A stretch of DNA of 35,674 nucleotides from Nitrososphaerota archaeon (GTDB taxonomy: Archaea > Thermoproteota > Nitrososphaeria > Nitrososphaerales > Nitrosopumilaceae), in assembly GCA_016215465.1 (NCBI GenBank), contig JACRJT010000036.1, forward strand, positions 1-35,674, read 5' to 3'. The notes below the pieces were generated by a model. The model made no database searches, was not told the DNA's origin, and saw nothing but the letters and a program-made list of their open reading frames with translations. Each line of letters begins with the position of its first letter. The first letter of the stretch is position 1. The translations under genes and the position numbers were made by a program. Below are positions 1 to 35,674 of the stretch, one piece after another.

Positions 1-2
1 AA

Positions 3-422
3 ATAAAAGAAGACAAAACTATTGGGGTTGTTGAGATTTTTGAAGCTAAAAAACAAAATATTCTGTTAAATTACACCAAGAATGTAGTAGAGCAATTATC
101 TCCGGCATATGTAGTTTTAACTACGGTGTGGAAGGATCTTAATTATGACCAATACCATAACGCCACTGACAAAATGAGAGAATTCAGGAATACTTTTGAT
201 GTTGTTATTAGACCGGAGGGGGATTTAGATACAATTAACATCTTGAACAATCCTGCTCGTTACAAAATAGATACAAAAAAAGCATTTAGGCTATTACAGA
301 ATAAAAAGAAAAAAATTGGCATATCTCTCACATTAAGATTCAATAATACAAAAAATACCACTGAAGAAATAACTTCTGCTATAAAAGAATTGATACACCT
401 AAATTCCCAATTTAGATCGTAG
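3..422 (+). CDS. 3' part of a hypothetical protein (truncated by window edge)
   Basis: The reading frame is open from the left edge of the window to a TAG at 420-422, giving at least 139 residues. The GTG at 126 is internal, because the frame continues upstream without a stop, so this is the C-terminal part of a larger protein. The visible part is soluble and charged, with no membrane segment, and ends in a Lys/Asn-rich stretch followed by a predicted helix. I recognise no family. It converges with the small gene on the opposite strand and overlaps its 3' end by 24 bases. Confidence 0.6.
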   Translation: MKEDKTIGVVEIFEAKKQNILLNYTKNVVEQLSPAYVVLTTVWKDLNYDQYHNATDKMREFRNTFDVVIRPEGDLDTINILNNPARYKIDTKKAFRLLQNKKKKIGISLTLRFNNTKNTTEEITSAIKELIHLNSQFRS

Positions 423-653
423 TAAGGCTGCAAATACTCTAATGGAAGAAGTAACTTGTACGTTTTCTCTACTTAGACCTACAATGTTGGCAGTAATGAT
501 GGAGTTATTTGTAACATTTTCATCACCTTGTAATTTGGAAATAACAATCCCGATTATTTGTACTCCATTTTTATTAAAAAACTCAGTCCATTCTTTAATT
601 TTGCTTTGTTCGTCTTCACGGCAAACGATGATTCCAATTCCTTTTGTATTCAT
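399..653 (-). CDS. small hypothetical protein, 84 aa
   Basis: This 84-residue frame starts with ATG at 653. It has alternating hydrophobic and charged segments (GIGIIV near the N-terminus, IIGIVISK in the middle) that suggest a small alpha/beta fold. It was preferred to the 81-residue frame on the other strand because its composition is soluble and protein-like, whereas the other is an odd run of hydrophobics and Cys/Ser. Its end overlaps the convergent upstream gene by 24 bases. No family was recognised and no signal peptide is present. Confidence 0.5.
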   Translation of the reverse strand: MNTKGIGIIVCREDEQSKIKEWTEFFNKNGVQIIGIVISKLQGDENVTNNSIITANIVGLSRENVQVTSSIRVFAALLRSKLGI

Positions 654-934
654 GTTTAGTATGATTTACTTACGCATGCATAAATGAATTTAGAATTTGC
701 TCACATGACAAATGAGAATGAGATGATTGCCAAGAACGTGCGAATAGAATCCACTGATTATTCATTTAGAACGATTTTTGGAACTTGAAATAAGCAGCTT
801 AATGAGGCATATTTTCTTTTGTAGATGGTTTGAACCTTTTGACCTGGCGTTTTTTAGAAATTCTAATCTGATTTTTCCCAAAACTAGTTTGGGTCTTGGA
901 TACACACAAAATAATAAAAAAAGGGCAGGGCCTG

Positions 935-967
935 CTACAACTGTTTTCACGAACCCCTTCGGGCCCG
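935..967 (+). repeat. dispersed repeat, CTACAACTG unit with TTCGGGCCCG end, copy 1
   Basis: This unit begins CTACAACTGTT and ends at 958-967 with TTCGGGCCCG. The same arrangement recurs at 1877-1910, beyond the first HicBA pair, in the same orientation. The TTCG before GG could form a UUCG-type loop in RNA, and CGGGCCCG is itself palindromic. It lies 275 bases upstream of the hicB start. Confidence 0.65.
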
Positions 968-1005
968 CAGATTTTTTTATAAACTAATAATCCGAGTTCC
1001 ACGGG

Positions 1006-1034
1006 ACTCACTACAACTGTTCTCGCGGACACCA
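1006..1034 (+). repeat. dispersed repeat, CTACAACTG unit, copy lacking TTCGGGCCCG
   Basis: The stretch CTCACTACAACTGTT (1007-1021) is identical to one at 1873-1887, and a similar GGACACC follows in both. After that this copy diverges and lacks the TTCGGGCCCG end found in the other units. It lies about 70 bases downstream of copy 1 in the same direction. Confidence 0.6.
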
Positions 1035-1207
1035 ACTGAACTCCATGAATTTAACGTAGGGGCATCAAACTTTCTTGAACTAGTGGAATTATGTTTCATG
1101 GACTCGAACAAATTTAGTCATTTTAATTCCAAGTCATAGAAGAATTGATTTTCATCTGGACACCACATAACATACCCGTTCAATCCTTGTAGTCAATTGT
1201 GTACTAT

Positions 1208-1219
1208 TCTTTTTATATC
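1208..1219 (+). promoter_or_regulatory. probable TATA-like promoter of hicBA pair 1
   Basis: The AT-rich box CTTTTTATATCT ends about 23 bases before the hicB ATG at 1242. That matches archaeal promoters giving a leaderless or nearly leaderless mRNA. No Shine-Dalgarno sequence is visible, which agrees with leaderless translation. Confidence 0.5.
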
Positions 1220-1241
1220 TCATACGCGCATTGTACGATAG

Positions 1242-1457
1242 ATGCAACCTTCCACTGTATCAAAAAAAACCTATCAAGTAATTTTAGATAAGGATGAAGA
1301 TGGAATGATCTTTGCAAGATGTGATGATCTTCATGCAAACGCTGAAGGTAAGACCGAAGCCGAAGCAAAAAATAACATCAAAGAAGCAATAGAACTCATG
1401 GTGGATCATCTGAACAAGGACAAAAGTTTTAGTCTTAAATTTGTCCACAAGTATTAA
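1242..1457 (+). CDS. hicB: HicB-type antitoxin, pair 1
   Basis: This 71-residue protein has the small HicB fold: a beta-strand stretch (YQVILDKDEDGMIFARCDDL, residues about 11-30) followed by a helix carrying the GKTEAEAKNNIKEAIELM signature. HicB antitoxins bind and neutralise the HicA mRNA endonuclease, and usually repress their own operon. No separate DNA-binding domain is visible, so autoregulation would have to use the short N- or C-terminal tails. The TAA stop overlaps the ATG of the next gene by one base (TAATG), which implies translational coupling. Here the antitoxin comes first; in many bacterial pairs hicA is first. Confidence 0.85.
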   Translation: MQPSTVSKKTYQVILDKDEDGMIFARCDDLHANAEGKTEAEAKNNIKEAIELMVDHLNKDKSFSLKFVHKY

Positions 1458-1702
1458 TGGGCAAGATTCCTCGGGTCTCCGGCAATCAGTTAATCAAATA
1501 TCTTGTCAATAAAAAGGGATTCCAAGTGTCTCATAGAAAAGGAAGTCACGTTTCTTTACAACATGACGACAAACACAAGTTTACATCAATACCGTCAAAA
1601 AATGATGATCTTGGAACTGGTTTAATGCTACAAATTCTAGATGATTGTGGAATAACTAGAGAAGAGTTCATCTCAGATTATCAAAGTGGGATTCTAAAAT
1701 GA
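1457..1702 (+). CDS. hicA: HicA-type mRNA interferase toxin, pair 1
   Basis: This 81-residue protein of the HicA/YcfA family has a dsRNA-binding-like fold that cleaves translated mRNA. The family pattern is clear: an N-terminal GNQLIKYLVNKKGF helix, then the RKGSHVSL strand with the catalytic His (residue 31 by my count), then the C-terminal LQILDDCGITREEF helix. The start overlaps the hicB stop by one base. The protein is typical in length and looks intact, so the pair is probably functional. It lies between repeat units at 935-1034 and 1877-1910. It differs clearly from the second HicA in the window, so this is not a recent local duplication. Confidence 0.88.
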   Translation: MGKIPRVSGNQLIKYLVNKKGFQVSHRKGSHVSLQHDDKHKFTSIPSKNDDLGTGLMLQILDDCGITREEFISDYQSGILK

Positions 1703-2155
1703 TCGTAAAACACAACGAATTCATAAACTTTCGATTGTAACCTTCCAAATTTTAATTTCTTTCATCTACTCGTTTGTATGTTGAACCGTGGGGGCACCAA
1801 TCTTTTCGTACCAATTCCTTACCTGCATTGAATTAAAGTTTAAAACTCAAAATAAAAAATTGGGGAGGAGTGCTCACTACAACTGTTCCTCATGGACACC
1901 TTCGGACCCGTTTTCAATGTGGGTTGGGGAACATTTTTCACAAATCGACGGCAGAGGGCCATCGGTGGGCTTACAGTACACCTACTAATTTTTTGCTAGG
2001 ATTCATTATATCCTGTTGGGTGGATTTGATGTGGCGACTCTTGTGCGGATAGTAGTTGCGCTGATTCTCAGATAATAGGCTGGCTATCGCTTGCTAGTTA
2101 TGTCTGAATGTTTTGCCAGAAATCCGTCCAACGATACGGCTTCATTAATCACGTT
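1703..2155. other. gene-free stretch with repeat unit and possible gene remnant
   Basis: No intact gene was found. A repeat unit lies at 1873-1910. From about 1990 to 2065 one frame reads as a hydrophobic protein-like stretch containing GGFDVATLVRIVVALILR before two stop codons. That could be the remnant of a small membrane protein, although chance cannot be excluded. Frames starting at 1788 and 1870 run through the repeat and look accidental. Confidence 0.45.
1873..1910 (+). repeat. dispersed repeat, CTACAACTG unit with TTCGGACCCG end, copy 2
   Basis: It shares CTCACTACAACTGTT with 1007-1021 and then GGACACC, and ends in TTCGGACCCG (1901-1910), one base different from the core seen elsewhere. 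Together with the units at 935-1034 it brackets the first HicBA pair in direct orientation. Confidence 0.65.
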
Positions 2156-3769
2156 TTATTTTGCCTTCGCTACGGTTATCTGAAATGACACTGAGCCCAA
2201 TTCCAGTGAGCCATACCTGGCAGTTATCGTATAAGTGCCTGCGGGCCAGTCGCTGCCGATTTTTAGTGGCATTTTGAAATTCCCGTCCTTTGTGACCCTG
2301 GCATTTTGTTCTTCGATGGCGTTGTCTGGCATTGTGATTTTTAGTGTCAGTGGAATCCCTTGTTGGTAGTTGCTAACTCGTCCAGACACAATTGCATCTG
2401 TCTCGGCATACTTTGATACAAAAAACTCGCCAGAATTTAGCTGAAGCGTTCCCACACTTGATGTTATGACCGGTGGCTGTGTCTTGACTGTTTTTGATGC
2501 TTTTACTCCCTCATAGTCATAAATCGTAAATGTGTCAAGGCTTGCACCAACATCTTTACTGATCTGCTCAAGCTCGGTAGGCGATGCGCTGACTATCTGC
2601 AATGACCACATGTCGTTGCCGTCAGGAATGTATGCTGTCATTTCTATTAGAATTGTTGTGCCCTGCTCTGACGGAACAGACGCTGAATAATATGCACCAT
2701 ATAACACATAACCGTTTTTATGGGTGTCAGTAGCTGTCGTTATTTCAGAGCAGGTAACTCCACTGCTTGCCCCCGCTGAGCATGCATTGCTTATCTGTTT
2801 TTTCATTTTATCTAAAAACTGCTTTTCATTCAGTCCCTTGTAATCTTGGTTGTTGGCTGAAAACCCTATGCCATAAATCGTGTTTTGTGATGGAGTAAAA
2901 CCCACAATGGATACATAGTTTGAGTTTGGATCTTTTTGCAAGGTTTCTTGCATTTTCCAGTTTGATGGGTATTTTATTGAAAAGCCGTATTGCTTGTTCT
3001 CATATACAAGATATTTTGGAGTCTGAGAAGGTGTTTTTTGTTTTGGTGTTGTGGGCTCGTAGACATCGGTTTTGCCGTTTTTAAAATCAGAATAGGTTGC
3101 AGTTATCTTTAGGCTGAATTTCATGTTTTTGTAATAATCATAGAGTGGGCCATAATCTTCGAGTACTGCATCGTAGACCGCCTTGTCTTTTGCTCCATCA
3201 AGGCTCACGGACTTGAGATCAAGTGAGATGCTTGATGGAATCATGGTCTGATCAAACGTTTTGACGCTGCCCTCTAGTGTGTGGACAAGGGTTGGCTCTA
3301 TTGATTTGTTGAGAACAGTCTGCTGCTCTAGCAAATCGCGCCTGACAATGCCAATGTCGTAGCTTTTGGACTCTTTTGCCTGTTTTAGTGTGAATTCTGT
3401 TTTTCCTGGAAATATAGGGTCGACGTACGAGACAATATCAAAAAGCGACAGAGGATCACTTAGCCTAGATCGAATGTCTTGCGTTGTAGTGAATTTTGTT
3501 CCATCTTTTGACTTCAGGTCCACAGATCTTGTCAGGGTGAATTCGCCTGACTTTGAATCAAACGATACAATGTTGTATTTTATTTGGCCTGAGACGCTCT
3601 GGACTAGCTTGTTTTTGACGGATGCAGATGAATCTAATTTGTATATGATGTGCTTGCCAACATAGTCTTGCTTTGCTATTGGGGTTGTGTCTGCAAAGAC
3701 ATATGCCGAGCTACCACAAAACATTACCGCGGCAATTACAGAAATCAAAATCAGATATCTTAGAGTCAT
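2156..3769 (-). CDS. secreted PsbP-like domain protein
   Basis: This 537-residue exported protein has a signal peptide at residues 1-26, with a hydrophobic core and cleavage near VFADTT. An unassigned beta-rich region spans about 30-245. It is followed by a proline/threonine linker and a segment at about 253-423 that begins YENKQYGFSIKYPSNW, a typical opening of PsbP-like domains in archaeal exported proteins. A C-terminal Ig-like or carboxypeptidase-regulatory-like domain spans about 438-534. There is no C-terminal membrane anchor, so it is probably released or bound to the cell surface. Its ATG overlaps the stop of the upstream gene in ATGA (3766-3769), so the two are translationally coupled. 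No enzymatic motif was seen and the function is unknown. Confidence 0.75.
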   Translation of the reverse strand: MTLRYLILISVIAAVMFCGSSAYVFADTTPIAKQDYVGKHIIYKLDSSASVKNKLVQSVSGQIKYNIVSFDSKSGEFTLTRSVDLKSKDGTKFTTTQDIRSRLSDPLSLFDIVSYVDPIFPGKTEFTLKQAKESKSYDIGIVRRDLLEQQTVLNKSIEPTLVHTLEGSVKTFDQTMIPSSISLDLKSVSLDGAKDKAVYDAVLEDYGPLYDYYKNMKFSLKITATYSDFKNGKTDVYEPTTPKQKTPSQTPKYLVYENKQYGFSIKYPSNWKMQETLQKDPNSNYVSIVGFTPSQNTIYGIGFSANNQDYKGLNEKQFLDKMKKQISNACSAGASSGVTCSEITTATDTHKNGYVLYGAYYSASVPSEQGTTILIEMTAYIPDGNDMWSLQIVSASPTELEQISKDVGASLDTFTIYDYEGVKASKTVKTQPPVITSSVGTLQLNSGEFFVSKYAETDAIVSGRVSNYQQGIPLTLKITMPDNAIEEQNARVTKDGNFKMPLKIGSDWPAGTYTITARYGSLELGSVSFQITVAKAK

Positions 3770-5757
3770 TTTATCCCCAAGGCCAGGTTTATCTTATTCA
3801 GAGATGTAATGTCTGATTCTTTCATTGAGCCAGACTCCAAGTAGGTTTTCATCTCAGTCAACAATCTTTTTGGAAGAGTCTTTAATTTCGCATCATCCAG
3901 ATTCTTTACATAATAATGCACAACTTCATCATGCCCGTAACTTAGCTCTTTGAAAACACCGGAAATCAGTTTCGGGTTGTAATTTGCAAGATCATTTCCC
4001 AAACTCTGTCTCGGATTGACCTCATTAATGTGTTGATTTATGATAAAACGTGGAAGATCGTCCAAGTAGCTTGCATACGCGTGATCCTTGACTCCGATTT
4101 TGAGGTCGGAATAGAATTTCCCAGGATTTGTCTTAAACAAGAGATTCTCTCCAAGCGTTGCTCTGCCAGGACCCACTGCCACAATATCGGATGCAAAGGT
4201 CGCATGATTGTATGTTGGACCTTCTGGATAAGTCCATGATGCCCCGCCGTAAGTGTTTACAGAAATATTGTGTGCATATTTAGCAAAAAAATCCGGATAG
4301 TATTCTTGAATCATACCTAGTGCCGCAGAAGTTATGATCGCCCCCTCACTATGGGCGTGAATTTCAACCATCTCACCCTTTTGTAAATCATGCATGATGT
4401 TGCTAACAAGAGATTGTACTGAGGGATTATCGTTGAGCAGACCAACTTTGAGCTTGCCCGACTCGACAAGATCTGCAATTCTGCCGTCGCTTTTGTTGTA
4501 GATTCTTTTTACAGGCCTTTCCAACACGTCAGCTAGCATCTTGGCACTGTCATCTGAAGATGTTATCGTGTTCCAGACTCCATTGATGAAATACACCGGC
4601 TTGTCGTTAAATGCACGTCCAGATGGCCTGAACTCATTTACTGCGCCGTCTTGTGCGGGTAACTTGTCAATGAGAAGCGCCTTGTTCTTTGAGGAAAGCC
4701 AGAGCTTACCATACAAATCGTCTGAGAACAATTTTTGTAGATCATCTGGTATTGGCCCTGCTGGAAGTTGTTTTAGAATCTCCAGTGCCCGGTTAGCCCT
4801 TGCTGTTGGATCTTTGATTTTATCAAGCGTTGATTTTATTGAAGCATAATCTAGTTTTACAGCATCTGGTTTTGTTGTTGTCTCTGGCTTTTGTGGTACG
4901 GAGGGCTTGGTTTTTGACTCGATTTGCTTTGTAAGGCATGCGTCAACAACTTTCTTCTCAGTCAACAGTTTTGCGTTTTGAGGATCTGACCTTAATGCCG
5001 CAGAATAGTAATCGACTGAAGTCTTGCAGTCACCTTTCATGTAATACGTTATTCCAAGCCACCGCAGAACATCCTTATTGTTTGGGCTCAGTTCCAGCGA
5101 CTTCTTAAAATAAGTAATTGCCTGATCATAATTTTTTAGTCCCACCAGCGAGACGCCCTTTCCCATCCACCCAATGACATTGTTTGGCTCCTTTGTTGTG
5201 ATTTTGTTGAAGTATTCAAGTGCCTTGTCGAATTGTTTTTGATTCAGGTATGACCTGCCTGCCTGCATCATCTGATTCACATCCTGCTCTGATTCCTCGG
5301 GAGTCTGTTTTTGCGGTGTGGTAAACGATGCGAATTTTTGAAGCTTGGCAGTTCCAATAACATATTGGTCACTAAAGTTCAGAGTCATCATATCGCTTGT
5401 TGCAGAGCCAGAAAATCCCAATCCTTCAGAATCAGTCAAAATCACAAGTGCTCCATCAACGGTTCCTTTCACATTTCCCGAATAGGGGTCAAGTGAGCAA
5501 GATTCGAGTCCCTCTAACCTGCCTGTCGGCTTGGCACTGGTCACAGTAAAGACGTAGCTTCCACTTAGTGCATTTCCATCTTGTTGCAAAGTTGCAGTAA
5601 CACTACCTACGTATGTGCAATATCCATACGAGTCTTGCATTTGAACTGTGCCTGACCATTTTCCTGACAAATCCACCATCGGCTGCAGCGAAAATCCGTC
5701 ATGAGGGTAAAACAGGGCAAAGCATACTGCAAAAATTAGGCATGTGATGATCCTCAA
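3766..5757 (-). CDS. secreted TPR protein with lipase-like alpha/beta-hydrolase domain
   Basis: This 663-residue protein starts with TTG at 5757, and a signal peptide covers about residues 1-23. Residues 28-142 form a beta-rich domain (SGKWSGTV). Three TPR units follow at about 163-265, then a Lys/Pro/Thr linker. The C-terminal region from about 385 has the strand VYFINGVWN and the motif HAHSEGA (Ser 470), which resembles the nucleophile elbow of lipases and alpha/beta hydrolases; a downstream Asp and His could complete a triad. It is therefore a candidate extracellular esterase or lipase carried on a TPR scaffold, but activity is inferred. It is the first gene of a coupled pair with the PsbP-like protein. 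Confidence 0.7.
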   Translation of the reverse strand: MRIITCLIFAVCFALFYPHDGFSLQPMVDLSGKWSGTVQMQDSYGYCTYVGSVTATLQQDGNALSGSYVFTVTSAKPTGRLEGLESCSLDPYSGNVKGTVDGALVILTDSEGLGFSGSATSDMMTLNFSDQYVIGTAKLQKFASFTTPQKQTPEESEQDVNQMMQAGRSYLNQKQFDKALEYFNKITTKEPNNVIGWMGKGVSLVGLKNYDQAITYFKKSLELSPNNKDVLRWLGITYYMKGDCKTSVDYYSAALRSDPQNAKLLTEKKVVDACLTKQIESKTKPSVPQKPETTTKPDAVKLDYASIKSTLDKIKDPTARANRALEILKQLPAGPIPDDLQKLFSDDLYGKLWLSSKNKALLIDKLPAQDGAVNEFRPSGRAFNDKPVYFINGVWNTITSSDDSAKMLADVLERPVKRIYNKSDGRIADLVESGKLKVGLLNDNPSVQSLVSNIMHDLQKGEMVEIHAHSEGAIITSAALGMIQEYYPDFFAKYAHNISVNTYGGASWTYPEGPTYNHATFASDIVAVGPGRATLGENLLFKTNPGKFYSDLKIGVKDHAYASYLDDLPRFIINQHINEVNPRQSLGNDLANYNPKLISGVFKELSYGHDEVVHYYVKNLDDAKLKTLPKRLLTEMKTYLESGSMKESDITSLNKINLALGIK

Positions 5758-5789
5758 TTACTCAAGTAATTTTATCATAATTAATTAGA

Positions 5790-5801
5790 ATTCGTACGAA
5801 T
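5790..5801. promoter_or_regulatory. perfect 12-bp palindrome upstream of the TPR/lipase-like gene
   Basis: ATTCGTACGAAT is a perfect palindrome lying 33 bases upstream of the TTG start at 5757, beside AT-rich TATA-like sequence on the minus strand (about 5768-5786). The position suits an operator for the two-gene secreted-protein operon. No second copy was noticed. Confidence 0.35.
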
Positions 5802-6020
5802 CTCAGTGTTGATAGCACCTGTTTTGTGTGATTTTTAGGAATGGTGAGTTAACACCGTTATCTCTATTGCCCGATGTGATGAATGCGTAATGATATGCGT
5901 GAGTTTTCGAAGATGTGTTAATTGTGGAAGGGAATTTGAGGACTAGATATCGTCTTGAGGCAAAGTCTGACGGCGACATCGGTGTTTTAGAGAGAAAGCA
6001 TCCTGAGCCATTTTGCACAC

Positions 6021-6211
6021 AAAACCGGGTCCAAAATAGGCCCAAAATGGGTACTGGTTCCCACTAGACCCAACCTGTGGAAGCTAATATCTAATTCAAA
6101 TCCAAAACTGTCAGCACATTTATCAAAAATTAATAATCAGTATAACATACACTAACTAGGATCTAATTTTCAAGACACCGCTAACAGCATGCAGACCTTC
6201 GGGCCCATTTT
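6021..6211 (+). repeat. composite dispersed repeat, copy A
   Basis: The right part (6110-6211) matches 9183-9284 over 102 ungapped bases with 13 mismatches by eye. The left part (6021-6075) matches 21160-21214 over 55 bases with about 14 mismatches. The element ends in TTCGGGCCCA followed by T-rich DNA. It stands immediately downstream of hicA pair 2. Confidence 0.8.
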
Positions 6212-6236
6212 ATTATTGAGGAATTTTCGATTTTCT

Positions 6237-6452
6237 CTAAACTTCTTTCAAAAACTCTTCTCTTGTGATGCCACAATCTCTCAAGATCACACCTAGTAAT
6301 CCAACACGAATCTCCTTTTGAGGAATTGTTACGTATATGGTGTCATTAGTAAGAGTAACGTGACTTCCTTTTTGCCTTATTGCTCTAAAGCCAAATTTAT
6401 TGCACATAATCTTGATTAGTTCCTTTCCTGATATTGGTGAGAGTTTTTTCAA
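6237..6452 (-). CDS. hicA: HicA-type mRNA interferase toxin, pair 2
   Basis: This 71-residue HicA/YcfA-family protein opens with SGKELIKIMCNKFGFRAIRQ and continues with KGSHVTL, which contains the catalytic His. It ends with the LRDCGITREEFLKEV helix shared with pair 1. It is close to the minimal family length and appears intact. The ATG lies inside the hicB stop region with a 4-base ATGA overlap (6449-6452), so toxin translation is coupled to antitoxin translation. The pair is bracketed by repeats at 6021-6211 and 6715-6755. Confidence 0.87.
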   Translation of the reverse strand: MKKLSPISGKELIKIMCNKFGFRAIRQKGSHVTLTNDTIYVTIPQKEIRVGLLGVILRDCGITREEFLKEV

Positions 6453-6643
6453 ACCGTAATAACTTCAGTAGCCTTTTCTCTTAAAACCGATAAATGAAGT
6501 TCAAGTGCCGCAAGAAAGTTCTTTTTGGCACTTTGTTTGGTTTTTCCTGAGCTATAGACGCCAAGTGCAGAACATGTTACGGAATATGACCCATCATCTT
6601 CTTTGATCATTTTGGTTTTAATATCTTTGATTTTAACTGACAT
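6449..6643 (-). CDS. hicB: HicB-type antitoxin, pair 2
   Basis: This 64-residue protein has the HicB core: strands with DDGSYSVTC and then the helix SSGKTKQSAKKNFLAALELHL. It should sequester the co-encoded HicA. As in pair 1 there is no recognisable added HTH domain. The antitoxin gene comes first and overlaps hicA by four bases. On the minus strand a TATA-like AT-rich box (about 6665-6676) lies some 22 bases upstream of the ATG, which suggests a leaderless message. It resembles the HicB of pair 1 only in overall fold pattern, so the two pairs were probably acquired separately. Confidence 0.8.
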   Translation of the reverse strand: MSVKIKDIKTKMIKEDDGSYSVTCSALGVYSSGKTKQSAKKNFLAALELHLSVLREKATEVITV

Positions 6644-6714
6644 CTAATATGGAATAGCCTTTTTAATTATTTAAGTTTCCTCAAATTCGATACTATTTGC
6701 TACCACTGGAATCC

Positions 6715-6755
6715 AAATCTAGTTCAATATTACTGACAATCCCTTCGGGCCCGTT
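6715..6755 (+). repeat. dispersed repeat, short copy B
   Basis: This 41-base stretch differs from 21267-21307 at five positions by eye and ends in CCCTTCGGGCCCGTT. It lies between hicB pair 2 and the caspase gene, so it serves as the right border of one and the left border of the other. Confidence 0.75.
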
Positions 6756-6813
6756 TTAATTTGGTCAATTAAAGAAAATTTTTTCTACTTGAATCTGGTA
6801 TGTAGATCATCTT

Positions 6814-9123
6814 TTGGCTCAAAAAGATAAGAGGAAAGCACTTGTTATAGCAGTCAGCGAATATGATGAGAGTTCAAATTTAGAGAATCTCCCCTTTTGC
6901 AAAAACGATGGGAATGAGATGCTTTCATTCTTAAAGGATTCTGGATATGAGATAAAAAATGTTGATGGGTTGATAGGTCATGTGGATGGAAGGCTTATGC
7001 AAGATTTGGTCTATAGTTTTTTTGAAGATAATGACATAAAAAGCGATGAAACTCTCTTGTTTTATTTTTCCGGTCATGGCGTACCAGGCAAGGATGATTT
7101 TTTCTTATCATCAAGCAACATAGACCCTAGTAAACCGAAAATGAGGGGATTTTCATTTGCTGATTTGAACGGAGAGATAACAAATTGTCGTGCAAAGCGG
7201 GTTGTAGTAATCTTAGATTCATGTTATGCCGGCTCATTGGGTATTGGTGCCAAAGGTAACGAGTCGGCAATAGCTACTGCTGCAGGAAATAAACTGTCTG
7301 CTACTTTCAAAGAGGGTCAAGGGAGGTGTTTACTGTCTTCATGCATGGGATTCCAGGAATCATTTGCAACTGCGGAGAGAGATCATAGTTTTTTTACAAA
7401 TTACTTGTTAAATGGACTTAGAGGTGCTGAAGGAAAATCAGTAGATGAAAATGGTATTGTAACCCCAGAGTCATTGATGAACTATATCGATCATGAAATA
7501 GACAATGTAAAAGGAAACCGTCCAGCCCAAACACCTTTTAGAAAAATTGAGTCTGCAGGAAAGATAATGCTTGCATCTCATCCCGAATTAGCACAAGCAA
7601 TCAAAACCAAAGCTATCTCTGAAAAGAAATCAAAGATACGCAAGATGCTTGCCGATTTGTTAGGCGATGGAATGATTTCTGAACGTATTCTAACTAGTGC
7701 CCTATCTGTTAGCAACTTGGAACCACTTCACATTTCTGGGAAAGAAAAGCAGCAATGGAATCTTTTAGAACGTCTGTTACAAAGGGAGATACAGGTAGGG
7801 GAATTTAGCGAATCTTGGCTAAAATTAGAATGGGAGCAGCCACAAAAACCTACCTCATCTGAAATTCAAATCGATGAAAAAAAAGAAACTAAACAAAATT
7901 CTTCTGAACTGGGAAATTTTATCGCCCGAGGGGATCACTGTATTTCAAATAACGATTACGAAGGAGCGATAAAATGGTATGACAAGGCACTTGAGATAGA
8001 TCCTGTAGATGTGTATACAATACGTTCGAAAGGCGGCGCATTAATTCATCTTGGAAGATATGAGGAGGCGATAAAATTATACACTGAAGGACTCAAGCTG
8101 GTTCCAGATATCAAGCAAGGCCACTCATGGTTGTTAAATGACCGACAGGAAGCATTAGAAAAATTACTATCCAGTCAAAATGAAGTAGGTGTACAAAAAG
8201 ACACCTCGGACATTAAACCTGAACCTGATAAACATGTTAACCAAATAGAATTTATGCAAAAAGAACTTGAAAATCTAAAATCTGAAAAACAGGCAGGACA
8301 TGAGCAAAATTCTTCTAAACTTGGAAATTTTATCGCCCAAGGTGATGGATTAAAAAATCTTGGAAAATACGATGAGGCGATAAAGTGTTATGACCTAGCA
8401 CTTGAATTAGTTCCTAATCATGTGGATACGTTATACAAGAAGGCTTACTCACTATCAAATCTCGGAAAACAGAATGAGGCGATAAAGTGTTATGACCTAA
8501 TCCTTGAGATAAAACCTGACGCCATAAACGCATTATATGAAAAAGCTAGCATATGTTTTTACAGTCTTAAAAAATACGATGAGGCGATAAAGTGTTATGA
8601 CAAAATTCTTAAAGTTGATAATAATCATTTGGGTGCATTAACCAATAAAGGACAAATATTAAAAAATCTTGGAAAATACGATGAGGCGATAAAGTGTTAT
8701 GATGATGTATTGGAAATAAAACCAACAGATTATTCTGCATTGTATCAACGAAATGTCCTTGTGTCGGACTTAGAACAGATGAAAAAACTCTCAGTAAACC
8801 ATACAACACCAAAATCTAAAACACCGTCTTATTGGTATGAACAGTTTCCTGTGGGCAGATGGTCTGTGAGTGAAACTAATGAACAATTTACAAAAACTTA
8901 CAAAACTTTTACACTGGTGTTGTATTCTAATCATGTCTTTGCAAAAGAGGGTGCATCTGGTTATTGGACTTATGATGGAAAGAGACTGATATTCAAATCG
9001 AACTCAGGAAAATTCAATATGGAGGGAAAATTAATACGAATAGATCCAGATTATCCAAGAGCTTATTTTAAAGGCAAACACGATATCACAAATTACTTGT
9101 TTTCATACATAGACTCAAAATAA
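6814..9123 (+). CDS. caspase-like peptidase (C14) with TPR repeats
   Basis: This 769-residue cytosolic protein (no signal peptide) starts with TTG at 6814; no in-frame ATG precedes it. Residues 7-255 form a caspase/metacaspase-like domain with the catalytic pair in FYFSGHG (His 88) and LDSCYAG (Cys 137), and a typical HSFFTNYLLNG helix. Residues 265-340 form a small helical region that could be an effector-associated adaptor; this is a guess. Six TPR units follow (two at about 366-440, a coiled-coil linker, four at about 505-640), then a beta-rich domain at about 670-765 around GRWSVSE and GYWTYDGKRL. Proteins of this kind are often found among prokaryotic defence or cell-death genes. The DNA of four TPRs is nearly identical. 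The gene lies between repeats and beside HicAB. Confidence 0.85.
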   Translation: MAQKDKRKALVIAVSEYDESSNLENLPFCKNDGNEMLSFLKDSGYEIKNVDGLIGHVDGRLMQDLVYSFFEDNDIKSDETLLFYFSGHGVPGKDDFFLSSSNIDPSKPKMRGFSFADLNGEITNCRAKRVVVILDSCYAGSLGIGAKGNESAIATAAGNKLSATFKEGQGRCLLSSCMGFQESFATAERDHSFFTNYLLNGLRGAEGKSVDENGIVTPESLMNYIDHEIDNVKGNRPAQTPFRKIESAGKIMLASHPELAQAIKTKAISEKKSKIRKMLADLLGDGMISERILTSALSVSNLEPLHISGKEKQQWNLLERLLQREIQVGEFSESWLKLEWEQPQKPTSSEIQIDEKKETKQNSSELGNFIARGDHCISNNDYEGAIKWYDKALEIDPVDVYTIRSKGGALIHLGRYEEAIKLYTEGLKLVPDIKQGHSWLLNDRQEALEKLLSSQNEVGVQKDTSDIKPEPDKHVNQIEFMQKELENLKSEKQAGHEQNSSKLGNFIAQGDGLKNLGKYDEAIKCYDLALELVPNHVDTLYKKAYSLSNLGKQNEAIKCYDLILEIKPDAINALYEKASICFYSLKKYDEAIKCYDKILKVDNNHLGALTNKGQILKNLGKYDEAIKCYDDVLEIKPTDYSALYQRNVLVSDLEQMKKLSVNHTTPKSKTPSYWYEQFPVGRWSVSETNEQFTKTYKTFTLVLYSNHVFAKEGASGYWTYDGKRLIFKSNSGKFNMEGKLIRIDPDYPRAYFKGKHDITNYLFSYIDSK
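8349..8702 (+). repeat. near-identical TPR-coding repeats inside the caspase gene
   Basis: The 22-base string ATGAGGCGATAAAGTGTTATGA occurs at 8372-8393, 8474-8495, 8579-8600 and 8681-8702 (spacings 102, 105 and 102 bases, i.e. 34-35 residues). The first and fourth units share a perfect 45-base match (8349-8393 and 8658-8702). Synonymous positions are conserved too, so this reflects recent duplication or gene conversion rather than protein-level selection alone. Confidence 0.9.
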
Positions 9124-9152
9124 AAGACCGAGTTTTCTCATTGAATTAATTA

Positions 9153-9284
9153 GAAGACAATCTTTGATTCGAAACCGTCACTGTCAGCACATTTATCAAA
9201 AATTAATAATCAATACTACATGCACTAACTAGGATCTAATTTTCAGAAAACCGCTAATAGTACGCAGATCTTCGAGCCCGTTTT
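9153..9284 (+). repeat. composite dispersed repeat, copy C
   Basis: Bases 9183-9284 match 6110-6211 with 13 differences in 102 positions and no gap, and weaker similarity extends left to about 9153. It ends in TTCGAGCCCG and a run of T. It follows the caspase gene directly, so the HicAB pair and caspase gene lie between two direct copies. Confidence 0.8.
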
Positions 9285-9294
9285 TAAGATAATT

Positions 9295-10827
9295 TCAAAA
9301 ACTAGCTGTTTTTGAATTTGGATTTTGTGGTAATGTTATTGTAAAAACTGTTGGAGGTGATTTAACAGATATGCTTCCACCATGAGCTGCCACAATATCA
9401 CGAACGCTAGAAAGACCAAGACCGGTCCCGTGTATCTTTGTGGTAAACAAAGGCTGAAACATTTTGTCAATATTTTCTTTTTGTATTCCACTTCCTGAGT
9501 CTTCAAATTCTATGATTAGATTATTTTTTTCAGTTCTGGTGCGTATTATAATACTTCCATCATTTTTTCCTATGGCATCAACTGCATTAGATAAAATATT
9601 ACTAAAGGCAATTGCCAATTGAATCTTGTCTGCCATGAGAGAAAAATCGTTTTCTGGCAGTTTTACTGATATACTTTTTGGCATCGGTACGTATTTGATA
9701 GAATCATCCAACACGCTAGAAATTGAGATTAGTCTGATATCTAGCGGCATTGTTTTGACAAATCGTAATACTTGGTTTATCTGATGTGTGATTCTAAATA
9801 CCGCGTCGCTAATCATTGGAATATATTCATCGAGTTTTGGGTCTAGTTTTTTTTCGACTCTCATCTGAATGCCCTCAGTTGCTAATTTAATTAGGCTTAG
9901 TGGGTTTCGCAAGTCATGAGAGATTCTCGCAGTGATTTCACCTATTGCGGAAAGCCTCTCTTTTTTGATTAGTTCGTTTTGTGTTTCTATGATAACTTTA
10001 GATTGATTTTTTGTTTTTTCAAATAGAATCACCACAAATAATATGATGATCCCAATTATGATCATCAGACTTGGAAGGATTACATCAAGAAAGTAGTAAA
10101 GTGATTTTGTAGATTTTGCATTATCTGCTAAAATGGCTTTTGAATATTCTGTCGTGTGCTTACCTCCAATCTCTACCTGATCTCCTCTTATTCCGTCATT
10201 TACAAAATAGTCGTCCCATTCTTTGGAAAAAGATACTACCAGTCCAGTCACAGGCTCAACTGAGATTGTACATTTTCCATCAGAGTGGATCTTTTTAGAT
10301 GGAAATTGAGGAAAAGCTGAAGACACATCAACTCCGTTATATTTACATGAAAAATCATAAACCTCAAGATCATTGATAGTTTTTACTTTATCGAAAACAA
10401 AAGTGGTTTTAGTAAACATCATCGGATAAAAAAATTCGTAGTTTTTCTTTTGAACATTTGGAGGGAATGTGAAATACTCGTCCACATTTTGGTGCTTTCT
10501 GCTACTTCTATCGACAAAAAAGGTCTGAGCATTATCAAAGATAACCTGATTTGTTGCAGAATCTATGCCGGTTACTTTGGATGTAATCTCCAGAATGTTG
10601 CCATTAACCTTAACCGCCTTCTCTCTTAGCGTCTCTCTTATCCAGAATGGATCAGAAATATTCCCATTTAGAGATTCCAATACTCGATCTTGGCCCTCGT
10701 GTTCAGATATTAGTTCATAGTTTATTGGAATTTTTTTCATTTCATCAACAAATACTTCATACGTGATTATACTAGAAAGAATAATCAAAGAACCTATGAT
10801 CAGTTTTAATCTAATATGAAGATTCAT
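9295..10827 (-). CDS. membrane sensor histidine kinase
   Basis: With the ATG at 10827 the protein has 510 residues. It starts with a short basic stretch and TM1 (LIIGSLIILSSIITYEVF), followed by a large extracellular domain of about 220 residues. TM2 (FLDVILPSLMIIIGIIILFV) precedes a linker helix, the HisKA domain with ARISHDLRNPL (phospho-acceptor His), and a HATPase domain with the N box (NILSNAVDAI), G1 box (DSGSGI), F box and G2 box (GTGLGLSSV). The extracellular part (YPMMFTKTTFVFDKV, later VSFSKEWDDYFVNDG) resembles the PorA/DUF3068-type exported domain; that is tentative. The longer start at 10950 was rejected because the extra 41 residues precede TM1 and a TATA-like box lies about 20-30 bases upstream of 10827. 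It is divergent from a response regulator, presumably its partner. Confidence 0.82.
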   Translation of the reverse strand: MNLHIRLKLIIGSLIILSSIITYEVFVDEMKKIPINYELISEHEGQDRVLESLNGNISDPFWIRETLREKAVKVNGNILEITSKVTGIDSATNQVIFDNAQTFFVDRSSRKHQNVDEYFTFPPNVQKKNYEFFYPMMFTKTTFVFDKVKTINDLEVYDFSCKYNGVDVSSAFPQFPSKKIHSDGKCTISVEPVTGLVVSFSKEWDDYFVNDGIRGDQVEIGGKHTTEYSKAILADNAKSTKSLYYFLDVILPSLMIIIGIIILFVVILFEKTKNQSKVIIETQNELIKKERLSAIGEITARISHDLRNPLSLIKLATEGIQMRVEKKLDPKLDEYIPMISDAVFRITHQINQVLRFVKTMPLDIRLISISSVLDDSIKYVPMPKSISVKLPENDFSLMADKIQLAIAFSNILSNAVDAIGKNDGSIIIRTRTEKNNLIIEFEDSGSGIQKENIDKMFQPLFTTKIHGTGLGLSSVRDIVAAHGGSISVKSPPTVFTITLPQNPNSKTASF

Positions 10828-10937
10828 CATGCAATCTCTGGCATGGTCACATATTAAGAAATTATGAATTCTTTGGATTGAGTTGAAGGATTCAATATGG
10901 AACTCAAATATGTAATGTTCCATAACAATCTGTATCT

Positions 10938-10950
10938 GTTTAAATAACAA
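10938..10950 (+). promoter_or_regulatory. probable TATA-like promoter of the response regulator
   Basis: GTTTAAATAACAA lies about 19-31 bases before the TTG start at 10969, the spacing expected for an archaeal leaderless transcript. It would overlap the N-terminal coding region of the kinase if that gene began at 10950, which is another reason to prefer 10827. Confidence 0.45.
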
Positions 10951-10968
10951 TCGCTTTCGAAAATAGTA

Positions 10969-11340
10969 TTGATTACGTGTATTGTGATAGATGATGATAA
11001 AAATACGACCAAAGTTTTTGCAGACATTCTTGAACTAATGGGGTTGGAGATAGTTGGACAGGGATATAGTGGAGATGATGCTGTATCCCTATACCAAAGT
11101 TATCATCCCGACATTGCTTTCATTGACATAGTAATGCCACAAAAGAATGGATTTTATGCACTTGAAAAGATCAGGGAATGTGACCCTAATGCAAAAGTCG
11201 TTGCAGTTACAGCGGATTTTACTCTGGAAACACAGCAAAAATTAGAGGGTATGAAGATCTCTGCAATAATCTACAAACCATTTAATCAAAATGAAATAAA
11301 ACGAGTTTTATTGGAAAAATACAACATTAAAGTCGTATGA
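10969..11340 (+). CDS. stand-alone response regulator receiver (CheY-like)
   Basis: This 123-residue single receiver domain starts with TTG at 10969. The acidic cluster is IDDD (residues 7-10), the phospho-acceptor is Asp 53 in FIDIVMP, the switch Thr lies in VAVTADF, and the invariant Lys is in YKPF. There is no DNA-binding or enzymatic output domain, so the signal must pass by protein contact, as is common for archaeal receiver-only regulators. The gene is divergent from the histidine kinase, and the two most likely form one two-component system. Confidence 0.88.
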   Translation: MITCIVIDDDKNTTKVFADILELMGLEIVGQGYSGDDAVSLYQSYHPDIAFIDIVMPQKNGFYALEKIRECDPNAKVVAVTADFTLETQQKLEGMKISAIIYKPFNQNEIKRVLLEKYNIKVV

Positions 11341-11411
11341 TTTTAGTTTATTCTGTATTTTTCAAATAATCCTTATGGTTTTATTCCATAATGATTCATT
11401 CCTTTAGAAGA

Positions 11412-11497
11412 GTGAATCCTATTGGATTCGGTTCAAATTTGGCCTAGAGCATGGTGTAGGTTAGATGGTTGGGGGTATTTGATTTTGCACTGTATGA
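11412..11497 (+). repeat. direct repeat flanking the subtilisin gene, left copy
   Basis: The element contains GAATCC-TATT-GGATTC (a perfect 6-bp inverted repeat), then CAAATTT, and further on TGGTTGGG and GATTTTGCACT. The same sequence of motifs recurs at 12780-12865 just after the subtilisin stop codon. The inverted-repeat part also resembles GAATCCCACTAGATTC inside the repeat at 21160-21307. Confidence 0.6.
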
Positions 11498-11513
11498 TAA
11501 ATTCATCACAAAT

Positions 11514-11523
11514 CCTTAAATAC
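11514..11523 (+). promoter_or_regulatory. probable TATA-like promoter of the subtilisin gene
   Basis: CCTTAAATAC ends 24 bases before the TTG start at 11547. Spacing and the lack of a ribosome binding site suggest a leaderless mRNA. Confidence 0.5.
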
Positions 11524-11546
11524 AAATTTTTAAACATTCAGCATAC

Positions 11547-12782
11547 TTGAAAAGTAAATTATCTATTGCAATATTTTCAATACTCCTTGTATCTTTAATG
11601 GTAATACAACCTGTATTGATTAATGCGGCTTCACCAAATCCAAAAGCAAACAAAATCCAAGGCCAATACATTATAGTTCTCTCGGATAGTTCAGATCTTC
11701 AAAACGAAATAGGCAAAGCGAAATCTAAAGGTGCAGAAATACTTTATGAATACAACCATGCAATTAAGGGATTTGCAGTAAAAGTACAAAATGATCAAGC
11801 ACTTGAGAATATCAAGAAAAATAATCCATCCATATCCTATGTCGAACCTGATTATGAGGTACAAGCATTTGCACAAACCATTCCAACTGGAATAAACCGA
11901 GTTGATGCGGATCTTAGTTCTACAATTAGTGGCGATGCTCAAAACAGTGTAAATGTTGACATTGCAATTATTGATACTGGAATTGATTCAAAACATCCTG
12001 ATCTGAATGTCTACAAACAAATTTCATTTGTCAGGGGTGCAAAAACAGCAAACGATGACAACGGACATGGTACCCATGTTGCAGGGATTGCTGCTGCTAA
12101 AGATGACTCTAATGGTGTTGTCGGAGTAGCCCCAGGAGCAAGACTTTGGGCAGTCAAAGTTCTGGATAGAAACGGCTCTGGCTCATTATCAAATGTAATT
12201 AAAGGAATTGACTATGTCACTGCAAATGCAGCACAAATCGATGTTGCAAATATGAGTCTAGGCGGTGAATTTACATCATCTTCCTTGAATTTTGCATTAA
12301 GTAAATCGGTTGCAACCGGTGTTACATATGTGGTTGCTGCAGGAAACAGTGCAAAAGATGCTCAAACGTTTTCACCTGCAAACCATCCTGACGTGATTGC
12401 AATTTCCGCTATTGTAGATACTGATGGAAAATGCGGGGGACTTGGTACCTCAACTAGTTATGGTGCAGATGATACATTTGCAAGCTTTTCGAACTTTGGA
12501 TCTGTAGTTGATATGGCAGCGCCTGGAGTAAACATCTACTCTACATACAAATCCGGAGCATACGCTACACTGAGCGGTACCAGTATGGCATCACCACACG
12601 TGGCTGGATCTGCGGCATTATTCAAGGCATCAAATCCTTTGGCCACTCCAACTGATGTTAGAAATTCATTATTATCAAATGGCTCAAACCCACCCGCACT
12701 TTGCGATGGTAATGGATTTGGCTACTTTAATGGGGACAAGGATGCAATGCCAGAACCATTGCTATATGTAAGAAATTATTGA
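11547..12782 (+). CDS. secreted subtilisin-like serine protease (S8)
   Basis: This 411-residue protein starts with TTG. A signal peptide spans residues 1-28 (hydrophobic core IAIFSILLVSLMVI). A propeptide of the I9 inhibitor type follows at about 38-108 (GQYIIVLSDS to VEPDYEV), then the S8 catalytic domain at about 115-405. The triad is Asp 143 (IIDTGID), His 174 (GHGTHVAG) and Ser 346 (GTSMASPHVAG), with oxyanion-hole Asn 267 (AAGN). Autoprocessing after the propeptide would release a mature extracellular protease of about 300 residues. All catalytic elements are present, so it should be active. The last residues carry no membrane anchor or PEFG-type sorting tag. The gene sits between direct repeats. 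Confidence 0.93.
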   Translation: MKSKLSIAIFSILLVSLMVIQPVLINAASPNPKANKIQGQYIIVLSDSSDLQNEIGKAKSKGAEILYEYNHAIKGFAVKVQNDQALENIKKNNPSISYVEPDYEVQAFAQTIPTGINRVDADLSSTISGDAQNSVNVDIAIIDTGIDSKHPDLNVYKQISFVRGAKTANDDNGHGTHVAGIAAAKDDSNGVVGVAPGARLWAVKVLDRNGSGSLSNVIKGIDYVTANAAQIDVANMSLGGEFTSSSLNFALSKSVATGVTYVVAAGNSAKDAQTFSPANHPDVIAISAIVDTDGKCGGLGTSTSYGADDTFASFSNFGSVVDMAAPGVNIYSTYKSGAYATLSGTSMASPHVAGSAALFKASNPLATPTDVRNSLLSNGSNPPALCDGNGFGYFNGDKDAMPEPLLYVRNY

Positions 12783-12865
12783 GAATATCTTATTCGATTC
12801 AAATTTTACTGCCTGCACATTGTGAATGAGAGTATGGTTGGGTGGTTAGATTTTGCACTATGGGG
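12780..12865 (+). repeat. direct repeat flanking the subtilisin gene, right copy
   Basis: It begins at the subtilisin stop codon and repeats the order GAAT..TATTCGATTC, AAATTTT, TGGTTGGG and GATTTTGCACT seen at 11412-11497, with several small gaps. It lies about 90 bases before the methyltransferase start. Confidence 0.6.
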
Positions 12866-12950
12866 TTTTCCTTCTAATGTGTCTGGAAATCAGCAGGGTT
12901 ACTCAACAAATCATTATTAGAGAATTTGAATAAAAGAAGATGATTAAAAG

Positions 12951-13568
12951 ATGTCTGGCATGAAAGAACATTGGGAAAATGTTTGGGCTAGAAAAAAATC
13001 CAACCATGTCAGTTGGTATCAGGAATACCCAAAGACATCGATTGAACTGATATTGTCAACTAATCCAAGTACGGACGCTAGAATTATTGATGTGGGTGGT
13101 GGCGATTCAAACCTTGTGGACAAATTGCTTGATCTAGGTTTTAAGAACGTAACAATACTGGATATTTCTGCAAAAGCACTAGAAAGAGCAAAAGAAAGAC
13201 TCGGCAAAAGAGCAGAAATGGTAAAATGGATAGAGTGTGACATAAGGGAGTTTGATACAAACGACATATATGATATCTGGCATGATAGAGCACTACTTCA
13301 TTTTCTAACCTCTGAAGAAGATCTAAAAAATTATGTAGGATTAACCAGAAAACACGTAAAGGAAAGTGGCTATCTGATTCTCTCCACCTTCTCTACAAAC
13401 GGCCCAATGATGTGTAGTGGGCTTGATACCAAACAATATTCTGAAGAATCTATGAAAAAATTATTTTCAAATGGATTCGAACATGTCAGGAGTTTTGAAG
13501 AAAAACATACGACGCCATTTGGAGCTAGCCAGATTTTTATTTGGAACATATCTAGAAAAATTTCATAA
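12951..13568 (+). CDS. class I SAM-dependent methyltransferase
   Basis: This 205-residue cytosolic protein starts with ATG at 12951; a second ATG three codons later is equally possible. The Rossmann-fold SAM site is clear: motif I is RIIDVGGGDSNLVD (residues about 44-57), the acidic end of strand 2 is ILDIS, and a later acidic position is in ECDIREF. The beginning, HWENVWARKKSNHVSWYQE, is typical of small methyltransferases in the Methyltransf_25/TPMT-like group. The substrate cannot be told from sequence. It follows a repeat unit and stands alone, with no partner gene on the same strand. Confidence 0.85.
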   Translation: MSGMKEHWENVWARKKSNHVSWYQEYPKTSIELILSTNPSTDARIIDVGGGDSNLVDKLLDLGFKNVTILDISAKALERAKERLGKRAEMVKWIECDIREFDTNDIYDIWHDRALLHFLTSEEDLKNYVGLTRKHVKESGYLILSTFSTNGPMMCSGLDTKQYSEESMKKLFSNGFEHVRSFEEKHTTPFGASQIFIWNISRKIS

Positions 13569-13636
13569 ACGAAAATCAGTAAAATATAGCTCTCTTCAAA
13601 TCTTGTGTTGCATTACTATCTGTTCTAGAATTTGTG

Positions 13637-13652
13637 CTTTACAATTGTAAAG
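13637..13652. promoter_or_regulatory. perfect 16-bp palindromic operator, site 1
   Basis: CTTTACAATTGTAAAG is a perfect palindrome. It lies four bases before an AT-rich TATA-like stretch (TTAATTAAAATATC) and 85 bases upstream of the beta-propeller gene. A copy differing at one base in the centre occurs at 16596-16611 in the copper-gene control region, which suggests a common regulator. Confidence 0.75.
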
Positions 13653-13736
13653 TGGTTAATTAAAATATCATGGATTTTGAAACGACTCAATCTGGACAAA
13701 CTGTTTTATTCATGCAAAAATGGGTGCACAATGTAA

Positions 13737-14657
13737 ATGAGTCAAGGAAAAAACAGAATCAAAAAAATTGTTATTGTAGCATCTATTGCAATAGCAATTG
13801 GTATGTCTTTTGCAACCAATCTTCAGATACCAGAGTCTGAAACCACACAAAATCCAAGGACTGTATTTTGGCGACACGTTCACGGTCTTGGGATTGATCC
13901 TTCAGACAGAAATATTTTGTACATAGCAACACATGGTGACTTTTATCAAAGCGTAAACGGCAGCCCGCCACTCAAAGTAGATGAGCAAAGAGCCGATTAC
14001 ATGGCATTTGATGCACCATATTCTCAAGGTATTCCATTATACGCAAGCGGACATCCTGCAACTGGTGGAAACACTGGGTTGATCAAAAGCACAGACGGCG
14101 GCAAAACATGGCAACAAGTGGCGACCATATTGGATCCGCCAGTTGATTTTCATGCAATGGACGTAAGCAAATCCAATCCTGAAATAATAATTGGATTTGA
14201 TAGTGCTGAAAGGGGTCTGTTCAAAACTGTGGATGCTGGACAAAACTGGCAAAAGTTGGAATTTCCTGATTATGTTTCGGCACTTGCAATTTCTCCAACT
14301 AATCCAAATCTGGTATTTGTTGGAACTGGAAATGGAATATACCAATCAAGTGATGGTGCGCAAACTTGGACGAATCTTGAGCAATACGAAGGGTTGTTGG
14401 TATTTGCCCTCACATTTGATGAAAATGAAATACTATATGCCTCAACTGACCAGTTTGGCCTTTCAAAATCTGTAGATCTTGGGAAAACTTGGGAAAAAAT
14501 TAACACGCCAAATCTTACAATAATATGCATTGCTGTTGATGGACAAAACCGCATACTGTATGTGGCAGGGTATGTGCCTGATGGATTTCAAGAAGTCTAC
14601 AAAAGCTCAGATGACGGGAAATCTTGGGATTTGATTGGGACAAACAAGGAATTGTAA
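13737..14657 (+). CDS. exported BNR/beta-propeller protein, F510_1955-like
   Basis: This 306-residue protein has an N-terminal hydrophobic segment (IVIVASIAIAIGMSFA, about 11-26) acting as signal or anchor. The rest forms repeated BNR/sialidase-like blades with the Asp-box form STDGGKTW, later versions being KTVDAGQNW, QSSDGAQTW, KSVDLGKTW and KSSDDGKSW. The opening HVHGLGIDPSD is characteristic of F510_1955-family propellers. No glycosidase active site can be assigned, so the catalytic role suggested by some annotations is not supported here. The upstream palindrome and the Cys-rich gene two bases downstream tie it to the copper island. A role as an extracellular metal or protein chaperone is inference. 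Confidence 0.8.
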   Translation: MSQGKNRIKKIVIVASIAIAIGMSFATNLQIPESETTQNPRTVFWRHVHGLGIDPSDRNILYIATHGDFYQSVNGSPPLKVDEQRADYMAFDAPYSQGIPLYASGHPATGGNTGLIKSTDGGKTWQQVATILDPPVDFHAMDVSKSNPEIIIGFDSAERGLFKTVDAGQNWQKLEFPDYVSALAISPTNPNLVFVGTGNGIYQSSDGAQTWTNLEQYEGLLVFALTFDENEILYASTDQFGLSKSVDLGKTWEKINTPNLTIICIAVDGQNRILYVAGYVPDGFQEVYKSSDDGKSWDLIGTNKEL

Positions 14658-14659
14658 AA

Positions 14660-14794
14660 ATGGTTGAGATTGGTTGTGCTGATTGTGGTTGCTTGTCTTC
14701 TGAGTGCAAAGAATCAAGATCATTGAAAGAGTGTCCTAATTGTACTCGAGATGAATGTTGTTGTTGGAATACAATTGATCGATTAAGCCTCTGA
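14660..14794 (+). CDS. tiny nine-cysteine protein, probable metal binder
   Basis: This 44-residue frame with an ATG start begins two bases after the propeller stop codon, so it is probably co-translated. It contains nine cysteines, arranged CADCGC, SEC, KECPNC and ECCCW, and no other recognisable domain. Such density implies metal coordination in the manner of small metallothionein-like or zinc-ribbon proteins. A frameshifted relative with the same opening pattern (M-E-I-x-C-x-D-C-x-C-x-x-S-E-C-K) lies at 18824-18927 next to the copper ATPase, which supports its being a real gene. It ends directly against the 3' end of the convergent OsmC gene. Confidence 0.7.
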   Translation: MVEIGCADCGCLSSECKESRSLKECPNCTRDECCCWNTIDRLSL

Positions 14795-15325
14795 TTACTG
14801 TATCTGAGCATTGATCTTGATCATATGCGACATGCTATAGACAGCTGGGCAGCGATCCTCTGCCATTTTTACAAGCTGTTGTAATTGTTGCTTGTCGGCA
14901 TTTTCTGCTTGCGCATCAATCTGAAAGTTTATTCCCTCTGTGATTGGCTCATCTGAAATATCAAATGTTTTGGCAAAATTGACATTGCACTCTGCATTGA
15001 CTTCAAGCTTTGTCAGCCTGATTCCTTGAGTGGCTGCTATTCCAACAAAGGTTCCAATAAAACACGAAGTTATGCCTGCAACGCAATAACTCATAGGCCC
15101 AAGTCTATTTCCACCCCCACCAAGAAATGAAGGTGAGTCTATTTCGATTACTTGTTTTCCCTTTTCGTATGCAATCTCGGTTTTGAACTGATAGCCTTTT
15201 GAAGGATCAAAATTCCATTGGCCTTGAAGCTTTACTGGTTTTCTGAGAGTGGATCTGTCTTTTTTTCCATCCTCAATTGTTTTGGAGATTTTGTCCAAAT
15301 CTACATTGTTGAGAGTATTTGTCAT
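14795..15325 (-). CDS. OsmC/Ohr-family protein
   Basis: This 176-residue cytosolic protein has the OsmC fold. The first conserved cysteine is in the helix MSYCVAGITSCFIGTF and the second in EDRCPAVYSM; together they form the redox pair that reduces organic hydroperoxides in OsmC/Ohr enzymes. An additional Cys in the first helix is unusual. The N-terminal 40 residues are a charged extension. It is the last gene of the minus-strand run from the TRASH-like gene. A 38-base gap with a TATA-like CCTATAAGATAC suggests it may also have its own promoter. Thiol peroxidase activity would fit protection against copper-driven oxidative damage (inference). Confidence 0.87.
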   Translation of the reverse strand: MTNTLNNVDLDKISKTIEDGKKDRSTLRKPVKLQGQWNFDPSKGYQFKTEIAYEKGKQVIEIDSPSFLGGGGNRLGPMSYCVAGITSCFIGTFVGIAATQGIRLTKLEVNAECNVNFAKTFDISDEPITEGINFQIDAQAENADKQQLQQLVKMAEDRCPAVYSMSHMIKINAQIQ

Positions 15326-15363
15326 GATGTGATATGGTTACTGTATCTTATAGGAATTTGCAA

Positions 15364-15828
15364 TCATCTAAGTGATGATGCTTCTCTATTGAAATAAGAA
15401 ACAACACTGGGCTTCCACATGTAAAAGAAAACAATCAGATCTAAAATTATATGTGGAATGGCAAAAAGATTGCCCGTCACAAGAGTTGCGCAATGTACGA
15501 TAAAATCTACCATGGATAGCACCATGACTGTTATTCTGCCCCATCTTTTTCCACTAAGTAGGACCCACGCTATCACAAACTCAATTACTGCAAGAATGCC
15601 AACTCCTACTGCAATAACACTTCCAAAAGCTGTCATTGTACTTCCCATCATATTTCCGATCATTGAGGAATAATCTCCCATCATTGAGGTAAATGTCACT
15701 ACCATGACAACAGTCATTATCATGAGAACTCCAAAAATTACGTAAATAATTCCAAGAATGGTGACGCTCGCAGGTCTTTCTGATTGGATTGCTGGTATTT
15801 TAGCATCTGTCACAGCTAAGATCCTCAC
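15364..15828 (-). CDS. four-helix membrane protein with Met-rich loop
   Basis: This 154-residue protein has four predicted membrane segments: about 22-47, 68-92, 98-117 and 122-140. Between the first two lies TSMMGDYSSMIGNMMGSTM, rich in Met like copper-binding loops. No known transporter motif is present. It starts five bases after the stop of the Met-rich exported protein, so it is part of the same operon. The Met clusters and genomic setting suggest a role in Cu(I) handling at the membrane; this is inferred, and the protein could be an unrelated small membrane protein. Confidence 0.72.
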   Translation of the reverse strand: MRILAVTDAKIPAIQSERPASVTILGIIYVIFGVLMIMTVVMVVTFTSMMGDYSSMIGNMMGSTMTAFGSVIAVGVGILAVIEFVIAWVLLSGKRWGRITVMVLSMVDFIVHCATLVTGNLFAIPHIILDLIVFFYMWKPSVVSYFNREASSLR

Positions 15829-15833
15829 ACATG

Positions 15834-16316
15834 TTATTTTCCACCCATCATCATGCCAGAGCCAGTCATGTTTCCTTGCATCATGTGTCTCATTTGCTGC
15901 ATGACTTCTTGATTTTCTGACATGTGCCCAAGCATTTGTAATCTCAAATCAGGATCGTTTATGATGGATAACATCATTTCTTGCATAAACTCGTGATTCG
16001 CTTTCATGGCTTTTGACATTTGTTGTACGTGTTGTGGGTCTTGTGCAATCCACATGTCAACCTGTGCTGGATTTTGCATCATGTTTGACATCATCATTTG
16101 ATTAAACTGCTGATCCCTCATCACTTCCCGCATGAATTGAGGATCCTGAAACATTTCACGCATTAACTGTGGGTTTTTCATAAATTGGTTCATCATTTGT
16201 TGCTGGTTCATCGTCATTGGTGTCGTTTGAGTAGACTGGAATGCGGCATAACCTGTGCCTAATCCTGCAAAAAACACACCTATGATAATTCCTATTACAG
16301 CATACCTGTTAACCAT
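15834..16316 (-). CDS. Met-rich exported protein, probable copper-binding
   Basis: This 160-residue protein has an N-terminal hydrophobic segment (YAVIGIIIGVFFAGLGTGYAA, about 5-25) acting as signal or anchor. The rest is very rich in Met (about 31 of 160) and Gln, with irregular repeats of the type PQFMREVM and runs such as QMMMSNMM and GMMMGGK. Cys is absent. Met clusters of this kind bind Cu(I) outside the cytoplasm in CopC/PcoE-like and related proteins. The gene starts three bases after the TRASH-like gene, and the two are clearly one operon opposite the copper ATPase. Expected role: sequestering copper at the cell surface (inference). Confidence 0.78.
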   Translation of the reverse strand: MVNRYAVIGIIIGVFFAGLGTGYAAFQSTQTTPMTMNQQQMMNQFMKNPQLMREMFQDPQFMREVMRDQQFNQMMMSNMMQNPAQVDMWIAQDPQHVQQMSKAMKANHEFMQEMMLSIINDPDLRLQMLGHMSENQEVMQQMRHMMQGNMTGSGMMMGGK

Positions 16317-16319
16317 GTT

Positions 16320-16505
16320 CTAACAACATCCACCCCGTCTACGCGGATGCTTCCTTTCTTCTTCTGCCATGGCTCTTTCTTGCTCTTCCCTTTTTGTTAC
16401 GTATTGCTGTGCATGGTCGTCTGAGCAAAAGTATTTGCCAAATCGTTTCGGTGAAGTTTTCTTGTCAACTTCAACGCCACAAATTAGGCAATGTTTTTCA
16501 AACAT
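16320..16505 (-). CDS. TRASH/YHS-like small metal-binding protein
   Basis: With the ATG at 16505 this is a 61-residue protein. It has HCLICGVEV, then KYFCSDDHAQQY, a Cys/His pattern of TRASH and YHS-type metal-binding domains. It ends in a charged helix and a terminal RRGGCC with two extra cysteines. The upstream ATG at 16553 would add 16 residues rich in Lys/Phe and was rejected because a TATA-like box (about 16518-16533) falls between them. It is the first gene of the minus-strand copper run and divergent from the ATPase. It may be a cytosolic copper chaperone or a sensor partner; no DNA-binding domain is visible. Confidence 0.72.
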   Translation of the reverse strand: MFEKHCLICGVEVDKKTSPKRFGKYFCSDDHAQQYVTKREEQERAMAEEERKHPRRRGGCC

Positions 16506-16595
16506 GAATGATAGTCTTTGATTTTTATTTTTAAACGTAATTACAAAATTCAAGATTGAAAACTTGTAGAGATGTCATCATACATAAAGATGCAC

Positions 16596-16611
16596 CTTTA
16601 CATTTGTAAAG
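16596..16611. promoter_or_regulatory. 16-bp palindromic operator, site 2 (divergent copper promoters)
   Basis: CTTTACATTTGTAAAG has perfect 7-base arms. It lies between the start of the TRASH-like gene (91 bases away) and that of the ATPase (80 bases away). It matches site 1 at 13637-13652 in 15 of 16 positions. The location upstream of both TATA-like boxes would suit an activator or a repressor acting on both genes. Confidence 0.75.
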
Positions 16612-16673
16612 TTCCATCCACCTCATTATCAGTTCTGATTATCTGATGTTTGTTTAATTTTAAGCAAAACCAT

Positions 16674-16689
16674 TTTTCAAATTGTAAAG
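16674..16689 (+). promoter_or_regulatory. imperfect operator-like site overlapping the ATPase transcription start
   Basis: This stretch ends in AATTGTAAAG and matches site 1 at 13 of 16 positions, with a full right half and a poor left half. It ends one base before the ATPase ATG and would overlap the expected transcription start, a repressor-type position. It may be fortuitous. Confidence 0.35.
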
Positions 16690-16690
16690 A

Positions 16691-18814
16691 ATGGCAAAAG
16701 ATCCTGTCTGTGGAATGATAGTGGATGAAAAGAAAGCACTGCATTCTGAGATAGGCTCAAGAGACTTTTACTTCTGCGGTCCAGCGTGCCAAAAGACCTT
16801 TGTAAATCCCGAAAAAGAACTAGCTAAACTCAAAAAAAGAATGTATGTTGCGGCATCCGGCGCACTTGTTTTGGCCATCCTTCGAGCTGGACTGTATTTG
16901 GGGCTGGCCTTTGGAGCAGTAGCAGTAACATGGGTGCCAATACCACAAATTCCGTTTCTTTCATGGGGAATGCTTTTGTTTCTTATTGTTACGCCTGTCC
17001 AGTTCATTGGCGGGTGGACCTTTTACGTTGGAGCGTATCATTCTATCAAAAGAAGGACTGCCAACATGGATCTTTTAATATCAATTGGCACTCTGGTTGC
17101 ATACTTTTACAGTGTTACGGTTTTGTTCTTTCCCGATGCTCTTCCTGTAAAGGAGCGAGATGTCTACTTTGAGGTATCTGCAGTAATCATCGCTTTTGTG
17201 TTACTTGGGAAATACATGGAAGAGGCAATCAAAAAGAAAAGCTCTGCCGCAGTAAGAAAACTACTTGATCTCAGTCCAGCCATGGCACGGATACTAAAGG
17301 ACGTACAGGAGATTGAAATTCCCGCAAATCAAGTTCAGGTGGGAGACATTCTTGTCATAAGACCTGGTGAAAAAATCCCTACTGATGGAATCATAATTGA
17401 AGGAAATTCCGCAATAGATGAAAAAATGATAACGGGTGAAAGCCTACCTGTGGACAAATCGGTGGGCGATCAGGTAATTGGTGCCACCATTAACAAACAA
17501 GGATTGCTAAAAGTCAAGGCAACCAAAGTGGGAAATGAAACGGCACTGTCACAAATCATTCACATTGTTGAGCAAGCGCAGGCTTCAACAGGCCACATAC
17601 AAAGACTTGTTGATTCGATATCAGCAAAGTTTGTTCCAGCTGTTGTGTTGATAGCGGTTGGCGCATTCATAGTATGGTTTTTTGTTTTTGGCAATTTCAT
17701 TACTGGACTACTTTCATTTGTTGCAGTATTGATAATTGCGTGCCCCTGTGCCATGGGAATTGCAACGCCAGCTGCCCTGATGGTAGGAGTTGGAAAAGGT
17801 GCCGAAGCTGGAATTTTGATACGAGGTGCTGAATATCTCGAACTCTCTCAAAAAATCAAAACCATAGTATTTGACAAAACTGGCACCATAACAAAAGGAG
17901 AGCCATCCGTAACTGATGTGGTTTCTTTTGGTTCACATTCTAAAGAAAATTTGATAGCATTTGCAGGCTCAGTGGAAATGGGCTCAGAGCATCCTCTAGC
18001 TCAGGCAATCGTAAGTGAGGCAAGACAAAAGGAAATCCCTCTGAAAAGTCCTGCAGAATTTGAAGCAGTTTCAGGCATGGGAGTAAAGGCCATTGTAAGC
18101 GGCAGGCAGGTCTTGTTTGGAAACCGAAAACTGATGCAAAAATTTGGAATTGCAACTGATAAAATCGAGCAAGAAATGGGAAATCTTGAATCTCAGGGAA
18201 AGACTGTGATGATTGTTGCAGTTGATCAGAATGTATCTGGGCTTGTCGCAGTAGCCGACACCATAAAGGAATCATCAAAGGACGCAATTTCTGATCTGAA
18301 AAAGCTCGGAATTGAGACCATAATGCTTACAGGCGATAATGAAAAAACTGCAAATTCAGTTGCAAAAACAGTTGGAATCGACAAAGTGATTGCAAATGTG
18401 TTGCCAGCTGAAAAGGCAAACGTCATAAAAAAACTGCAATCTGAGAGAAAAGTTGTTGCAATGGTCGGAGATGGAATCAATGATGCGCCAGCTCTAGCAC
18501 AGGCAGACATCGGCATTGCAATTGGTAGCGGTTCGGACATTGCAAAAGAGACCGGCGGAATCATACTCATCAAAGACGACATCATGGATGTTGCGCGAGC
18601 TGTTAGGCTGAGTCGTGCTACCATGAAGAAAATAAAACAAAACTTGTTTTGGGCTTTAGCCTATAACACGGGCGCAATTCCAATAGCTGCCATTGGTCTG
18701 CTTAATCCAATAATTGCCGCAGCTGCAATGGCATTAAGCTCTATTTCGGTTATAGCAAATTCGACCTTACTAAAAAGATTCAAGCTTCCAGAGGGTGTAG
18801 TAAAAAATGAATAA
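16691..18814 (+). CDS. copA: copper-transporting P1B-type ATPase with N-terminal YHS domain
   Basis: This 707-residue protein opens with a YHS domain at residues 3-46 ([10 protein letters not shown], later FYFCGPACQ) in place of the usual HMA domains. The P1B ATPase core follows: CPC at residues 351-353 in the sixth membrane helix ([13 protein letters not shown]), TGES in the actuator domain, phosphorylation site Asp 395 in [15 protein letters not shown] in the nucleotide domain, and [10 protein letters not shown] in the hinge. The last helices carry YN and [10 protein letters not shown], the Cu(I)-type signature, so it should export Cu(I). A TATA-like GTTTAATTTTAAGC lies at 16651-16664. It is divergent from the TRASH/Met-rich run and shares the palindromic operator. 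Confidence 0.93.
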
Positions 18815-18823
18815 ACTGCATTC

Positions 18824-18927
18824 CTAGCAACAGCAATCTGTCCATGTATAATTAGGACATTCCTTTGTAGGTTTGCTGTTTTACATTCTGATGGCGGGCA
18901 ATCACAATCTGTACATGAAATTTCCAT
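18824..18927 (-). pseudogene. frameshifted paralogue of the nine-cysteine protein
   Basis: The frame begins with ATG at 18927 and encodes a Cys-rich opening (CTDCDC, SEC) like that of the protein at 14660-14794. After the AAAA run following the SEC codons the homologous sequence continues in another frame as KECPNYTWTDCCC and ends with TAG at 18824-18826. Adding one A to the run restores a 34-residue protein similar to the intact relative. Without it, the opening frame runs on as unrelated sequence into the ATPase gene. It is either a true pseudogene or a sequence error in a homopolymer. It converges with the ATPase, with a gap of nine bases. Confidence 0.7.
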
Positions 18928-18984
18928 AGGATTGATGTGAGATCAAATAAATGAGTTTTCTCAACGTCTATTTCGTTATTTGAT

Positions 18985-19449
18985 TTATCTAACTATCAAA
19001 ACGGGACAGACGGCTAACTCTGAAACCTTTCTGCTAATGCTCCCAAGTGCCTTTATCTTACGAATTCCTGAAAGTCCCTGACTGCCCATGATTATCAGGT
19101 CTATTTTCTTTTTTTTGGCAAATTCCAGTATGGTATCTCCTGGAACCCCTGTCATTATTTCATAATCCGCATGAGTGCCTTGTTCTTTGCATCTCAACAC
19201 CTCATCACGGAGTACGAGGTCAGTTTTTGAAGTTGCGGCCCGGTAATATTTCTCAAATTTTTTTATATCAAATATCGCTCCTGGTATTGCGTAAAAGGCT
19301 GGAGGTGCCACTGTTAAAGCATCCATTACAGTAAGTAGATACAAGTCGGAATCAAATTTTTTTGCTATCTCTATTGCTTCATCAAGTGCCATCCTTGAAA
19401 ATCTCGAGCCGTCATAAGGAACAAGTATTCGCCGATATTTTTCGTTCAT
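18985..19449 (-). CDS. universal stress protein (UspA family)
   Basis: This 154-residue single-domain USP opens with the strand RRILVPYDGSRFSRMALDEA. It ends in the nucleotide-binding loop MGSQGLSGIRK, followed by ALGSISRKVSELAVCPVLIVR, close to the G-2x-G-9x-G(S/T) motif of ATP-binding members. It is cytosolic with no added domain. It follows the copper island on the minus strand but has its own upstream gap of about 150 bases, so membership of that island is doubtful. Its precise role is unknown; the family includes ATP-binding stress regulators. Confidence 0.93.
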   Translation of the reverse strand: MNEKYRRILVPYDGSRFSRMALDEAIEIAKKFDSDLYLLTVMDALTVAPPAFYAIPGAIFDIKKFEKYYRAATSKTDLVLRDEVLRCKEQGTHADYEIMTGVPGDTILEFAKKKKIDLIIMGSQGLSGIRKIKALGSISRKVSELAVCPVLIVR

Positions 19450-19598
19450 AAAACAAAGGCTATATTTTAGTATAAATCATGTTAAGGAAATTATCATATT
19501 TGGTTTCAGCTTTAACACAAAAATAATATTTGATTATCCATTTCCAACATATATCCTAACACAGAAAAGTAAAAACCGTAATCAATTTTGAAACCCGG

Positions 19599-20477
19599 TC
19601 AAATATCTTTTCCACAGTGCGGGCATTTCTTTTGATATCCAACTCTGAGTGGCTCCCTCAAATTTTCGGACATCAAAGTAAGGCATACATCCCACGGACT
19701 GACTAATACGTCCTTATACATTACATATGGATGCTCCATTTTCTCCATTATTGAGCAAAGGTGATCAATTGTGAAATCTTCGGTGATCGTCTTTACATAT
19801 TCCAATTTAAGTTGGCTAGCTGGAATGTCTAGAAAACGTTCCACATTTGTTTGAAATTTTAGTATTCTTGAAATTTCGCCAAGTATCAATCTATCACTTA
19901 TGAATTGGTTTGAATTTTCTAACAAAAGTTTTCGGGTTTTATGCTCAAACATCAAATCAATTATCTTGCCAAGCGTATCTTCTGGCTGAAAAGTGACAAT
20001 TTTCTTTTTTGTCATTGAGGAAACAGAGATATCTGTTTTGCATTTTGCCCCAACTTCCAGCATTTTCCTTGCCGAAACAGGGGAATGACCATCAAGTTCG
20101 TGAGGAATGATGGCAAATGCTCTTCGAGTGTCTTTCCACTTTTCTATCAAATCCCCAAGTTTTGTTTTCTTTTCAACTTCTGGGACTCCTTTGAACATGA
20201 TCTCTTCCACTTTGGTCCTGTACTGAAAGTCACGTGTGGGATTTTTTCGTAAATTATCCAGTAGATCATAACCGCCCACTATTCCAAGCGGTATGCCATC
20301 GTCATCTACAACTACGATCGAGTCAACTATTGACTCTAGATATTGAGCGCACATTTCAGTAGCAACCCATACCTCCCTTCCTTTATCGATATAAACACAC
20401 GAGGTATCAGTTAGCGTATCTGGAAATAATTCTTCTAATGTTAATTTGGAAATGCTTCTTTTGTCAGATGCTTTCAT
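19599..20477 (-). CDS. CBS-domain protein with C-terminal zinc-ribbon motif
   Basis: This 292-residue protein contains about four CBS units in two pairs: residues about 25-135 (SIVVVDDDGIPLGIVGGYDLL is typical) and about 145-270 (MTKKKIVTFQPEDTLGKIIDLM). The tail is KKCPHCGKDI, half of a zinc ribbon. CBS pairs bind adenine nucleotides and regulate partner proteins; here no enzymatic or transport domain is attached. It is divergent from the frameshifted membrane protein gene. The single CxxC could bind a metal only if paired with another subunit. Confidence 0.85.
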   Translation of the reverse strand: MKASDKRSISKLTLEELFPDTLTDTSCVYIDKGREVWVATEMCAQYLESIVDSIVVVDDDGIPLGIVGGYDLLDNLRKNPTRDFQYRTKVEEIMFKGVPEVEKKTKLGDLIEKWKDTRRAFAIIPHELDGHSPVSARKMLEVGAKCKTDISVSSMTKKKIVTFQPEDTLGKIIDLMFEHKTRKLLLENSNQFISDRLILGEISRILKFQTNVERFLDIPASQLKLEYVKTITEDFTIDHLCSIMEKMEHPYVMYKDVLVSPWDVCLTLMSENLREPLRVGYQKKCPHCGKDI

Positions 20478-20559
20478 AACTATGTCCTAAATGTCTAACA
20501 TGTTTTGTTGCTTTTAAAATACCTCAAAGATTATCAAACATGAAATTCAGCATATTATT

Positions 20560-21119
20560 GTGTCACAATATCCAACTGTTTCCATACGTACAAATTTGTG
20601 GATTGCAATACCCGTTGGAGCATTAATTGTTGCTGTTGTTGCCAGTAATTTTCTTCTGCTAAACTATGTGCATGTATTCACTTCTATTCTTTGGACGGGA
20701 ACTGATATTTTCATGGCATTAATACTTGGCCCCATACTGAGACGAGTAAGTTTTGCAACTCGAAAAGAGATCATCTCTTGGCTAATGCCAAGATGCTTTT
20801 CTACATGATCACGGTTTCATCGGTTACTACATCTGGTTATTATCTAGCTGAAAAAATGGTCCTGATCATATTTCAGGCTCCAGTAATTTACTGGATGCTT
20901 GCAGTTTTGATTATTGTAGTTGTGATGTTTGTTCAGGGGATAGGAATACTTATGCCGACTAATTTACGCATATACTTTGAATTGAAAAAATCTGAACCTG
21001 ACTTTGAGAAGATTCAGAGGATGACAAGATGGTATGTTAAAGTAGTTGCGATTCAAGCGGCAATGCAATTGAGTATTATTTTTATCATGGCAAACTTTGC
21101 AACCGGGCTGACATTATAG
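20560..21119 (+). pseudogene. multi-pass membrane protein split by a one-base frameshift
   Basis: Two overlapping frames together read as one membrane protein of about 186 residues. The first (GTG start, 20560-20808) ends abnormally as WLMPRCFST. The second is open through 20778-21119 and continues with KMLFYMITVSSVTTSGYYLA. Adding one A to the AA at 20790-20791 (CCAAAGATG) joins them as WLMPKMLFYM. Five membrane segments can be seen: N-terminal IPVGALIVAVVAS, then VHVFTSILWTGTDIFM, FYMITVSSVTTSGY, WMLAVLIIVVVMFV and QLSIIFIMANFA. A His and Trp in the second helix recall CopD/DUF2269-type membrane proteins, but this is tentative. Confidence 0.75.
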
Positions 21120-21492
21120 TAATGAGTCCAAAACAAAGGATCAGCATTATCTGTCTTACAAAATTGGGTCTAAAATAGTTCCATGATGGATACCGAATCC
21201 CACTAGATTCAAACCGAGTCTAAAAATAACTTCCACAAGAACTCTAATCTGGAAGAATTTGAACCTAAATTTAGTCCAATATTGTTGACAATTCCTTCGG
21301 GCCCGTTGAAATTATTTTTGAATAGAAATCAACCTAACCTTACTGGATTTGATGAACTTGTACATTTTAAGATTGAAATTTACGCATAAACAAGTCCAAA
21401 ATTAGCTTAATGTTTAGAGTATTACTTCAATTAATCAATCAATAATACAATCTGGACAACATTTATTTCGACGATAAAGTCGGATCCAAGAC
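21120..21492. other. gene-free stretch with long repeat element and promoter
   Basis: No gene was seen. Bases 21160-21307 form the largest outlying copy of the dispersed repeat. The region close to the hydratase holds a TATA-like CATTTATTTC (about 21459-21468) some 24 bases before the ATG at 21493, consistent with a short or absent leader. Confidence 0.6.
21160..21307 (+). repeat. composite dispersed repeat, copy D
   Basis: Bases 21160-21214 match 6021-6075 (about 75 percent by eye) and 21267-21307 match 6715-6755 (36 of 41). It includes GAATCCCACTAGATTC, an inverted repeat with GAATC/GATTC arms, and ends in TTCGGGCCCG. Unlike the other copies it stands beside core genes rather than toxin or defence genes. 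Confidence 0.75.
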
Positions 21493-22254
21493 ATGGCTTT
21501 AGTTACGACATCAAAATCTAACGGAATCTGTACTGTAAAAATCAACAGGCCAGACAAGCTAAACGCAATGAACATGGATGTTGCAAAAGAAATAGTCCAA
21601 GTCTTTACGCAATTAGACACCGACCCAGAAATTAAAGTGATAATCCTGACTGGCGAAGGCGAGAAAGCATTCTCCGCAGGTGCAGACATTGAATACATGT
21701 CAAAGATTACTGCAGACGAATCAGTCGAGTATGCAAAGCTTGGACAGCTGGTAACTGCAACAGTTGAAAACGTGAGCAAGCCGACAATTGCAGCCGTAAA
21801 TGGATTTGCACTCGGAGGCGGATGCGAGCTCGCAATGTCATGTGATATAAGAATTGCAGCAGATACTGCAAAGCTTGGGCAACCCGAAGTAACGATTGGC
21901 ATTCCACCTGGATGGGGGGGAACCCAACGACTGATGAGAATCGTCGGTATTGCAAAGGCAAAGGAGCTTGTATACACTGGAAAAATAATCAAAGCAGACG
22001 AGGCAAAAGAAATCGGACTCGTAAATCAAGTAGTTCCACTTGCATCTCTGATGGAAGAAACAACAAAAATGGCACAGCAAATCGCAGCAAACTCTGTTTC
22101 CGGCGTTAGAATGTCAAAAATAGCAATCAACAAGGGACGAAACGCAGACTTGGATACTGGTCTTGGCGTTGAGCTTTTGGCTTGGAGAAACTGCTTTACA
22201 GATCCTGACAGACAAGAGCGAATGACTGCGTTTGTAAACAAGTCAAAAAAATAA
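21493..22254 (+). CDS. enoyl-CoA hydratase / 3-hydroxypropionyl-CoA dehydratase-like
   Basis: This 253-residue crotonase-fold enzyme has the oxyanion-hole motifs SAGADIEYM (residues 61-69) and GFALGGG (104-110). The two catalytic acids are Glu 112 (GGGCELAM) and Glu 132 ([13 protein letters not shown]). Both glutamates are present, so it is a hydratase rather than an isomerase-only member. In Nitrosopumilus maritimus a closely similar enzyme dehydrates 3-hydroxypropionyl-CoA and hydrates crotonyl-CoA in the autotrophic 3-hydroxypropionate/4-hydroxybutyrate cycle, and this is probably its counterpart. The assignment to that cycle is inferred from similarity and lineage. It is followed 74 bases later by a separately promoted Fe-S carrier gene. 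Confidence 0.9.
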
Positions 22255-22328
22255 GCTATACCTAATTTCTTTTTATTCCTACTTGGCTGTGTCAAAAGCT
22301 TATTATAATTTGGAGCGGCAATAGCATC

Positions 22329-22679
22329 ATGGCAACTGAACAAACACAAAAACTTGTGACCGTCACGCCAAAAGCCGCAGAAAAAATCTTGGAATTCATG
22401 AAAGAAGAGGCAGAAAAGCCACAATTCCTAAGAGTCTATGTTCAAGGCGGAGGATGCTCAGGACTCTCATATGGCATGGGATTTGAAGCCAAGCCAGAAG
22501 AGGACGACACTATAATTGAGGAATCTGGTGTAAAACTTCTAGTAGACAGCTACAGTCAAGAACATCTACAAGGAGCAAACATTGACTATATCGAAAGCCT
22601 GATGGGATCTGGATTTAAGATAAACAATCCAAATGTCACAAAATCATGCTCATGTGGTCACTCTTTTAACACAGAATAA
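22329..22679 (+). CDS. A-type iron-sulfur cluster carrier (HesB/IscA family)
   Basis: This 116-residue protein has the three conserved cysteines of A-type carriers: one in YVQGGGCSGLSYGM and two in SCSCGHSF near the C-terminus. SGFKINNPN, just before the C-terminal pair, is also typical. It accepts Fe-S clusters and delivers them to apoproteins in the cytosol. The length is standard. A TATA-like CTTATTATAATTT lies about 25-35 bases upstream of the ATG. The neighbouring hydratase is not Fe-S dependent, so the link is probably positional only. Confidence 0.94.
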   Translation: MATEQTQKLVTVTPKAAEKILEFMKEEAEKPQFLRVYVQGGGCSGLSYGMGFEAKPEEDDTIIEESGVKLLVDSYSQEHLQGANIDYIESLMGSGFKINNPNVTKSCSCGHSFNTE

Positions 22680-22760
22680 ATCTTCAATTTTTATCATTTT
22701 TCAATTTTGTTTCCAGCACGTGCTATTGATCACCGAACTACTGTCACAATAAAAAACTGC

Positions 22761-22769
22761 CTTAAAAAG
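22761..22769 (+). promoter_or_regulatory. probable TATA-like promoter of the surface-protein cluster
   Basis: CTTAAAAAG lies 19-27 bases before the GTG start at 22788, a leaderless arrangement. It is flanked by CTGC and GCAG, which form a 4-bp stem followed by ATTTTCTTTT and could weakly terminate the upstream message. Confidence 0.4.
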
Positions 22770-22787
22770 CAGATTTTCTTTTAGGCT

Positions 22788-23915
22788 GTGAAAAATAACA
22801 TAATATCGTTTATTGTCGCAGTTTTCATTATTGGAGTTCTAGTTGTAGAATTCTTCGCCCCCAGCGTAGATTCCATGAAAATAATTGGGAAAGAAAAACA
22901 GCCCTCTTGGCATTTTGGTGAAGGTCTCAAATCCGGCGATTCTTTTGAATACAAAATTTGTGACTCCCTTCTAAGAGTTCCCGAATCGCCTGATAATTGC
23001 TATGTCATAACACTTGATGTTGTTGCTCTTTTGCCTAGTCCGCAGGGAAATGTCTGGATCATGTCTGCGCATGTCGATCACCGTATCCGAAACGTGGATT
23101 TTATTTTACAAGTCTCCGATTCGTCATTTGAAATGATCACTGATGGCTCAAGCATTACATATGCTGATTCTCTCGAGCGAACATTGGAATGGGCAATAAA
23201 ATTTGCGTCAAATCACAAGCCACAACCACTTGTGATAGGCAAGTCTTGGGGCGTGGTTGCATCTGATACGGTTCCAGAGACAAAACTGACTGTTATGCGG
23301 GTAGATTCTGTGCAAATAGGGGAAGAAATCTTGCCCACATACAGAATCGGATACTCACTTGTCCAAGACAGTTTCTTGCAAATCCAAGATGGCTTTCCAA
23401 TGCCAATTAAAGCCGTAATCTACAAACCGGTTTCAGTCTTCAAAGACGTTCCATTGGCAATGACGTTTGAGTTGTTAAACTATACTAACGGTGTAGAAGA
23501 CATCTGTGCAATTCAAACCACTATCATTCCCACGCACTCAAACCCAGCGCCATCCGACAAGTCGTCGATGCCAAATTTACCACAAAAAACGGAATCACTC
23601 GTAAATTTCACTGGACTGGATAATGCTGCCAGTAAAAACACTACTCCTTCAAAAGGCAGCGAGGAATACGATCAATTACTAGATAAAACAAATCTCGATA
23701 ATTCATCTAACGGCAATTATTCTGACATTGAAACCGAGTATTTTGACGAAGCGGATTTTCGTGATAAACTAAAAAATTCTACGACTGCCCATGTCCTCAA
23801 GGATCTTTATGGTCCGGATTACGAGAAAATAATTACAAGTTTTGACAAATTCGTAGAACTGCTGACAAATACCACCAACACTGTCAAAAACCAACTCAAC
23901 TCCACATTGCCTTGA
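22788..23915 (+). CDS. hypothetical exported protein
   Basis: This 375-residue protein starts with GTG. An N-terminal hydrophobic segment (IISFIVAVFIIGVLVVEFFA, about 4-23) serves as signal or anchor. The rest is extracellular: a beta-rich domain to about residue 250, then a Ser/Pro/Asn/Thr-rich low-complexity linker with many N-x-S/T sequons, and a helical tail. There is no catalytic motif and no known family. It stands at the head of a same-strand cluster with two pilin-like proteins and further exported proteins, so a cell-surface role is likely. Confidence 0.68.
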   Translation: MKNNIISFIVAVFIIGVLVVEFFAPSVDSMKIIGKEKQPSWHFGEGLKSGDSFEYKICDSLLRVPESPDNCYVITLDVVALLPSPQGNVWIMSAHVDHRIRNVDFILQVSDSSFEMITDGSSITYADSLERTLEWAIKFASNHKPQPLVIGKSWGVVASDTVPETKLTVMRVDSVQIGEEILPTYRIGYSLVQDSFLQIQDGFPMPIKAVIYKPVSVFKDVPLAMTFELLNYTNGVEDICAIQTTIIPTHSNPAPSDKSSMPNLPQKTESLVNFTGLDNAASKNTTPSKGSEEYDQLLDKTNLDNSSNGNYSDIETEYFDEADFRDKLKNSTTAHVLKDLYGPDYEKIITSFDKFVELLTNTTNTVKNQLNSTLP

Positions 23916-23937
23916 TATGGAAAAAGAGAATCATGCC

Positions 23938-24366
23938 ATGAAAAAACGCGCAATCAGCCCTGCGATCGCATCTATAGTTTTGATAGGCGTTGCCATTACT
24001 GGGTCTGTTGCTGCCGGTTCTACAATGCTCAAACAAAATGAAATTGCAACGGTTTCAACAAAAGCAGATTTGATTGATGCTACACTTGTTAACATGAACG
24101 TGGCAAACAAGGCATACTTTGCAGCCACCGTAAAAAACTCAGGTACAACTAGCCTAAACTTTGTATCTGTTGGATTTCTTGACGATGATGGAAATTCTCA
24201 AAGCTTGAGCAATAATGAAAATCTGAATCCAGGGCAGCAGTGGGGCAGCTATCTTGTTACTGATATTTCTGTCACACCTGGCAAAAAATATGTCTTGCAT
24301 GTGGATGCTACAACAAAATCTGGCTCACGATTTCACTGGGCAGATACGGTTACTGCAAGAGGCTAG
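23938..24366 (+). CDS. archaeal type IV pilin-like protein
   Basis: The ATG at 23938 gives a 142-residue protein with a short basic n-region KKRAIS followed by PAIASIVLIGVAITGSVAAG. This is the pattern of archaeal type IV pilins (class III signal peptide plus hydrophobic assembly helix). An ATG at 23917 would add seven residues. The start at 23938 was chosen because it reproduces the n-region length of the next gene. The remainder is a beta-rich extracellular domain without cysteine. A prepilin peptidase would be expected to process it, but none is in the window. Confidence 0.72.
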   Translation: MKKRAISPAIASIVLIGVAITGSVAAGSTMLKQNEIATVSTKADLIDATLVNMNVANKAYFAATVKNSGTTSLNFVSVGFLDDDGNSQSLSNNENLNPGQQWGSYLVTDISVTPGKKYVLHVDATTKSGSRFHWADTVTARG

Positions 24367-24367
24367 C

Positions 24368-24790
24368 ATGGCAAAAAGACGCGCAATAAGTGAGGTCATC
24401 GCAGCAACTCTTCTGATTGCAGTTGTTGCCACCGCATCTTTTTTGGCTCTAAATGGAGCATCAAAGAAAACCATTGAAACTCAACACTCGGTAGCGGATG
24501 CTTTGGAATTAAGGGGAAACCAAATTCAGGAATTGCTGAGCATAATCTCAAAAAAATCCGTCGGGAATACAATTACCATTGAGTTACTAAATTACGGCCT
24601 CAAAGACATAATCATTACCGCGGTTCTAGTAGATGGAACAAGTACGTCATACACACTTGTAGATTCAAGTGGTGCAAATCAGATTGACAAGATAATTAGA
24701 AACAAAATACTCACACTACAGGTCCAAAAAAGCGGGCAAACCATCCAGATTATTACTGATACAAAAAACATGCTCAAAATCACAATCTGA
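24368..24790 (+). CDS. archaeal type IV pilin-like protein
   Basis: This 140-residue protein starts with ATG at 24368, one base after the stop of the preceding pilin-like gene. The opening MAKRRAISEVIAATLLIAVV is a classic archaeal pilin N-terminus: a basic n-region, then SEVIA and a hydrophobic helix. The rest is a compact beta domain (TIELLNYGLKDIIITAVLVD) like those of pilin and flagellin-accessory (FlaF/FlaG-like) proteins. A longer frame from 24254 was rejected because it overlaps the upstream gene. The pair may form heteromeric surface filaments or pseudopilin-like anchors. Confidence 0.78.
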   Translation: MAKRRAISEVIAATLLIAVVATASFLALNGASKKTIETQHSVADALELRGNQIQELLSIISKKSVGNTITIELLNYGLKDIIITAVLVDGTSTSYTLVDSSGANQIDKIIRNKILTLQVQKSGQTIQIITDTKNMLKITI

Positions 24791-24818
24791 CCTTTTTAAC
24801 GAACTGAATTTTTAAGAT

Positions 24819-25595
24819 ATGGCAAAAATTCTTGCCACCGTATTGGTTTTGACGGCGCTTGTGGGATTGATAATTCCTTTTGAAAAATCCGATGCGGACT
24901 CTGATGTTCTTTTCAATTCGTATGCATCTGTCGGAGGATCAGGATCAAGCACTCCAAAAAGCTTCATTGCGCCATGCAAGGTTTGGGTTCAAACTACTAT
25001 CACTAAGGCGTATGCTGCTGGCTCCCAGAGAGTGAGTCCTGATAAGACATTTTATCCAGGTGACGGGTTTGGCTACTCGTTTACTTATGGGATAATAGGA
25101 AGCTCAGGATGTCGGGGGCCGCTTCCAAAATGCCCGATTGTTTCTATTCAAATTACCGGTACCTCGTCTTGTGGCAAATCATCTGCTTCTGGCAACGCCG
25201 AGATTACTGCTGACTGGAACGCCTCTGGCCATTTGATCAAACTCCAAGTGGATGCTAAACGATGGGAATGCCATCTGGCAAAAGTGAAAAAAGGCACCAA
25301 ATGGGTATGTGGCTGGCGCACGATTTCCACAGTTGGGCAGTTTGCCCCAAGTGTAATAAAACCAAAAATCGACGTAAATCTTGCGCAAGAATACCTAAAT
25401 GATGCAGACGGCTACAAATCTGGCAATTTAGATCACACTTACTATGTCTGGGATGCAATCAACATAATTCACAACCCTGTTTATCCTTGGAAAAATGACC
25501 GGGTTGGAACATTGTCTGTCAAAGTGACTAAAACATATGATTTGACTTTGGAAAAAGAATACCAATGTGAATCAAATCCTGCACAAACACTTTGA
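24819..25595 (+). CDS. exported cysteine-containing protein (N-terminal part of a split gene?)
   Basis: This 258-residue frame has a signal peptide at residues 1-26 (ILATVLVLTALVGLII core). The exported region has several Cys (SGCRGPLPKC, TSSCGK, RWECHLAK, KWVCGW), probably disulfide-bonded. It ends with TGA at 25593-25595. The next frame begins with TTG overlapping this stop (TTGA), lacks a signal peptide, and continues as an extracellular protein with a C-terminal membrane anchor. Adding one T at the TTT run before the stop would fuse the two into a protein of about 741 residues. I think they are one gene carrying a frameshift. No family was recognised. Confidence 0.65.
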   Translation: MAKILATVLVLTALVGLIIPFEKSDADSDVLFNSYASVGGSGSSTPKSFIAPCKVWVQTTITKAYAAGSQRVSPDKTFYPGDGFGYSFTYGIIGSSGCRGPLPKCPIVSIQITGTSSCGKSSASGNAEITADWNASGHLIKLQVDAKRWECHLAKVKKGTKWVCGWRTISTVGQFAPSVIKPKIDVNLAQEYLNDADGYKSGNLDHTYYVWDAINIIHNPVYPWKNDRVGTLSVKVTKTYDLTLEKEYQCESNPAQTL

Positions 25596-27043
25596 CTCAT
25601 AAAGGCTTTGAGCCTTGGTTTCGAGTCTACGAATATGGAAGTGGATCAACAATTTACAATTCCACACAAGGTGACATTGGAAAACACTTACTTACATACA
25701 AAGTCGAACTGTTCAATTTAGGTAAACTCATACACAGAGATGAAAACAAAACTCAACCGCTTATCGTAATCTATGATCCTGTTTATGAGAACTATCCATA
25801 TCTTGTACTAAAAGACGAATACTGGTGGAGCTGGGGAAACAGGCAAGGAATTGCCCTAGAATACAAGGGCTCCGATGGCGGAGGACCTGATGACCCTCCC
25901 ATCCTATATGAAAACAGGCGAAGTAAGATTAACCTGCATGATGCGTCCGGTTTTGCACTAAATCCTATTGAGATAAGAAAACTAAATCAAACCTTTTCTT
26001 GGATCTCTGCAAGTCAGATTCACATTGACCCTGCAAAACAATGCTATGATGTGGCAATGGATTCGACCTCATTTGAGGCCAAAAATCAGAACACTGCCAT
26101 GTTTGTCAAGTCCGGATATGGAAAAATTTCATTTGACTGGCCAATTGTAGGGGTGATGCTACAAAAAAGATACGTCGACGCAACAATCGATAACGTCCTA
26201 CAGTCTGCCAGTTTTGCAGGATTTGGAATCAAAAACCTCACAGAATATAGATACATTTACCCAAATGTGAAATTCAACAATCCTGTAAAAATTCTAACGT
26301 ATCATTCAGATGGCTCCATGACTAATTACCGAATTTCTGTCAAAATGGTTCCAGATGTTTCAAGAGGCGCAGAATACACGCAAGACTATGTCTGCAAAAA
26401 AATAACGCATGATGGTTACAAAAAAGAGATAGCAAATATTGTCGTAGATGACATGTATGATAGAAAAAACGAAGGAAACGGAACAGGACTACTCAATTTG
26501 AGAACTTTGCTTACATCCACCTGGTTCCCACCGTTTTACAAAATACTGGCAGATGATCCGTTGGATCTGCACATTAACGAAGGCTATGCCGCCCTGTCTC
26601 CATTTGAAATAACCCTAGCCGTTGGGGGAAAAATCAGAACCGTAAACGGGCTTGTGAACTTTTTATCTCCTTTTGTGCACACTGTAAACCTTGATTCAGA
26701 TAACGTGCTAAATGTGACTGAATCATTTGGGTTTGTAAGAATCACTCCCAATTCTAAATTTGGGGATATTGTAAGAATTACCGTCAATGGAAATGAACTA
26801 AAACAAGATTGTACCAATGGCTGCACCACTACAATTTTTGCAAACCACCGTCTACACATCGAGGCTTGGAATATCTGGGGCGGCCATGCCTCAAATCAAC
26901 TAGAAAAGTTCCAAGGAATCCAACATGAAGAGATCAACTGGCCAATAATCTACATTGGCATGTTGGTTGCGGCAATTGGCTTTGTGGTCTGGAAATTCGG
27001 CGAACAAATCCTAGAATATGTGGGATTTAGAAACAAAAATTAA
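25592..27043 (+). CDS. C-terminally anchored extracellular protein (C-terminal part of a split gene?)
   Basis: This 483-residue frame starts at TTG 25592. It has no signal peptide although its content (N-glycosylation sequons, paired Cys in DCTNGC) and final membrane helix (WPIIYIGMLVAAIGFVVWKF, about 448-467, then a short basic tail) mark it as extracellular and anchored. That mismatch, and the four-base overlap with the preceding exported frame, imply that it is the C-terminal part of the same polypeptide. No known domain was recognised; the fold appears mostly beta. Its position after the pilin-like genes suggests a cell-envelope role. Confidence 0.65.
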   Translation: MTHKGFEPWFRVYEYGSGSTIYNSTQGDIGKHLLTYKVELFNLGKLIHRDENKTQPLIVIYDPVYENYPYLVLKDEYWWSWGNRQGIALEYKGSDGGGPDDPPILYENRRSKINLHDASGFALNPIEIRKLNQTFSWISASQIHIDPAKQCYDVAMDSTSFEAKNQNTAMFVKSGYGKISFDWPIVGVMLQKRYVDATIDNVLQSASFAGFGIKNLTEYRYIYPNVKFNNPVKILTYHSDGSMTNYRISVKMVPDVSRGAEYTQDYVCKKITHDGYKKEIANIVVDDMYDRKNEGNGTGLLNLRTLLTSTWFPPFYKILADDPLDLHINEGYAALSPFEITLAVGGKIRTVNGLVNFLSPFVHTVNLDSDNVLNVTESFGFVRITPNSKFGDIVRITVNGNELKQDCTNGCTTTIFANHRLHIEAWNIWGGHASNQLEKFQGIQHEEINWPIIYIGMLVAAIGFVVWKFGEQILEYVGFRNKN

Positions 27044-27114
27044 ATTTCTTGATCGTCTTTTGTTGCTGTGACTTTTTTTTGCTCTCAGTAAGATCACTGA
27101 ATAAGTGTTTTACC

Positions 27115-28383
27115 TTATTGGTTAACTTTCTCTGCTTTTTTTGAACTGCCTGCAGGTATGGAGATGATGTTTTCCACAACTGCCTTTGTCAGATCATCAA
27201 TGATCTTGATCTTCTTCTCATCTGTCTCACCTAGCATTTGTAGTGCCTTTTCTAGCTCTTTTTTTCTTAACGAGTCCACGCTGGCAAATATGTCATTGAT
27301 CAGGGGTTCCGGATCAAGTCGTCTCATCGTTGCCTCTATGATTGGAATTTCTTTACTGATCAGTTTTTCTACTGCGATAACTTTGTCGTCTCTTGCCTTG
27401 AGGTTTCTTTCATCCATCTCGGTGATCTGATCTCTGAACATCAATTTAATTCCAGGAAGCGTAGACACTGTCTCGTCTACTGTCCTAGGGTCTGATATGT
27501 CTAGTATCATAGTCCCCTTCTTTTTGTTTTCCATAACTATTCTTATTTTGTCGTGAGTAATTACGAAGTAATCTGCCGTAGTTGCAACAAACACAATGTC
27601 GAATTTATCAAATCCTTTTAGCACCTCTTCAAATTTTATTGGCTTTCCACCAAGTATTTTTGAAAAACCATTGGCTCGTTCAATTATCATGCTCGAAATA
27701 TCAAACGCGTAGCCTTTTTTATTAAGAGATTTTGCAACCATGGCGGCTGTTTCGCCTGTGCCTAGGAGCAGGACGTGTTGCTTTCCATCCAAACCTGCGT
27801 TTTCCTGTGCAATTTTGACAGCAATGTCTCCAATTGATGTCACTCCTTTACTGATTTCGGTAGCATTTCTAATTCGAGTTGCAATTCGTATGACGCTATC
27901 AAATAACTGATTCAAAATTCTACCCGATGCTTTTGCAGACTTTGCCTTTGCAATTGCTGCTTTTATGTCATCCATGACACTTTCATTTCCTACCACTATT
28001 GATTCCAAACCTGACGCTAGTCTTAGCAGGTGGAGATAGACATCCTTGTTGTCGTACACTTCAAGAATCTGGTCAAAGTGACCGCGGTCATATTCGTCTA
28101 GATCTGTAAGTGCTGCCCATGTTTCTTTGATTTTGTTTATGGCGAGGTTTTTTCCTTCATCTCTTCTTGCATCTGGGGCTTCTCCTTTCTCCACATTATT
28201 CACTGTAAATATTTCAACTCTGCTGGCAGTCTGAACTATTACACATTCTGATATGCCTGGAATTTTCTTAAAAGATTCACTTGCAGCTGTGATGTCTTTG
28301 AATGAGAATCTTTCTAATTTGTGAATTGGGATATTTCTGAAAGTGACCCTGATATTTACGATGTTAAAATTATTCTCACTCAT
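27115..28383 (-). CDS. hemA: glutamyl-tRNA reductase-like protein lacking catalytic Cys
   Basis: This 422-residue protein has the GluTR layout. The N-terminal catalytic domain has HLLRLASGLESIVVG with the conserved His at 118; the NADPH domain has LLLGTGETAAMVA (about 206-216); a C-terminal helical dimerisation domain follows. GluTR converts glutamyl-tRNA to glutamate-1-semialdehyde, the first step of tetrapyrrole synthesis. The active-site motif normally read as TCNR is here TASR (residues 52-55), so the thioester-forming Cys is replaced by Ala 53. The nearest Cys is 47. The usual GE(P/S)QI is also altered, to GNESVM. Either this lineage uses a different mechanism or the protein is a catalytically changed paralogue. 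It is the second gene after the Ala-rich protein. Confidence 0.82.
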   Translation of the reverse strand: MSENNFNIVNIRVTFRNIPIHKLERFSFKDITAASESFKKIPGISECVIVQTASRVEIFTVNNVEKGEAPDARRDEGKNLAINKIKETWAALTDLDEYDRGHFDQILEVYDNKDVYLHLLRLASGLESIVVGNESVMDDIKAAIAKAKSAKASGRILNQLFDSVIRIATRIRNATEISKGVTSIGDIAVKIAQENAGLDGKQHVLLLGTGETAAMVAKSLNKKGYAFDISSMIIERANGFSKILGGKPIKFEEVLKGFDKFDIVFVATTADYFVITHDKIRIVMENKKKGTMILDISDPRTVDETVSTLPGIKLMFRDQITEMDERNLKARDDKVIAVEKLISKEIPIIEATMRRLDPEPLINDIFASVDSLRKKELEKALQMLGETDEKKIKIIDDLTKAVVENIISIPAGSSKKAEKVNQ

Positions 28384-28396
28384 CTAATATCCCCAC

Positions 28397-29068
28397 TTAT
28401 TCTCGAAGTTTATCTCTTCCACCCTTTGCTGTACGAAAAACATTCATGCCAAAGTAAAAGTTTTGATATAATGAATCCAAATACTTGAGATCCTGTTCAG
28501 CTTGAATGACGTCCTCTGTATTTGCATGAGGGTCGTTTTTTAGTTGGTTGAGTTTCTGTGTAGTTTCAGATACTAGCTCAGTTATGCCTGATTCATAATT
28601 CGATGTCCCGCCAAATTCCGGACTGAGTATGTGTTTTGGCTTGTATGGTGGAACCTGATCTGTTGGGATCTCTACTTTTCTTGAAATTTCTTCTTGTTCT
28701 TCTTCTGTTAGTACTGGTCTTGTTGGGACTAGGTCCTTTTTGGTGTGGAAAAATTCCGGCTCGCCCATCTCTCTTCTAAATATTCGCTCTTGCCTGCGAT
28801 TATCTGTAAACGAAGAACTTGCCTCTGCTGCTATTTTTGCCGCCGCTTTTGCCGCCTCTGCCTCGTATTCTTTTTCTGCCTCTGCCGCCGCTTTTGCCGC
28901 CGTCTCTGCAGCCTTCTCATATTCTTTTTCCGCCGCCTCTGCCGCCGCTTTTGATGCAGCTAGTCTTGCCGCCGCAGTTCTTGCCGCCGCCTCTGCTAAT
29001 TCAGCCGCTTCTGATGCAGTCCATCCCTGTTTATTTTTGGGTGGATCCTGAGGCTTTTCGTCAGACAA
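28397..29068 (-). CDS. Ala/Glu-rich coiled-coil protein
   Basis: This 223-residue protein starts with TTG at 29068. Residues about 18-85 are a low-complexity helix of Ala with Glu/Lys (repeats of the type AAAEAEKEYE), a likely long single helix or coiled coil. The C-terminal half is more complex (FHTKKDLVPTRPVLTEEEQEE, then a helical tail) and may form the functional domain. It is cytosolic. It ends 13 bases upstream of the GluTR-like gene and is probably co-transcribed with it. The function is unknown. The opposite strand shows long Ala/Leu-rich frames here that are shadows of this repeat. Confidence 0.72.
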   Translation of the reverse strand: MSDEKPQDPPKNKQGWTASEAAELAEAAARTAAARLAASKAAAEAAEKEYEKAAETAAKAAAEAEKEYEAEAAKAAAKIAAEASSSFTDNRRQERIFRREMGEPEFFHTKKDLVPTRPVLTEEEQEEISRKVEIPTDQVPPYKPKHILSPEFGGTSNYESGITELVSETTQKLNQLKNDPHANTEDVIQAEQDLKYLDSLYQNFYFGMNVFRTAKGGRDKLRE

Positions 29069-29245
29069 CGCAATTACATCATTTGGGGTTAAATTTTAAG
29101 TTTTTATGATGTGTTCTGGGATCTAAATTGGATCCTGGAGTTTCATACCATATTCCAAAATCCTCTATTTGTCGTTTATGGTGCCAAGTATCAAATTGTC
29201 AAAATAAAAAATTTGCAGGCAAGTCCATAACATTCTGCCATTAAC

Positions 29246-29288
29246 GGCGCTCTCAGTTTTCACGATCCGGCACCACGTTCACAGCGCC
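29246..29288. promoter_or_regulatory. spaced inverted repeat upstream of the dnaG promoter
   Basis: GGCGCT at 29246-29251 and AGCGCC at 29283-29288 form a 6-bp inverted repeat with 31 bases between. It lies just upstream of the TATA-like ACTTATATCT (29301-29310) of dnaG. It could be a regulator site or chance. Confidence 0.25.
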
Positions 29289-29340
29289 AAAATTAATAGC
29301 ACTTATATCTATGATATGAAAAAATAAAACATTGATTATT

Positions 29341-29347
29341 AGGAGGT
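29341..29347 (+). promoter_or_regulatory. strong Shine-Dalgarno sequence of dnaG
   Basis: AGGAGGT stands 10 bases before the TTG at 29358 and decides that non-ATG start. It is one of the few clear ribosome binding sites in a window otherwise dominated by leaderless genes. Confidence 0.75.
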
Positions 29348-29357
29348 CTATTTTCGT

Positions 29358-30506
29358 TTGCCACCATCAGGAATTGTCAAGTATCACGTTAAGCTATCCT
29401 TTGATGTTGATGGACTCGTTGAACGCGCAGACATAATCGGCGCAATTTTCGGGCAGACAGAAGGACTGCTTGGCCCGGAGATGAACCTGAATGAGCTGCA
29501 ACGAGTATCCAAAGTCGGAAGAATAGAAGTTACTGCTAATGCTACAACAAATACTACTTCTGGAGAGGCACTCATACCTATGAGTACTGATATCGATACT
29601 GCCTCACTCATATCTGCAGCTATTGAAAGCATTGACAAGGTTGGTCCATTTGACTGTAAATTCAAACTTAATGCAATTGACGATGTACGTGCAACAAAAA
29701 AAGACGACATCATAAAGAGAGCCAAAGAAATCAAGCAAAAATGGGCTACAAAGACAATCAGTGAAGGCGAAACCATGCTGAAGGACATTCATGAGGGAAC
29801 ATCTACTGCAAGCAAGCTTACCACCTTTGGGAAGGGAAAACTACCGTGCGGTGTTGGAATCTTTGAATCACCTTGGATAATTCTAGTCGAGGGTCGTGCA
29901 GATGTGATCAACCTCCTGCGAGCAGGAATTGACAACGCATTATCAATCGACGGGGCAAGAATTGACGAATCAATCAAGGAATTCTGCGAAACAAAAGACA
30001 AGGTAGTTGCATTCTTGGACGGCGATAGAGCAGGCGGATTCATACTCAAAGAACTCAAAAGCTTAGTTGACATCGATGTTGTCCACCGTGCACCTGAGGG
30101 AGTAGAAGTAGAAGAATGCACCCCGCAGCAAATTGCAGACATACTAAAAGATACCATAGAAGAAATGAACAATCCAAAACCAAAGCCTGTGCTTTCAGAC
30201 CAAAATGACAAGCCAATGGCCGAAATTGCAGAGAAAACATTTGCAAACATAAACGAGACACTTGAGGCAATAGGCCTTGATGCGAACAAAAACGAGGTCT
30301 TCAAGGTACCAATAAGTGAACTTGTATCAAAACTCTCGACTCAATCCGGAATCAAATATCTGATACTTGATGGAATAGTGACACAAAGACTAGTAGATGG
30401 CGCAAAGCAAGCAGGAATTGAATGTGTTATAGGACACCGAATCGCCAACCTGACAAAACGTGACGGTATTACACTCAAAACATTTACTGATCTTGGTGTA
30501 GCATAA
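29358..30506 (+). CDS. dnaG: archaeal DnaG-like primase
   Basis: This 382-residue protein has a central Toprim domain: WIILVEGRADV with catalytic Glu 178, and VAFLDGDRAGG with the DxD pair Asp 221/Asp 223. The N- and C-terminal regions are of the archaeal type, without the zinc-binding and helicase-interaction domains of bacterial DnaG. In archaea this protein has primase activity and also associates with the exosome, so its role may be in RNA processing. The TTG start is supported by AGGAGGT ten bases upstream. The riboflavin kinase gene starts eight bases after its stop, so the two form an operon. Confidence 0.95.
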   Translation: MPPSGIVKYHVKLSFDVDGLVERADIIGAIFGQTEGLLGPEMNLNELQRVSKVGRIEVTANATTNTTSGEALIPMSTDIDTASLISAAIESIDKVGPFDCKFKLNAIDDVRATKKDDIIKRAKEIKQKWATKTISEGETMLKDIHEGTSTASKLTTFGKGKLPCGVGIFESPWIILVEGRADVINLLRAGIDNALSIDGARIDESIKEFCETKDKVVAFLDGDRAGGFILKELKSLVDIDVVHRAPEGVEVEECTPQQIADILKDTIEEMNNPKPKPVLSDQNDKPMAEIAEKTFANINETLEAIGLDANKNEVFKVPISELVSKLSTQSGIKYLILDGIVTQRLVDGAKQAGIECVIGHRIANLTKRDGITLKTFTDLGVA

Positions 30507-30514
30507 ACTGCTCA

Positions 30515-31192
30515 ATGTCTGAGCTAAAAATTCAACACCTCATAACACTAACTGAACTTCTATCAAAGGGGGCAAAAAATAATTTTATCTCAATTACTAC
30601 GTCGTCACTTGGTAAAAACATCAAGCGCTCACAACAGGCAGCGTCAATGCATCTTTTGGAATTAGAACAGAGAGGGTTTATTGAGCGAATAATGAGCGGG
30701 AGAAAGGTCTCAGTCAAGCTCACCCCAAAAGGCTATGATCAAATAGTGAATCTGTTTAATTTGCTAAAGGCCAGTCTCGAATCTGTCCCGTCATTTATTG
30801 AATTGAAGGGAACCCTTGTTTCTGGAATGGGCGAGGGGGCGTACTATATGTCGCTTAAAGGATACACAAAACAATTCAAATCAAAAATTGGCTACATTCC
30901 GTTTCCTGGAACAATGAATGTCAAATTGGAAAAAAAGGAATACGTTGAGGCATTAAAGCAGATTGCCACAATTGATGGTGTAAGGATAGACGGATTTTCA
31001 GACGGCAAGAGAACCTATGGTTGGGTCAAGTGCTTTAGGTGCAAGTTAAACGACAAAATTCCCTGCGAGCTAATACTGCTTGAGCGAACGCATCATGACT
31101 ATTCCATAATTGAACTGATATCTGAAACTGAAATACGCAAAAAGGCAAATCTGAAAAATGGCTCTGAACTCTCTATAAAAATTCAACTTTAG
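30515..31192 (+). CDS. ribK: CTP-dependent riboflavin kinase with N-terminal HTH
   Basis: This 225-residue protein has an N-terminal winged-helix domain (residues about 1-90, with SQQAASMHLLELEQRGFIER) that could bind DNA. The archaeal riboflavin kinase domain (about 98-220) contains GMGEGAYYMSLKGY and IPFPGTMNVKL. It phosphorylates riboflavin to FMN with CTP. The HTH-kinase fusion is known in archaea as RbkR-type and acts as both enzyme and repressor of riboflavin genes, which is plausible here. FAD synthase (ribL), the next step, lies 740 bases further on, on the other strand. Its 3' end overlaps the convergent coiled-coil gene by four bases. Confidence 0.93.
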   Translation: MSELKIQHLITLTELLSKGAKNNFISITTSSLGKNIKRSQQAASMHLLELEQRGFIERIMSGRKVSVKLTPKGYDQIVNLFNLLKASLESVPSFIELKGTLVSGMGEGAYYMSLKGYTKQFKSKIGYIPFPGTMNVKLEKKEYVEALKQIATIDGVRIDGFSDGKRTYGWVKCFRCKLNDKIPCELILLERTHHDYSIIELISETEIRKKANLKNGSELSIKIQL

Positions 31193-31839
31193 GGATCAAC
31201 TGACTGTGAAAGACTTGCTGCAAGCTGGTTTATTGTCCGTGACAATTCAACATCGTCTTGTTTTCCAGTTGACGACAAAATCTTTGCAATGAGCTGTTTG
31301 TCAATATCTGTCAATTTTGGTATTTGGAGCTGCGCTTTTTTTAACTTGCCATCGACTTCGTCAATTAGGACCTGATACTGATCAACTTGTTTTTTTGTTA
31401 CCCGGATGTGATTGTTTAGTCGTACAAGATTTGTCTCTTCAAGTCTTTTCTTCTCAACTAATTCACCGCGAATTTTCTTCATTTCGTCAACGGACGAATT
31501 CGCCTTGGGCTGTTGGCTTCCAAACTGTAATAACTCTAATTCTCTGTCAAATTCCTCCTTTTGCGCTTTGATTTTATTGATTGTTGACATTTGCTTGTCT
31601 ATGTGAGTCTTGACATCCTCAATGTATTGGCCCGTGTCTTGTACTGTACTTGTTAGTTCTTTTGCCATTGCTTGCGTTGCTTCTGTTGGAGTGCGTGGCC
31701 TTTCATATCTTGCAAATGTTATGCTGCGGTTTTGAACATCGGTTGCATCTTGCACATCGATTTTTGCCCCTGCAGAACGTTTTGACTCATCAGCGCTGTC
31801 CTGTAAATTGTCATTACGCTCAATATACTTGCGAGCCAT
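31189..31839 (-). CDS. coiled-coil hypothetical protein
   Basis: This 216-residue, highly charged protein has a likely long coiled coil over residues about 60-175 (KTHIDKQMSTINKIKAQKEE, later KKRLEETNLVRLNNHIRVTK) and a C-terminal short helical domain. It has no signal peptide or membrane segment and no recognised family. It converges with ribK with a 4-base overlap, and lies 94 bases downstream of ribL on the same strand. Confidence 0.75.
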   Translation of the reverse strand: MARKYIERNDNLQDSADESKRSAGAKIDVQDATDVQNRSITFARYERPRTPTEATQAMAKELTSTVQDTGQYIEDVKTHIDKQMSTINKIKAQKEEFDRELELLQFGSQQPKANSSVDEMKKIRGELVEKKRLEETNLVRLNNHIRVTKKQVDQYQVLIDEVDGKLKKAQLQIPKLTDIDKQLIAKILSSTGKQDDVELSRTINQLAASLSQSVDP

Positions 31840-31933
31840 AAGTTATTCAGAATCCGAGAATACATAGAGTTGTGTCTGTTTGTTTAAAACGTAAAACATT
31901 CTGAAAGTATCACGTTAGCATGACTGTGACACA

Positions 31934-32551
31934 TTACAAGCCATGAATTGCTTCCCCGTATTCTTTTTCAATTTTGGAGCTTGAGATCCCTGGAATTGGG
32001 GACTGTAGTCTTGCTACTCTGACATCTAGTTTTAGGTTTTTACATCCATCAACTATGAATTTTTCTTGGTGGACCTGGTCATATCCTAAGGCGATGATAT
32101 CTGGCCTGACTGCGTCTACTGTCTTGAAGATGTCCCCCTCGCTTCCAACAAGGCACAAGTCAACCATTACAAGTGATCTTATCAGCTCCTGTCGCTGACT
32201 CTCAGGGTGAAGTGGTTTTCTTTTTTTCATTTTGACTGCGGTGTTATCGGTTGCCACTACTACCACAAGAACATCCCCAAGTGCCTTTCCGGCATTTAAT
32301 GTGTGGATGTGGCCTGGGTGAATGATATCAAATACTCCTCCCGCAAGAACAACCCGTATTGCAGTTCTGCCAAACTCGGTAAGCGATGTTTTATCGTCTG
32401 TTATGGTTCCATTTCTTACCATCTTTGAAATTCTTTCATTGATGTATTCTTCTGATAATGAGGTTTTTTTGACGCACAGATCTAGTGGTGATTCCTTGGT
32501 AATCGATGAAATGTAAAACGCGCCTAGTATTTTTTTATCTATTATGTCCAA
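31934..32551 (-). CDS. ribL: FAD synthase / cytidylyltransferase-fold protein with N-terminal HTH
   Basis: This 205-residue protein has an N-terminal winged-helix-like region (residues about 1-65) followed by the nucleotidyltransferase fold. The fold has GGVFDIIHPGHIHTLNAGKA containing the HxGH motif, and a C-terminal ISSSKI in the position of the ISTT/KI motif. Archaeal RibL adenylates FMN to FAD. Pairing with ribK in the window supports this, though related enzymes transfer CMP to glycerol phosphate, so the exact substrate is inferred. Both RibK and RibL here carry an HTH segment. The gene starts 35 bases after the Dph5-like gene and likely belongs to the same transcription unit. Confidence 0.85.
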   Translation of the reverse strand: MDIIDKKILGAFYISSITKESPLDLCVKKTSLSEEYINERISKMVRNGTITDDKTSLTEFGRTAIRVVLAGGVFDIIHPGHIHTLNAGKALGDVLVVVVATDNTAVKMKKRKPLHPESQRQELIRSLVMVDLCLVGSEGDIFKTVDAVRPDIIALGYDQVHQEKFIVDGCKNLKLDVRVARLQSPIPGISSSKIEKEYGEAIHGL

Positions 32552-32586
32552 CTCTATACCTATGCGTTTGCCGTTTTTAATTTAAT

Positions 32587-33627
32587 CTATGGATTGGTCT
32601 CAGGCTCTAGCCCCTTTGCTATTCGCAAGGCGTCAACTAGTCCGTCCGCATATCCTATGCTAAGTATTGCCAATTCGTCTTTACCTTGTCCAAAAAACAA
32701 CTCGGCGTCCCGAATGTACAATTCTGCATTCTCAAGTACACTATGAAATTCTTTTGCATCTTTGTAGTACGGTGTGACCTGTTTCAGTGCCCTTCGAACC
32801 ATCGGGATGTATTTTTTCATCATCTGAGATGCGATCCTTTCTATCTTTGACGAATTGTCGTCTGGCTCGTCAATGCACTTTGCTAGAGCTTTTAGCGCAT
32901 CTGATTCTGTAAAATGGAGCGTTCCTGGAATCACCACCGTGTGGGGCGGATTTCCAAAATCCATGTTTTTCAATGAAGCAAAATTTCCAGCTATGATCTT
33001 CTGGTCTTGCTGGCCAATTCTTGAGGCAATCACTCCATATGTGGAGTCAGAAATCACTCTCCGCACCTGTTCTTTTTCTGATTCAAGCAGGCTTTGTATG
33101 GCATCCTTTGGATTCAAAAAGAAATTCTCGTTTTGATTGTATTCTAAGAGAACAACAGTGTGATTTCCAACCCTTAGGTTCTCATAAATTGTATAGTATG
33201 CAGTACTTGACGGAATGCCACTCATGATTGTGACTGTTCTTCCCACCTTGTAGTAATGAAGGCCGCACTCACCAACAAGTGATGTTATGGCAGACGATGC
33301 ATGAATTGTATCTGTCTGAATTTTTTCTTGAACTGCCCTTGTTCTTAGCTCAATGTGAGTTGTTGCAATGTATGGATCGCCATATGACACCATGACGACA
33401 TTTTTTATCTTTGAATTATCCAGTATCTCTTTTCCGTCTTCTACAAGCCATCGTGGAGCAAACTTGAATTCCCCTTTTGTAATTTCTTTAATTTTTTGAG
33501 ATTCATCATTTTTCATCGGACTCGTAAACTGTTCAAAATACACTATATCTGCGTCTGAAATTATTTTTTTTGTCTTATCTGACAGCGAATCTGGTCCGCT
33601 TATACCAAGACCTACAAACCAGAGCAT
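32587..33627 (-). CDS. dph5: diphthine synthase with extra C-terminal domain (DUF357-like)
   Basis: Of 346 residues, 1-250 are the SAM-dependent Dph5 methyltransferase of diphthamide synthesis on elongation factor 2: MLWFVGLGISGPDSLS, VVMVSYGDPYIATTH, ASSAITSLVGECGLHYYKVG, IPGTLHFTESDAL. Typical Dph5 ends near 255-265 residues. Residues about 262-340 form an added helical domain (KYIPMVRRALKQVTPYYKDA, then ELYIRDAELFF and SIGYADGLVDALRIAKGLE) that strongly resembles DUF357. The ATG shares one base with the lysK stop (TAATG), so it is coupled to the lysine/arginine operon. Confidence 0.92.
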   Translation of the reverse strand: MLWFVGLGISGPDSLSDKTKKIISDADIVYFEQFTSPMKNDESQKIKEITKGEFKFAPRWLVEDGKEILDNSKIKNVVMVSYGDPYIATTHIELRTRAVQEKIQTDTIHASSAITSLVGECGLHYYKVGRTVTIMSGIPSSTAYYTIYENLRVGNHTVVLLEYNQNENFFLNPKDAIQSLLESEKEQVRRVISDSTYGVIASRIGQQDQKIIAGNFASLKNMDFGNPPHTVVIPGTLHFTESDALKALAKCIDEPDDNSSKIERIASQMMKKYIPMVRRALKQVTPYYKDAKEFHSVLENAELYIRDAELFFGQGKDELAILSIGYADGLVDALRIAKGLEPETNP

Positions 33628-34757
33628 TATGGCGCTTTTTTGTTATCATGAAGTCTTTTTAGGTGTTGAAGTGTATTTCTCAAGACCTCGATTCCACGCA
33701 AATACTCGTTCATTGATACCCGCTCGTCTATGGTGTGAGACGCATGAGGATCACCTGGACCGTACGTCACAACAGGAATGTTCCACAACGTGCCAATTAT
33801 GTTCATGTCTCCAGTTCCAGTCTTTCTGATCAGTGCCGGTCTTTTGCGTTCTACATCCATTACTCCTAGCGTAAATGCCCTGACAAGTGGCGAGTCCATT
33901 GGGGCCTCAAACGGTTCAGTCTCATCCAAAACAGAATAAAACGCGTCCACCCCTAGTCTTTTTGAAATCTCGCTTACCTTTGCTGAAATTTTTTCCCCAA
34001 CCATTTTACAATTCATCGTAACCGGAATTCGAATGTCCATAATGGTATCACATTCCTTTGGGGTGACATTGTGTGAGTCGCCTCCCTTGATTTCAGTGAT
34101 AGTTGCAGTGAGAATCATTCCCTTTGACTTTCCCTCCTGATTTTCCTCTAGTGACTGTTTTAACTCGTATGTGAATTTCATGGATTCCTCAATTGCATTT
34201 TTTGCAAGCCATGGTGCACTCGCGTGTGCACTGTCGCCGACATTTACCTTGAGGTTTATTGCGATTCTTCCCTTGTATGCTATTGTGACCTGTGTTATTC
34301 CACTTGGCTCTCCAAACACTGCATAATCGATATCAAGTTTTTGTTTTGCCAAGTTTTTGATTCCAGTCGCATTTCCTTCCTCATCTACTGCTCCGACAAA
34401 AATTATTGTCCCGTTGTTTTTGTGCATGGTTGACGCTGCAAGTAACATTGCCATGAGTGGTGCCTTTGCATCCGATGCACCCCTGCCGTACAGGTAGTCA
34501 CCTTCCTTTCTTACCTTGACTTTGCCTGGTACTGTATCCATATGGCCGCACAAGAGCACTCTTGGGGCGCCAGAGCCAATTGTTGCAATCAAATTTCCAA
34601 CCTCGTCTATGCGAACGTTGTCAAATCCAAGATCGTCACACTTGTCTGCAAGAAATTCCGCCATTGGCCTTTCTGAAAGCGATGGCGTGTAAAGCCTGAG
34701 TGCCTTCTCTAATAGTTTAATTGAAAATCGGGGTGTTATGGTAAAAGAAGAATCCAT
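33627..34757 (-). CDS. lysK: LysW-lysine/ornithine hydrolase (M20 family)
   Basis: This 376-residue zinc peptidase of the M20 family has the metal ligands LLCGHMDTVPG (His), GRGASDAKAP (bridging Asp), VDEEGNATG (catalytic and ligand Glu), FGEPSG, and the C-terminal SHTIDERV (His). In archaea, LysK releases lysine (or ornithine) from the carrier protein LysW at the end of the pathway. Location directly after lysX and lysW confirms this choice over ArgE or DapE. It is four bases from lysX and overlaps dph5 by one base. Confidence 0.92.
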   Translation of the reverse strand: MDSSFTITPRFSIKLLEKALRLYTPSLSERPMAEFLADKCDDLGFDNVRIDEVGNLIATIGSGAPRVLLCGHMDTVPGKVKVRKEGDYLYGRGASDAKAPLMAMLLAASTMHKNNGTIIFVGAVDEEGNATGIKNLAKQKLDIDYAVFGEPSGITQVTIAYKGRIAINLKVNVGDSAHASAPWLAKNAIEESMKFTYELKQSLEENQEGKSKGMILTATITEIKGGDSHNVTPKECDTIMDIRIPVTMNCKMVGEKISAKVSEISKRLGVDAFYSVLDETEPFEAPMDSPLVRAFTLGVMDVERKRPALIRKTGTGDMNIIGTLWNIPVVTYGPGDPHASHTIDERVSMNEYLRGIEVLRNTLQHLKRLHDNKKAP

Positions 34758-34761
34758 TTTT

Positions 34762-35607
34762 TTACTTTCCTGCGTTTACTGCATATTCTAGAATTAGTCC
34801 TGCAATGTCTTTGCCTGTCACCCGTGCAACATTTCTGTATTCTGTGGTGTTGTTAATTTCATGAACCACTAGTCCATTTTCTTTACTTTCCATTAGGTCG
34901 ACTCCGACTATTTCTCCCATTACTGCCCTTGTGGCGTTGATGCAAATATCTTCTAACTCTTTTGTAATTTCGCAAACCTCTGCCGTTCCGCCAAGATGCG
35001 TGTTTGTCTTCCAGTTCCCTTCTGATGAATTTCTGTATATGGCACCTACTACCTTGTCACCTATTACTATTGCCCGTATGTCGCGTGGCGGTCTTTCCAC
35101 AAATTCTTCTAAATAATGAATCTGGTATATTGGGTACATTTTCTCTCGTTCTTCTATTATTCCCTCTGCTGATTCTCTGTTGTTTAGCTTTGAGACCATT
35201 CTGCCCCAGCTTCCAACTGTCGGTTTGATTACCCTGGGATATCCTAATTTGTCTAGTGCCCCAAGTGCTGCATCTTTTGAAAACGCAACTGTCGCAAACG
35301 GCGTTGGAATTCCGTGTTCTTGCAAAATCATGTGGGTGAATAGCTTATTTCCGGCATATATTCCGGTATGTAAGGAATTTATCACATTTGCACCCATCCC
35401 CTCAAGTGCTGCAGTTGCATGCAAATTCCTGTAATAACTAACACATCGCTGCAAAACCGTTTTAAACTGTGTTTTTTTGTCTATCTCTAAAACAAGGTTT
35501 TTACAATCTACCATGTCTACTGCGATGCCCTTCTTCTTTGCAGCTTCTGAGAGGGCTTTTTCTTCAAGACGGATAGTATCGTAAAGGACCGTTATTCCGG
35601 GGCTCAC
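34762..35607 (-). CDS. lysX: LysW-dependent ATP-grasp ligase LysX (or ArgX)
   Basis: I place the start at the GTG at 35607, whose bases overlap the lysW stop as GTGA. The TTG at 35616 is also possible. The 281-residue protein has the RimK-type ATP-grasp fold: RVIKPTVGSWGRMVSKLNN for ATP, VERPPRDIRAIVIGD, and the Mg site VHEINNTTEYRNV. It attaches alpha-aminoadipate (LysX) or glutamate (ArgX) to the C-terminal residue of LysW. The substrate cannot be decided from the sequence alone, and bifunctional versions exist. It is in a tight operon lysW-lysX-lysK. Confidence 0.88.
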   Translation of the reverse strand: MSPGITVLYDTIRLEEKALSEAAKKKGIAVDMVDCKNLVLEIDKKTQFKTVLQRCVSYYRNLHATAALEGMGANVINSLHTGIYAGNKLFTHMILQEHGIPTPFATVAFSKDAALGALDKLGYPRVIKPTVGSWGRMVSKLNNRESAEGIIEEREKMYPIYQIHYLEEFVERPPRDIRAIVIGDKVVGAIYRNSSEGNWKTNTHLGGTAEVCEITKELEDICINATRAVMGEIVGVDLMESKENGLVVHEINNTTEYRNVARVTGKDIAGLILEYAVNAGK

Positions 35608-35674
35608 TGCCCCCAATCCTCTCCAACGCTTTGGGCTGGTTTTAGCCCAAATCCACTTGAAGATTTGGTTATCT
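35604..35674 (-). CDS. lysW: 3' end of LysW carrier protein, truncated by window edge
   Basis: The minus strand is open from the right edge to TGA at 35604-35606. The last residues are VGEDWGQ, matching the EDWGE tail of LysW, the small zinc-ribbon amino-group carrier. Only 22 residues are visible. The terminal residue is Gln instead of the Glu whose side chain normally carries the substrate. The stop overlaps the GTG of lysX. The N-terminal zinc ribbon would lie beyond the window. Confidence 0.8.
   Translation of the reverse strand, partial: ITKSSSGFGLKPAQSVGEDWGQ
35630..35651. other. 8-bp perfect hairpin within the lysW 3' coding region
   Basis: TTTGGGCT (35630-35637) and AGCCCAAA (35644-35651) are exact inverted copies around a 6-base loop. 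The hairpin lies 23 bases upstream of the lysX start in the message. It could affect translation of lysX or message stability, or could be a codon coincidence. Confidence 0.4.

Follow-up and report, generated by a model that had tools for sequence, protein, structure and literature searches.

A 16-bp palindrome as probable operator of a CopR/CopT-type copper regulator in ammonia-oxidising archaea

Introduction

CopR of Pyrococcus furiosus is a regulator with an Lrp/AsnC HTH and a TRASH domain whose gene is divergent from copA, and its semi-palindromic motif, TTNNCAWWWTGNNAA, sits directly upstream of the BRE at several genomic targets (PMC7830388). A TRASH-HTH regulator is likewise found beside a copper ATPase in the CopT/CopR cop cluster of Sulfolobus/Saccharolobus (cited in both PMC7830388 and PMC7785015); the likeness of that cluster to the system described here is one of gene arrangement. 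In an ammonia-oxidising archaeon, Nitrososphaera viennensis, which has CopA, CopZ and CopT, the CopT gene is clustered with that of CopA2 (PMC7785015). The copper study of this organism (2020) called the regulation of the cop genes open and assigned no operator, and the copper-limitation motifs given there differ from the palindrome discussed below (PMC7785015). Among Gram-positive bacteria, the CopY cop box, with the core TACANNTGTA, precedes copper exporter genes (PMC7253601).

Here we analysed a window of 35,674 nucleotides, positions 1 to 35,674 of contig JACRJT010000036.1 of a Nitrososphaerota archaeon (assembly GCA_016215465.1), together with the rest of its genome and those of its relatives. 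From sequence comparison, we consider it highly probable that a CopR/CopT-type copper regulator of ammonia-oxidising archaea uses the 16-bp dyad CTTTACA-NN-TGTAAAG as its operator. With a 16-bp operator and a named regulator gene, the unexplained copper control in these archaea of the nitrogen cycle becomes directly testable. The dyad can be used to look for the regulon in ammonia-oxidising archaeal genomes, and operator and regulator together draw attention to uncharacterised proteins with a probable role in copper handling in the cell envelope. We found no earlier description of this operator for ammonia-oxidising archaea in the literature searched, which covered few subscription papers, so that the novelty is provisional.

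Results

Both palindromes listed in the initial annotation are perfect and exact, and they are far more than chance would give. Putative operator 1 (13637-13652, CTTTACAATTGTAAAG) reads CTTTACA-AT-TGTAAAG and lies upstream of a propeller/Cys-rich unit to its right. Putative operator 2 (16596-16611, CTTTACATTTGTAAAG) reads CTTTACA-TT-TGTAAAG and separates an ATPase unit on the plus strand from a divergent TRASH-like/Met-rich unit on the minus strand, so that the flanking units are those described before. When the assembly (1.70 Mb, 53 contigs, 96% complete) was scanned, the exact 16-mer was found twice, both times within the window, where a first-order Markov model predicts 0.012 exact and 0.52 one-mismatch matches per genome by chance. 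One further match had one mismatch and eight had two. As all eight two-mismatch matches sit within ORFs and were excluded as targets, the genome appears to hold three putative operators, and all three of these sites with at most one mismatch precede copper genes. Many sites in front of genes unrelated to metals, which would have spoken against a copper regulon, were thus not seen. The suggestion that a genome scan would lead to other copper genes held in part: it revealed a site shared by CopA and a TRASH-HTH protein, and no site with at most one mismatch before a multicopper oxidase or plastocyanin gene in this genome.

A third, weaker copy had been taken to overlap the ATPase start. This site (16674-16689, TTTTCAAATTGTAAAG) has three mismatches, where 2.75 matches with up to three mismatches are expected by chance per window. 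It ends at 16689 and abuts the ATPase ATG at 16691 without overlapping it. In close orthologues, it is retained partly in L120 and gone in L121. We rejected it as an operator, since the match is at chance level and its dyad is not conserved in these two loci.

The one-mismatch site lies on another contig, C35 (G000:C35:9036; L003:1501-1516), between divergent genes for the copper ATPase CopA, with two HMA domains, and for a TRASH-HTH protein. The latter, our candidate regulator, has 142 aa, and its gene (G000:C35:9084-9512) is not part of the window; the protein combines an N-terminal AsnC-type HTH (PF13404, 4.6e-13) with a C-terminal TRASH domain (PF08394, 28.0 bits; cut-off 27). It is the only TRASH-HTH protein that a TRASH family search of the genome returned, the other match over the cut-off being a lone 56-aa frame. 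Its close relatives occur in Candidatus Nitrosotenuis, Nitrosarchaeum, Nitrosotalea and further archaea of the group. The best matches are from Nitrosotenuis, which is the most likely origin of the window, and the orthologue of Nitrosotenuis chungbukensis is 91% identical. In an alignment of 31 regulators (<90% mutual identity) the TRASH cysteines and many HTH residues are invariant. The earlier expectation that the regulator acts from outside the window agrees with this gene, which shares its near-perfect site with copA. Among the regulator types then proposed, TRASH-HTH is favoured by the single such protein of the genome, by the dyad upstream of its gene and by the conservation of this arrangement across the family. 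The C35 protein is therefore likely to be the missing regulator.

The first gene behind operator 1 encodes a BNR-type propeller protein of the F510_1955 family (13737-14657, plus strand; NCBIfam NF045728, 197.9 bits, cut-off 175; PF15902, PF14870), which is probably exported. It is followed by the gene of a 44-aa Cys-rich protein (14660-14794, plus strand), and the same order is found in several relatives. Fifteen of the 27 propeller orthologues read have a site with at most two mismatches upstream.

Operator 2 is exact in L121 and has one mismatch in L120, the orthologues being 92% identical. To its left, on the minus strand, lies the gene of a 61-aa TRASH-like treble-clef protein (16320-16505), recognised by its Cys/His pattern; no Pfam model scored over its cut-off, and the protein gave a weak treble-clef match at most. 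Its orthologues have the dyad upstream, as do those of the Met-rich protein encoded next (15834-16316, minus strand; L067, L068, L024), which has an N-terminal hydrophobic segment. A membrane protein gene (15364-15828, minus strand) is possibly co-transcribed with this unit, and an OsmC-like gene (14795-15325, minus strand; PF02566, 5.8e-16) is possibly its last member. To the right, on the plus strand, a P1B ATPase with an N-terminal YHS-like domain (16691-18814) matches TIGR01511, the copper subfamily model, with 583.6 bits (cut-off 397). Its translation carries CPC, YN and MxxSS, which are signatures of Cu+ ATPases.

The distance from the end of the dyad to the start codon is usually 29-40 nt at the genes of the regulator and of copper ATPases, with an AT-rich TATA-like stretch about 7-15 nt beyond the dyad. 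The palindromic site thus lies directly upstream of the predicted promoter core, as reported for CopR of P. furiosus (PMC7830388). Operator 1 seems to have this geometry toward the propeller unit, with a predicted TATA box (ttaaaatatc, 13660-13669, plus strand) 8-17 nt past it and a predicted transcript start near 13690; this layout recurs in L166 and at other operators. Operator 2 seems to have it on the minus strand, where a predicted TATA-like box for the TRASH-like/Met-rich unit (CTTTATGTAT, 16580-16589) adjoins the dyad and a similar stretch is present in L120 and L121. The predicted TATA box of the ATPase (16652-16664, plus strand), also retained in L120 and L121, is separated from operator 2 by 41 nt, a wider gap than the usual 7-15 nt, and both orthologues keep this layout. 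Operator 2 would thus be expected to act in the standard manner on the TRASH-like/Met-rich unit and to reach the ATPase at a distance or via a larger Lrp assembly. The interval from operator 2 to the TATA box of the ATPase contains a block gattatcag-ttctg-attatctgatg (16623-16650), which is largely retained in L121 and could be a second regulatory element.

Of 201 genomes of relatives, 43 had the exact motif; the backward control pattern occurred in 11 by our own count. The regulator was detected in 36 of the 43 motif genomes and in 44 of the other 158 (Fisher p = 3.5e-11, an optimistic value as such co-occurrence tests ignore shared ancestry), and the association holds both within the family and outside it. 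Seven genomes have the exact motif and no regulator at E <= 1e-10, and 44 have the regulator without the exact motif, some of them with the one-mismatch form. When the regions upstream of TRASH-HTH genes were inspected, the dyad was found with at most one mismatch in 42 of 48 distinct regions, and shuffles of these 48 sequences rarely had fewer than four mismatches. An unbiased search for any 6-mer dyad with a spacer of 0-10 in 40 non-redundant regulator upstream regions returned TTTACA-N2-TGTAAA in 32 of them, with no dyad above 2 in the shuffled controls (n = 50). The spacer is 2 nt at every site found. Most columns of the palindrome hold about 2 bits of information, its outermost C and G hold 1.6 and 1.1 bits, and the flanks mostly <1 bit.

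Of the exact sites, we then inspected 56 distinct ones; almost all are intergenic. By our count, 49 directly adjoin a copper, metal-binding, thiol-redox or site-recurrent gene, the adjoining genes encoding TRASH-HTH, P1B ATPase, Met-rich, TRASH-like, HMA, YtkA, DsbA, DsbD, DoxX, small Zn-ribbon and propeller proteins; the other seven (L017, L019, L020, L066, L077, L079, L083) have no assignable target. In L003 and many relatives, the regulator gene is linked to a gene for a copper ATPase, frequently in divergent orientation. The dyad accompanies the regulator gene also where DsbD, DsbA or another gene takes the place of copA next to it, and this links the site to the regulator, as autoregulation would predict. 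These computational results argue for the copper regulon first proposed from the window, as the dyad precedes regulator and copper genes across the family and co-occurs with the regulator over the 201 genomes.

Outside the order, exact matches within the phylum were few, and eight were read (L169-L176). One of these (L169:1501-1516) lies 37 nt before a copper ATPase gene with a distant TRASH-HTH gene close by, and in L170 a TRASH-HTH relative lies near the exact site; the copper query set matched nothing at the remaining six. Judging by L169, the operator may predate this group of ammonia oxidisers.

Discussion

The system belongs to the CopR/CopT kind, as judged from the domains of the regulator, the order of the genes and the position of the site. 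The half-sites TT..CA and TG..AA of P. furiosus are compatible with TTTACA and TGTAAA here. The sites differ in spacer, 3 nt (WWW) in P. furiosus versus 2 nt here, and in symmetry, the motif of P. furiosus being semi-palindromic and the 16-bp dyad near-perfect. Thus the consensus TTNNCAWWWTGNNAA with its 3-nt spacer is not found here; we regard it as a feature specific to P. furiosus, not one shown to define the family. Unlike P. furiosus CopR, the 142-aa regulator has no visible His-rich tail, and its putative targets include the propeller gene, the TRASH-like/Met-rich unit, YtkA and DsbA/DsbD, which are not those of P. furiosus.

The TRASH-HTH regulator, by its N-terminal Lrp/AsnC winged HTH, would occupy the dyad as a dimer or a larger Lrp-type assembly, just upstream of the BRE/TATA region. 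Cu+ held by the TRASH cysteines would then alter transcription of genes for copper export and for copper handling in the envelope, namely the ATPase and TRASH-like/Met-rich units, the propeller/Cys-rich unit, copA and the regulator's own gene. Copper as the signal is suggested by the target genes and by the TRASH family. By analogy with Pyrococcus, we lean towards activation of the export genes as the mode of control. The increase of copA2 under copper limitation in N. viennensis is a poor fit to a simple export regulon (PMC7785015).

The same regulator and operator could also work by derepression, the protein being a repressor released by copper, which we hold to be less probable than activation. 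PMC7830388 cites a report of CopR as a repressor in T. onnurineus, and in several regulator promoters only a few nt separate the dyad from the TATA-like stretch, so that a bound protein could block TFB/TBP. However, copA is described as being under positive control by CopR in P. furiosus, S. solfataricus and H. salinarum (PMC7830388), and at most targets the dyad lies upstream of the promoter core rather than on top of it.

It is improbable that some other regulator reads the dyad and controls the copper genes and the TRASH-HTH gene alike. The seven motif genomes in which no close TRASH-HTH protein was detected would allow for it, but the site tracks the TRASH-HTH gene through every change of neighbours, as autoregulation predicts.

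The core of the dyad is identical to the cop box TACANNTGTA (PMC7253601), yet recognition by a CopY/BlaI-type repressor, an option named in the initial annotation, is very hard to credit: no PF03965 protein of the assembly, which is 96% complete, exceeds the 22.6-bit cut-off, the best weak matches do not read as CopY, and the outer C and G of the dyad violate the refined CopY consensus RNYKACANNTGTMRNY (PMC7253601). With outer positions that break this consensus, an unrelated regulator family and no CopY protein found in the genome, the likeness to the cop box looks like convergence. Equally implausible is a CopRS-like control of the copper genes by the histidine kinase/response regulator pair of the window (9295-11340), which lies about 2.3 kb from operator 1, as its response regulator consists of one receiver of 123 aa, which leaves no room for a DNA-binding domain, and the kinase does not recur at motif loci.

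Returning to the TRASH-HTH regulator and its dyad, we think it somewhat probable that they form a lineage-wide copper regulon in ammonia-oxidising archaea, with an Lrp/TRASH regulator, an operator converged on the CopY cop box and a previously unassigned module for copper handling in the envelope. This module would comprise the propeller, small Zn-ribbon, Cys-rich, Met-rich and YtkA proteins as well as DsbA/DsbD.

Several minor features were also observed. In L023, L037, L041 and L043, small Zn-ribbon-like ORFs of 53-70 aa (KHCQVDDIKICTRCGS...CNDCNAILCFEH) stand directly behind the dyad; such ORFs recur close to the genes of propeller proteins or CopA. The one in L041 looks decayed, and the window seems to lack any. 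Behind the ATPase gene, a second small Cys-rich ORF (18805-18930, minus strand) reads MEISCTDCDCPPSECK... and then, in another frame, ...KECPNYTWTDCCC; it is either a frameshift-broken paralogue of the gene at 14660 or an assembly error, and an intact relative is present in L131. The histidine kinase and single-domain response regulator genes are divergent and lie near the copper genes. The window also holds dispersed, non-coding-looking repeats (6019-6211, 6709-6761, 9153-9284 and 21158-21313) with 76-83% identity over 53-132 nt, some of which contain a CCTTCGGGCCCG core.
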